DNA of 35,461 bases, from NCBI GenBank assembly GCA_017448825.1, contig JAFSKR010000052.1, forward strand, positions 1-35,461. The letters are read 5' to 3'. The stretch's first letter is position 1, and each line of letters opens with the position of its first letter. Origin of the DNA: Bacteroidaceae bacterium (lineage in GTDB: Bacteria; Bacteroidota; Bacteroidia; Bacteroidales; Bacteroidaceae). The position numbers and the translations under genes are program-made. This document shows positions 1 through 35,461 of this stretch, piece after piece. The notes under the pieces are model-generated. The model was not told the origin of the DNA, ran no database searches, and saw only the letters and a program-made list of their open reading frames with translations.

Positions 1-40
1 GAGGGAGGGGGCGATGCCTTGTCTCTTCTTGTCTTGTTCG

Positions 41-60
41 CAGTCTGTCAAAGAACCATT
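41..60 (-). promoter_or_regulatory. boxA-like antitermination element in rRNA leader
   Basis: The minus strand reads GGTTCTTTGACAGACTG about 35 nt downstream of the -7 box. A GTTCTTTGACA-type sequence is familiar upstream of 16S rRNA in Bacteroidales and resembles the boxA element of enteric rRNA leaders. The identification depends on the inferred rRNA gene outside the window. Confidence 0.5.
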
Positions 61-90
61 CTTTGGTGCCTCCCGTTTGGAAAGCGAGTG

Positions 91-122
91 CAAAGGTACG
101 ACGACTTTGCGAATTGGCAAAA
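91..122 (-). promoter_or_regulatory. Bacteroidetes-type promoter, probably of a leftward rRNA operon
   Basis: On the minus strand TACCTTTG (98-91) matches the -7 consensus TAnnTTTG, and a TTTTG (122-118) lies 19 bp upstream as the -33 element. An A/T-rich stretch precedes it. No ORF follows on this strand; instead a boxA-like leader follows, so I infer an rRNA transcription unit continuing beyond the left edge. The rRNA itself is not in the window. Confidence 0.6.
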
Positions 123-171
123 TTTTTCGGGAACTTTTTTCAAAAAAAGATGAAGATTGTCACTCATTCTT

Positions 172-191
172 CGATTCTTTGTCAAGAATCG
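172..191 (-). terminator. hairpin downstream of the peptidase gene
   Basis: Perfect 8-bp inverted repeat CGATTCTT (172-179) / AAGAATCG (184-191) with a 4-nt loop, flanked by GTCAC (159-163) / GTGAC (191-195). It lies about 90 bp past the stop of the leftward peptidase gene. There is no immediate T-run on the minus strand (a T-rich tract comes about 25 nt later), so terminator function is only plausible. Confidence 0.3.
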
Positions 192-279
192 TGACTGACA
201 AACTGGTCGTAACGATGCTTTTTCCGTCACAACATACACTTGAGTGGCATTATCCTTCACTAAAAAGACCATGGGGTCT

Positions 280-2493
280 TTACTTCATCAGATAAGTGTC
301 AAGGAAGGTCTCAATGCGAGTAATGAGATGGCAACGGGTATTCCCCCCATAGATACCATGATTACGATTCGTATAGACCTGCATATCGAACTGATAACCA
401 CTTTGGACAAAGGCTTCAGACAACTCTGCCGTGTTCTGGTAATGCACATTGTCATCCGCCAATCCATGCACAAGCAGCAATTCTCCCTTGATGTTCTGAT
501 AGCGATGAAGCGGCGAGCAGTCATATCCCGTCGGATTCTCCTGTGGTGTACGCATAAAACGTTCTGTATAGACGGTGTCATAAAAACGCCAATCGGTGAC
601 AGGTGCAACAGCCACACCACATTTATAAACTCCCCTACCCTCACACATCGCCATTAGCGTGTTGAAACCTCCAAAACTCCATCCCCAGATGGCGATGCGT
701 TCCTTATCCACATAAGGTTGTGTGCCCAACCAAATGGCGGTCTCCACCTGGTCGTGTGATTCGAGGTCGCCCAATTTCAGATAGGTGCACCGTTTGAACT
801 CAGAACCTCGACCACCCGTTCCTCGTCCATCCACACAAACCACTATGTAACCTTTCTCCGCCAAACGTTGTTCCCATATAAGTCCACTCATAAACCCATT
901 AGAAAAAGAGTTATGCACCTGTTGGCTACCTGGACCACTATACTGATACATCAAAACGGGGTACTTCTTCGACGCTTCAAAGCCCTTCGGCTTCACCATC
1001 CACCCATTCAGTTGGGTGCCGTCAGCAGTAGTGAACGAGAATATCTCCGCATTGCCCAAAGGCAGAGCTGCACGCCGTGCTTTCAGTTCAGCATTATCCT
1101 CCACTGTCTTCAACACCTTGCCCGAAGCATTGCAAAGCGTGTAAACAGGTGGGGTCGTAATGTTGGAATATGCATTCAGATAATACTGGCATCCCTTACT
1201 GAACACTGCCGCATGAAACCCCTGTTCCACAGAGAGTTTTGTCTTTTTACCCGAAACATCCACCTTATAGATATACTGCTCCAACGGACTACCCTCATTG
1301 CTGGCATAATAGAACGTCTTGCCCACCTCGTCAGTGCCGTAGTATGCTGTCACCTCATACTTCCCCTTCGTCAGTTGCTTCACCAATTGACCTCCGATGG
1401 TGTAAAGATACAAATGTGCATAGCCATCACGTTCACTCAACAGCACAAACTGGTCACGCGAGAAGTCAAGATGAGCATAAACCTTCTCATCAATGTAGCG
1501 TTTATCCTCCTCCCGAAGCACCATCTGCGCTGTCGTGCTACGAGCATTCACAACATAAAAGTCCAACCTATCTTGATGCCTGTTGAGCGTCAACACCATG
1601 AGGTTGTCTTTCTGCCCTGTAAACTGAATACGCGGGATGTATCCATCGGCATCCAGTGGCACCTGCATCGTTCGTGTCACTCGGCTCTTGATGTCATACG
1701 TCAGCACCGACACTTTCGAATTCTTCTCGCCAGCCTTCGGATACTTATATTCATACAACCCAGGATAAAGCGCATACGCATCTATCGAGGGGCTACTGCC
1801 CCTATACCACGGACAGACATGCGTCTGCACCTCCGATTCGTCAAACCTCACCCACGCCAACATCTCGCTGTCTGCCGAGAAGTCAAAAGCACAGTTGAAA
1901 CCAAACTCCTCCTCATACACCCAGTCAGGCTTACCATTGATGACCTTGTTCACCTCACCATCCTTCGTAATCTGGCTCTCCGCATTGTTATAGAGCAATT
2001 TCACCAAGAAAATGTTGTTATCACGCACAAAAGCAATCTGGTTGCCATCAGGTGAGAACTTCGGACACTCCTGTGTTCCACCTTTCGAGAGTGGCACCAG
2101 TGTCTTGTTCTTCACATTATATATATAATATGTGGAAGTTGCCGAGTGGCGATAGATGGGGGTACGATGAGTCTCGACGAGGATATTCTTCTCGTCTGGC
2201 GACATGATGTACCCCTCCACTGCTCTTACCGCCCCCCCACGAGCCGTCGCCACATCAAACAGTGTTTCAATCACCTCACCCGTCTTAAACGAGCACCGTT
2301 CTATCCGCTGCCAGTCATCGCTCACACGCGCATAACTTTCTCCATCCATCAAGGGACAAACTTCTCTGACCGAGCGAGGGCTATACGTGCCGCTGGTCAC
2401 ATCTTCTACTGTGATTTGCTGAGCCATCGCGGTCACTACCGCCATCGCTATGGCAATCACAGCCATCACTTTCCGAGAAACTAACTGTTTCAT
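280..2493 (-). CDS. secreted dipeptidyl peptidase IV-like S9 serine peptidase
   Basis: Predicted exported peptidase of family S9B, which removes N-terminal dipeptides (usually X-Pro) from peptides in the periplasm or at the surface. From the start I prefer (MKQLVSRK, 2493) it has 737 residues: a signal peptide ending near AMA-QQ, a beta-propeller (DPPIV N-terminal domain) carrying the family's DWVYEEE motif at about residues 190-196, and a C-terminal alpha/beta-hydrolase domain. The likely triad is Ser606 (GWSFGG), Asp680 (HGLADDNVH) and His712 (NHGIYGG). The double Glu motif supports DPP IV-type rather than prolyl oligopeptidase; a prolyl tripeptidyl peptidase cannot be excluded. The open frame extends to 2562, but those extra residues look unlike a signal peptide. 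It lies 65 bp downstream of the GH8 gene on the same strand and may share its transcript. Confidence 0.9.
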   Translation of the reverse strand: MKQLVSRKVMAVIAIAMAVVTAMAQQITVEDVTSGTYSPRSVREVCPLMDGESYARVSDDWQRIERCSFKTGEVIETLFDVATARGGAVRAVEGYIMSPDEKNILVETHRTPIYRHSATSTYYIYNVKNKTLVPLSKGGTQECPKFSPDGNQIAFVRDNNIFLVKLLYNNAESQITKDGEVNKVINGKPDWVYEEEFGFNCAFDFSADSEMLAWVRFDESEVQTHVCPWYRGSSPSIDAYALYPGLYEYKYPKAGEKNSKVSVLTYDIKSRVTRTMQVPLDADGYIPRIQFTGQKDNLMVLTLNRHQDRLDFYVVNARSTTAQMVLREEDKRYIDEKVYAHLDFSRDQFVLLSERDGYAHLYLYTIGGQLVKQLTKGKYEVTAYYGTDEVGKTFYYASNEGSPLEQYIYKVDVSGKKTKLSVEQGFHAAVFSKGCQYYLNAYSNITTPPVYTLCNASGKVLKTVEDNAELKARRAALPLGNAEIFSFTTADGTQLNGWMVKPKGFEASKKYPVLMYQYSGPGSQQVHNSFSNGFMSGLIWEQRLAEKGYIVVCVDGRGTGGRGSEFKRCTYLKLGDLESHDQVETAIWLGTQPYVDKERIAIWGWSFGGFNTLMAMCEGRGVYKCGVAVAPVTDWRFYDTVYTERFMRTPQENPTGYDCSPLHRYQNIKGELLLVHGLADDNVHYQNTAELSEAFVQSGYQFDMQVYTNRNHGIYGGNTRCHLITRIETFLDTYLMK

Positions 2494-2558
2494 ATCAGTC
2501 ATATAAACTAAGAAAATAAAACTGTACGATGAACGATGCACATTCCACATAGTCCTTC

Positions 2559-3839
2559 TCATTTCGGATGAATCACACGATAGTTACCGCTGAGATGCAT
2601 AAAAGCAAAGAGGCGCAAGAGACCATCGTAATAAGCATCAAAATAGCCATCCTCGAAAGGCTCGTGCTTGGCATTCCAAAGGGCATCCACAAAGGCTTTA
2701 CGCTTCTCATGCTGACACATCACCGAGGCTGCTGCCACCGTACTGACCAGCCCGATGCTATGGCGCAGTTTCTTGAAACCGCCCGCCTGCAATATCTCGT
2801 CCTCTTCTGGCAATGAACCATCCACGCGATATTGGTCAACAAAAGTGTCAATGCCTTGCGACCAGAAGAAATTCTGAATACATTCTCCATATTGCCGCTG
2901 CCAGTCGGAGTCCACACCACTCCACTCATAGTCCAGTGCGATATTCATCGGCACACGCCAAGAGTCATAACGGAAGTTGGAACCACCATTTCGACGTCCT
3001 CCAAACCCCTGCATCAGCGTACCGTCATAGTTGCACATATCAGGATTCAGTCCCGTTTTCGTATGGATGGCCTTATGCAGAAATTCACGCGCCTTCACAG
3101 CACAATCCAACCAATAATCAGACCTTCCATCGTCAGCCCACCGAGCCCACACCTCGTAGAAAGCAGGAAGATGATAACTGGGGTCGGTGAAACGCTGTCC
3201 GAACCCATCTGGCGTAAAAGTGATGAGCCGTGTCTCTGGATCGATGAGGAAAATTTTTCCTGAACTGGGAGGCATCCCTGGAAACTGGCGCATCGCACGC
3301 TCTTCCTTATAATCACGAGGCATCGTACAGTTAAGTATGCGCTGTGCTTCGGCTTTGTAGTTGATACCCGTGTCATTGCCCCAGCGGTTCGAAGCAAACA
3401 GCAGGGCCGTGATATAGTACAACTCCCCATCGGAAGCAGCTCCCTCAGCGTTGTGGGTGCCATCTGTCTTGCAGCTCCAAGCGAAATAGCCCTCGCGCTG
3501 TCCCGACTGGTGCTGCATATACCTGCGACTCCACCGCCACAGACGGTCAAAGATGTCTTTCTTGTCCATCTGCACGGCTATCATCATGCCATACGACATA
3601 CCTTCGGTACGTGCATCATGGTTCTTGATGTCGGAGACATACCCCAACGTGTCACCCACCTCAAAGTAAACCTTGTTGGGGCCATAAAAGACATCGTTAA
3701 ACACCTCCTGCACCTTAGCCTCAACAGCAGCAGGTTCATACCCCATCTCCACAAACACATTGTGGTAAGATTCCTGCTGCGCCATCACAGTGGCAGAACA
3801 GCAGGAAATCATCAGTGACAAAATAGGCTTTTTCATCAT
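2559..3839 (-). CDS. secreted GH8 glycoside hydrolase, probably a reducing-end xylose-releasing exo-oligoxylanase type
   Basis: A 426-residue protein with an N-terminal signal peptide (cleavage probable at VMA-QQ, residue 20). It carries the glycoside hydrolase family 8 signature RTEGMSYGMMIAVQ (residues 77-90), whose Glu79 is the expected general acid, then AASDGELYYITALLFA (135-150) and FRYDSWRVPMN (289-299), where Asp292 may be the catalytic base by analogy with Rex enzymes. Length and motifs fit the oligoxylan-acting branch (EC 3.2.1.156) better than GH8 cellulases, but substrate is inferred. Either of the two initial ATG codons could start it. No SusC/SusD partners lie nearby, so it is not part of a visible polysaccharide utilisation locus. 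Confidence 0.85.
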   Translation of the reverse strand: MMKKPILSLMISCCSATVMAQQESYHNVFVEMGYEPAAVEAKVQEVFNDVFYGPNKVYFEVGDTLGYVSDIKNHDARTEGMSYGMMIAVQMDKKDIFDRLWRWSRRYMQHQSGQREGYFAWSCKTDGTHNAEGAASDGELYYITALLFASNRWGNDTGINYKAEAQRILNCTMPRDYKEERAMRQFPGMPPSSGKIFLIDPETRLITFTPDGFGQRFTDPSYHLPAFYEVWARWADDGRSDYWLDCAVKAREFLHKAIHTKTGLNPDMCNYDGTLMQGFGGRRNGGSNFRYDSWRVPMNIALDYEWSGVDSDWQRQYGECIQNFFWSQGIDTFVDQYRVDGSLPEEDEILQAGGFKKLRHSIGLVSTVAAASVMCQHEKRKAFVDALWNAKHEPFEDGYFDAYYDGLLRLFAFMHLSGNYRVIHPK

Positions 3840-3859
3840 TTTGTAGAATTATTTGGGCA

Positions 3860-3892
3860 CAAAGGTACGAAGAAAGTTTTTACAAATCCAAA
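3860..3892 (-). promoter_or_regulatory. promoter of the GH8-peptidase pair
   Basis: Minus strand TACCTTTG (3867-3860) is a perfect -7 element about 20 nt upstream of the start codon; TTTG (3892-3889), 21 bp further up, is a plausible -33. The short 5' leader is normal for Bacteroidetes. Confidence 0.65.
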
Positions 3893-3910
3893 TGCTTTTG
3901 CAAGAAAATG

Positions 3911-3934
3911 TGAGAAAAGTGGTAGTATGCCACT
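3911..3934 (-). terminator. weak terminator-like hairpin after the restriction-modification island
   Basis: AGTGG (3918-3922) / CCACT (3930-3934) forms a 5-bp stem with a 7-nt loop. Read leftward it is followed by TTTTCTC. It lies about 85 bp past the stop of the last island gene. The stem is short, so this is tentative. Confidence 0.3.
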
Positions 3935-4018
3935 ATCATTATAAGGCGGTTCCTCCGAAAATCATCGCGATGGACATTTTATATTTTGAACCATTCCTTT
4001 TCTCGTTTCATTTTCTAT

Positions 4019-4885
4019 TTATTTTAATTTATACAAGAAATCAATCGCTTCGGCCTTTGTTTTAAACTGACATTGGATAATAGAGCCTATATTATAAGTA
4101 ACAATAACTTGTATGTATTCAAGAGTCTGATCTTTTGGTATTTCTGTATAACCATTAATAAAATTGATTGCCCTTTCAACATCAATCACGTAAGTACTTT
4201 TTCCGTGCAAGGGAAGGATACAGATGGTTTTGATTTTACGATTGTAGGAGGCTGATAGTTCGGAAACGAACAGCTTTATCTCAGGCTCGCATATTTTTAA
4301 TATTTCCTGACGCACCTTTTCCAAAATAGCTTTATTTGATTTCTTCGATACTGCTATATACTTTCTCTTCAATTCAGCCTTACTGGTGCCTTCGTCATAA
4401 TCAATATCAAGTCCGTGAACACTGAATGCTTGTACCATTTTCTTAGATGGTATGTACAACACGTGAAATCCTTCGCTCTTTAATTGGTTCAAGGAGCCAT
4501 CAGTAAAAACCCCACTGAGAATTGCACCTTTAAAAGGTTTAACCATTTCATATTTCTCACTAATTGGGTTAACTGCTCCAGATATTTCTTGTGCCTTGTT
4601 TTTCGAATGTTTGGTATAATTACGCCAAGCTAATTCAATAAAGGCGATTGGTTCTCCAAAGGCACTCTCAGTCCCTCCTTTTTCAAGTACAAAATCTAAG
4701 CGGTGCTTGTTAGCGTGAACGTCAGTCCATGTTAGAGTCTTTCTGTTTCCTCTTGCTTTCCGAGAACGATTAGTATCGAAATACAGGCCATTCTTATCGG
4801 CGAACTCACGAATGGGCTTCTTCATCAAATCCTCAAAGAAAGACCCAATGAATTCACCGAGTTGATGTGATTGTGATTTTGCCAT
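4019..4885 (-). CDS. putative restriction endonuclease-like protein next to a DNA methyltransferase
   Basis: A 288-residue soluble protein starting MAKSQSHQLGEF. I do not recognise it as a named family with certainty, but it resembles proteins often found beside DNA methylases. A possible PD-(D/E)XK-like core is visible: RLDFVLEKGG (Asp64) followed by PIAFIELAWRNYTKHSKNK (Glu84), although the canonical lysine two residues after the Glu is absent and would have to be supplied elsewhere. The sequence is rich in AT and lysine. It starts 13 bp after the methyltransferase stop, so the two are very probably co-transcribed. Role inferred: the restriction partner or an accessory nuclease of the same system. 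No signal peptide or membrane segment. Confidence 0.6.
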   Translation of the reverse strand: MAKSQSHQLGEFIGSFFEDLMKKPIREFADKNGLYFDTNRSRKARGNRKTLTWTDVHANKHRLDFVLEKGGTESAFGEPIAFIELAWRNYTKHSKNKAQEISGAVNPISEKYEMVKPFKGAILSGVFTDGSLNQLKSEGFHVLYIPSKKMVQAFSVHGLDIDYDEGTSKAELKRKYIAVSKKSNKAILEKVRQEILKICEPEIKLFVSELSASYNRKIKTICILPLHGKSTYVIDVERAINFINGYTEIPKDQTLEYIQVIVTYNIGSIIQCQFKTKAEAIDFLYKLK

Positions 4886-4898
4886 TTTCTATCTTTTG

Positions 4899-6185
4899 TT
4901 ATTTGTTTATCCAAAGTCTTCCTTCTTTCAGTGGAATACGATGCTTGCGGTTCTTCCACTTGGTGTTGCGGTCGCGCAACTTTTCAAACGAATAGTCATT
5001 GAAGCCCGCTGCCTGGGCCAACCGTCCAAGCCATTCGTCCACGGGAATGTAGATGCCATAGGGGGCCGAATCACCGACAACGAAACACATCTTACAATTT
5101 GGTGCTGTCACCCGGCTAAGGGAATAGAACACCTGAGCCATGTCGTAGAAATAGGCGGCTATCATCATGTGGTAGTTTTTCTTGCCGCCGTGGTTCTCAC
5201 GCTCGTCTTTCAACAGGGCGTACTTCTCATCAATTTCGTCGCGGATAGGCGAGAGAAGCGGCGATGCAAGATAGTCGCCGACGGTATCCTTCAGAGTGGA
5301 AACGTGCTGAGTACAGGCACGGATGAGGTTGACGCTCACCTTATCTTGCAAATCCTTCCAGCCGTTAATATCGTTCCAGAAAAGCATCTCCAACCGCATG
5401 GCGTCAGCGTAATCATAGTTGTTGGCGTATGGTGGCGACGTAATGACCATATCGGCCCAGTTGTCAGGGACGGAATCAATGTGGCGGGCATCCTCGCGCA
5501 ACACCTCCGAATGAGAGTTCTTTCCGAAAACGTCGTGCAGTCGCTGCATGTCCTCAAATATTTCGGAAAGCTTCTCCTGATATGCAGTGAAAGGGCCAAG
5601 CACCTTCGACTTCGACTTCTTGGGCTGGATGTATTGCCATTGCGCCGTGCCAACAGGCGACGTGGAGCGGAGGATGGACGTGATAATGAACCAGACGAAA
5701 TTCCGCAGTTTATCGTCTTCTATCTCATAGCATGAGAGTTTCAGAGCCTCCAACTTCTGTAGCGTGTCCAACGGGAAACATTTTGCTATCAGTTCGGGAA
5801 ATTCCGTGCGGTCGATAGCCTTGCCTCTTGCTCTCTTGAGTACGTCAAGACTCTCTCGCATCAGATATTCACTGTCGAAGTCGTTCCATTGTAGTTTGGC
5901 CATTGCAATGTTATAGACGTAAGGGTTTGATTCGATGCCGTATGAATCCACACCATGTAGCATACTCTCCACCATGACCGTGCCCGAGCCAGCAAAGGGG
6001 TCAATGACTCTATGTCGGCCCTCCAGCTTACCCTGCTCAATCAAGCTACCAACCCATGCGCCCGAAAATCCCGCCGTATAGCGGTACCAGCGATGAAGCG
6101 GCAACTTCATGTTGTCTTGGAACGTCGTGCTGTTCTGCGTCTCTTCAACAGCGTATAATGTTGGAAATAAATCTAATTGTAGCAT
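4899..6185 (-). CDS. site-specific DNA methyltransferase (TSPPY type)
   Basis: A 428-residue AdoMet-dependent DNA methyltransferase. Motif I, DPFAGSGT (residues 62-69), binds AdoMet; the catalytic motif IV is TSPPYANN (249-256), a TSPPY form typical of N4-cytosine and some N6-adenine enzymes. About 180 residues separate the two motifs, enough for an inserted target-recognition region, and a conserved-looking HRWYRYTAGFSGAW block (31-44) precedes motif I. It lies between two nuclease-like genes (2-bp gap upstream, 13-bp gap downstream), as expected for the protecting enzyme of a restriction-modification operon. The target base and site cannot be read from sequence. Confidence 0.88.
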   Translation of the reverse strand: MLQLDLFPTLYAVEETQNSTTFQDNMKLPLHRWYRYTAGFSGAWVGSLIEQGKLEGRHRVIDPFAGSGTVMVESMLHGVDSYGIESNPYVYNIAMAKLQWNDFDSEYLMRESLDVLKRARGKAIDRTEFPELIAKCFPLDTLQKLEALKLSCYEIEDDKLRNFVWFIITSILRSTSPVGTAQWQYIQPKKSKSKVLGPFTAYQEKLSEIFEDMQRLHDVFGKNSHSEVLREDARHIDSVPDNWADMVITSPPYANNYDYADAMRLEMLFWNDINGWKDLQDKVSVNLIRACTQHVSTLKDTVGDYLASPLLSPIRDEIDEKYALLKDERENHGGKKNYHMMIAAYFYDMAQVFYSLSRVTAPNCKMCFVVGDSAPYGIYIPVDEWLGRLAQAAGFNDYSFEKLRDRNTKWKNRKHRIPLKEGRLWINK

Positions 6186-6187
6186 TT

Positions 6188-6697
6188 TTAATTATTTCTA
6201 ACTTTAAACATTCTATTGTCGTTGCCGTAACAACACCCCTCAGTACACATGGTTGGTACGGTCTTACGACTCGTATTAAATATTTTAACCGCCTGAATAA
6301 AATCGCGTTTGAGTTTCCCCTTCGATTGATTATTGCTCCAACTGGGACCTGATTTCACTGAAACAAAGTAATGCATTTCCTCTTTGTCAAATTCCAAGTC
6401 CACGCCTATTGCAGCAAATTTATAACCGCCGTACACTTCTTCTGAAACAAACTTCTCCAATCCTTCAAGCCAGTTTCCCAAAATACTCTCTTCTGTAGAG
6501 GACATATATGCAGCTGCAAGACTTTCCACCATACCGCCTGTTGTGACAATGTTTTTTGCCCTATACATATAAGGATTCTTCCTTGTCAGCAAGTCTTTCG
6601 AATTAATTGCTTGTAGCTTAGCTATACACGAAGTATGGAATTCGCCAACATACTCTTCAACATATTCTCTTACTTTCTGAATTAGTTCCGTGTTCAT
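6188..6697 (-). CDS. PmeII-family-like type II restriction endonuclease, short
   Basis: A 169-residue protein (start MNTELIQKVREY at 6697; an in-frame GTG at 6742 would add 15 residues). It matches my recollection of the PmeII-type restriction nucleases: RKNPYMYRAKNI (39-50), MSSTEESILGNWLE (65-78), GVDLEF (98-103) and VSVKSGPSW (112-120). The last two look like the catalytic D...(S/E)xK of a PD-(D/E)XK nuclease (Asp100, Lys115). Such proteins are, as I recall, longer; this one stops soon after CCYG (155-158), so it may lack the C-terminal part. It is the first gene of the leftward operon, 2 bp before the methyltransferase. Confidence 0.65.
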   Translation of the reverse strand: MNTELIQKVREYVEEYVGEFHTSCIAKLQAINSKDLLTRKNPYMYRAKNIVTTGGMVESLAAAYMSSTEESILGNWLEGLEKFVSEEVYGGYKFAAIGVDLEFDKEEMHYFVSVKSGPSWSNNQSKGKLKRDFIQAVKIFNTSRKTVPTMCTEGCCYGNDNRMFKVRNN

Positions 6698-6750
6698 TTC
6701 TTTTACAATTGTTTTTACATTTGAGTGATTTAACTTACCCACTAACTACT

Positions 6751-7007
6751 TTATAGCCACCAACTCGCTCGGCTTTGCCGCTTTGTATGCAAAGAACTCA
6801 AAACGGTTATATTTTTTTTCAACATCTTCTTCTCTTCACTTGCCAAGTGACGCTCCACCTTTTTGGCATCTTCTGCTGGAAGTGGATTCTCTAGAATGAT
6901 GCCATGTTCCGTCAGTATCTTGCGGACAGTAGCATTGTTACAACATATTCCTTGGCGATAGCCATTTCGCCATGAAGGTCTTTCGTCTGAACGCTGACGC
7001 TGGTCAT
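6751..7007 (-). pseudogene. frameshifted C-terminal fragment of a DinD-like (DNA-damage-inducible / antirepressor) protein
   Basis: Translating the minus strand from 7007 gives MTSVSVQTKDLHGEMAIAKEYV; after loss of one base near 6940 the next frame continues NNATVRKILTEHGIILENP, then LPAEDAKKVERHLASEEKKMLKK, to a stop at 6753-6751. The order ETKxLxG, then NNxAVRxxL, GI, LPxxEDxKKVERR, SEEK is that of the C-terminus of DinD-family proteins. A stop codon precedes residue 1, so the N-terminal domain is missing. It lies directly upstream of the restriction-modification operon on the same strand, suggesting phage- or defence-island decay. Confidence 0.6.
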
Positions 7008-7571
7008 CTATGCTACAAAGTCTTTGGTTTTGATGGATATTCTGCTGTTAATGCTACAAAGTTACTCATTTTTATCCAAACAGCGCACATTAGGCCAAGA
7101 TATTTAGCAAATAATCACATTTTAGTATCGTTTTACCCCATAATTTCGACTGTTTTCCCGATATTTTGTCGCCAGTTCAACGTTTTTTTGTATATGCCTT
7201 ATGGCAAGCCCATTCCATATAGATAAAGTGCTTGCGGACGGTTGTCGCCCTCTGGCTCGTATATTCTGATGAGATGCTTCCCAAGGGGATTGAGAAGGAG
7301 TCTCATACCGCTTTTGAAGAGTCCCCGAAGTCATTGCATACAATAGCGGGAAGGCAATATAACAAGAAGCTGCTACGGATTCTTTTCCTTAGCGGCTAAC
7401 GTGAAAAGGACGGGTGACGATTCTCTGTTGCACCATTATCGTTTATTCATCGTCCAGTTATTGCCTGCGCTTTCGGAGAAAAATAACTCCTATAAATTTG
7501 ACTCAAGGCCTTTATTTTGTCACAACTCAGTAGAGTGAAAGTGAACTTTCTTTGCATTCGCTGCTCCAAAA
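7008..7571. other. gene-free stretch, contents unrecognised
   Basis: Short open frames occur on both strands but none shows a recognisable domain. A 12-bp direct repeat ATGCTACAAAGT occurs at 7010-7021 and 7051-7062; in the second copy the minus strand contains TAACTTTG, a -7-like match without a well-spaced -33. It may be eroded mobile or restriction-island DNA. Confidence 0.5.
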
Positions 7572-7603
7572 TTTGGTTTTTCTCTCACTTAATCGTACCT
7601 TTG
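7572..7603 (+). promoter_or_regulatory. gltX operon promoter
   Basis: TTTG at 7572-7575 and TACCTTTG at 7596-7603 are separated by 20 bp, an almost ideal Bacteroidetes sigma-ABfr promoter. Transcription would begin near 7610, which favours a start codon at 7625 over more upstream candidates. Confidence 0.8.
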
Positions 7604-7624
7604 CATCCGAAAATGAAAGATTTT

Positions 7625-9187
7625 ATGGCTGAGAAGAAAGTGAGGGTGCGTTTTGCACCAAGTCCTACGGGACCTCTTCATATTGGCGGTGTGCGCACTG
7701 CTTTGTATAATTATCTGTTTGCTAAGCAACAGGGTGGTGACTTGATTTTCCGTATCGAAGACACAGATTCTACACGTTTTGTGCCGGGTGCGGAAGAGTA
7801 CATCATTGAGGCGTTCAAGTGGTTGGGCATCCAGTTCGACGAAGGTGTTTCGTTTGGCGGGGCACATGGCCCTTACCGTCAGAGTGAACGTAGGGACATC
7901 TATAAGAAGTATGTACAGGTGCTGTTGGATAACGGCAAAGCTTACTACGCTTTCGACACCCCTGAAGAGTTGAACAAGAAGCGTGAAACGGTGGAGAATT
8001 TCCAATATGATGCTTCGACGCGTGGGATGATGAGGAACTCGTTGACGCTGTCTCCGGAAGAGGTGAAGAAACTGATGGATGACGGGGAGCAGTATGTGGT
8101 GCGCTTCAAGATTGAGCCAGGACGGGATGTGCTGGTGGATGACTTGATTCGTGGCGAAGTGAGAATCAACTCCAGCATCCTTGACGACAAAGTGCTCTAC
8201 AAGAGTGCTGACGAACTGCCCACTTATCACTTGGCGAACATCGTGGATGACCACCTCATGGAAGTGACACACGTGATTCGCGGCGAAGAATGGTTGCCAT
8301 CGGCTCCGCTGCACGTGCTGCTGTATGAAGCGTTTGGATGGGCTGACACGATGCCGAGGTTTGCCCACCTGCCCTTGCTGCTGAAGCCTATCGGCAATGG
8401 CAAGCTGTCGAAGCGCGACGGTGACAAACTGGGGTTCCCCGTGTTCCCATTGGAATGGCATGACCCGAAGAGCGGCGAGGTAAGCTCTGGCTATCGCGAG
8501 AAGGGCTATCTGCCCGAAGCGGTGGTGAACTTCTTGGCACTTCTTGGATGGAATCCCGGCAATGACCAAGAGCTGATGACGCTGGATGAGATGGTGCAGC
8601 TGTTTGACCTGTCGAAATGCTCGAAGAACGGCGCGAAGTTCGACTATGTGAAGGCAGCATGGTTCAACCATCAATATCTCATTCAACGCCCTGACACGGA
8701 TTGGTGTCCAGGGTTTGACAAGGTGTTGAAAGAGAACGGCATCAGTGCCACCACGGAGCAGGAGGCAGAAGTGGTGCGCATGATGAAGCTGAAGGTCATC
8801 GAGTATGTGGATGGACAAGGCAACAAAAAGAAACGCAATATCTCCTTCCCCAGCGACTTGTGGCCGCTTACGAAGTTCTTCTTTGTGGCTCCTGCCGAAT
8901 TCGATAAAGAGGGCGACAAGTTTGTCCGCAAGAACTGGAACGACAATACTGCCAACGAAATGCTACAGATGATGACAGTGCTGGAAGGCATTGAGGACTG
9001 GAGCGTGGAGGGGCAAAAAGCCGTCATTGACCCTTGGACGGAAGCGACAGGCATCAAGCCCTGGAATGCATGGCGCGTGGCTTTGGTGGGCACAGGACAA
9101 GGTCCTGATATGTATGAGCTTTCAGCCTTCTTGGGCAAGGATGAGGTAATCAAACGCATGAAGTTTGCTGTAGAAAAATTAGGCTAA
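7625..9187 (+). CDS. gltX: glutamate--tRNA ligase
   Basis: A 520-residue class I aminoacyl-tRNA synthetase that charges tRNA-Glu with glutamate using ATP. The HIGH-type motif is [10 protein letters not shown] (residues 13-22) and the KMSKS-type loop is KLSKRDGD (260-267). The C-terminal part (about 380-520) is the helical anticodon-binding region. The frame is open from 7517 and another ATG lies at 7613, but the promoter places the transcript start near 7610 and [13 protein letters not shown] is the typical N-terminus, so I start at 7625. The stop overlaps the waaA start codon by one base (TAATG), indicating translational coupling. Confidence 0.96.
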
Positions 9188-10425
9188 TGTATTCAATCGG
9201 ATTATACATCTACACGTTTTTGGCGATTGTTGCTGCGATGTTCAGCAAAAAGGTGCGGAAACGGGTGTATGGCATCGGACAAACCTACCTTCTGCTGCGG
9301 CGTCACATTAAGAAGACCGACCGTGTGGTATGGTTTCATGCCGCTTCGCTGGGCGAGTTTGAGCAAGGACGTCCACTGATGGAGCGTCTGAGGGTGGAAC
9401 ATCCCGAGTATAAAATTCTGTTGACGTTCTTCTCGCCTTCGGGCTATGAGGTGAGGAAGGACTACGAGGGTGCCGACCTTGTGTGCTACATTCCGTTTGA
9501 TACACCTGGCAACGTGCTCTCCTTCTTGCGATTGGCTCATCCAGAGATTGCAGTGTTTATCAAGTATGAGTTTTGGACAAACTTCCTCACGACCATGCAC
9601 CATCGGGGTATCAAAGTGTATAGTGTGAGCAGTATCTTCCGTCCAGAGCAATACTTCTTCAAGTGGTATGGTTCGCTGAAACCCCTACGGCAGTTCAACC
9701 ACCTGTTTGTGCAGAACGAGACGTCGAAAAAACTGCTGGCAGAACATGGCATAACGAACACGACTGTGGTGGGCGACACACGTCTTGACCGTGTCATCGA
9801 CATCAAGAACGCTGCTGCTCCGCTGCCACTGGTTGAACAGTTTGTGGGCGACGCACCTTGTTTCGTCGCGGGTTCGTCATGGAGCCCCGATGAGGAAATT
9901 TATATTCCCTATTTCGCGAAGCACAAGGATTGGAAACTCATCATTGCACCACACGTCATCAGCGAAACGCATCTGAAGGAAATAGAGAAACTGCTGGAGG
10001 AACATGGCATCACATCGGTGAGATACACAGAAATAGAGCAAGCATCCTCCCAGCCTTTCCCTTCTGAGGAACGGGGCGCTTTGATTGTCAATTGTTTTGG
10101 CAAACTCTCTTCCATCTACCGCTACGGAAAGGTGGCACTGGTGGGCGGTGGCTTCGGTGTGGGCATCCACAATGTGCCCGAAGCGGCTGTGTATGGTATC
10201 CCCGTGCTCTTCGGCCCGAATAATCAGAAGTTCCGCGAGGCGCAGGCCCTGAAAGCCTGTGGCGGCTCGTTCGAATACAGTGATGCCGACACTTTTGCTG
10301 CTATCATGGATAAGTTTATCACCTCTCCGATGGATTTGCAGCAAGCAGGACAAGCCGCTGGCAACTACATCAACGCGAATGCCGGTGCTGCCGATAAATG
10401 TTTCAATGCCATCTTTAACCAATGA
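9187..10425 (+). CDS. waaA: 3-deoxy-D-manno-octulosonic acid (Kdo) transferase
   Basis: A 412-residue inner-membrane-associated glycosyltransferase that adds Kdo to lipid A precursor in lipopolysaccharide synthesis. An N-terminal hydrophobic anchor (residues 3-19) is followed by the acceptor-side motif HAASLGEFEQGRPL (51-64), whose Glu57 is the expected catalytic base, and by the C-terminal GT-B nucleotide-sugar region containing LVGGGFGVGIHNVPEAAVYG. Length is normal for the family. It sits between gltX and a HAD phosphatase gene, overlapping both (TAATG before, ATGA after). A second LPS gene, lpxK, lies far downstream in another transcript. Confidence 0.95.
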   Translation: MYSIGLYIYTFLAIVAAMFSKKVRKRVYGIGQTYLLLRRHIKKTDRVVWFHAASLGEFEQGRPLMERLRVEHPEYKILLTFFSPSGYEVRKDYEGADLVCYIPFDTPGNVLSFLRLAHPEIAVFIKYEFWTNFLTTMHHRGIKVYSVSSIFRPEQYFFKWYGSLKPLRQFNHLFVQNETSKKLLAEHGITNTTVVGDTRLDRVIDIKNAAAPLPLVEQFVGDAPCFVAGSSWSPDEEIYIPYFAKHKDWKLIIAPHVISETHLKEIEKLLEEHGITSVRYTEIEQASSQPFPSEERGALIVNCFGKLSSIYRYGKVALVGGGFGVGIHNVPEAAVYGIPVLFGPNNQKFREAQALKACGGSFEYSDADTFAAIMDKFITSPMDLQQAGQAAGNYINANAGAADKCFNAIFNQ

Positions 10426-11123
10426 CCTATACAGACCTTTTCATCGACTTTGATGACACGCTTTACGATACCCACGGGAATGCCATCATTGCTTTGGGCG
10501 AGCTGTATGAGTATCTGCAACTCGACCAGTACTTTTCCGATTCGAAAGTGTTCTACGATGACTATTGGGAAACGAATATCCGGCTGTGGACACAGTATGC
10601 GAAAGGAGAGGTTGAACGTGATTATTTAATCGTGGAACGTTTCCGACACCCGTTGAGTCTCGGAAAGGGCTTAAACCCCACGATGGAGTATTGTCTGAAA
10701 GCCAGCGAAAAATTCCTGTCGCTCTGTTCTGTTAAGCCAGGCTTGGTGGATGGCGCACAAGAGTTGATGGACTATCTGAAGGGCAAAGGCTACAGGATGC
10801 ATATGTGCAGCAACGGCTTCCATGAGGTACAATATAAGAAACTGCGTTCGTGTGGATTGTATGACTACTTTGACCACATCATTCTGAGTGAAGATGCTGG
10901 TGCGAACAAGCCCTCTCAGCAATTCTTCGACTACGCGTTCCAACAATCGGGTGCCCCTCGCAACAGTGCCCTCATGATAGGTGACAACTTCAACACTGAT
11001 ATTCTCGGTGCCAAGCAGGCAGGCCTCGACACCATCTACTTCAACCGTTTTCCCGACCACCCAGCCCCCGAAGCTGTCACCCATGAGGTGCATGACCTGC
11101 GAGACATCATGAACATCTTGTGA
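10422..11123 (+). CDS. HAD-superfamily nucleotidase, YjjG family
   Basis: A 233-residue cytoplasmic HAD phosphohydrolase. Motif I is DFDDTLYD (Asp9 nucleophile, Asp11 acid/base); motif II is MCSNGF; motif III/IV lies in LSEDAGANKPSQQFFDYAF and GDNFNTDILGAKQAGLDT. This arrangement and length fit the YjjG-type pyrimidine nucleotidases, which remove noncanonical nucleoside monophosphates; substrate is inferred. The start overlaps the waaA stop by 4 bp (ATGA), making it the third gene of the operon. Confidence 0.85.
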   Translation: MTYTDLFIDFDDTLYDTHGNAIIALGELYEYLQLDQYFSDSKVFYDDYWETNIRLWTQYAKGEVERDYLIVERFRHPLSLGKGLNPTMEYCLKASEKFLSLCSVKPGLVDGAQELMDYLKGKGYRMHMCSNGFHEVQYKKLRSCGLYDYFDHIILSEDAGANKPSQQFFDYAFQQSGAPRNSALMIGDNFNTDILGAKQAGLDTIYFNRFPDHPAPEAVTHEVHDLRDIMNIL

Positions 11124-11183
11124 ACACCGCAGATCATCAAATATCGCACATCATTGTTCAATAACAACATAACTAATCTGTAA

Positions 11184-11723
11184 ATGAAGAAGAAAATGAA
11201 AACCTTTTTGACAACGACCATATGCCTCATGGCAGTTCTTACTGTTGGAGCACAAAACACGTCTGCCGACAAGGCGCGTGTAGAAAAAATTCGCAAGATG
11301 TATGCTGATGCCAAGGAAAACATCGAGTACAGGAAAAAGGCGGAACTGCCGCCCGATGACTTGGTGGCAACCAGCAATTACATGGCAGCTGGCGCAGGGC
11401 CCATCACCGATACAACCCACTATTTCTATTCTGGCGATTGGGATGAAGAAGCGAGCACCATCTTGTACCAGCCTTATTTCATCACACGAAGCTATAACGT
11501 CGGGGCAACGAAGTACTATCAAGAGTTTCTCTTCGATGACGACGACCTGGCTTTTTTCTACATGAAAGGAGAGAATGAAGAAGTTCGATACTACTATGGA
11601 AAAACAGGATTGGCGCATGAAAGCCTGAAAGGAGAGGAACGTCTCATGGACGATGCCTTTGCCATCCGTTTGGCCAATGACTTGAAGAGCGCTTTTAACT
11701 TGATGATGAACAGGAACTACTAA
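11184..11723 (+). CDS. secreted hypothetical protein
   Basis: A 179-residue protein with a clear signal peptide (KKKMKTFLTTTICLMAVLTVGA-Q). The mature part is acidic and aromatic-rich, with repeated Tyr and Asp clusters (FLFDDDDLAFFYMKGENEEV). No domain is recognised. It lies 60 bp after the HAD gene and 68 bp before the nucleoside hydrolase fusion gene, so it may be co-transcribed with the latter. Alternative start at the fifth codon (MKTF). Confidence 0.75.
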   Translation: MKKKMKTFLTTTICLMAVLTVGAQNTSADKARVEKIRKMYADAKENIEYRKKAELPPDDLVATSNYMAAGAGPITDTTHYFYSGDWDEEASTILYQPYFITRSYNVGATKYYQEFLFDDDDLAFFYMKGENEEVRYYYGKTGLAHESLKGEERLMDDAFAIRLANDLKSAFNLMMNRNY

Positions 11724-11791
11724 AACCTTGCATATCCTGAGACATAAAGAAAACAAAGATAAACATACCACCAACTAAAACTTATTTCAAG

Positions 11792-13771
11792 ATGAAAAAA
11801 ATGATGACTACAGTAAGGCTATCCATCGCTGTGATGATGATGGCCATGACAACAGGGCTCTGTTCCTGTTCCACACAAAAGAAAGTGGTGCAACCTGCTG
11901 AGACAGCCGTTGCCACTCAACAAACGAGGACTGCCAACAGCGATTATCAGATGCGCGAGCCCATCAAGATGATTCTTGATGCCGACTTTGGCAGTTCCAC
12001 CGACGACCTCTTTGCCTTGATGATGCTCAATCACTACATTGATGATGGGCTCGTCGATCTGAAAGGCATCATTGTTGACCGCGAAGGCGAAAAGAACGCT
12101 GGCGTGGTCGATATCTTCAACACCTATTATGGCCATCCCGACATTCCTGTAGGCCTGGAGCGTAACGGCGTGAAGAACCCACGTTGTTTCATCCCCTACA
12201 ACGGCATCTGCGACCTGAAGGATGCACAGGGCGAGCCCCTCTTCAAGCGTTCGTTTGATGCCAGCCAGTGTCCAGATGGCTACAAACTCTATCGTAAGTT
12301 GCTCAGCAAGGCAGAGGACAACTCTATCGTAGTTGTTGCCATTGGCTTCGCCACCACATTGGCACAGCTGTTCGAATCAGGCGCAGATGAATACTCTAAC
12401 CTCAGCGGTCTGGAACTATTCAAACAGAAGGTGAAGTCTGTCTATGTACAGTCTGGGCGTTTTGAGGCTGGCGACAGTCTTTCTGGCTACAATATGCGTG
12501 CCGCCTCCAAGCAGTCTGCTGTTTTCTACGACAACTTGCCCGCTAAGGTGGACTTAATCATGTCACCCAGCAATATCGGTGACAAGATGAACTATCTACC
12601 ACAGGACGTGCTGGTTGACCTCTCCTACACGGAATGGAACCCCATCAAGGCTGTCTATACCAACTACACCTGTGACACAGGCCAACGTATGTGGGACACC
12701 AATTGCCTCGTCAATGCCGTGATGGGAGACAACGAGTATCACCTCTCACCACGCGGATGGGTGACTTTCGTCGATAGAGGGGAGCAGTCATTGATGCTCT
12801 TCAAGCCCGACCCCAATGGAAACGCTCGCTATCAGGTGCCTGGAGACTCTTACTTCTTCGAAGAAAAACTGATGGACATTCGCCGTCATAATCGCATCAA
12901 CAAATATCCATCACGCTATACCATTGAATCTCCACAGCCCACATTGCTCAGCGGTAATGCAACCGAATGGGCAATACCTCGCACGGGGCAGCTGATAGAC
13001 AAGTATCTGGCAACAGCAGGCAACAAACTCGACCCCGATGAATTCCGCGAAGTGTTCCGCCCAATCGGCTACTATGGGGGCAATGTGACAGCTTATCGCG
13101 AGGCTGAAAAGATGGTCGTCGACTCACTCTACACGGTAATGCTTGACCGTGCAGCCCGTGCAGGCAAGAACACCCTCACCATCATCACAGGTGCGCCAGG
13201 CAGCGGCAAGAGCACCGCGGCTCGCAAGATGAATCTTACCCAAGAAGGCTTAATTTATGATGCAGCCCTCTCTGGTGGTACTGACCGTCTGGAAAAAGTC
13301 ATCAAACGTGCCAACGATAAAGGTCTCAACAAAGTGACGGTGATGCTTGTGTACAACGACATCCTGACTTGTTATAAGAACTCCATCAGCCGTGGCAAGA
13401 ACACTAACCGCTTCTGCACTATCGACTATATGCTCAGTTCTTTCAATGATAACAAGGGAAAGTTGGAGTGGCTTCAGAAACAACATCCTGAAGTGACCAT
13501 CATCCCCATTGATTGCTCTGGCAATCGTGGTCCGAACCCTGTCAGTGTACAAGACGCGCTGAAGTGGAAATATGACGTTTCTGACGATGAGGTGTACGCC
13601 ATGCTCACCACCTTGCTTGACGAAATCAATAATGGCGAACTTTGGGATGAACAATTGCCCTCACTTGTTGGTGATATTATGGCAACACCCAATCTCAGCA
13701 CGCGTAACCAACAACTTGCCAAGCAAATTGATGACCGTGTCCGTAAGATTCTGCATGACTACAGAAACTAA
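11792..13771 (+). CDS. lipoprotein fusing a nucleoside hydrolase domain to a zeta-toxin-like P-loop kinase domain
   Basis: A 659-residue protein with a lipoprotein signal (lipobox LCSC, lipidated Cys26). Residues about 57-440 resemble the inosine-uridine nucleoside hydrolase family: MILDADFGSSTDDLFAL (60-76) is the calcium-binding Asp cluster (Asp63, Asp65, Asp71, Asp72). From about 460 a second domain begins with a perfect Walker A, GAPGSGKST (467-475), followed by a region reminiscent of zeta-toxin or AAA-type kinases, with ISRGKNTNRF as a possible lid. An ATP-dependent kinase domain on a protein predicted to be exported is odd. A terminator follows the gene. Families are recognised from motifs; combined function is unknown. 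Confidence 0.8.
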   Translation: MKKMMTTVRLSIAVMMMAMTTGLCSCSTQKKVVQPAETAVATQQTRTANSDYQMREPIKMILDADFGSSTDDLFALMMLNHYIDDGLVDLKGIIVDREGEKNAGVVDIFNTYYGHPDIPVGLERNGVKNPRCFIPYNGICDLKDAQGEPLFKRSFDASQCPDGYKLYRKLLSKAEDNSIVVVAIGFATTLAQLFESGADEYSNLSGLELFKQKVKSVYVQSGRFEAGDSLSGYNMRAASKQSAVFYDNLPAKVDLIMSPSNIGDKMNYLPQDVLVDLSYTEWNPIKAVYTNYTCDTGQRMWDTNCLVNAVMGDNEYHLSPRGWVTFVDRGEQSLMLFKPDPNGNARYQVPGDSYFFEEKLMDIRRHNRINKYPSRYTIESPQPTLLSGNATEWAIPRTGQLIDKYLATAGNKLDPDEFREVFRPIGYYGGNVTAYREAEKMVVDSLYTVMLDRAARAGKNTLTIITGAPGSGKSTAARKMNLTQEGLIYDAALSGGTDRLEKVIKRANDKGLNKVTVMLVYNDILTCYKNSISRGKNTNRFCTIDYMLSSFNDNKGKLEWLQKQHPEVTIIPIDCSGNRGPNPVSVQDALKWKYDVSDDEVYAMLTTLLDEINNGELWDEQLPSLVGDIMATPNLSTRNQQLAKQIDDRVRKILHDYRN

Positions 13772-13774
13772 ATT

Positions 13775-13844
13775 GTCACACAAATACAACAAAAGGATCC
13801 CGCGCAACTCTTGCAAGTTGCACGGGATCCTTCTATTTGTGACA
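13775..13844. terminator. strong bidirectional terminator between the fusion gene and dnaK
   Basis: AAGGATCCCG (13793-13802) / CGGGATCCTT (13823-13832) and GCAACT (13804-13809) / AGTTGC (13816-13821) form a 16-bp stem with a single C-A mismatch and a 6-nt loop. Outer arms GTCACACAAATA (13775-13786) and TATTTGTGAC (13835-13844) extend it imperfectly. It lies between two convergent genes and can serve both. Confidence 0.85.
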
Positions 13845-13873
13845 ATATCCCTATTTTACATAATATCACCCTT

Positions 13874-15814
13874 TTATTTGACCTCCTCAAAGTCGGCATC
13901 CTGAACATCGTCAGCACCGTTGGATTGGGTGCCTTCGTTGGGTTGCTGGGCACCACCTTGGAAGCCTGCGTCGCCAGGGTTGAAGCCGGCACTGGGCTGG
14001 CCTGCACCACCTGCGGCATACATCTTCTGGGAGGCTGTCTGCATGGCCTTGTTGAGACCTTCGATGGCGGAGTCAATCTGAGCGACGTCGCCGCTGTCCT
14101 TGGCCTTCTTGAGGGCTTCGATGGCAGAGTCGATGGCTGGTTTGTCGTCGGCTGGAATCTTGTCCTTGTTGTCGTTGAGGAAATTCTCGGTTTGGAAAAT
14201 CATGCTGTCGGCTTGGTTCACCTTGTCGATGCGTTCACGCTCCTTCTTGTCAGCATCGGCGTTAGCTTCTGCCTCGGCTTTCATGCGTTCGATTTCCTCC
14301 TTGGAGAGCCCGCTGGATGCTTCGATGCGGATTTCCTGCTCCTTACCTGTTGCCTTATCCTTGGCAGACACTTTGAGGATACCGTTGGCATCGATGTCAA
14401 AGCTGACCTCAATCTGATGAACACCACGACGTGCTGGAGCGATGCCAGTGAGGTTGAAGATACCAATCTGCTTGTTCTGGTTGGCCATCGGGCGGTTGCC
14501 CTGCAAGACGCGGATGGTCACCTCTGTCTGGTTGTCGGCAGCGGTTGAGAACACCTCTGTCTTCTTGCATGGGATGGTCGTGTTCGACTCAATCATGGTA
14601 GTCATCACCTGACCGAGTGTCTCGATACCCACGTTCAGCGGAGTCACGTCAAGCAGCACGATGTCGCCCACACCTTCTTCCTTGTTGAGGATGGCACCCT
14701 GGATAGATGCACCCACTGCCACCACTTCGTCGGGATTCACACCCTTTGATGGAGCCTTGCCGAAGTAGTTCTCCACAAGCTGCTGCACGGCAGGGATACG
14801 GCTTGAACCACCTACGAGAATCACCTCGTCAATGTCGCTTGTAGAGATGCCAGCATCCTTGATGGCTGCCTGGCAAGGAGCGAGACATGCCTGAATGAGG
14901 TTGTGAGCTAGCGACTCAAACTTAGCACGGGTGAGTGTGGTCACGAGGTGCTTTGGCACACCACCAGCAGCGGTGATGTAGGGCAGGTTGATTTCAGTAG
15001 AAGAGCTGCTGGAGAGTTCAATCTTAGCCTTCTCGGCAGCCTCCTTCAGGCGCTGCATCGCCATTGGGTCGAGCGAGAGGTCAACACCCTCGTTACTCTT
15101 GAAGTCGCTGACGAGCCAGTCGATAATCACCTGGTCGAAGTCGTCACCACCGAGGTGAGTGTCACCATTCGTGGAGAGCACCTCGAACACACCACCACCG
15201 AACTCAAGGATGGAGATATCGAATGTACCACCACCGAGGTCGAACACAGCAATCTTCATGTCCTTATTGGCCTTGTCGATACCGTATGCCAAAGCGGCAG
15301 CAGTAGGCTCGTTCACGATACGGCGAACGTTCAAGCCAGCAATCTGACCAGCCTCCTTCGTTGCTTGACGCTGCGAGTCGGAGAAGTAAGCAGGCACGGT
15401 GATGACAGCATCAGTCACTTCCTGACCGAGATAGTCCTCTGCCGTTTTCTTCATCTTCTGCAAGATGATGGCAGAAATCTCCTGTGGCGTATATTTGCGG
15501 CCCTCAATCTCCACACGGGGAGTGTTGTTGTCGCCCCTCACCACAGAGTAAGGAACACGTGCAATTTCCTTCTGCACCTGGTCATAGGTCTCACCCATGA
15601 AGCGCTTGATGGAAAACACGGTGTTCTTCGGGTTCGTGATAGCCTGACGCTTGGCAGGGTCACCCACCTTACGTTCACCATCCTTCACAAAACCAACCAC
15701 AGAAGGAGTTGTGCGCTTGCCCTCAGAGTTAGCAATCACTACAGGCTCATTGCCTTCAAAAACTGACACGCAAGAGTTAGTCGTGCCAAGGTCGATACCA
15801 ATAATCTTTCCCAT
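13874..15814 (-). CDS. dnaK: molecular chaperone DnaK (Hsp70)
   Basis: A 646-residue cytoplasmic Hsp70. The ATPase domain starts [15 protein letters not shown] and contains [11 protein letters not shown] and [13 protein letters not shown]; the substrate-binding domain includes [15 protein letters not shown]; the C-terminal lid ends in a Gly/Gln-rich stretch and the usual acidic tail [11 protein letters not shown]. Its length is normal. It stands alone: no grpE or dnaJ is adjacent. No CIRCE operator or obvious TAnnTTTG promoter is seen just upstream; the AT-rich 5' region (15815-15900) and the hairpin at 15916-15945 may hold its regulation. Confidence 0.98.
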
Positions 15815-15904
15815 AATCGTATTATTTTAGTTTTTTTGTTCTTAATTAATTAATAATGTATTGTTCACTCGCTACGGTCATCACAAACCATAGTCGATAC
15901 AACA

Positions 15905-15945
15905 CAAAGACAAAAGCCGTGCCAGCACTTTCATACTGACACGGC
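15905..15945 (-). terminator. hairpin with leftward T-rich tail upstream of dnaK
   Basis: GCCGTGCCAG (15916-15925) / CTGACACGGC (15936-15945) gives a 10-bp stem with one mismatch and a 10-nt loop. Read leftward it is followed by TTTTGTCTTTG, as in an intrinsic terminator. It lies about 100 bp before the dnaK start, so it could end an antisense or leftward transcript or act as an attenuator in a dnaK leader. Confidence 0.5.
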
Positions 15946-16064
15946 CTTGCCTTCTTTCTGACAGAATACTGACAATGTGGCACAAACGGTGTGACATTAA
16001 GTGCCATTCTTTAGTGTTTTAGGAAAAATAAGAATAAATCTTTTTATGAGTCCGAAAATTTTAA

Positions 16065-16072
16065 TACTTTTG
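16065..16072 (+). promoter_or_regulatory. -7 element for the structured RNA and methyltransferase transcript
   Basis: TACTTTTG fits TAnnTTTG. The expected -33 region (about 16041-16045) is only a T-run, so the upstream box is weak. A transcript from here would begin near 16079 and carry a leader of about 320 nt before the methyltransferase start. Confidence 0.5.
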
Positions 16073-16120
16073 CAATCGGTTTCGGGGGAGAAATTCCGAA
16101 GACCAGAACAAAGCATTCGC

Positions 16121-16358
16121 TATTATTTCGCGCATAGCCAAGAAAGCCTCGGAAACTTAGATTGGTATAATAAGCACCGAAATAATATGTGACAGAGCAG
16201 CCCGTTTGTGGGGCTTCTGTTCTCGTTTGGATAGCGATGCACACGCAAAAAAGCGTGATGCATTCTTGAAAACGAGACAGAGGTACCAAATCCGAGGCTT
16301 CACCTCTTGCTATGCGCAAACAAGGTGCATCACGTCCTTTTATGCGCCTTGGCGTGAT
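16121..16358 (+). ncRNA. candidate structured RNA, leader of the methyltransferase-DUF262 unit
   Basis: A nested set of pairings: GCGCATAGC (16130-16138) with GCTATGCGC (16309-16317); AAG (16140-16142) with CTT (16306-16308); AAGCCTCGGA (16144-16153) with TCCGAGGCTT (16291-16300); TTGGTA (16162-16167) with TACCAA (16284-16289). Enclosed hairpins: AGCCC (16199-16203) / GGGCT (16211-16215); TCTCGTTT (16221-16228) / AAACGAGA (16270-16277); and within that ATGCACACGC (16237-16246) / GCGTGaTGCAT (16253-16263) with an A6 loop. Arms that cannot form at the same time as these include TATTATTTCG (16121-16130) / CGAAATAATA (16178-16187) and CGTGATGCA (16254-16262) / TGCATCACG (16326-16334). I do not recognise a known RNA family. 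The closed-stem layout recalls retron msr-msd RNA, but there is no reverse transcriptase nearby. Confidence 0.6.
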
Positions 16359-16392
16359 TGATAGTTGGATGCTGAACGAGCTAAAACTATCA
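16359..16392 (+). promoter_or_regulatory. hairpin immediately before the methyltransferase start codon
   Basis: TGATAGTT (16359-16366) and AACTATCA (16385-16392) are perfectly complementary over 8 bp. The stem ends 3 nt before the ATG at 16396 and would cover the ribosome-binding region, so it could limit translation. Confidence 0.5.
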
Positions 16393-16395
16393 GTT

Positions 16396-17418
16396 ATGAA
16401 GCATAAGGAATCAATGCAGAAGGCATACAAGGAGAAGGATGCCGAGTATTACACCTTGTATGAGGATATAGCCGCCGAACTGCCGCAGTACAGGGAGCAG
16501 TTGCGGGGTAAGCGTATTATCTGCCCGTGCGACTGGGACGAGAGTTACAATGAGGAACTGGTTTACAAGGAGGAGGGCGTGACGGCCAGCGACCTTTTCT
16601 CAAACGGAAGCATCAAGCATCTGGACATGGCTGCATCGAAGGATAAGTTTGAAAAGGACTTCGATGCCATCAAGTGCCAGTTCGTGAAATTTCTTGTGGC
16701 ACACGCCGAGGCTTATGGCATCCGCTCCATATCCGTCAGCGGCTACAATCCGCAGACAGGTGATGGAGTGAAGTTTCAGGACATCGACTACACGAACTAT
16801 GATTTGGTAATCACTAACCCGCCCTTCTCGTTGTTCGGAGAGTTTATCGATGTGATGATGAAAGCGGGTAAAGAGTTTCTTGTCATCGGCCCGACAACGG
16901 CACTGACTTATAAGAACATTGCCGGATATATGCACGAGAATCGCCTGTGGCTGGGCTACGCCAAACAAATGAAGGGTTTTAGACGACCAGATGGTTCGCT
17001 GTTGTTGTCGAAAGACAAGGACGGGTCAGTGCCTCGCGCCTGCAAGTGGTACACGAACCTTGACGTGAGCTACCGCCACGACCGTGTCACTCTCACCAAG
17101 TCTTATTATGAGAATCCAAACTTATATCCAAAGTACCTCAATTATGATGCCATACACGTAAGTTTCGTGAAGGACATTCCCTACGACTACGAGGGGCTAA
17201 TGGGCGTACCCACCACGATAATGACAAAATACAATCCAGAGCAGTTTGAGATTGTCGGGTCGAGCATCGGGCTTGCACTCAAGCCGACATTTGACCTTCC
17301 AAAGAACAAACGCGGTGGCCCCGCATTCTATCTGCCCGACGAAAAGGGAAGCGTAAGGCGAATGTTCGCTATGCTTGTAATCAGAAATTTGAACCCTATT
17401 AAAGAAGAGGAACTATGA
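16396..17418 (+). CDS. EcoRI-type adenine-specific DNA methyltransferase
   Basis: A 340-residue enzyme expected to methylate adenine in DNA. It carries the EcoRI methylase family's ICPCDWDESYNE segment near the N-terminus and the catalytic motif NPPF at residues 141-144 (ITNPPFSLFGEFIDVMM), followed by GPTTALTYKNI. The frame is open from 16312, but that segment lies inside the paired leader RNA; MKHKESMQKAYKEKD at 16396 is the usual type of start. The stop overlaps the next gene by 4 bp (ATGA). No EcoRI-like nuclease is adjacent; the partner is a DUF262-HNH protein, so target and purpose (protection, marking or targeting) are inferred. Confidence 0.88.
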   Translation: MKHKESMQKAYKEKDAEYYTLYEDIAAELPQYREQLRGKRIICPCDWDESYNEELVYKEEGVTASDLFSNGSIKHLDMAASKDKFEKDFDAIKCQFVKFLVAHAEAYGIRSISVSGYNPQTGDGVKFQDIDYTNYDLVITNPPFSLFGEFIDVMMKAGKEFLVIGPTTALTYKNIAGYMHENRLWLGYAKQMKGFRRPDGSLLLSKDKDGSVPRACKWYTNLDVSYRHDRVTLTKSYYENPNLYPKYLNYDAIHVSFVKDIPYDYEGLMGVPTTIMTKYNPEQFEIVGSSIGLALKPTFDLPKNKRGGPAFYLPDEKGSVRRMFAMLVIRNLNPIKEEEL

Positions 17419-18500
17419 CGGTCAAGGAACTATACAATGAGGTACGCGACGGCCACATCATCAGTGACATTGAGCTACAGCGCGAAATCATCTACAGCGT
17501 CGAAAAACAGGAACTGGTTATCGACAGCATCGTGAAGGACTATCCCCTGCCAGCGTTCTATCTATGGAAGAACGACGACGGGAATTTGGAGGTACTCGAC
17601 GGGAAACAGCGCATTGAAGCCATCCGCCGATTCTATGAGAACGACATCAAGTATCAAGGTTTGCTATGGAAAGAGTGGAACAAGAAAGACCCACAACTGC
17701 AAGAGAAGATAAACGACACACTACTTTGCATCATCATCAGCGAGGGGACAGAAGAAAAGAAACGCGAGATATTCAACCGCATTAATACGCTCGGCGTCCC
17801 TCTGTCTGATTACGAAGTGTTGAATGGACTCTATGCTGGCGAATATCTACGAGGCCTGTCGAAGTTCGTAGAGCAGGATGCAGCAGCCAAAAAGATATTG
17901 GGTGAGCCGAAGCGAGGCAAGAGCAAAATCAAACTGCTTGATTTCATTTGCTCTCTGCGCGGAGTGAAGGATAAAAAGGAATACGTGAAACTACATAAGG
18001 ATGAGCCATTTCAGAGCGACCAACTACTCGTTACGAAACACATCCGTTTCGTGGCCTCAATCTTCGATGAATTCAGTTCGCTTACGATACTCCTACGCCT
18101 TGCCGTAAAGTATGCTAAGGACGTGACCATCTGGAAAGAACATAAAGATGAGATAAATCGACGGCTGAAAAAGTTTAGGAAGAGCCAAGACTATAAACTT
18201 ATCACGGACAAAGAAAAGGAAACGGAAGACATCATCCAGACCGTTGTACAGGGTATCAGCGTTGACCCAAAACGTCTTTTCACGCAAGACCAAAAGGACG
18301 AACTCGTCCAACGTTCATTAGCTTATTCATCGAAACATGACGGCGAGAAAATCCGATGTGAAGACTGCAAACAGTTATTCTACGCTGACGAATTGACCGT
18401 TGACCACATCAAGCCGTGGAGTAAGGGTGGCCGCACAGAACTTTCAAACGCCCAACTTCTCTGCCGTGCCTGCAATAGTAAGCAGGGGAATCGGAAGTAG
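17415..18500 (+). CDS. DUF262-HNH nuclease protein (GmrSD-related)
   Basis: A 361-residue protein. The N-terminal DUF262 domain has DIELQREIIYSVEKQELVIDS-type helices and the ParB-like/GmrS hallmark DGKQRIEAI (residues 62-70), linked in that family to nucleotide hydrolysis and DNA-modification sensing. The C-terminus is a zinc-stabilised HNH nuclease: CEDC (315-318), DHIKPWSKGG (330-339, His331 likely general base) and CRAC (350-353). The combination of a sensor and a nuclease is typical of anti-phage effectors such as GmrSD. It is translationally coupled (ATGA) to the methyltransferase, so the two probably act together. Specificity is unknown. Confidence 0.85.
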   Translation: MTVKELYNEVRDGHIISDIELQREIIYSVEKQELVIDSIVKDYPLPAFYLWKNDDGNLEVLDGKQRIEAIRRFYENDIKYQGLLWKEWNKKDPQLQEKINDTLLCIIISEGTEEKKREIFNRINTLGVPLSDYEVLNGLYAGEYLRGLSKFVEQDAAAKKILGEPKRGKSKIKLLDFICSLRGVKDKKEYVKLHKDEPFQSDQLLVTKHIRFVASIFDEFSSLTILLRLAVKYAKDVTIWKEHKDEINRRLKKFRKSQDYKLITDKEKETEDIIQTVVQGISVDPKRLFTQDQKDELVQRSLAYSSKHDGEKIRCEDCKQLFYADELTVDHIKPWSKGGRTELSNAQLLCRACNSKQGNRK

Positions 18501-18567
18501 ATTAGTTCTCCCATAAAAGGCAAAGAGATCTGTTTGACCTTATCCTAAATCATAATTATATCTGTTT

Positions 18568-18885
18568 TTACAGAGCCATCCCTTTCACCGTCAGCAAATG
18601 CTTCTGACGAGGCTTGTTGGGGTAGAGCATCGTGACAAAACCATGCTGGATGGCAAGATTGAGATAGAGATTCAAGAATTTGTCACGTCCTTTAAGTTCA
18701 AAAACCTCCATCATTGCTTTGACAGACAATCGGCCATTGCCTATCACGCACACCAAACACACCACATCCACACTGTCCGTCTCAATCAGACTCCGTTCTT
18801 GTCCAGTATTTGCGTGCCGCGTACTATGTTCACTCCTTTTTGCAACGAAATCAGACTCCGTTCTTGTCCAGTACTTGCCCTGCAT
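18568..18885 (-). pseudogene. remnant of the C-terminal winged-helix region of an AlbA_2/ATP-binding or Fic-type protein
   Basis: The last 70 or so codons read VVCLVCVIGNGRLSVKAMM, then EVFELKGRDKFLNLYLNLAI, then PNKPRQKHLLTVKGMAL. This is the familiar pattern ELM..LxLKDRxxFRxLYLxPALxxGLIxMTxPDKPxSxxQxYxLTxKG of the C-terminal domain of schlafen/AlbA_2-type ATP-binding and some Fic proteins, with several consensus positions lost. Nothing of the N-terminal domain is present. The upstream part of the frame contains the 65-nt-spaced direct repeat. Probably a decayed gene end. Confidence 0.5.
18784..18873. repeat. 25-bp direct repeat, 65-bp spacing
   Basis: Two copies of a 25-bp sequence beginning AATCAGACTCCGTTCTTGTC occupy 18784-18808 and 18849-18873; both then continue TTGC with a single difference before it. 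It looks like a local duplication in decaying sequence. Confidence 0.85.
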
Positions 18886-18923
18886 TTGTTGGGAAACTTG
18901 CGCTCAACCTTTTTGTTTTGTAC

Positions 18924-19175
18924 ATGGTCGGTTTTCGACTGATAAAAGTGAAATTAGTTATCAACATAGCCAATCTCATTTTGCCAAACGGAGACCCTCT
19001 CTATTTCTCCAACACAGATGTAAGAGTGTATGGAAAAAACCGTACCCCAGTATCGGTGATGGTCGGATTGTTCACCCTCTTTGGTTTTCTCATCCCTGGT
19101 TCAAAAGCAGTTATGCCAGCTGGCTATGAAGTGCAAGCAAACGTAGCAGCAAACACAACTGTTTCCGCACAATAG
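18924..19175 (+). pseudogene. fragment resembling the C-terminal end of a secreted Bacteroidales protein
   Basis: Open frame of 83 residues from MVGFRLIKVKLVIN. It includes GDPLYFSNTDVRVYGKNRTP, a hydrophobic Gly/Leu-rich stretch (VSVMVGLFTLFGFLIPG) and the ending VMPAGYEVQANVAANTTVSA. The last part resembles the beta-strand end of PEGA-like or related domains (iPaGt...aYVaxD). There is no signal peptide and the upstream frame runs into repeat DNA, so it is probably the tail of a lost gene. A real small protein cannot be ruled out. Confidence 0.4.
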
Positions 19176-19206
19176 AACATCTTAGCAAAAGCAACGAAAA
19201 CGACAA

Positions 19207-19297
19207 GGCTGTGTCAAAATAATACACTTATTCCCCAAAAAATCGACTACGACGTGGGCGATTGAGAGGCTATTGGTGTATGTATTTTGACACAGCC
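19207..19297. mobile_element. MITE-like inverted repeat element, about 91 bp
   Basis: The ends are GGCTGTGTCAAAATA(AT)ACAC (from 19207) and GTGTATGTATTTTGACACAGCC (to 19297), an imperfect inverted repeat of about 20 bp. Ends beginning GGCTGTGTCAAAA are reminiscent of insertion-sequence termini. The internal 47 bp are non-coding. No convincing target duplication is visible. It could instead be a long hairpin terminator. Confidence 0.5.
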
Positions 19298-19338
19298 CCT
19301 TATGATTTATATGCCAAGGTGGCACACCCGATTACTTT

Positions 19339-19566
19339 TTAATCCTTCACCAGCATCTTTGCCCATTCGGGCAGGTCACTTGTATCCATTCAGAAAAGGT
19401 CTTCCTCATGACAATAGAAGGGGGCTTCTAATGGCATACCGTTGATGTCACCCACAAAGGCGCGTTTGGGGTGGCACCAATGGTTTGCAATACAGTATTC
19501 ATGCCACGATGAGCACTTTTTCACTTCTATTGCCGTTTCTCCTTGCCATCGGATAATGTTTTTCAT
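19339..19566 (-). pseudogene. small conserved-looking ORF broken by an in-frame stop
   Basis: Minus strand from ATG at 19566 reads MKNIIRWQGETAIEVKKCSS, then WHEYCIANHWCHPKRAFVGD, INGMPLEAPFYCHEEDLF and a TGA (19392-19390); the same frame continues MDTSDLPEWAKMLVKD to TAA (19341-19339). The peptide on both sides of the stop looks like one continuous 75-residue protein, so this is a pseudogene or a sequencing error. Function unknown. Confidence 0.5.
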
Positions 19567-19657
19567 AGCGGCTCACATGAATAGGGGTTTTGAAGTTCTA
19601 ATCCGTGGGGATTTTGCGATAAAAAAGGCTGTATTTCTCCAATTTCCGCAAAGATTG

Positions 19658-19689
19658 TTGGCGGTGTAAAGAAAAATACGTTACCTTTG
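19658..19689 (+). promoter_or_regulatory. promoter of the DUF4230 pair
   Basis: TTG at 19658-19660 and TACCTTTG at 19682-19689, spaced 21 bp, about 40 nt before the first DUF4230 start codon. Confidence 0.7.
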
Positions 19690-19729
19690 CCCCATGAAGT
19701 GAACAGTTTCACACTCAAGAAACCTGCGC

Positions 19730-20368
19730 ATGATGAAACATCTACACATTATTATATATATAGGGACACTGCTGACGGTGCTAACGTTGGCATCGTGCAA
19801 CGGGTGTAGCCGAAAGACTGACCGCACGAAGCCACGGATGGAGTCAGTCATTCTGTCGAGCATCAAGCAAAAGGCGGACTTGGTGACGACGGAAGTGAGG
19901 GTGCGGAAGTTGGCAATTTATGACTCCAGCAAGCATGAGAAGTTTGAACTGGCCAATCCAAGGACATGGAAGTATGGAGAACGGAAATGCATCGTGCCTG
20001 TGGATGTGACTATAAAGTATGGCTATGACCTACGCGATCTGACGATTGACGACGTGAAACTGACGGATGACAGCACGGCTGTGGTGGTGTTGCTGCCACG
20101 TCCCAAGGTCATTGACTCTGGCTATGAGGCGAAGGTGGAAGACAGAGACGTGGTGAAGATGTCATCGGGTTTGCGCGACCAAATCAGCCATGAGGAGGTG
20201 GACATGCTGATGGAAAGGGCTTATAGGGCAGTGATGGAGGAAGATTTCACGGAGATGGTAAACAAGGACATTGAAAACAATGCCAAGGTGGTGTTTGCCG
20301 CCATCGTGAAGAGCCTGGGCATGAAGAACGTAGATGTCATCGTACACAGGAAGGAGGAATGGCGATGA
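19730..20368 (+). CDS. DUF4230-family lipoprotein
   Basis: A 212-residue protein. Hydrophobic leader MKHLHIIIYIGTLLTVLTLASC with lipobox (LASC, Cys23), so it is probably anchored in an envelope membrane. The mature part has the DUF4230 pattern: KADLVTTEVRVRKLAIYDSS, then KYGERKCIVPVDVTIKYGYD, LRDLTIDDVKLTDDSTAVVVLLPRPKV (split here across strands of one beta-rich domain) and a helical C-terminus. The molecular role of DUF4230 is unknown. It starts at either of two adjacent ATG codons and overlaps the next gene by 4 bp. Confidence 0.75.
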   Translation: MMKHLHIIIYIGTLLTVLTLASCNGCSRKTDRTKPRMESVILSSIKQKADLVTTEVRVRKLAIYDSSKHEKFELANPRTWKYGERKCIVPVDVTIKYGYDLRDLTIDDVKLTDDSTAVVVLLPRPKVIDSGYEAKVEDRDVVKMSSGLRDQISHEEVDMLMERAYRAVMEEDFTEMVNKDIENNAKVVFAAIVKSLGMKNVDVIVHRKEEWR

Positions 20369-21015
20369 AAGAACGACTATGGGAAAATGTGCTGAAAGTG
20401 GTGGCTGTAGTGATGGCTTTCCGAGGCATCATCAAGAAAGTGTTCATGGTGTTGGTGGCACTGGTAGTAGTGATTATAGCAGTCCTTCTGCTCATCAACC
20501 ATCTGAAGGAAGAGTTAGTGGAAGTGGAGATGGAGGACAGCATCGCCAGCATTGAGGAGGTGCGACCGAAGGGCGAAATATACGTATGCAGTGCTGTGAT
20601 AGAGGATTACACCATCAAACGTGCCGCCGAAAGCCACTTGTTCTGGGGTGACGAGGAACACTCTTGTGTACAAACAATGACGCAGAAGTGCAGTTATGTG
20701 ATTGACCTCGACAAGGTGGAATATCAGGTGGTCGATTCGATGAAAATAGTGCGTGTGAAGTTGCCTCCTGTACAGTATATCGCCACCACACAAAGTGCTT
20801 CTTTTCTGTCGGACGACAGCAACTTTTGGGCAACTCACATCCCCAACACAAATGTGCTGAAATCGAAGGTGGAGGAACAAATTAAGCAGCGGTTTGACAC
20901 ACTGAGCAACAGGAGAAAGGCGGAGAGATATGCAGAAGATGCTGTGAGTGCTGTGATGGAGCAGTTAGGATATGAAGTGGAGTTTGTAAGGGGACTGGAA
21001 AGAAAAGGGGAATAA
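20365..21015 (+). CDS. membrane-anchored DUF4230-family protein
   Basis: A 216-residue protein with one strong transmembrane segment (VFMVLVALVVVIIAVLLLINHL) near the N-terminus, followed by an exported DUF4230-like domain (GEIYVCSAVIEDYTIKRAAE; CSYVIDLDKVEYQVVDSMKIVRVKLPP split over the core) and a helical tail (QIKQRFDTLSNRRKAERYAE). The start at 20365 overlaps the preceding stop as ATGA and is 9 nt after AGGAGG; ATG at 20359 would be too close to that site. It is a diverged paralogue of the upstream gene, so the pair probably forms one envelope complex. Confidence 0.75.
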   Translation: MKERLWENVLKVVAVVMAFRGIIKKVFMVLVALVVVIIAVLLLINHLKEELVEVEMEDSIASIEEVRPKGEIYVCSAVIEDYTIKRAAESHLFWGDEEHSCVQTMTQKCSYVIDLDKVEYQVVDSMKIVRVKLPPVQYIATTQSASFLSDDSNFWATHIPNTNVLKSKVEEQIKQRFDTLSNRRKAERYAEDAVSAVMEQLGYEVEFVRGLERKGE

Positions 21016-21039
21016 AGCAACAAGCACGGAATTCTTGCC

Positions 21040-21969
21040 TCACGAGGAAAGAGGAAAGTGTGGAAGATAGAGACGACCTTGATGAGTGCCTCTTGTTGTC
21101 ATACGATGCCGCACTTTTGCCACAAACTCATAGTTTTTCAAGCCCCAGCCTGGAACGGCGAGGAGGGAAGAGGGAGATTGGGAAACGAATCGTTCGAGCA
21201 CCATATCGGGATGAAGACGTTCAACAAAATCAATAACGAGGTCGATGTACTCGTCAGGAGTGAAAAGATGGAAATCAGCAGGACGCTCCATATATTCCTC
21301 TGCCATGCGAGTGCCTTTAATTAATTGCAACTGGTGGAGTTTGAGCGTGGTGAGAGGGAGGGAAGACAGGACTTGTGCCTCGTTGAGGATGTCTTCACGA
21401 CTCTCACCCGGTAAACCAAGGATGAGGTGTGCGCCTGTGCGAATGTCATGTTTAGCCGTGCGCATGAGGGCATCGACGGTCTGAGCGTACGTATGTCCCC
21501 GATTGATGCGTGACAGCGTCTTGTCATAGATGGATTCGATGCCATATTCGACAAGAAGAAAAGTGCTGCGGTTGAGTTCGGAGAGATAATCGAGCAGAGC
21601 CTCTGACACACAATCGGGACGGGTACCAATGATGATACCAACGACATCCGACACGGAGAGGGCTTCCTCATATTTAGCTCGTAAGCAGTCAAGGGATTCG
21701 TAAGTGTTAGTATAAGCCTGAAAATAGGCGAGATACTTCATGTGGGGATACTTGCGGGCAAAGAACCGCTTGCCTTCCTCCAATTGTTGAGTGATAGACT
21801 TGGAGGGGGCACAATAATCGGGATTGAATGTCTGATTGTTGCAATAGGTACAACCACCTGTGCCGACCCGCCCGTCACGATTGGGACAGGTGAAACCTGC
21901 GTGAAGAGAAATCTTCTGTGCCTTCACACCAAGCTGGGCGGTCAGCCAAGCACCAAACTCATTGTACAT
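21040..21969 (-). CDS. radical SAM protein, YhcC-like (TIGR01212 family)
   Basis: A 309-residue radical SAM enzyme. The iron-sulfur cysteines are Cys28, Cys40 and Cys43 in TCPNRDGRVGTGGCTYC, the spacing of the YhcC/Elp3-related group, followed by YFQAYTNTYES and GTRPDC. I start it at MYNEFGAWL (21969): its ATG overlaps the stop of the upstream CotH gene as TGATG, and this is where family members begin; the open frame extends to 22017 inside that gene. The substrate is not known. Its 3' end faces the DUF4230 pair with a 24-bp gap. Confidence 0.88.
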   Translation of the reverse strand: MYNEFGAWLTAQLGVKAQKISLHAGFTCPNRDGRVGTGGCTYCNNQTFNPDYCAPSKSITQQLEEGKRFFARKYPHMKYLAYFQAYTNTYESLDCLRAKYEEALSVSDVVGIIIGTRPDCVSEALLDYLSELNRSTFLLVEYGIESIYDKTLSRINRGHTYAQTVDALMRTAKHDIRTGAHLILGLPGESREDILNEAQVLSSLPLTTLKLHQLQLIKGTRMAEEYMERPADFHLFTPDEYIDLVIDFVERLHPDMVLERFVSQSPSSLLAVPGWGLKNYEFVAKVRHRMTTRGTHQGRLYLPHFPLSS

Positions 21970-24035
21970 CACTGAACAAGCAACTTGGTGGAACGAGTAG
22001 TTCCACCCACTTTCCATACAATGATATACAAACCTTGAGAGAGGTCAGCCACGGAACAAGACTCGGAGGCTCGGAACGAGCGAACAGCCACACCATTGGC
22101 ATAGTAAATTCTGACGGTGAACGTCAGTTGCTCGGGTGTTTCTGAACCAAAATGCAGAATTTTTGCCTGTGGGTTGTAAGCCAACGCATACTCAGCAGGT
22201 TCAAGAGCAGCAATGGCATCAGGTTCGGGTTCCGGCTCTGGTTCGGGTTCAGGTTCTGGCTCTGGTTCAGGATCATCATATTCAATTTCATCGCCTGCCA
22301 TAATGTACCACAGACGATTCTTGCTTGAAGCATTACGTGAGTCTGTCGTATAACTGAGGATAGATGTGCCATCGGAAGAACCACCCCCATTCAAATTGAG
22401 TGTATGCCGTGTGTATTTGTTTGTCAGGTTGTAATAGCCTTCGGTACCTTGCGGTGTAATGCTCCACATCTGACGGTCTGCCACCTGATTGGGAACAGCC
22501 GTATTCAGCTGGGTGCCCACATTCGTTGTGGCAGTCGAATAACCTGAAGTGGGGTCGTTAAGTGCCATGCCACTTTGACGGTTAATGAGCATAAAATAAC
22601 CATCAACTGGGAGAATCTTCCACTGCTGAGAATACTGACCTTCGGTGACCGACCAACCACACACAAGGTCACCCGCCTCGGTGCTCTTGTCTTGCGTATC
22701 AATGGCTGTTCCCGAATTAGCGTTGGTAATGATGTAGTAGTAGTCTCCTGGCACAAAGGGCGGCGTTGGCTCTGCAATTTTCTTGTTCGCAAAAGCCGAT
22801 TGGAGATAAGGAATATGGATGCCGATGTAGTCCTTGAGGTCGGTGACATACTGGTCGTAGGACGAATAGAGCACACGCTCACGGAGCATCCTCTTCTGGA
22901 TGCCCCACTTTTCGTAGTTAAGTGCCTGTGACTCTTGAAGCAGTTCGGCGATAGAGTCTATCTGTTGATAGAGGAAATTCTCCAAGCCAGCCTCCAGCAC
23001 CTCGGCATAACGACGATTGACCAACCGACCGAACCAAGGGTCTTGCCACATACGATTAATCCACTCCTTCGTCTGTCCATAGCCCACATCCGTCATCAGC
23101 TGACGACTTGTGTCGCCTTTGCGGTTGTCATTGGCATAAGCGATGTCATAATCCCACAAAGGTCCCCAATAGAGCAAGGAATCCTGCTTATCCTTATAAA
23201 AATAGGTGGAGAAGTAACCATCAATGTTACCACTCACTTCTGTGGCAATAAACCAGTTGACAAGCGAAGTGGAATCCACCCACTTACGGTATCCTTTCTC
23301 AGCGTCAGCAAAATCCCCCCCAGAAAGAACCCCCTCGAAATCCTTGATGTATTGACGAATATATTCGTTCTGGGATGATGAGATGTCCTCTTCGTCAGGA
23401 TAATGAATACGAACAGGCACTTGATATTGAGAGGTGGTAAAATAGTTACCATCGTAGAAACCATCCACCTCCAACAGATAGCCGCCAGTGATGTCGCTCT
23501 CATCACTGAGAGGGTAATCCTGTTCGGTGATGTTGACACGATGGGGCCTCACCTCCACTTGGTCGCTAATATGGTAGTTGCCAATATAGGTGCCATTGAG
23601 AGTGACATCCACAAATTTGTGAGCAGGGTTGTTCTTCAAACCCAAGAAATCACCCATTAAAGAAGTGATGGCATTACGCATCAGCGTCTTATCACCAGCA
23701 TTCGCAATGAGTGTCCACTTCTTTGCCTTCGCATAACCTTTTCCCAAGAACTTTTCTTTCTGATTGAACTTAATCTTGTAGGGTTTCTTGGCGATGTTCC
23801 ATGTAGAGTTACCACGTCCCCGTATCTGCATGGAGTCGTAGGTAGTCACCACATCATTTTCATCCACATAGTGCATCGTTGCATAGATATAGACGGTCTT
23901 GCTGTTGATGCTCTGACGATTGAAAGTCTCTATATAAATATGCGGCAAATTGGTCTTTCGTTTGTAGGTTTGAGCACTCGCCACCAAAGCCATCAAAAAG
24001 AAAAATGTCAAGAAGGGAATAAATTTTCGTGTCAT
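21969..24035 (-). CDS. secreted CotH-kinase-family protein with lectin-like domain and type IX-like C-terminal sorting domain
   Basis: From the signal peptide start MTRKFIPFLTFFF (24035) the protein has 688 residues. Order: signal peptide (cleavage near ASA-Q); CotH domain with the RGRGNSTW motif (72-79) and a WGPLWDYDIAY segment, similar to spore-coat protein kinases; a ricin-type beta-trefoil region (YYYIITNANSGTAIDT, QQWKILPVDGYFMLINRQSG, QMWSITPQG); an (EP)n linker; and a terminal domain VRIYYANGVAVRSF...LSQGLYIIVWKVG like type IX secretion sorting signals. I infer a cell-surface or secreted protein-modifying or carbohydrate-binding factor. The open frame upstream to 24191 is ignored because the promoter lies within it. 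Confidence 0.85.
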   Translation of the reverse strand: MTRKFIPFLTFFFLMALVASAQTYKRKTNLPHIYIETFNRQSINSKTVYIYATMHYVDENDVVTTYDSMQIRGRGNSTWNIAKKPYKIKFNQKEKFLGKGYAKAKKWTLIANAGDKTLMRNAITSLMGDFLGLKNNPAHKFVDVTLNGTYIGNYHISDQVEVRPHRVNITEQDYPLSDESDITGGYLLEVDGFYDGNYFTTSQYQVPVRIHYPDEEDISSSQNEYIRQYIKDFEGVLSGGDFADAEKGYRKWVDSTSLVNWFIATEVSGNIDGYFSTYFYKDKQDSLLYWGPLWDYDIAYANDNRKGDTSRQLMTDVGYGQTKEWINRMWQDPWFGRLVNRRYAEVLEAGLENFLYQQIDSIAELLQESQALNYEKWGIQKRMLRERVLYSSYDQYVTDLKDYIGIHIPYLQSAFANKKIAEPTPPFVPGDYYYIITNANSGTAIDTQDKSTEAGDLVCGWSVTEGQYSQQWKILPVDGYFMLINRQSGMALNDPTSGYSTATTNVGTQLNTAVPNQVADRQMWSITPQGTEGYYNLTNKYTRHTLNLNGGGSSDGTSILSYTTDSRNASSKNRLWYIMAGDEIEYDDPEPEPEPEPEPEPEPEPDAIAALEPAEYALAYNPQAKILHFGSETPEQLTFTVRIYYANGVAVRSFRASESCSVADLSQGLYIIVWKVGGTTRSTKLLVQ
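22222..22271. repeat. hexanucleotide-like repeat encoding the (Glu-Pro)n linker
   Basis: Degenerate tandem copies of GAACCn/GAGCCn on the minus strand encode alternating Glu-Pro between the lectin-like and sorting domains. Near-identical 6-12 bp units make length variation by slippage possible. Confidence 0.8.
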
Positions 24036-24055
24036 AAATAGGCTAATTTTTTGTG

Positions 24056-24087
24056 CAAAGGTAAAGAATTCTTGGAAATTCATCAAA
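24056..24087 (-). promoter_or_regulatory. promoter of the CotH-YhcC operon
   Basis: Minus strand TACCTTTG (24063-24056) and TTTG (24087-24084) are spaced 20 bp, about 20 nt before the CotH start. It is divergent from the rplM promoter about 65 bp away. Confidence 0.7.
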
Positions 24088-24103
24088 AAAAACAAGAAAA
24101 TCA

Positions 24104-24133
24104 TTGTCACTTTGGCAAAAAGTGGTACCTTTG
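24104..24133 (+). promoter_or_regulatory. rplM-rpsI promoter
   Basis: TTG (24104-24106) and TACCTTTG (24126-24133), spaced 19 bp. Transcription would give a leader of about 190 nt before rplM. Confidence 0.7.
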
Positions 24134-24331
24134 CAAGCCGATTTACATCGAGGGGCAGCGAAAGCTGTCCCGTGCTCTGTGTGGATAGCATCTCCTCTTA
24201 ACCGGGAATGTGGTCCGTGAAACGCAGAAAACCCAAAGGGAAACCGATGGGCACAGTACGTCAGTCGAGTTCTTCGGAGCCGAGCTGACAGCGAACACAC
24301 ATTATTAATTATTAAAACCAAAAGGTTAAAA
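24134..24331 (+). promoter_or_regulatory. structured leader of the rplM-rpsI operon
   Basis: The leader has an 8-bp hairpin GGGGCAGC (24152-24159) / GCTGTCCC (24164-24171) closed by a GAAA tetraloop with one G-U pair, and a second stem GTCAG (24260-24264) / CTGAC (24285-24289) enclosing a CTTCGG tetraloop. Ribosomal protein leaders often bind one of the encoded proteins for feedback control; that role is inferred here. Confidence 0.5.
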
Positions 24332-24793
24332 ATGCAATCAAACAGTTTTAAGACAAGCTACATCACACCCGAAGCAGCTAACAAGCAGTGGGTCGTAGTG
24401 GATGCTTCAGGCCAAGTGCTGGGTCGTATGGCATCTAAGGTAGCAAAGGTACTTCGTGGTAAGTACAAGCCAATCTTCACGCCCAACATGGACTGTGGCG
24501 ACAACGTGATTCTCATCAATGCCAACCAAATTAAGGTTACTGGTGCAAAAGAGACTCAAAAAGAGTACATCACTTTCTCTGGTTATCCAAGTGGTCAGCA
24601 CAGAGCCACTTATGCTCAGATGATTAAGCGCCCCAACGGTTACGAAAAGGTGATTCGTCATGCCGTTAAAGGTATGCTTCCCAAGGGCATCCTTGGCAGA
24701 CATCTTCTGAAGAACCTCTACATCTTCGAAGGTGCAGAACACGACAAGCAGGCACAGAAGCCAGTAACTCTTGATATTAACACCCTCAAATAA
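24332..24793 (+). CDS. rplM: 50S ribosomal protein L13
   Basis: A 153-residue ribosomal protein of the large subunit, of normal length. Family segments: WVVVDASGQVLGRMASKVAKVLRG near the N-terminus, and KRPNGYEKVIRHAVKGMLPK (the conserved basic MLP segment) followed by LGRHLLKNLYIFEGAEHDKQAQKP at the C-terminus. It is followed after 12 bp by rpsI, the usual partner gene. Confidence 0.97.
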   Translation: MQSNSFKTSYITPEAANKQWVVVDASGQVLGRMASKVAKVLRGKYKPIFTPNMDCGDNVILINANQIKVTGAKETQKEYITFSGYPSGQHRATYAQMIKRPNGYEKVIRHAVKGMLPKGILGRHLLKNLYIFEGAEHDKQAQKPVTLDINTLK

Positions 24794-24805
24794 AGACTAA
24801 GGTAT

Positions 24806-25198
24806 ATGGCAGTAAATTATATCAATGCACTCGGCCGTCGTAAGAGCGCCGTTGCACGCGTGTACCTTACAGAAGGTACTGGCAAAATCATCATCAACAA
24901 GCGTGAACTTGCTGATTATTTCCCATCAGAACTCATTCAATTCGTGGTAAAGCAGCCCCTCAACCTCCTTGGTGTTGCTGAGAAGTATGACATCAAAGCA
25001 ACCCTTACAGGTGGCGGCTACACTGGACAGAGCCAGGCCATGCGCCTCGCTATCGCCCGTGCTCTCGTGAAAATTAACGAAGAAGATAAGAAGGCTCTCC
25101 GCGCAGAAGGCTTCATCACACGTGATGCACGTGCCGTTGAACGTAAGAAGCCAGGTCAGCCAAAGGCACGTCGTCGCTTCCAGTTCTCTAAGCGCTAA
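24806..25198 (+). CDS. rpsI: 30S ribosomal protein S9
   Basis: A 130-residue small-subunit ribosomal protein. It has the N-terminal GRRKSAVARVYL block, the GGGYTGQSQAMRLAIARAL core and the conserved basic C-terminal tail ending KARRRFQFSKR, whose last Arg contacts P-site tRNA in characterised ribosomes. Co-transcribed with rplM. Confidence 0.97.
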   Translation: MAVNYINALGRRKSAVARVYLTEGTGKIIINKRELADYFPSELIQFVVKQPLNLLGVAEKYDIKATLTGGGYTGQSQAMRLAIARALVKINEEDKKALRAEGFITRDARAVERKKPGQPKARRRFQFSKR

Positions 25199-25214
25199 AA
25201 ACTACAAGATAGCC

Positions 25215-25266
25215 GTTTAGTATCTAAACCCATAAGCTCTCTCATGAACAGGGCGACCTATGGGTT
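25215..25266 (+). promoter_or_regulatory. alternative hairpins in the rpsI-rpsB gap
   Basis: GTTTAG (25215-25220) / CTAAAC (25224-25229) and AACCCATA (25227-25234) / TATGGGTT (25259-25266) share bases 25227-25229, so only one can form. No T-run follows, so this looks more like an rpsB leader element than a terminator. Confidence 0.4.
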
Positions 25267-25311
25267 GGTTAAACAAACATTAACTCAAAAAGAAAGTAAA
25301 CAACAACAATT

Positions 25312-26121
25312 ATGGCAAGAACAGATTTTGATTCTCTTCTCGCAGCAGGTGCCCACTTCGGCCACCTCAAGCGCAAGTGGAATCCCGCTATGGCTCCCTA
25401 CATCTTCATGGAGCGCAATGGCATTCACATCATCGACCTTCACAAGACCGTCGCTAAAATTGACCAAGCAGCTGACGCCCTCAAGCAGATTGCCAAGAGC
25501 GGCAAGCGCATCCTTTTCGTAGGCACCAAGAAGCAAGCTCAGGAAATCATCGCAGAGAAGGCTGCTTCAGTAGGTATGCCTTACGTGACTGAGCGCTGGC
25601 CTGGTGGTATGTTGACCAACTTCCCAACCATCCGCAAGGCTGTGAAGAAGATGGCTAACATCGACAAACTCTTGAGCGATGGTACTTACGACAAGCTCTC
25701 CAAGCGTGAAAACCTCCAGATTCGCCGCAAGCGTGCTAAGTTGGAGAAGAACCTTGGCTCTATCGCAGACCTGACTCGTCTTCCATCTGCTCTCTTTGTG
25801 GTGGACGTGATGAAGGAGCACATCGCTGTGAGCGAGGCTAACAGACTTGGCATCCCAGTATTCGCTATCGTCGATACGAACTCTGATCCACGCAATATCG
25901 ACTTCGTTATCCCAGCCAACGATGACGCCACCAAGTCTATCGAACTGATTCTTGGTGTTGTCTGCGACGCCATCAATGAAGGCATCGAAGAGCGTAAGGT
26001 GGAGAAAGCCGACCAAGATGCTAACGCTGAAAAGCAGGAAGGCAACGTTCCAGCAGTGGAAGAGGCCGAAGAAACTCCAGCCGAAGAGGCTCAAGCAGAA
26101 GAGGCTCCAGCAGCTGAATAA
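25312..26121 (+). CDS. rpsB: 30S ribosomal protein S2
   Basis: A 269-residue small-subunit ribosomal protein. It shows GAHFGHLKRKWNPAMAPYIF, GTKKQAQEII, ERWPGGMLTNFPTI and the nucleotide-binding-like IVDTNSDPRNIDFVIPANDD segment. The C-terminus carries a low-complexity acidic Ala/Glu extension of about 40 residues (EEAEETPAEEAQAEEAPAAE), common in this phylum. It precedes tsf, the conserved partner. Confidence 0.97.
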   Translation: MARTDFDSLLAAGAHFGHLKRKWNPAMAPYIFMERNGIHIIDLHKTVAKIDQAADALKQIAKSGKRILFVGTKKQAQEIIAEKAASVGMPYVTERWPGGMLTNFPTIRKAVKKMANIDKLLSDGTYDKLSKRENLQIRRKRAKLEKNLGSIADLTRLPSALFVVDVMKEHIAVSEANRLGIPVFAIVDTNSDPRNIDFVIPANDDATKSIELILGVVCDAINEGIEERKVEKADQDANAEKQEGNVPAVEEAEETPAEEAQAEEAPAAE

Positions 26122-26142
26122 ACCGTAAAACTAAAAAATGAA

Positions 26143-26201
26143 AGAATTGAAAAATTGAAGTTCTGCCTATTCACAATAAGCTACTTCAATTTTTCAATTC
26201 T
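26143..26201. repeat. perfect 18-bp inverted repeat between rpsB and tsf
   Basis: AGAATTGAAAAATTGAAG (26143-26160) and CTTCAATTTTTCAATTCT (26184-26201), with a 23-nt loop. It is long, perfect and AT-only apart from G-C at intervals. It may be an attenuator between rpsB and tsf or a small inserted palindrome. Confidence 0.85.
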
Positions 26202-26228
26202 TCAACTCTCAAATTCTAAATAATAACT

Positions 26229-27221
26229 ATGGCAATTACTATAAAAGAAATCAATGAGCTTCGCAAGAAGACTCAAGCAGGTCTCATGGACTGCAAGAAG
26301 GCACTCACAGAGGCCAATGGCGACATGGAAGCTGCTATGGAAATCCTTCGCAAGAAGGGACAGCTCGTGGCTGCCAAGCGTTCCGACCGCGATGCTGCAG
26401 AGGGCTGTGTCCTCGCAAAGGTTGATGGCAACTACGGTGCAATGATTGCACTGAAGTGTGAAACAGACTTCGTGGCAAAGAACGCGGACTTCGTGGCTCT
26501 CGCCACCAAGATTATCGATGCTGTTGTAGCCAACAAGTGCAAGAGCATGGATGAGGTAAATGCACTCACCATCGATGGCGAGAACATCAAGGATGCTATC
26601 ACCAACCGTTCGGGTGTGACGGGCGAGAAGATGGAACTTGACGGCTTCAACTATGTGGAAGGTGAGGAAATTGTTGCCTACAACCACATGAACCAGAACT
26701 TCCTCTGTGCTCTCGTTGTGCTGAACAAGAAAGGCTTTGAAGAGGCTGGCAAGGGTGTGGCCATGCAGGTGGCTGCAATGTCTCCTGTAGCTCTCAATGC
26801 AGAGTCTGTTCCACAGGACGTAAAGGACACCGAGATGCGCAATGCCATCGACAAGGCTAAGCAGAACCAGATTGGCAAGGCTGTTGAAGTGGCTCTCAAG
26901 AAGGCCGGCATCAACCCCGCACACGTTGACTCCGAAGATCACATCGAGTCGAACACTGCCAAGGGCTGGATTACTCCCGAAGAGGCTGCCAAGGCTCGTG
27001 AAATCAAGGCTACTGTTGCCAAGGAGGCTGAGGCCAACTTGAAGGAGCAGATGATTGAGAACATCGCCAAGGGCATGGTTGCCAAGTTCTTCAAGGAGAG
27101 CTGTCTTCTCGAACAGGCATACATTGACGACAACAAGATTTCTGTCGCTCAGTACCTCAAGGGCATCGACAAAGACCTCACAGTTACAGACTTCAAGCGT
27201 TTCACGCTCCGCGCAGAGTAA
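26229..27221 (+). CDS. tsf: elongation factor Ts
   Basis: A 330-residue nucleotide exchange factor for EF-Tu. The N-terminal UBA-like region includes LRKKTQAGLMDCKKALTEA, and the core has ALKCETDFVAKNADF, the TDFVA contact motif that reaches into EF-Tu. It is longer than the 283-residue enteric form, as usual in Bacteroidetes, owing to a longer dimerisation/core region. The gene is followed by a clear terminator. Confidence 0.97.
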   Translation: MAITIKEINELRKKTQAGLMDCKKALTEANGDMEAAMEILRKKGQLVAAKRSDRDAAEGCVLAKVDGNYGAMIALKCETDFVAKNADFVALATKIIDAVVANKCKSMDEVNALTIDGENIKDAITNRSGVTGEKMELDGFNYVEGEEIVAYNHMNQNFLCALVVLNKKGFEEAGKGVAMQVAAMSPVALNAESVPQDVKDTEMRNAIDKAKQNQIGKAVEVALKKAGINPAHVDSEDHIESNTAKGWITPEEAAKAREIKATVAKEAEANLKEQMIENIAKGMVAKFFKESCLLEQAYIDDNKISVAQYLKGIDKDLTVTDFKRFTLRAE

Positions 27222-27295
27222 GAGAAACCCTCTCCCCGATTCTCCCCATACCATAATGAGGAGGAAGACCATGCGGGATGTGGCAGATATAGTAA

Positions 27296-27332
27296 GCGGG
27301 ATGCATTCAACCGAGTGCATCCCGCCTTTTAT
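27296..27332 (+). terminator. intrinsic terminator of rpsB-tsf
   Basis: GCGGGATGCA (27296-27305) / TGCATCCCGC (27316-27325), a perfect 10-bp stem with 10-nt loop, followed by CTTTTATT. Confidence 0.9.
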
Positions 27333-27367
27333 TATATATAAAGTATGTGTAAGCCGTAGAGGACTTC

Positions 27368-27552
27368 TTATTTCACCACCAACCCCTTCTTCACGTTCCA
27401 TGACTCGCCCTCCGTCTTCAATTTTCCATCCTTCCAGCGGAGTTGCGTGTAGTTGTAAGTGACACCGTCGCGGACGAGATAGTGGCTGAGAATGCGTTGG
27501 CAACCGATAGTACCCCGAATGCGATGGCACACACCACCAGCATTCTCTTCAT
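27368..27552 (-). pseudogene. frameshifted small secreted protein gene
   Basis: From ATG at 27552 the minus strand encodes a signal peptide, MKRMLVVCAIAFGVLSVANA; the rest of that frame is not convincing. In another frame a compact ending follows: SHYLVRDGVTYNYTQLRWKD, then GKLKTEGESWNVKKGLVVK and TAA (27370-27368). The total length of 185 nt is not a multiple of three. Together they look like one ~60-residue exported protein broken by a frameshift near 27480. No family recognised. Confidence 0.5.
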
Positions 27553-27641
27553 GATTAAAAAATCCTTTTTCATTCCCTAGTTATTTAATGGATAGTGTCA
27601 AAATAGCCCTAACGTATGACACTTCATACCTCTCTTAACAT

Positions 27642-27721
27642 CCCCAAAGGAGGTGTGACTCTCACCCCAAAAGCGGTGTGACTCAGACCACAAAAGGGGT
27701 GTGATTCAGACCACTTCTGGG
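27642..27721. repeat. 23-bp tandem repeat, three copies plus a partial
   Basis: Units at 27642-27664, 27665-27687 and 27688-27710, consensus CCCCAAAAGGGGTGTGACTC plus AGA, then a partial CCACTTCTGGG (27711-27721). Copies differ at two to five positions. The array follows the stop of the lipoprotein gene at 27748. Confidence 0.85.
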
Positions 27722-27747
27722 AATACCGAGCACCTATCGGAGGTGTT

Positions 27748-28296
27748 CTAGTGTGTCCTTTCCATCTTCTCCTCGTAGAAATGCAACTTGAGCAGCATCT
27801 TCTCCTGCTGCTTCTTGGCTGCATCGAAGTCGTGCATTGCCTTGGCGAGAGCATAACAACGATGGATGTCGTTCCGTTGAGCGGCAGTAAGATTCGCCGG
27901 CAATTGTGCCATATAATCCTCTTCGTCAAGGTCGATTTCCATGAAAGCGTATCGGCGTTTCTTGTCGATGGAAACAAGTAGCAACTTGCCGCTTTCCTCC
28001 ACCTCGGGGAAGAATGTGAAACGCGACTTATCACCTTGATAGCCAGGCAAAACATAATAGCCAACCGTCTGATACTTCTCCTGCTTCTCAAACACAAACT
28101 GCTCCTTCAAATCCTTCACATCCAATTCTCTGAACGTGGCAACACTGTCAGCTGCAGCCAAGTCTCTCAGGGCCTGCACCAATTCCAGCGAGTCGTTTCT
28201 TCTGATTTCAGCCTTCCGCTGTTCGACCAACGAGGGGCGATGCTCACATCCACACAACAATGACAACAACCCCATCATGTAAAATAATCTTTTCAT
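27748..28296 (-). CDS. hypothetical lipoprotein
   Basis: A 182-residue protein from MKRLFYMMGLLSLLCGCEH (28296), a lipoprotein signal with Cys near residue 17 (LCGC). The frame is open from 28326, but the additional residues precede the signal. The mature part is charged and largely helical (VEQRKAEIRRNDSLELVQAL; NDIHRCYALAKAMHDFDAAK), with a central beta-like stretch (TVGYYVLPGYQGDKSRFTFF) and a Lys-rich C-terminus. No domain recognised. It is divergent from the WG-repeat gene. Confidence 0.75.
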   Translation of the reverse strand: MKRLFYMMGLLSLLCGCEHRPSLVEQRKAEIRRNDSLELVQALRDLAAADSVATFRELDVKDLKEQFVFEKQEKYQTVGYYVLPGYQGDKSRFTFFPEVEESGKLLLVSIDKKRRYAFMEIDLDEEDYMAQLPANLTAAQRNDIHRCYALAKAMHDFDAAKKQQEKMLLKLHFYEEKMERTH

Positions 28297-28342
28297 AATT
28301 CGTATTTTGGGGAGTAAAGGTAGCACTTATTTTGCAAAAAGC

Positions 28343-28373
28343 TTGGCTAATCTACCATTTTTTTGTACTTTTG
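28343..28373 (+). promoter_or_regulatory. promoter of the WG-repeat lipoprotein gene
   Basis: TTG (28343-28345) and TACTTTTG (28366-28373), spaced 20 bp. On the other strand TACCTTTA (28322-28315) is a near-match that may serve the divergent lipoprotein gene. Confidence 0.65.
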
Positions 28374-28425
28374 CCCTCAGAAAAAGAATTGGCATTACTA
28401 CTTATCACCTAATAACCACAAAAAG

Positions 28426-29565
28426 ATGAAAAAGATTTTCTTATTCGCCAGCATGGGACTGGCTCTGCTTGCATCGTGCACAGGCAAAAAAACGAACACG
28501 GAAGGGGAACTGGCCGACAGCACGGCTGTAGCTGTTGAACAAACCGAACCCGAGAAGGAATACGACCTCGAATCTATCGCCAAAGTCATCGAAGGAGCCG
28601 AAACGGTGATGGGCTTCAGCGAGGGAAGGGCTTCAGTCATCAACAAAGACGGCAAGCTCGGTGTCATCGACAAGAAGGGCAACATCATCATCCCCTTCGA
28701 ATATGGCTATTCCGTCTATCGATTCTCCGAAGGTGTGCTGTGCTGCCACAAGAACGACACGCGCTACTACTTCGACCACGACGGCAACGTGCTCTTCACT
28801 TCGGAATACGGTGGCAGTTGCCGGTTTCACGACGGATTTGCCTGCATCTACAAGGACGGCAAGTACACCTATCTCGACAAGACGGGCAAGCAAGCCTTCC
28901 CAGAGGAATGGGAGTGGGCAGAAGATTTCTCCGACGGCATGGCACTCGTCATGGGTGAGGGAGGCTGGGGCTTCATCGACACCACGGGCAAGCTCGTCAT
29001 CCCTTATCAGTACGACTCACCCTCAGAGCGCAATCCTGAAGGTTTCCACGAAGGACTTGCCGCTGTCATCATCGACCCCAGCCGCGAACTCTTCGGTTAC
29101 ATCGACAAGACAGGCAAGCAGGTTTTTCCGAAACTCTATTACAATGACAGCCAGTTCTCGGAAGGTCTGGCTGCGGTGTATGACCGCGACCTTGATCGTC
29201 ATGGGTACATCGACAAGACAGGAAAGATGGTCATCACGCTTGATGAAGGCTACAATGGCGACAACTTCCGCGAGGGGCTTGCCACCATCCGCAAACACGG
29301 AACTCCGTCCGCTTTCATCGACAAGGCGGGCAAGCAGGTTATTCAGTTGGACGGCACCTACAAAGACGTAGAGCCTTTCTACGAGAGACGCGCACGAGTG
29401 TGGGATGGAACAGCATACGGTTTCATCAACACGGAAGGGAAACTGGTCATTCCCTGCCAATACACCTGTTATGAAGGTTTCAGCGAAGGACTCGTACCTG
29501 TCACGAAAGATGGCAAATGTGGCTATCTTGACCTCGAAGGCAACAGTACCTTCGACTATCAATAG
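28426..29565 (+). CDS. WG-repeat lipoprotein
   Basis: A 379-residue protein starting at MKKIFLFASMGLALLASCTG (lipobox LASC). It is built from about seven copies of the WG-type beta repeat, with units such as WGFIDTTGKLVIPYQYD, GYIDKTGKQVFPKLY, GYIDKTGKMVITLDE, AFIDKAGKQVIQLDG and GFINTEGKLVIPCQY, each joined by FSEGLA-type links. Such repeats form a beta-propeller-like surface; the ligand is unknown. The frame is open from 28363, before the likely transcript start, so the later ATG is chosen. Confidence 0.85.
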   Translation: MKKIFLFASMGLALLASCTGKKTNTEGELADSTAVAVEQTEPEKEYDLESIAKVIEGAETVMGFSEGRASVINKDGKLGVIDKKGNIIIPFEYGYSVYRFSEGVLCCHKNDTRYYFDHDGNVLFTSEYGGSCRFHDGFACIYKDGKYTYLDKTGKQAFPEEWEWAEDFSDGMALVMGEGGWGFIDTTGKLVIPYQYDSPSERNPEGFHEGLAAVIIDPSRELFGYIDKTGKQVFPKLYYNDSQFSEGLAAVYDRDLDRHGYIDKTGKMVITLDEGYNGDNFREGLATIRKHGTPSAFIDKAGKQVIQLDGTYKDVEPFYERRARVWDGTAYGFINTEGKLVIPCQYTCYEGFSEGLVPVTKDGKCGYLDLEGNSTFDYQ

Positions 29566-29596
29566 GGCCATAAATAGAGTACATTCTTAGAGAGAG

Positions 29597-29650
29597 AAAA
29601 GGAACGAAAGCACTTTTTTACAAAAAAAATAGTGACTTTTGTTCCTTTTT
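29597..29650 (+). terminator. terminator of the WG-repeat gene, overlapping the next promoter
   Basis: AAAAGGAACGAAAGCACT (29597-29614) pairs with AGTGACTTTTGTTCCTTTT (29631-29649) with one mismatch and one bulge, followed by a T-rich tract. The right arm includes TTTG at 29638-29641, the likely -33 box of the next gene. Confidence 0.75.
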
Positions 29651-29671
29651 TCTCTTTTTTCTCTATCTTTG
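29638..29671 (+). promoter_or_regulatory. promoter of the lipoprotein-cca-GH105-lpxK-thiL run
   Basis: TTTG (29638-29641) and TATCTTTG (29664-29671), spaced 22 bp, about 36 nt before the ATG at 29707. Confidence 0.6.
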
Positions 29672-29706
29672 CACTATCAAATCATCCATTCACAAGCAGA
29701 GACAAC

Positions 29707-30330
29707 ATGAAAAAGTACGTCATCTTTGCCTTAGTCATCTTGGTGATGTCATGTGGCAACAAAACCACAGGCAGCAACGAGACAACAGAAGATACCATAG
29801 GGGGAACTCCCCAAACATCTGTCGAACCCGTCAACCATCAAGACACGGAGCGTGCTGGATACACCTTCAAGGTCTCGTTCCGAAAAGATGAGAACGACCA
29901 ATGCGATGCACTACTTCTGACCTGTCAATCGGGCGACAAGAAGCAAGAATTTGTCGGTGAGTTTAACTGGTCTAAAGACGAGGACTTGCTGGGCGATGCA
30001 GGTGAAATCACCGAAGAAGACATCAACTTCGATGGCATCCCCGATGTGGTGGTCTATTTGGGCGATTTTGGCGTGAACCCAGGACTTTTCTCCACCTTTT
30101 ACTATATGGCTTGTGTATGGAACCCGCAGCGTCAGAGCTTCGAACGTTGCGAGGCATACGACGAACTTATCAATCCAACGGTTGATGCCGAGAAAAAGGT
30201 CATCACCTGCGAATACACCAATCCAATCGGCGACGTGTTCCATGAAGTGTATGCATGGAAAGACGGAAAGTTAACGTTGACAGAAAGCACCAGCCACAAC
30301 GAATTGGAAGACGAGAAGGAAGAGGAATAA
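29707..30330 (+). CDS. lipoprotein with XAC2610-like calcium-binding-type repeat domain
   Basis: A 207-residue lipoprotein (MKKYVIFALVILVMSCGNK, Cys16). The mature domain includes EEDINFDGIPDVVVYLGDFG, a DxNxDGxxD loop like those in VCBS/FG-GAP or dockerin-type calcium sites, and CVWNPQRQSFERCEAYDEL, the W-x(6)-F pattern of XAC2610-related proteins. Role unknown. The frame is open from 29632, upstream of the promoter's -7 box, so the ATG at 29707 is chosen. It ends 24 bp before cca. Confidence 0.75.
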   Translation: MKKYVIFALVILVMSCGNKTTGSNETTEDTIGGTPQTSVEPVNHQDTERAGYTFKVSFRKDENDQCDALLLTCQSGDKKQEFVGEFNWSKDEDLLGDAGEITEEDINFDGIPDVVVYLGDFGVNPGLFSTFYYMACVWNPQRQSFERCEAYDELINPTVDAEKKVITCEYTNPIGDVFHEVYAWKDGKLTLTESTSHNELEDEKEEE

Positions 30331-30354
30331 ACACCATAACCACACCCATACACC

Positions 30355-31869
30355 ATGAAACTACTCACCCACGAAGACATACTCCAACAGCTGGATCACC
30401 CCTTCTTCCGCCTCATCTCAGAGACGGCAGAAGAGTTGGGATTGGAGTGCTATGTCATCGGTGGATGGGTGAGAGACCTCTATCTGGAACGTCCTTCGAG
30501 CGACATCGACATCGTGGTGGCAGACCCCAAGAAACAGGTGGAGCGTCCAGGCATTGCCATCGCCGAAGCACTCAAGTCAAAGATTGGGAAGAAAGTGCAT
30601 ATTGCCATCTACAAGAACTTCGGCACGGCACAGTTAAAACACAAACAACTGGAAATCGAGTTTGTGGGAGCACGCAAGGAAAGCTACAACAGAAACTCAC
30701 GAAAACCAGTCACAGAAGACGGCACTTTAGAGGAAGACCAGAACCGTCGCGACTTCACCATCAACGCGATGGCACTCTGCCTGAACAAAGACCGTTTCGG
30801 CGAACTGGTTGATCCCTTCGATGGCTTGCTCGACCTCGAAGACAAGACCATCGCCACCCCACTCGACCCCGACATCACCTTTAGCGACGACCCCCTACGC
30901 ATGATGCGCTGCATCCGCTTCGCCACACAGCTAGACTTCCACATTGAGGAGGAGACCTTCGAGGCATTGAGCCGCAACAAAGAGCGCATCAGCATCATCT
31001 CAGGCGAACGCATTGCAGAGGAACTGAACAAAATCATCCTCTCCCCCACTCCCTCCAAGGGTTTTGTGGAACTGGAACGCTGCGGACTCCTGCCACTCGT
31101 CTTTCCCGAACTTGCACAACTGCAAGGTGTGGAGACAAAGAACGGAAAGGCACACAAAGATAACTTCTACCACACCTTAGAGGTGCTTGACAACGTGGCA
31201 AAAGCCACAGCCAACCCAGCCGACCTGCCTAAAGGTAATAGCCAATGGAGTTCCTCGAAAGACCATATTCTCTGGCTCCGATGGGCAGCTCTCTTGCACG
31301 ACATCGGCAAACCCAAGTCAAAACGTTTCGACCCTTTGCTTGGATGGACATTCCATAATCACAACGACATCGGAGAGCACATGATCCCGACCATCTTCCG
31401 ACGGATGAAGCTGCCTATGAACGAGAAGATGAAGTTCGTGCAGAAACTGGTGCAGCTGCATATGCGCCCCAGTGTCATCGCCGATAAGGAAGTGACTGAC
31501 AGCGCCGTGCGTCGTCTGCTCTTCGAAGCGGGCGACGACATCGACGACCTCATGATTCTCAGCACCGCCGACATCACTTCGAAGAATGAGGTGAAGAAGA
31601 AAAAATTCATTGACAACTTCATCGCTGTACGCACCAAACTTGTGGAAATCGAAGAGAAAGACCGCATCCGCAACTTCCAACCACCCGTCAGCGGCGAAGA
31701 AATCATGCAACTTTTCGGATTGAAGCCCAGCAAGGAGGTGGGTGTGCTGAAGACAGCCATCAAAGATGCCATCCTCGATGGCAAGATACCCAACGAACAC
31801 GAACCAGCGAAAGCCTTGCTCATCGAGGAGGCAAAGAAACTGGGACTCACCCCCATCGAATCACACTAA
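30355..31869 (+). CDS. cca: CCA tRNA nucleotidyltransferase / poly(A) polymerase family with HD domain
   Basis: A 504-residue class II nucleotidyltransferase. Residues 34-60 hold YVIGGWVRDLYLERPSSDID: GGxVRD (36-41) and the metal-binding DxD (Asp50, Asp52). RRDFTINAMAL and DPLRMMRCIRFATQLDF follow. The C-terminal HD phosphohydrolase domain shows LLHDIGKPKSKRF and HNHNDIGEHM. This architecture adds or repairs the tRNA 3' CCA end; a poly(A) polymerase role cannot be excluded by motif alone. It lies 15 bp before a glycosidase gene. Confidence 0.9.
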   Translation: MKLLTHEDILQQLDHPFFRLISETAEELGLECYVIGGWVRDLYLERPSSDIDIVVADPKKQVERPGIAIAEALKSKIGKKVHIAIYKNFGTAQLKHKQLEIEFVGARKESYNRNSRKPVTEDGTLEEDQNRRDFTINAMALCLNKDRFGELVDPFDGLLDLEDKTIATPLDPDITFSDDPLRMMRCIRFATQLDFHIEEETFEALSRNKERISIISGERIAEELNKIILSPTPSKGFVELERCGLLPLVFPELAQLQGVETKNGKAHKDNFYHTLEVLDNVAKATANPADLPKGNSQWSSSKDHILWLRWAALLHDIGKPKSKRFDPLLGWTFHNHNDIGEHMIPTIFRRMKLPMNEKMKFVQKLVQLHMRPSVIADKEVTDSAVRRLLFEAGDDIDDLMILSTADITSKNEVKKKKFIDNFIAVRTKLVEIEEKDRIRNFQPPVSGEEIMQLFGLKPSKEVGVLKTAIKDAILDGKIPNEHEPAKALLIEEAKKLGLTPIESH

Positions 31870-31884
31870 CTAAAACCTACTGAT

Positions 31885-33000
31885 ATGAAACTCCTATCCA
31901 AACTCATGATTGGTGCTGCCCTCATAGCACAAACTGCCGCAGCACAGACAAAGCAAGAGGTCATGGCTTCCATTGAGAAGGTGAACGACTATTGGCAAAG
32001 CCACAACACCGCCAAGTGCCGTGGCTTTTGGGACAACGCCGCCTACTTCACAGGCAACCAGGAAGTGTATAACCTCACCCAGAAACAGGCGTATCTTGAC
32101 TATGCCCTCCTATGGGCTGAATACAACCACTGGAAAGGAGCCACACAAAAGGACAAGAAACAGTGGCAGTACAAGACCTATGGCGAAGGCATGAATCACG
32201 TGCTGTTTGCCGACTGGCAGATTTGTTTCCAAGTTTATATCGACCTCTACAAACTGGAGCACCGTGCCGAACGCATTGAAAGAGCCTTGGAGGTGATGTG
32301 CTACGAAGCTTCTACGCCAGATGTCGATTACTGGTGGTGGGCTGATGCACTTTACATGGGCATGCCCATCTTCTCCAAACTCTACACTGTCACCCACGAC
32401 CAGAAACTGCTCGACAAGCAATATCAGTGCTACAAGTGGACAGACGACCTGCTCTTCGACACAGAGAAGCAGTTATATTATCGCGACGGCAAATACGTCT
32501 ATCCCAAGGTGAAGACCGCTTGCAACGAGGGCAAGTCCTTCTGGGCACGTGGTGCAGGATGGGTGTTGGCAGGACTTGCCAAAGTGCTGCAAGACCTCCC
32601 CAAGGACAGCAAATACTACGCTTTCTATCTCGACCGCTTCAAGAAACTCGCCGAGGGAGTGGCCAATTGCCAGCAACCCGACGGCTACTGGACACGTTCC
32701 ATGCTCTGCCCCGACGATGCCCCTGGCTATGAGACCTCTGGCACAGCCTTCTTCACCTACGGCATCCTGTGGGGCGTAAACAACGGCATCCTGCCCGCCA
32801 AGCAATACCAACCCACCATTGACAAGGCCTGGAAGTACCTCTCCACCGTAGCCCTCCAGCCCGACGGCAGCATCGGTTACGTGCAACCCATCGGAGAGAA
32901 GCCCGACCCCACGCGCACTGTCAATGCCCAGTCACAAGCACCCTTCGGCACAGGCGCATGGCTTTTAGCAGCATGTGAGTACTACAAATTCCTGAAATAG
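31885..33000 (+). CDS. secreted GH105 family unsaturated glucuronyl/rhamnogalacturonyl hydrolase
   Basis: A 371-residue protein with a signal peptide (KLLSKLMIGAALIAQTAAA-Q). The (alpha/alpha)6-barrel family segments are DYWWWADALYMGMPIFSKL, SFWARGAGWVLAGLAKVLQD and PGYETSGTAFFTYGILWGV, typical of GH105/GH88 (YteR-like) enzymes that cleave the unsaturated uronic acid left by pectin or other polysaccharide lyases. Asp in the WWADALYM motif is the likely catalytic acid. It is unexpectedly located between cca and lpxK with 15-bp and 0-bp gaps. Substrate is inferred. Confidence 0.88.
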   Translation: MKLLSKLMIGAALIAQTAAAQTKQEVMASIEKVNDYWQSHNTAKCRGFWDNAAYFTGNQEVYNLTQKQAYLDYALLWAEYNHWKGATQKDKKQWQYKTYGEGMNHVLFADWQICFQVYIDLYKLEHRAERIERALEVMCYEASTPDVDYWWWADALYMGMPIFSKLYTVTHDQKLLDKQYQCYKWTDDLLFDTEKQLYYRDGKYVYPKVKTACNEGKSFWARGAGWVLAGLAKVLQDLPKDSKYYAFYLDRFKKLAEGVANCQQPDGYWTRSMLCPDDAPGYETSGTAFFTYGILWGVNNGILPAKQYQPTIDKAWKYLSTVALQPDGSIGYVQPIGEKPDPTRTVNAQSQAPFGTGAWLLAACEYYKFLK

Positions 33001-34005
33001 ATGGAAGGAGACCATATCAAAGTCAACCACTGGCTCACGCCCCTCTCATGGCTTTATGGGCTTGGTGTAAGCATCAGAAACCTGATGTTCGACAATGGTA
33101 TGCTCAAATCCCAAACCTTCCCACTTCCCGTCATCTGTGTGGGCAACATCACAGTGGGGGGGACAGGAAAAACCCCACACACCGAGTACCTCATCCGTCT
33201 GCTCTCCCCAAAGCATCAGGTCGCGGTACTCAGCCGTGGCTACAAACGCCAATCCAAAGGCTATGTGCTCGCCACCAAAGACACACCCATGAAGACGATT
33301 GGCGACGAGCCATACCAGATGAAACACAAGTTCCCCCACATCCACATGGCAGTCGATAAAGACCGGTGCCACGGCATCAAGCAGTTGCTGAAAGACAGCG
33401 TGAAGCCTCCCACCGAAGTGGTCATCCTCGACGATGCGTACCAGCACCGCTACGTGCAAGCAGGCATCAACATCCTGCTAATGGATTACCACCGCCTCAT
33501 CTATTTCGACAAGCTCCTGCCAGCGGGACGGCTCCGCGAACACACATCAGGAAGGCGGCGCGCCGACATCATCATCGTGACCAAATGCCCACGTTACATC
33601 ACTCCTATGGATTGCCGGGGCATCGAACGAAGCCTTGACCTCCAGAACTGGCAGAAACTCTTCTTCACCACCTACAAATACCCCAGCTCCTTTGGCAACA
33701 TCGGCGACAATCCCCTGCTCGTCACAGGCATCGCCTCTCCCCGGCAGATGGTGTACGACCTCCAGAAAATCATCCCCAAGTTCGAGGTGATGAGCTTCCC
33801 CGACCACCACAACTTCACAGAAAAGGACATCCAAACCATCAGTGAACGCGCTGCCAAACGCACCATTCTCACCACCGAGAAAGACGCCACACGACTGCAC
33901 GGACTCAAGCGCCTCAAGGTCATCCCCATCGAAGTGGAGTTTCTCGACGGACGGCAAGACGAATTTGACCAAATCATCAAAAGCTACGTAAACAAGAAAG
34001 AATAA
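33001..34005 (+). CDS. lpxK: tetraacyldisaccharide 4'-kinase
   Basis: A 334-residue inner-membrane-associated kinase of lipid A synthesis; it phosphorylates the 4' position of the tetraacyl disaccharide. An N-terminal hydrophobic helix (WLTPLSWLYGLGVSIRN) precedes VGNITVGGTGKTP (48-59, Walker A). LSRGYKR, GDEPYQM and EVVILDDAYQHRYV (the family's DDGxQH-type motif) follow. The ATG directly follows the GH105 stop and thiL starts immediately after its stop. Length is normal. Confidence 0.95.
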   Translation: MEGDHIKVNHWLTPLSWLYGLGVSIRNLMFDNGMLKSQTFPLPVICVGNITVGGTGKTPHTEYLIRLLSPKHQVAVLSRGYKRQSKGYVLATKDTPMKTIGDEPYQMKHKFPHIHMAVDKDRCHGIKQLLKDSVKPPTEVVILDDAYQHRYVQAGINILLMDYHRLIYFDKLLPAGRLREHTSGRRRADIIIVTKCPRYITPMDCRGIERSLDLQNWQKLFFTTYKYPSSFGNIGDNPLLVTGIASPRQMVYDLQKIIPKFEVMSFPDHHNFTEKDIQTISERAAKRTILTTEKDATRLHGLKRLKVIPIEVEFLDGRQDEFDQIIKSYVNKKE

Positions 34006-35061
34006 ATGGCAACAGAAATATCCACCCTTGGCGAGTTCGGACTCATCAAGCGACTCACAGACAACATCCAACCCCAAAATGCTGAGACCCTCTACGGCAT
34101 CGGTGATGATTGTGCTGTGCTTAAATATGACGACAAAGACATCCTCGTCACCACCGACCTGCTCATGGAAGGAGTACATTTTGACCTAACTTATATGCCC
34201 ATGAAGCACCTCGGCTACAAAGCCGCCCAGGTCAACCTCTCCGACATCTACGCCATGGGAGGAACGCCCAAGCAACTCACCATCAGCCTCGCCTTGAGCA
34301 AGCGGTTCAGCGTTGAAGACATGGAAGACTTCTACGAAGGGTTGAAGTTGGCTTGTGAGAAACACCACGTCGATATAGTGGGAGGCGACACCACCAGCTC
34401 ACGCACAGGACTCGCCATCTCCATCACAGCCATCGGTGAGGCAGAGAAAGGGCGAGCCATCTACCGCAACGGAGCCAAAGACACCGACCTCATCTGCGTG
34501 AGCGGCGACCTCGGAGCCGCCTATATGGGCTTCCAGCTCCTTGAGCGTGAGAAAGAAGTCTATTACCAGCAAATCAACACAGCCAAGACCGATGCCGAAC
34601 GCCTCGCCATCTCACAGCCCGACTTCAGCGGTAGGGAGTACCTCCTCGAGCGTCAAATGAAGCCCGAGGCGCGGCGCGACATCATCCTGCGGCTCCGCGA
34701 GGCAGGCATCCAACCCACCGCCATGATGGACATCAGCGACGGGCTCTCCTCCGAGCTCCTCCACATCTGCACCCAGAGCCACTGCGGATGCCGCATCTAC
34801 GAAGAGCGTATCCCCATTGACTACCAAACAGCCGTCATGGCAGAAGAACTCAACATGAGCCTCACCACTGCCGCCCTCAACGGAGGCGAAGACTACGAAC
34901 TCCTCTTCACTGTACCCCTTGCCGACCACGAGAAGGTGGAGCAACTGGAAGACATCAAGCTCATCGGGCACATCACCAAGGAAAGCCTCGGTTGTGCTCT
35001 CATCACACGCGACGGGGCCGAGTTCCAGCTCAAGGCGCAAGGCTGGAACTCTCTCAAATAG
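34006..35061 (+). CDS. thiL: thiamine-monophosphate kinase
   Basis: A 351-residue cytoplasmic kinase that converts thiamine phosphate to the active diphosphate. Motifs of the AIR-synthase-like fold: GIGDDCAVLKYDD, VTTDLLMEGVHFDL, NLSDIYAMGGTP, VGGDTTSS, CVSGDLGAAYMGF and MMDISDGLSSELLH. It abuts lpxK with no gap, so the two are likely translated from one message. In some related genomes, as I recall, a purine nucleoside phosphorylase gene separates the two; here there is none. Confidence 0.95.
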   Translation: MATEISTLGEFGLIKRLTDNIQPQNAETLYGIGDDCAVLKYDDKDILVTTDLLMEGVHFDLTYMPMKHLGYKAAQVNLSDIYAMGGTPKQLTISLALSKRFSVEDMEDFYEGLKLACEKHHVDIVGGDTTSSRTGLAISITAIGEAEKGRAIYRNGAKDTDLICVSGDLGAAYMGFQLLEREKEVYYQQINTAKTDAERLAISQPDFSGREYLLERQMKPEARRDIILRLREAGIQPTAMMDISDGLSSELLHICTQSHCGCRIYEERIPIDYQTAVMAEELNMSLTTAALNGGEDYELLFTVPLADHEKVEQLEDIKLIGHITKESLGCALITRDGAEFQLKAQGWNSLK

Positions 35062-35078
35062 CCCCAACCACGTGTGCG

Positions 35079-35099
35079 TGTGGCGGTTTTCCCACCACA
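35079..35099 (+). terminator. weak hairpin after thiL
   Basis: TGTGGcGG (35079-35086) / CCaCCACA (35092-35099) with one mismatch and a 5-nt loop, not followed by a T-run. A possible terminator or nagB leader element; weak. Confidence 0.25.
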
Positions 35100-35154
35100 A
35101 CATTCAGCACTTATTAAACTTTATTATAACAAACACTTTAAAAACAACAGCATT

Positions 35155-35461
35155 ATGAGAGTAATCATTGAACCGAACTACGATGCCCTCTCCAAATGGG
35201 CAGCCAACTACGTAGCAAACCGCATCATCGAGGCCAAACCTACACCCGAAAAGCCATTCGTGCTTGGATGTCCCACAGGCTCATCACCCCTCGGCCTCTA
35301 CCGCAACCTGATTGACATGTGCAGCGCAGGGAAGATTTCCTTCCAGAACGTCATCACCTTCAACATGGACGAGTACGTAGGCCTGCCCGAGGAGCACCCC
35401 GAGAGCTACCACAGCTTCATGTGGACAAACTTCTTCAGCCATATCGATATCAAGCGGGAGA
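35155..35461 (+). CDS. nagB: glucosamine-6-phosphate deaminase, 5' part
   Basis: Only the first 102 codons are in the window. The sequence VLGCPTGSSPLGLYRNLIDM (sugar-phosphate loop) and FNMDEYVGLPEEHPESYHSF (catalytic-region Asp) are those of NagB, which converts glucosamine 6-phosphate to fructose 6-phosphate and ammonia. It follows thiL after 93 bp of AT-rich DNA without a clear TAnnTTTG promoter. The gene continues beyond the right edge. Confidence 0.92.
   Translation, partial: MRVIIEPNYDALSKWAANYVANRIIEAKPTPEKPFVLGCPTGSSPLGLYRNLIDMCSAGKISFQNVITFNMDEYVGLPEEHPESYHSFMWTNFFSHIDIKRE

Follow-up and report, generated by a model that had tools for sequence, protein, structure and literature searches.

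Large structured RNAs adjoining a nuclease gene are known from the HEARO/OMEGA and retron systems, and restriction-modification (R-M) systems are known to be regulated by autoregulation of the methyltransferase. In the sections of PMC3874152 drawn on here, R-M regulation is also attributed to C (controller) proteins, small HTH regulators the requirement for which can delay expression of the restriction enzyme in a new host, and to antisense RNAs, which control the EcoRI and Eco29kI systems from reverse promoters. A further RNA, RCd22 of Clostridioides difficile, is associated with AbiF and binds its one toxin family (PMC12373285, in the part used here). The locus considered here lies in a 35,461-nt stretch of DNA (the window), contig JAFSKR010000052.1 of a Bacteroidaceae bacterium. 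Its feature of interest is probably the ~318-nt 5′ leader (16078-16395) of a methyltransferase-nuclease operon, belonging to an undescribed Bacteroidales family of structured cis-regulatory RNAs that would limit or time expression. Comparison among related loci shows its fold, its strand, its position between promoter and gene, its shared use and the exchange of the genes behind it.

Among the window proteins scanned, an HSP70 gene lies upstream of the leader on the opposite strand. The −7 promoter element placed just upstream by the first-pass annotation (Table 1) is of the type TAnnTTTG, the Bacteroidetes consensus. The 110 nt that precede the RNA core contain such a motif in 91 of the 112 related loci, where shuffled sequences give a mean of 6.8 and at most 13. 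No separate gene lies between promoter and methyltransferase in the window, hence no HTH controller gene. The longest ORF would begin at ATG 16312, which falls within stem P1; homologous methyltransferases begin MANKNLNxAKxAKKDEFYTQ.. or MAGNK.. at a place matching ATG 16396, so the start is most likely there. Just behind the GmrSD gene, at 18568-18885 on the − strand, is a 105-aa frame with a match to a Fic-like C-terminal domain (PF21247), perhaps a remnant. Farther on, an imperfect inverted repeat seen by eye, GGCTGTGTCAAAATAAT .. GTATTTTGACACAGCC at about 19210-19300, may mark the end of an insertion sequence or be a terminator.

Table 1. Positions of the promoter, the predicted RNA elements and the genes of the locus, numbered from the first nucleotide of the window.
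Feature	Position	Strand	Basis
−7 promoter element TACTTTTG, type TAnnTTTG	16065..16072	+	sequence; 91/112 loci
5′ hairpin GGUUUCGGGG..AAGACC (GGGGAGAAAU type)	16078..16104	+	fold; such a form in 46/112 loci
Conserved RNA core (covariance model R1)	16113..16352	+	190.9 bits, own sequence in model
PA 5′ strand; pseudoknot-like pairing option with 16179-16187	16121..16129	+	860/956 cells paired
P1 5′ strand, GCGCATAGC	16130..16138	+	935/976 cells paired (shuffled 769), 150 double changes
P2 5′ strand, GCCTCGGA	16146..16153	+	870/888 cells paired, 132 double changes
PA 3′ strand	16179..16187	+	PA pairing in the 112-sequence alignment
P4 5′ strand, hypervariable, pairs with 16270-16277	16221..16228	+	covariation, pairwise comparisons
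P5 5′ strand (A6 loop 16247-16252)	16237..16246	+	821/960 cells paired (shuffled 799)
P5 3′ strand; alternative partner is the P7 loop region 16326-16335	16253..16263	+	alternative pairing 914/1030
P4 3′ strand	16270..16277	+	same basis as P4 5′ strand
P6 5′ strand (GAGG)	16280..16283	+	398/414 cells paired, 41 double changes
P2 3′ strand, TCCGAGGC, within P6 loop	16291..16298	+	covariation with P2 5′ strand
P6 3′ strand (CCTC)	16303..16306	+	pairs with P6 5′ strand
P1 3′ strand, GCTATGCGC	16309..16317	+	covariation with P1 5′ strand
P7 hairpin, loop 16328-16335, conserved U-run 16337-16341	16322..16341	+	547/611 cells paired (shuffled 531)
P8 inverted repeat GATTGATAGT..ACTATCA, directly before start codon	16356..16395	+	GATAG..CTATC core in 75/112 loci
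EcoRI-type adenine DNA methyltransferase	16396..17418	+	PF13651 E 4.1e-64; start re-assigned from 16312
GmrSD_N (DUF262) + HNH protein, presumed nuclease partner	17415..18500	+	PF03235 E 5.5e-18, PF01844 E 1e-14

Folding of 16065-16395 gives an MFE of −124 kcal/mol, whereas shuffled versions average −86.8 (z −7.7, none of 100 shuffles as good). For the likely transcript, 16076-16396, z relative to shuffles is −7.9 for the + strand and −6.05 for the − strand. The heavily base-paired leader described in the first-pass annotation is thus real, and its two long closing arms, P1 and P2, were found where they had been placed, enclosing further pairing that includes P4 and P5 with its A6 loop. Besides the methyltransferase start, two details required revision. 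The proposed extent, 16130-16317, is right as to the closing arms but not as to the 3′ limit, since the RNA runs on through P7 and usually P8 to about 16395. The perfect arms are likewise there but are not simply nested: the fold is pseudoknotted, because the P2 3′ strand lies within the P6 loop and 16121-16129 is able to pair with 16179-16187. At the 5′ end, the segment is different or altered in loci other than the 46 that carry the GGGGAGAAAU-type hairpin.

Covariation was assessed on a 112-sequence alignment, from which L208-L211, with the lowest order-level scores among the fetched loci, were left out, and on A1, 44 members of a 76-sequence alignment without L077 and L080 (3′ part missing) and three near-duplicates. 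In A1, 94.5% of cells are paired in the named structure, which comprises 39 pairs. Twenty pairs are changed on both sides, giving 119 double-change cells compared with 31.6 ± 5.8 when shuffled (0 of 500 as many) and at most 15 when slid, a control biased in favour of the structure because the structure was derived from the window; on the measure of further pair types, 21 of 500 shuffles did as well. An unsupervised search of the 112 sequences places its five strongest covarying column pairs all in P1 and P2. P4, P6 and the pairing between P5 and the P7 loop (including 16254-16334) are also among these hits, together with many non-pairing column pairs at lower ranks. Compensatory changes at homologous loci, which the first-pass annotation had named as the check on its leader, are therefore present in P1 and P2, and the leader reading came through it. 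PA differs in that its 5′ strand is nearly invariant, with only 12 double changes; P7 has 23, and its U-run is T in 81-108 of the 112 loci per column.

The strand can be read from the tolerated mismatches. G-U exceeds A-C in P1 (21:2), P6 (36:4), P5 (122:34), PA (76:26), P7 (181:15) and the P5/P7-loop pairing (151:7). The ratio is uninformative for P2 (3:3) and is not in favour for P8 (38:50), which behaves by this measure no differently from a DNA inverted repeat. With G-U above A-C in most stems, the leader appears to act as an RNA of the + strand.

The RNA is found across the order. A 271-base blastn query matched 68 of 399 family genomes, the window's own included, and covariance model R1 detected the RNA in 27 of 393 order genomes, several of which carry multiple copies; in a phylum sample, R1 matched one of 296 genomes, the window's own. 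By genus, it is present in 14 of the 30 sampled in the family and 16 of 207 in the order. The family loci compared below are 80 of the 87 blastn places outside the window (G057, two from G273, second pieces of G222 and G377, G373 and the second from G378 were left out), and the order loci are the 40 fetched of 44 R1 places, three places and the window not being taken again. An exact 20-base motif of the RNA was found in at least 119 stretches of genome contigs, a lower bound; the titles of the 80 motif matches listed name Bacteroidales or families or genera placed in it, except one that gives only Bacteroidia. The set of named loci shares 11 identical loci with the earlier sets and so is not independent of them. 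The motif has no exact match in viral contigs, nor has the window leader a match in plasmid or phage records, and a phage or plasmid element was rejected on these grounds. The genome of the window has a second, diverged copy (L176, contig C74:63467-63703, − strand, 113 bits), which precedes a C5 DNA methylase (449 aa) and then a 388-aa protein, so that two operons in one genome stand behind the same kind of leader.

No known RNA family accounts for the leader as far as Rfam goes, as the first-pass annotation had supposed. All 4227 families of Rfam release 15 gave no window match at the gathering threshold, and 12 homologous loci gave only a DUF805 RNA, twice (L209), and one tRNA (L050), none of them over the core. 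At relaxed score, two of the three sequences comprising the window, L184 and L070 matched L13_leader on the RNA strand (20.3 and 21.7 bits against a gathering score of 44, E 2.1 and 0.66); at about half the gathering score, membership in that family was rejected and the match taken as chance. Other sub-threshold matches were to snoMe28S-Am2589 (22.8 against 37) and to Bacilli-1 (11.8 against 55.6), the latter being all that L184 gave. The DUF805 RNAs (RF03081, L209:4180-4245 and 5144-5212) lie directly behind a short, low-scoring variant of the leader, before a secreted-looking protein. No described RNA of such a kind was recognised in the published, mostly open-access literature covered; the RNA may be present, unnamed, among the thousands of candidates of PMC8040213, part of which was available here.

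The genes that follow the RNA are varied: R-M genes, together with some for envelope modification and a minority of other kinds. In 58 of the 64 named loci with enough sequence, an ORF of at least 100 aa begins at a distance of 191-313 nt from the motif and is read from the motif's strand; six have none in that range, and 16 of the 80 named loci are too short for spacing to be judged. In 46 of the 80 family loci the RNA is followed by an EcoRI-type methyltransferase, with a GmrSD match as well (in L138 the methyltransferase is the second gene). An EcoRI-type methyltransferase was recognised in 19 of 40 order loci by its N-terminus, and in 46 of the 58 usable named loci, to which Pfam adds a fragment in L228. 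Other loci have methylases of type C5 (L062, L176), N6/N4 (L079, L195, L258) or D12 (L179) first, or other R-M genes: type IIG (L131), MmeI (L181), a Tsp45I nuclease (L197), an HSDR_N-like protein (L089), HsdM of type I (L213) and a type III methylase (L224, from the cultured carrier Bacteroides rodentium). SNF2/helicase proteins are first in L100, L190 and L205, and L115 has a putAbiC match. Envelope-type first genes encode sulfatase-family proteins (L182, L189, the latter with a sub-cut-off EptA match), an acyltransferase (L140) and a glycosyltransferase (L216). Of neither class are an RNase_T exonuclease (L092), DUF4268 (L075), YbjQ (L129) and GNAT (L243). A divergent sub-group of the RNA (L095, L121, L126, L127, L133, L134, L136 and the weak hits L208-L211) precedes mostly secreted-looking proteins, LRR proteins or a C10 peptidase, not defence genes. 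With so many unrelated genes behind it, no single protein goes with the RNA. The RNA can also be better conserved than the gene it precedes: between L063 and the window, the RNAs are 82% identical and the methyltransferase proteins 32%.

Several first proteins resist classification. Those of L066, L070, L186, L212, L231, L241 and L247, of 770-837 residues, have no Pfam match. Proteins of 769-776 aa are found first in L070, L083, L118, L124 and L212, the first four forming one family; searches of Pfam, PADLOC and NCBIfam gave no match for that of L070, and Pfam none for that of L212. These are possibly an uncharacterised restriction or defence protein. In L123, one RNA is followed by a tandem pair of EcoRI-type methyltransferases, which share 58% and 52% identity with that of the window, and then by GmrSD.

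The reverse comparison began from the methyltransferase. Among 30 EcoRI-type loci, which were the best-scoring and not a random sample, 24 have a GmrSD match and nine an R1 match, the window included, leaving 15 of the 24 methyltransferase-GmrSD loci without R1. Four of these 15 (L036, L038, L050, L052) have leaders that look by eye like divergent versions of the RNA, with fold z of −6.5 to −9.8. In unfiltered R1 searches, only L052 was convincing (E 1.3e-5), L036 and L050 giving E of 0.024 and 0.1; L038 reached E 0.99 at the right place and had better matches elsewhere. Five others have an HTH gene at the RNA's place: a small one in L042, L043, L047 and L048 (Pfam HTH_3 for L042, L047 and L048), and in L037 a frame interrupted by a stop. 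Neither RNA nor HTH gene was found upstream in L039, L040 and L041, and in the remaining three (L035, L054, L055) upstream sequence is short or missing. In genome G710, which has five RNA matches, a copy of the RNA precedes a small frame resembling an HTH gene (HTH_35 match, below the curated cut-off) at two loci, L194 and L207. RNA and HTH are therefore not strictly exclusive. The first-pass annotation had also offered the RNA as a working part of the methyltransferase-DUF262 system. The unrelated genes behind it and the 15 loci without R1 speak against this, and an obligatory RNA component of the methyltransferase-GmrSD system was rejected.

Stem P4 evolves unlike the rest of the RNA. In 34 RNA pairs at least 92% identical elsewhere, P4 is on average 50% identical. 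Its own strands nevertheless give a best-stem score of 8.96 versus 5.70 with swapped partners, and a score of at least 8 is reached by 86 of 112 own combinations versus 50 of 553 swapped ones. The multiple alignment is unreliable there, with only 320 of 515 cells paired, so P4 was also checked pairwise. Gene pairs at least 85% identical numbered 18, of which 11 were dropped as duplicates. P4 differs in all four locus pairs with a downstream gene 96.4-98.5% identical, the change being limited to a few base pairs in L126/L127 and taking in much of the stem at the other extreme; the mismatches of these pairs cluster at about 60-180 nt of the core, and the gene has 16 to 96 mismatches in 1100. L107/L221 differ upstream of the core as well, and in three gene pairs at 86-92% (two being the same locus twice) the RNA differs throughout. 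P4 thus stays paired and yet changes faster than the gene behind it. The difference between L104 and L119 looks like an inversion of the stem; such changes could come about by template switching in the hairpin, by gene conversion between copies or by diversifying selection. P4 strands as guides to a genomic target were considered and rejected, as the two 12-base strand patterns have exact matches in the window's own genome only at the RNA itself.

A paired element that changes so quickly would fit an identity tag, and this bears on the alternative that the RNA is an independent, trans-acting part of a defence system (guide-, retron- or RNA-antitoxin-like) merely transcribed ahead of the genes. 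In its size, its pseudoknots and its conserved core it is more like a functional RNA than a simple attenuator, and there is a precedent in the AbiF-adjacent RNA of C. difficile, described in the part of PMC12373285 used here as acting both in cis and in trans. With unrelated protein families behind the same RNA, though, a single protein partner common to all is difficult to envisage, and the spacing to the gene is narrow. The exact matches of the P4 patterns confined to the RNA itself tell against a guide. The retron-like version raised in the first-pass annotation fares no better: the proteins scanned, 10 from the window and the first ones downstream at homologous loci, include no reverse transcriptase. 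Likewise for a HEARO/OMEGA RNA: there is no IscB/TnpB-type partner, EcoRI_methylase and GmrSD_N-HNH standing in its place, and no Rfam match. A trans-acting RNA is unlikely on this evidence.

The homology of leaders with different genes behind them raises another alternative, that promoter and RNA region serve mainly as shared homology, a landing pad at which cargo genes recombine, with the fold secondary. In 31 listed locus pairs whose RNAs are 81-94% identical and whose cargo class differs (L138 being counted as different, though the methyltransferase is its second gene), homology spans the leader and ends at +214 to +336, near the start codon. L182 and L185, from two species of one genus, show this at the same chromosomal site: the leader is 90.8% identical from −231 (a limit near the contig end of L185) to +254, followed by a 592-residue sulfatase-family protein in L182 and by a methyltransferase-GmrSD pair in L185. 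Identity restarts in L185 where the pair ends and in L182 500 bases past the gene, and the right flank is 93.4% identical over 5741 bases. By this comparison the leader seems to have been kept and the gene behind it replaced, which suggests a route by which immunity genes are replaced and their control is kept. Homology at the level of DNA, however, needs neither compensatory changes nor an excess of G-U over A-C, and a landing pad as the main function is accordingly rated quite improbable, although it and a regulatory role can both be true together. A cluster of palindromes arising by chance or acting purely as DNA is scarcely credible: folding of a single sequence can mislead by itself, and P8 does resemble a DNA inverted repeat, but the RNA recurs in 14 of 30 family and 16 of 207 order genera with compensatory changes in P1, P2 and P6 and strand-specific tolerance of G-U.

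The reading as a regulatory leader, one of those offered in the first-pass annotation, is supported by the place of the RNA between promoter and gene, on the same strand and at narrow spacing from the next gene, and by its compensatory changes. Its position, the substitution of HTH genes at some loci and the nature of the genes behind it suggest a controller that limits or delays expression. By analogy with C proteins elsewhere, the leader would limit or time expression of the gene behind it.

As to how it might do so, the P5 3′ strand (16253-16262) has two complementary segments, its own 5′ strand and, in the P7 loop region, 16326-16335. Its pairing with the P7 loop has 914 of 1030 cells paired (shuffled 850) and 47 double changes, and at 16256 it forms in 111 of 111 sequences, compared with 71 of 112 for P5. 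P5 and P7 themselves are hardly above their shuffles because their columns vary little. A guess at the most likely device is a conformational switch: within a pseudoknotted frame formed by P1, P2 and P6, the P5 3′ strand would exchange its own 5′ strand for the loop of the U-rich P7 as partner, or the reverse. Such a switch might act on the terminator-like P7 or on how accessible the start codon behind P8 is; a ligand, a protein or a kinetic delay after entry into a new cell are candidate triggers. A terminator scan did not call P7 of the window (hits 4, shuffled mean 3.3), and the window's own MFE favours another register, 16321-16330 with 16342-16351, which leaves attenuation a candidate mechanism. 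Across the alignment that register is formed in 475 of 740 cells and an extension of P7 pairing with P1′ in 55 of 476; both were rejected as unsupported.

A broader version of the leader reading is possible, if doubtful: a new class of Bacteroidales RNA that senses infection or entry into a new cell and, as one leader, controls all major R-M types together with envelope modification. In it P4, diversified faster than the surrounding DNA, would serve as an identity tag or be a target of phage antagonists, and cargo would be swapped at the start codon. Bacteroidales are important in gut and rumen. A leader common to type I, II, IIG and III systems would, if true, be a common control point for bacterial immunity, and it would make testable how newly acquired restriction systems switch on without killing the host.

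Compared with known systems, the proposed role of the leader is most like that of C proteins, and HTH genes do occupy the RNA's place in some methyltransferase-GmrSD loci; C proteins, however, are protein regulators, whereas the regulator proposed here is an RNA in cis, and the HTH genes found are at most candidate C proteins. The antisense RNAs of EcoRI and Eco29kI likewise control R-M at the RNA level, in place of which there is here a structured leader on the sense strand. RCd22, as presented in the part of its description used here, is also a structured RNA beside a defence gene, but the present RNA is common to unrelated gene families. With HEARO/OMEGA and retron RNAs the likeness is the HNH domain of the GmrSD protein near the RNA; unlike them, the leader has no IscB/TnpB-like partner or reverse transcriptase among the scanned proteins. 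Like riboswitches and attenuators, the RNA is a structured leader close to the promoter, with a strand that may pair with either of two conserved partners and a U-rich hairpin before the start codon; the genes it would regulate belong to R-M and envelope modification, not to a metabolic pathway, and the leader has no Rfam match.
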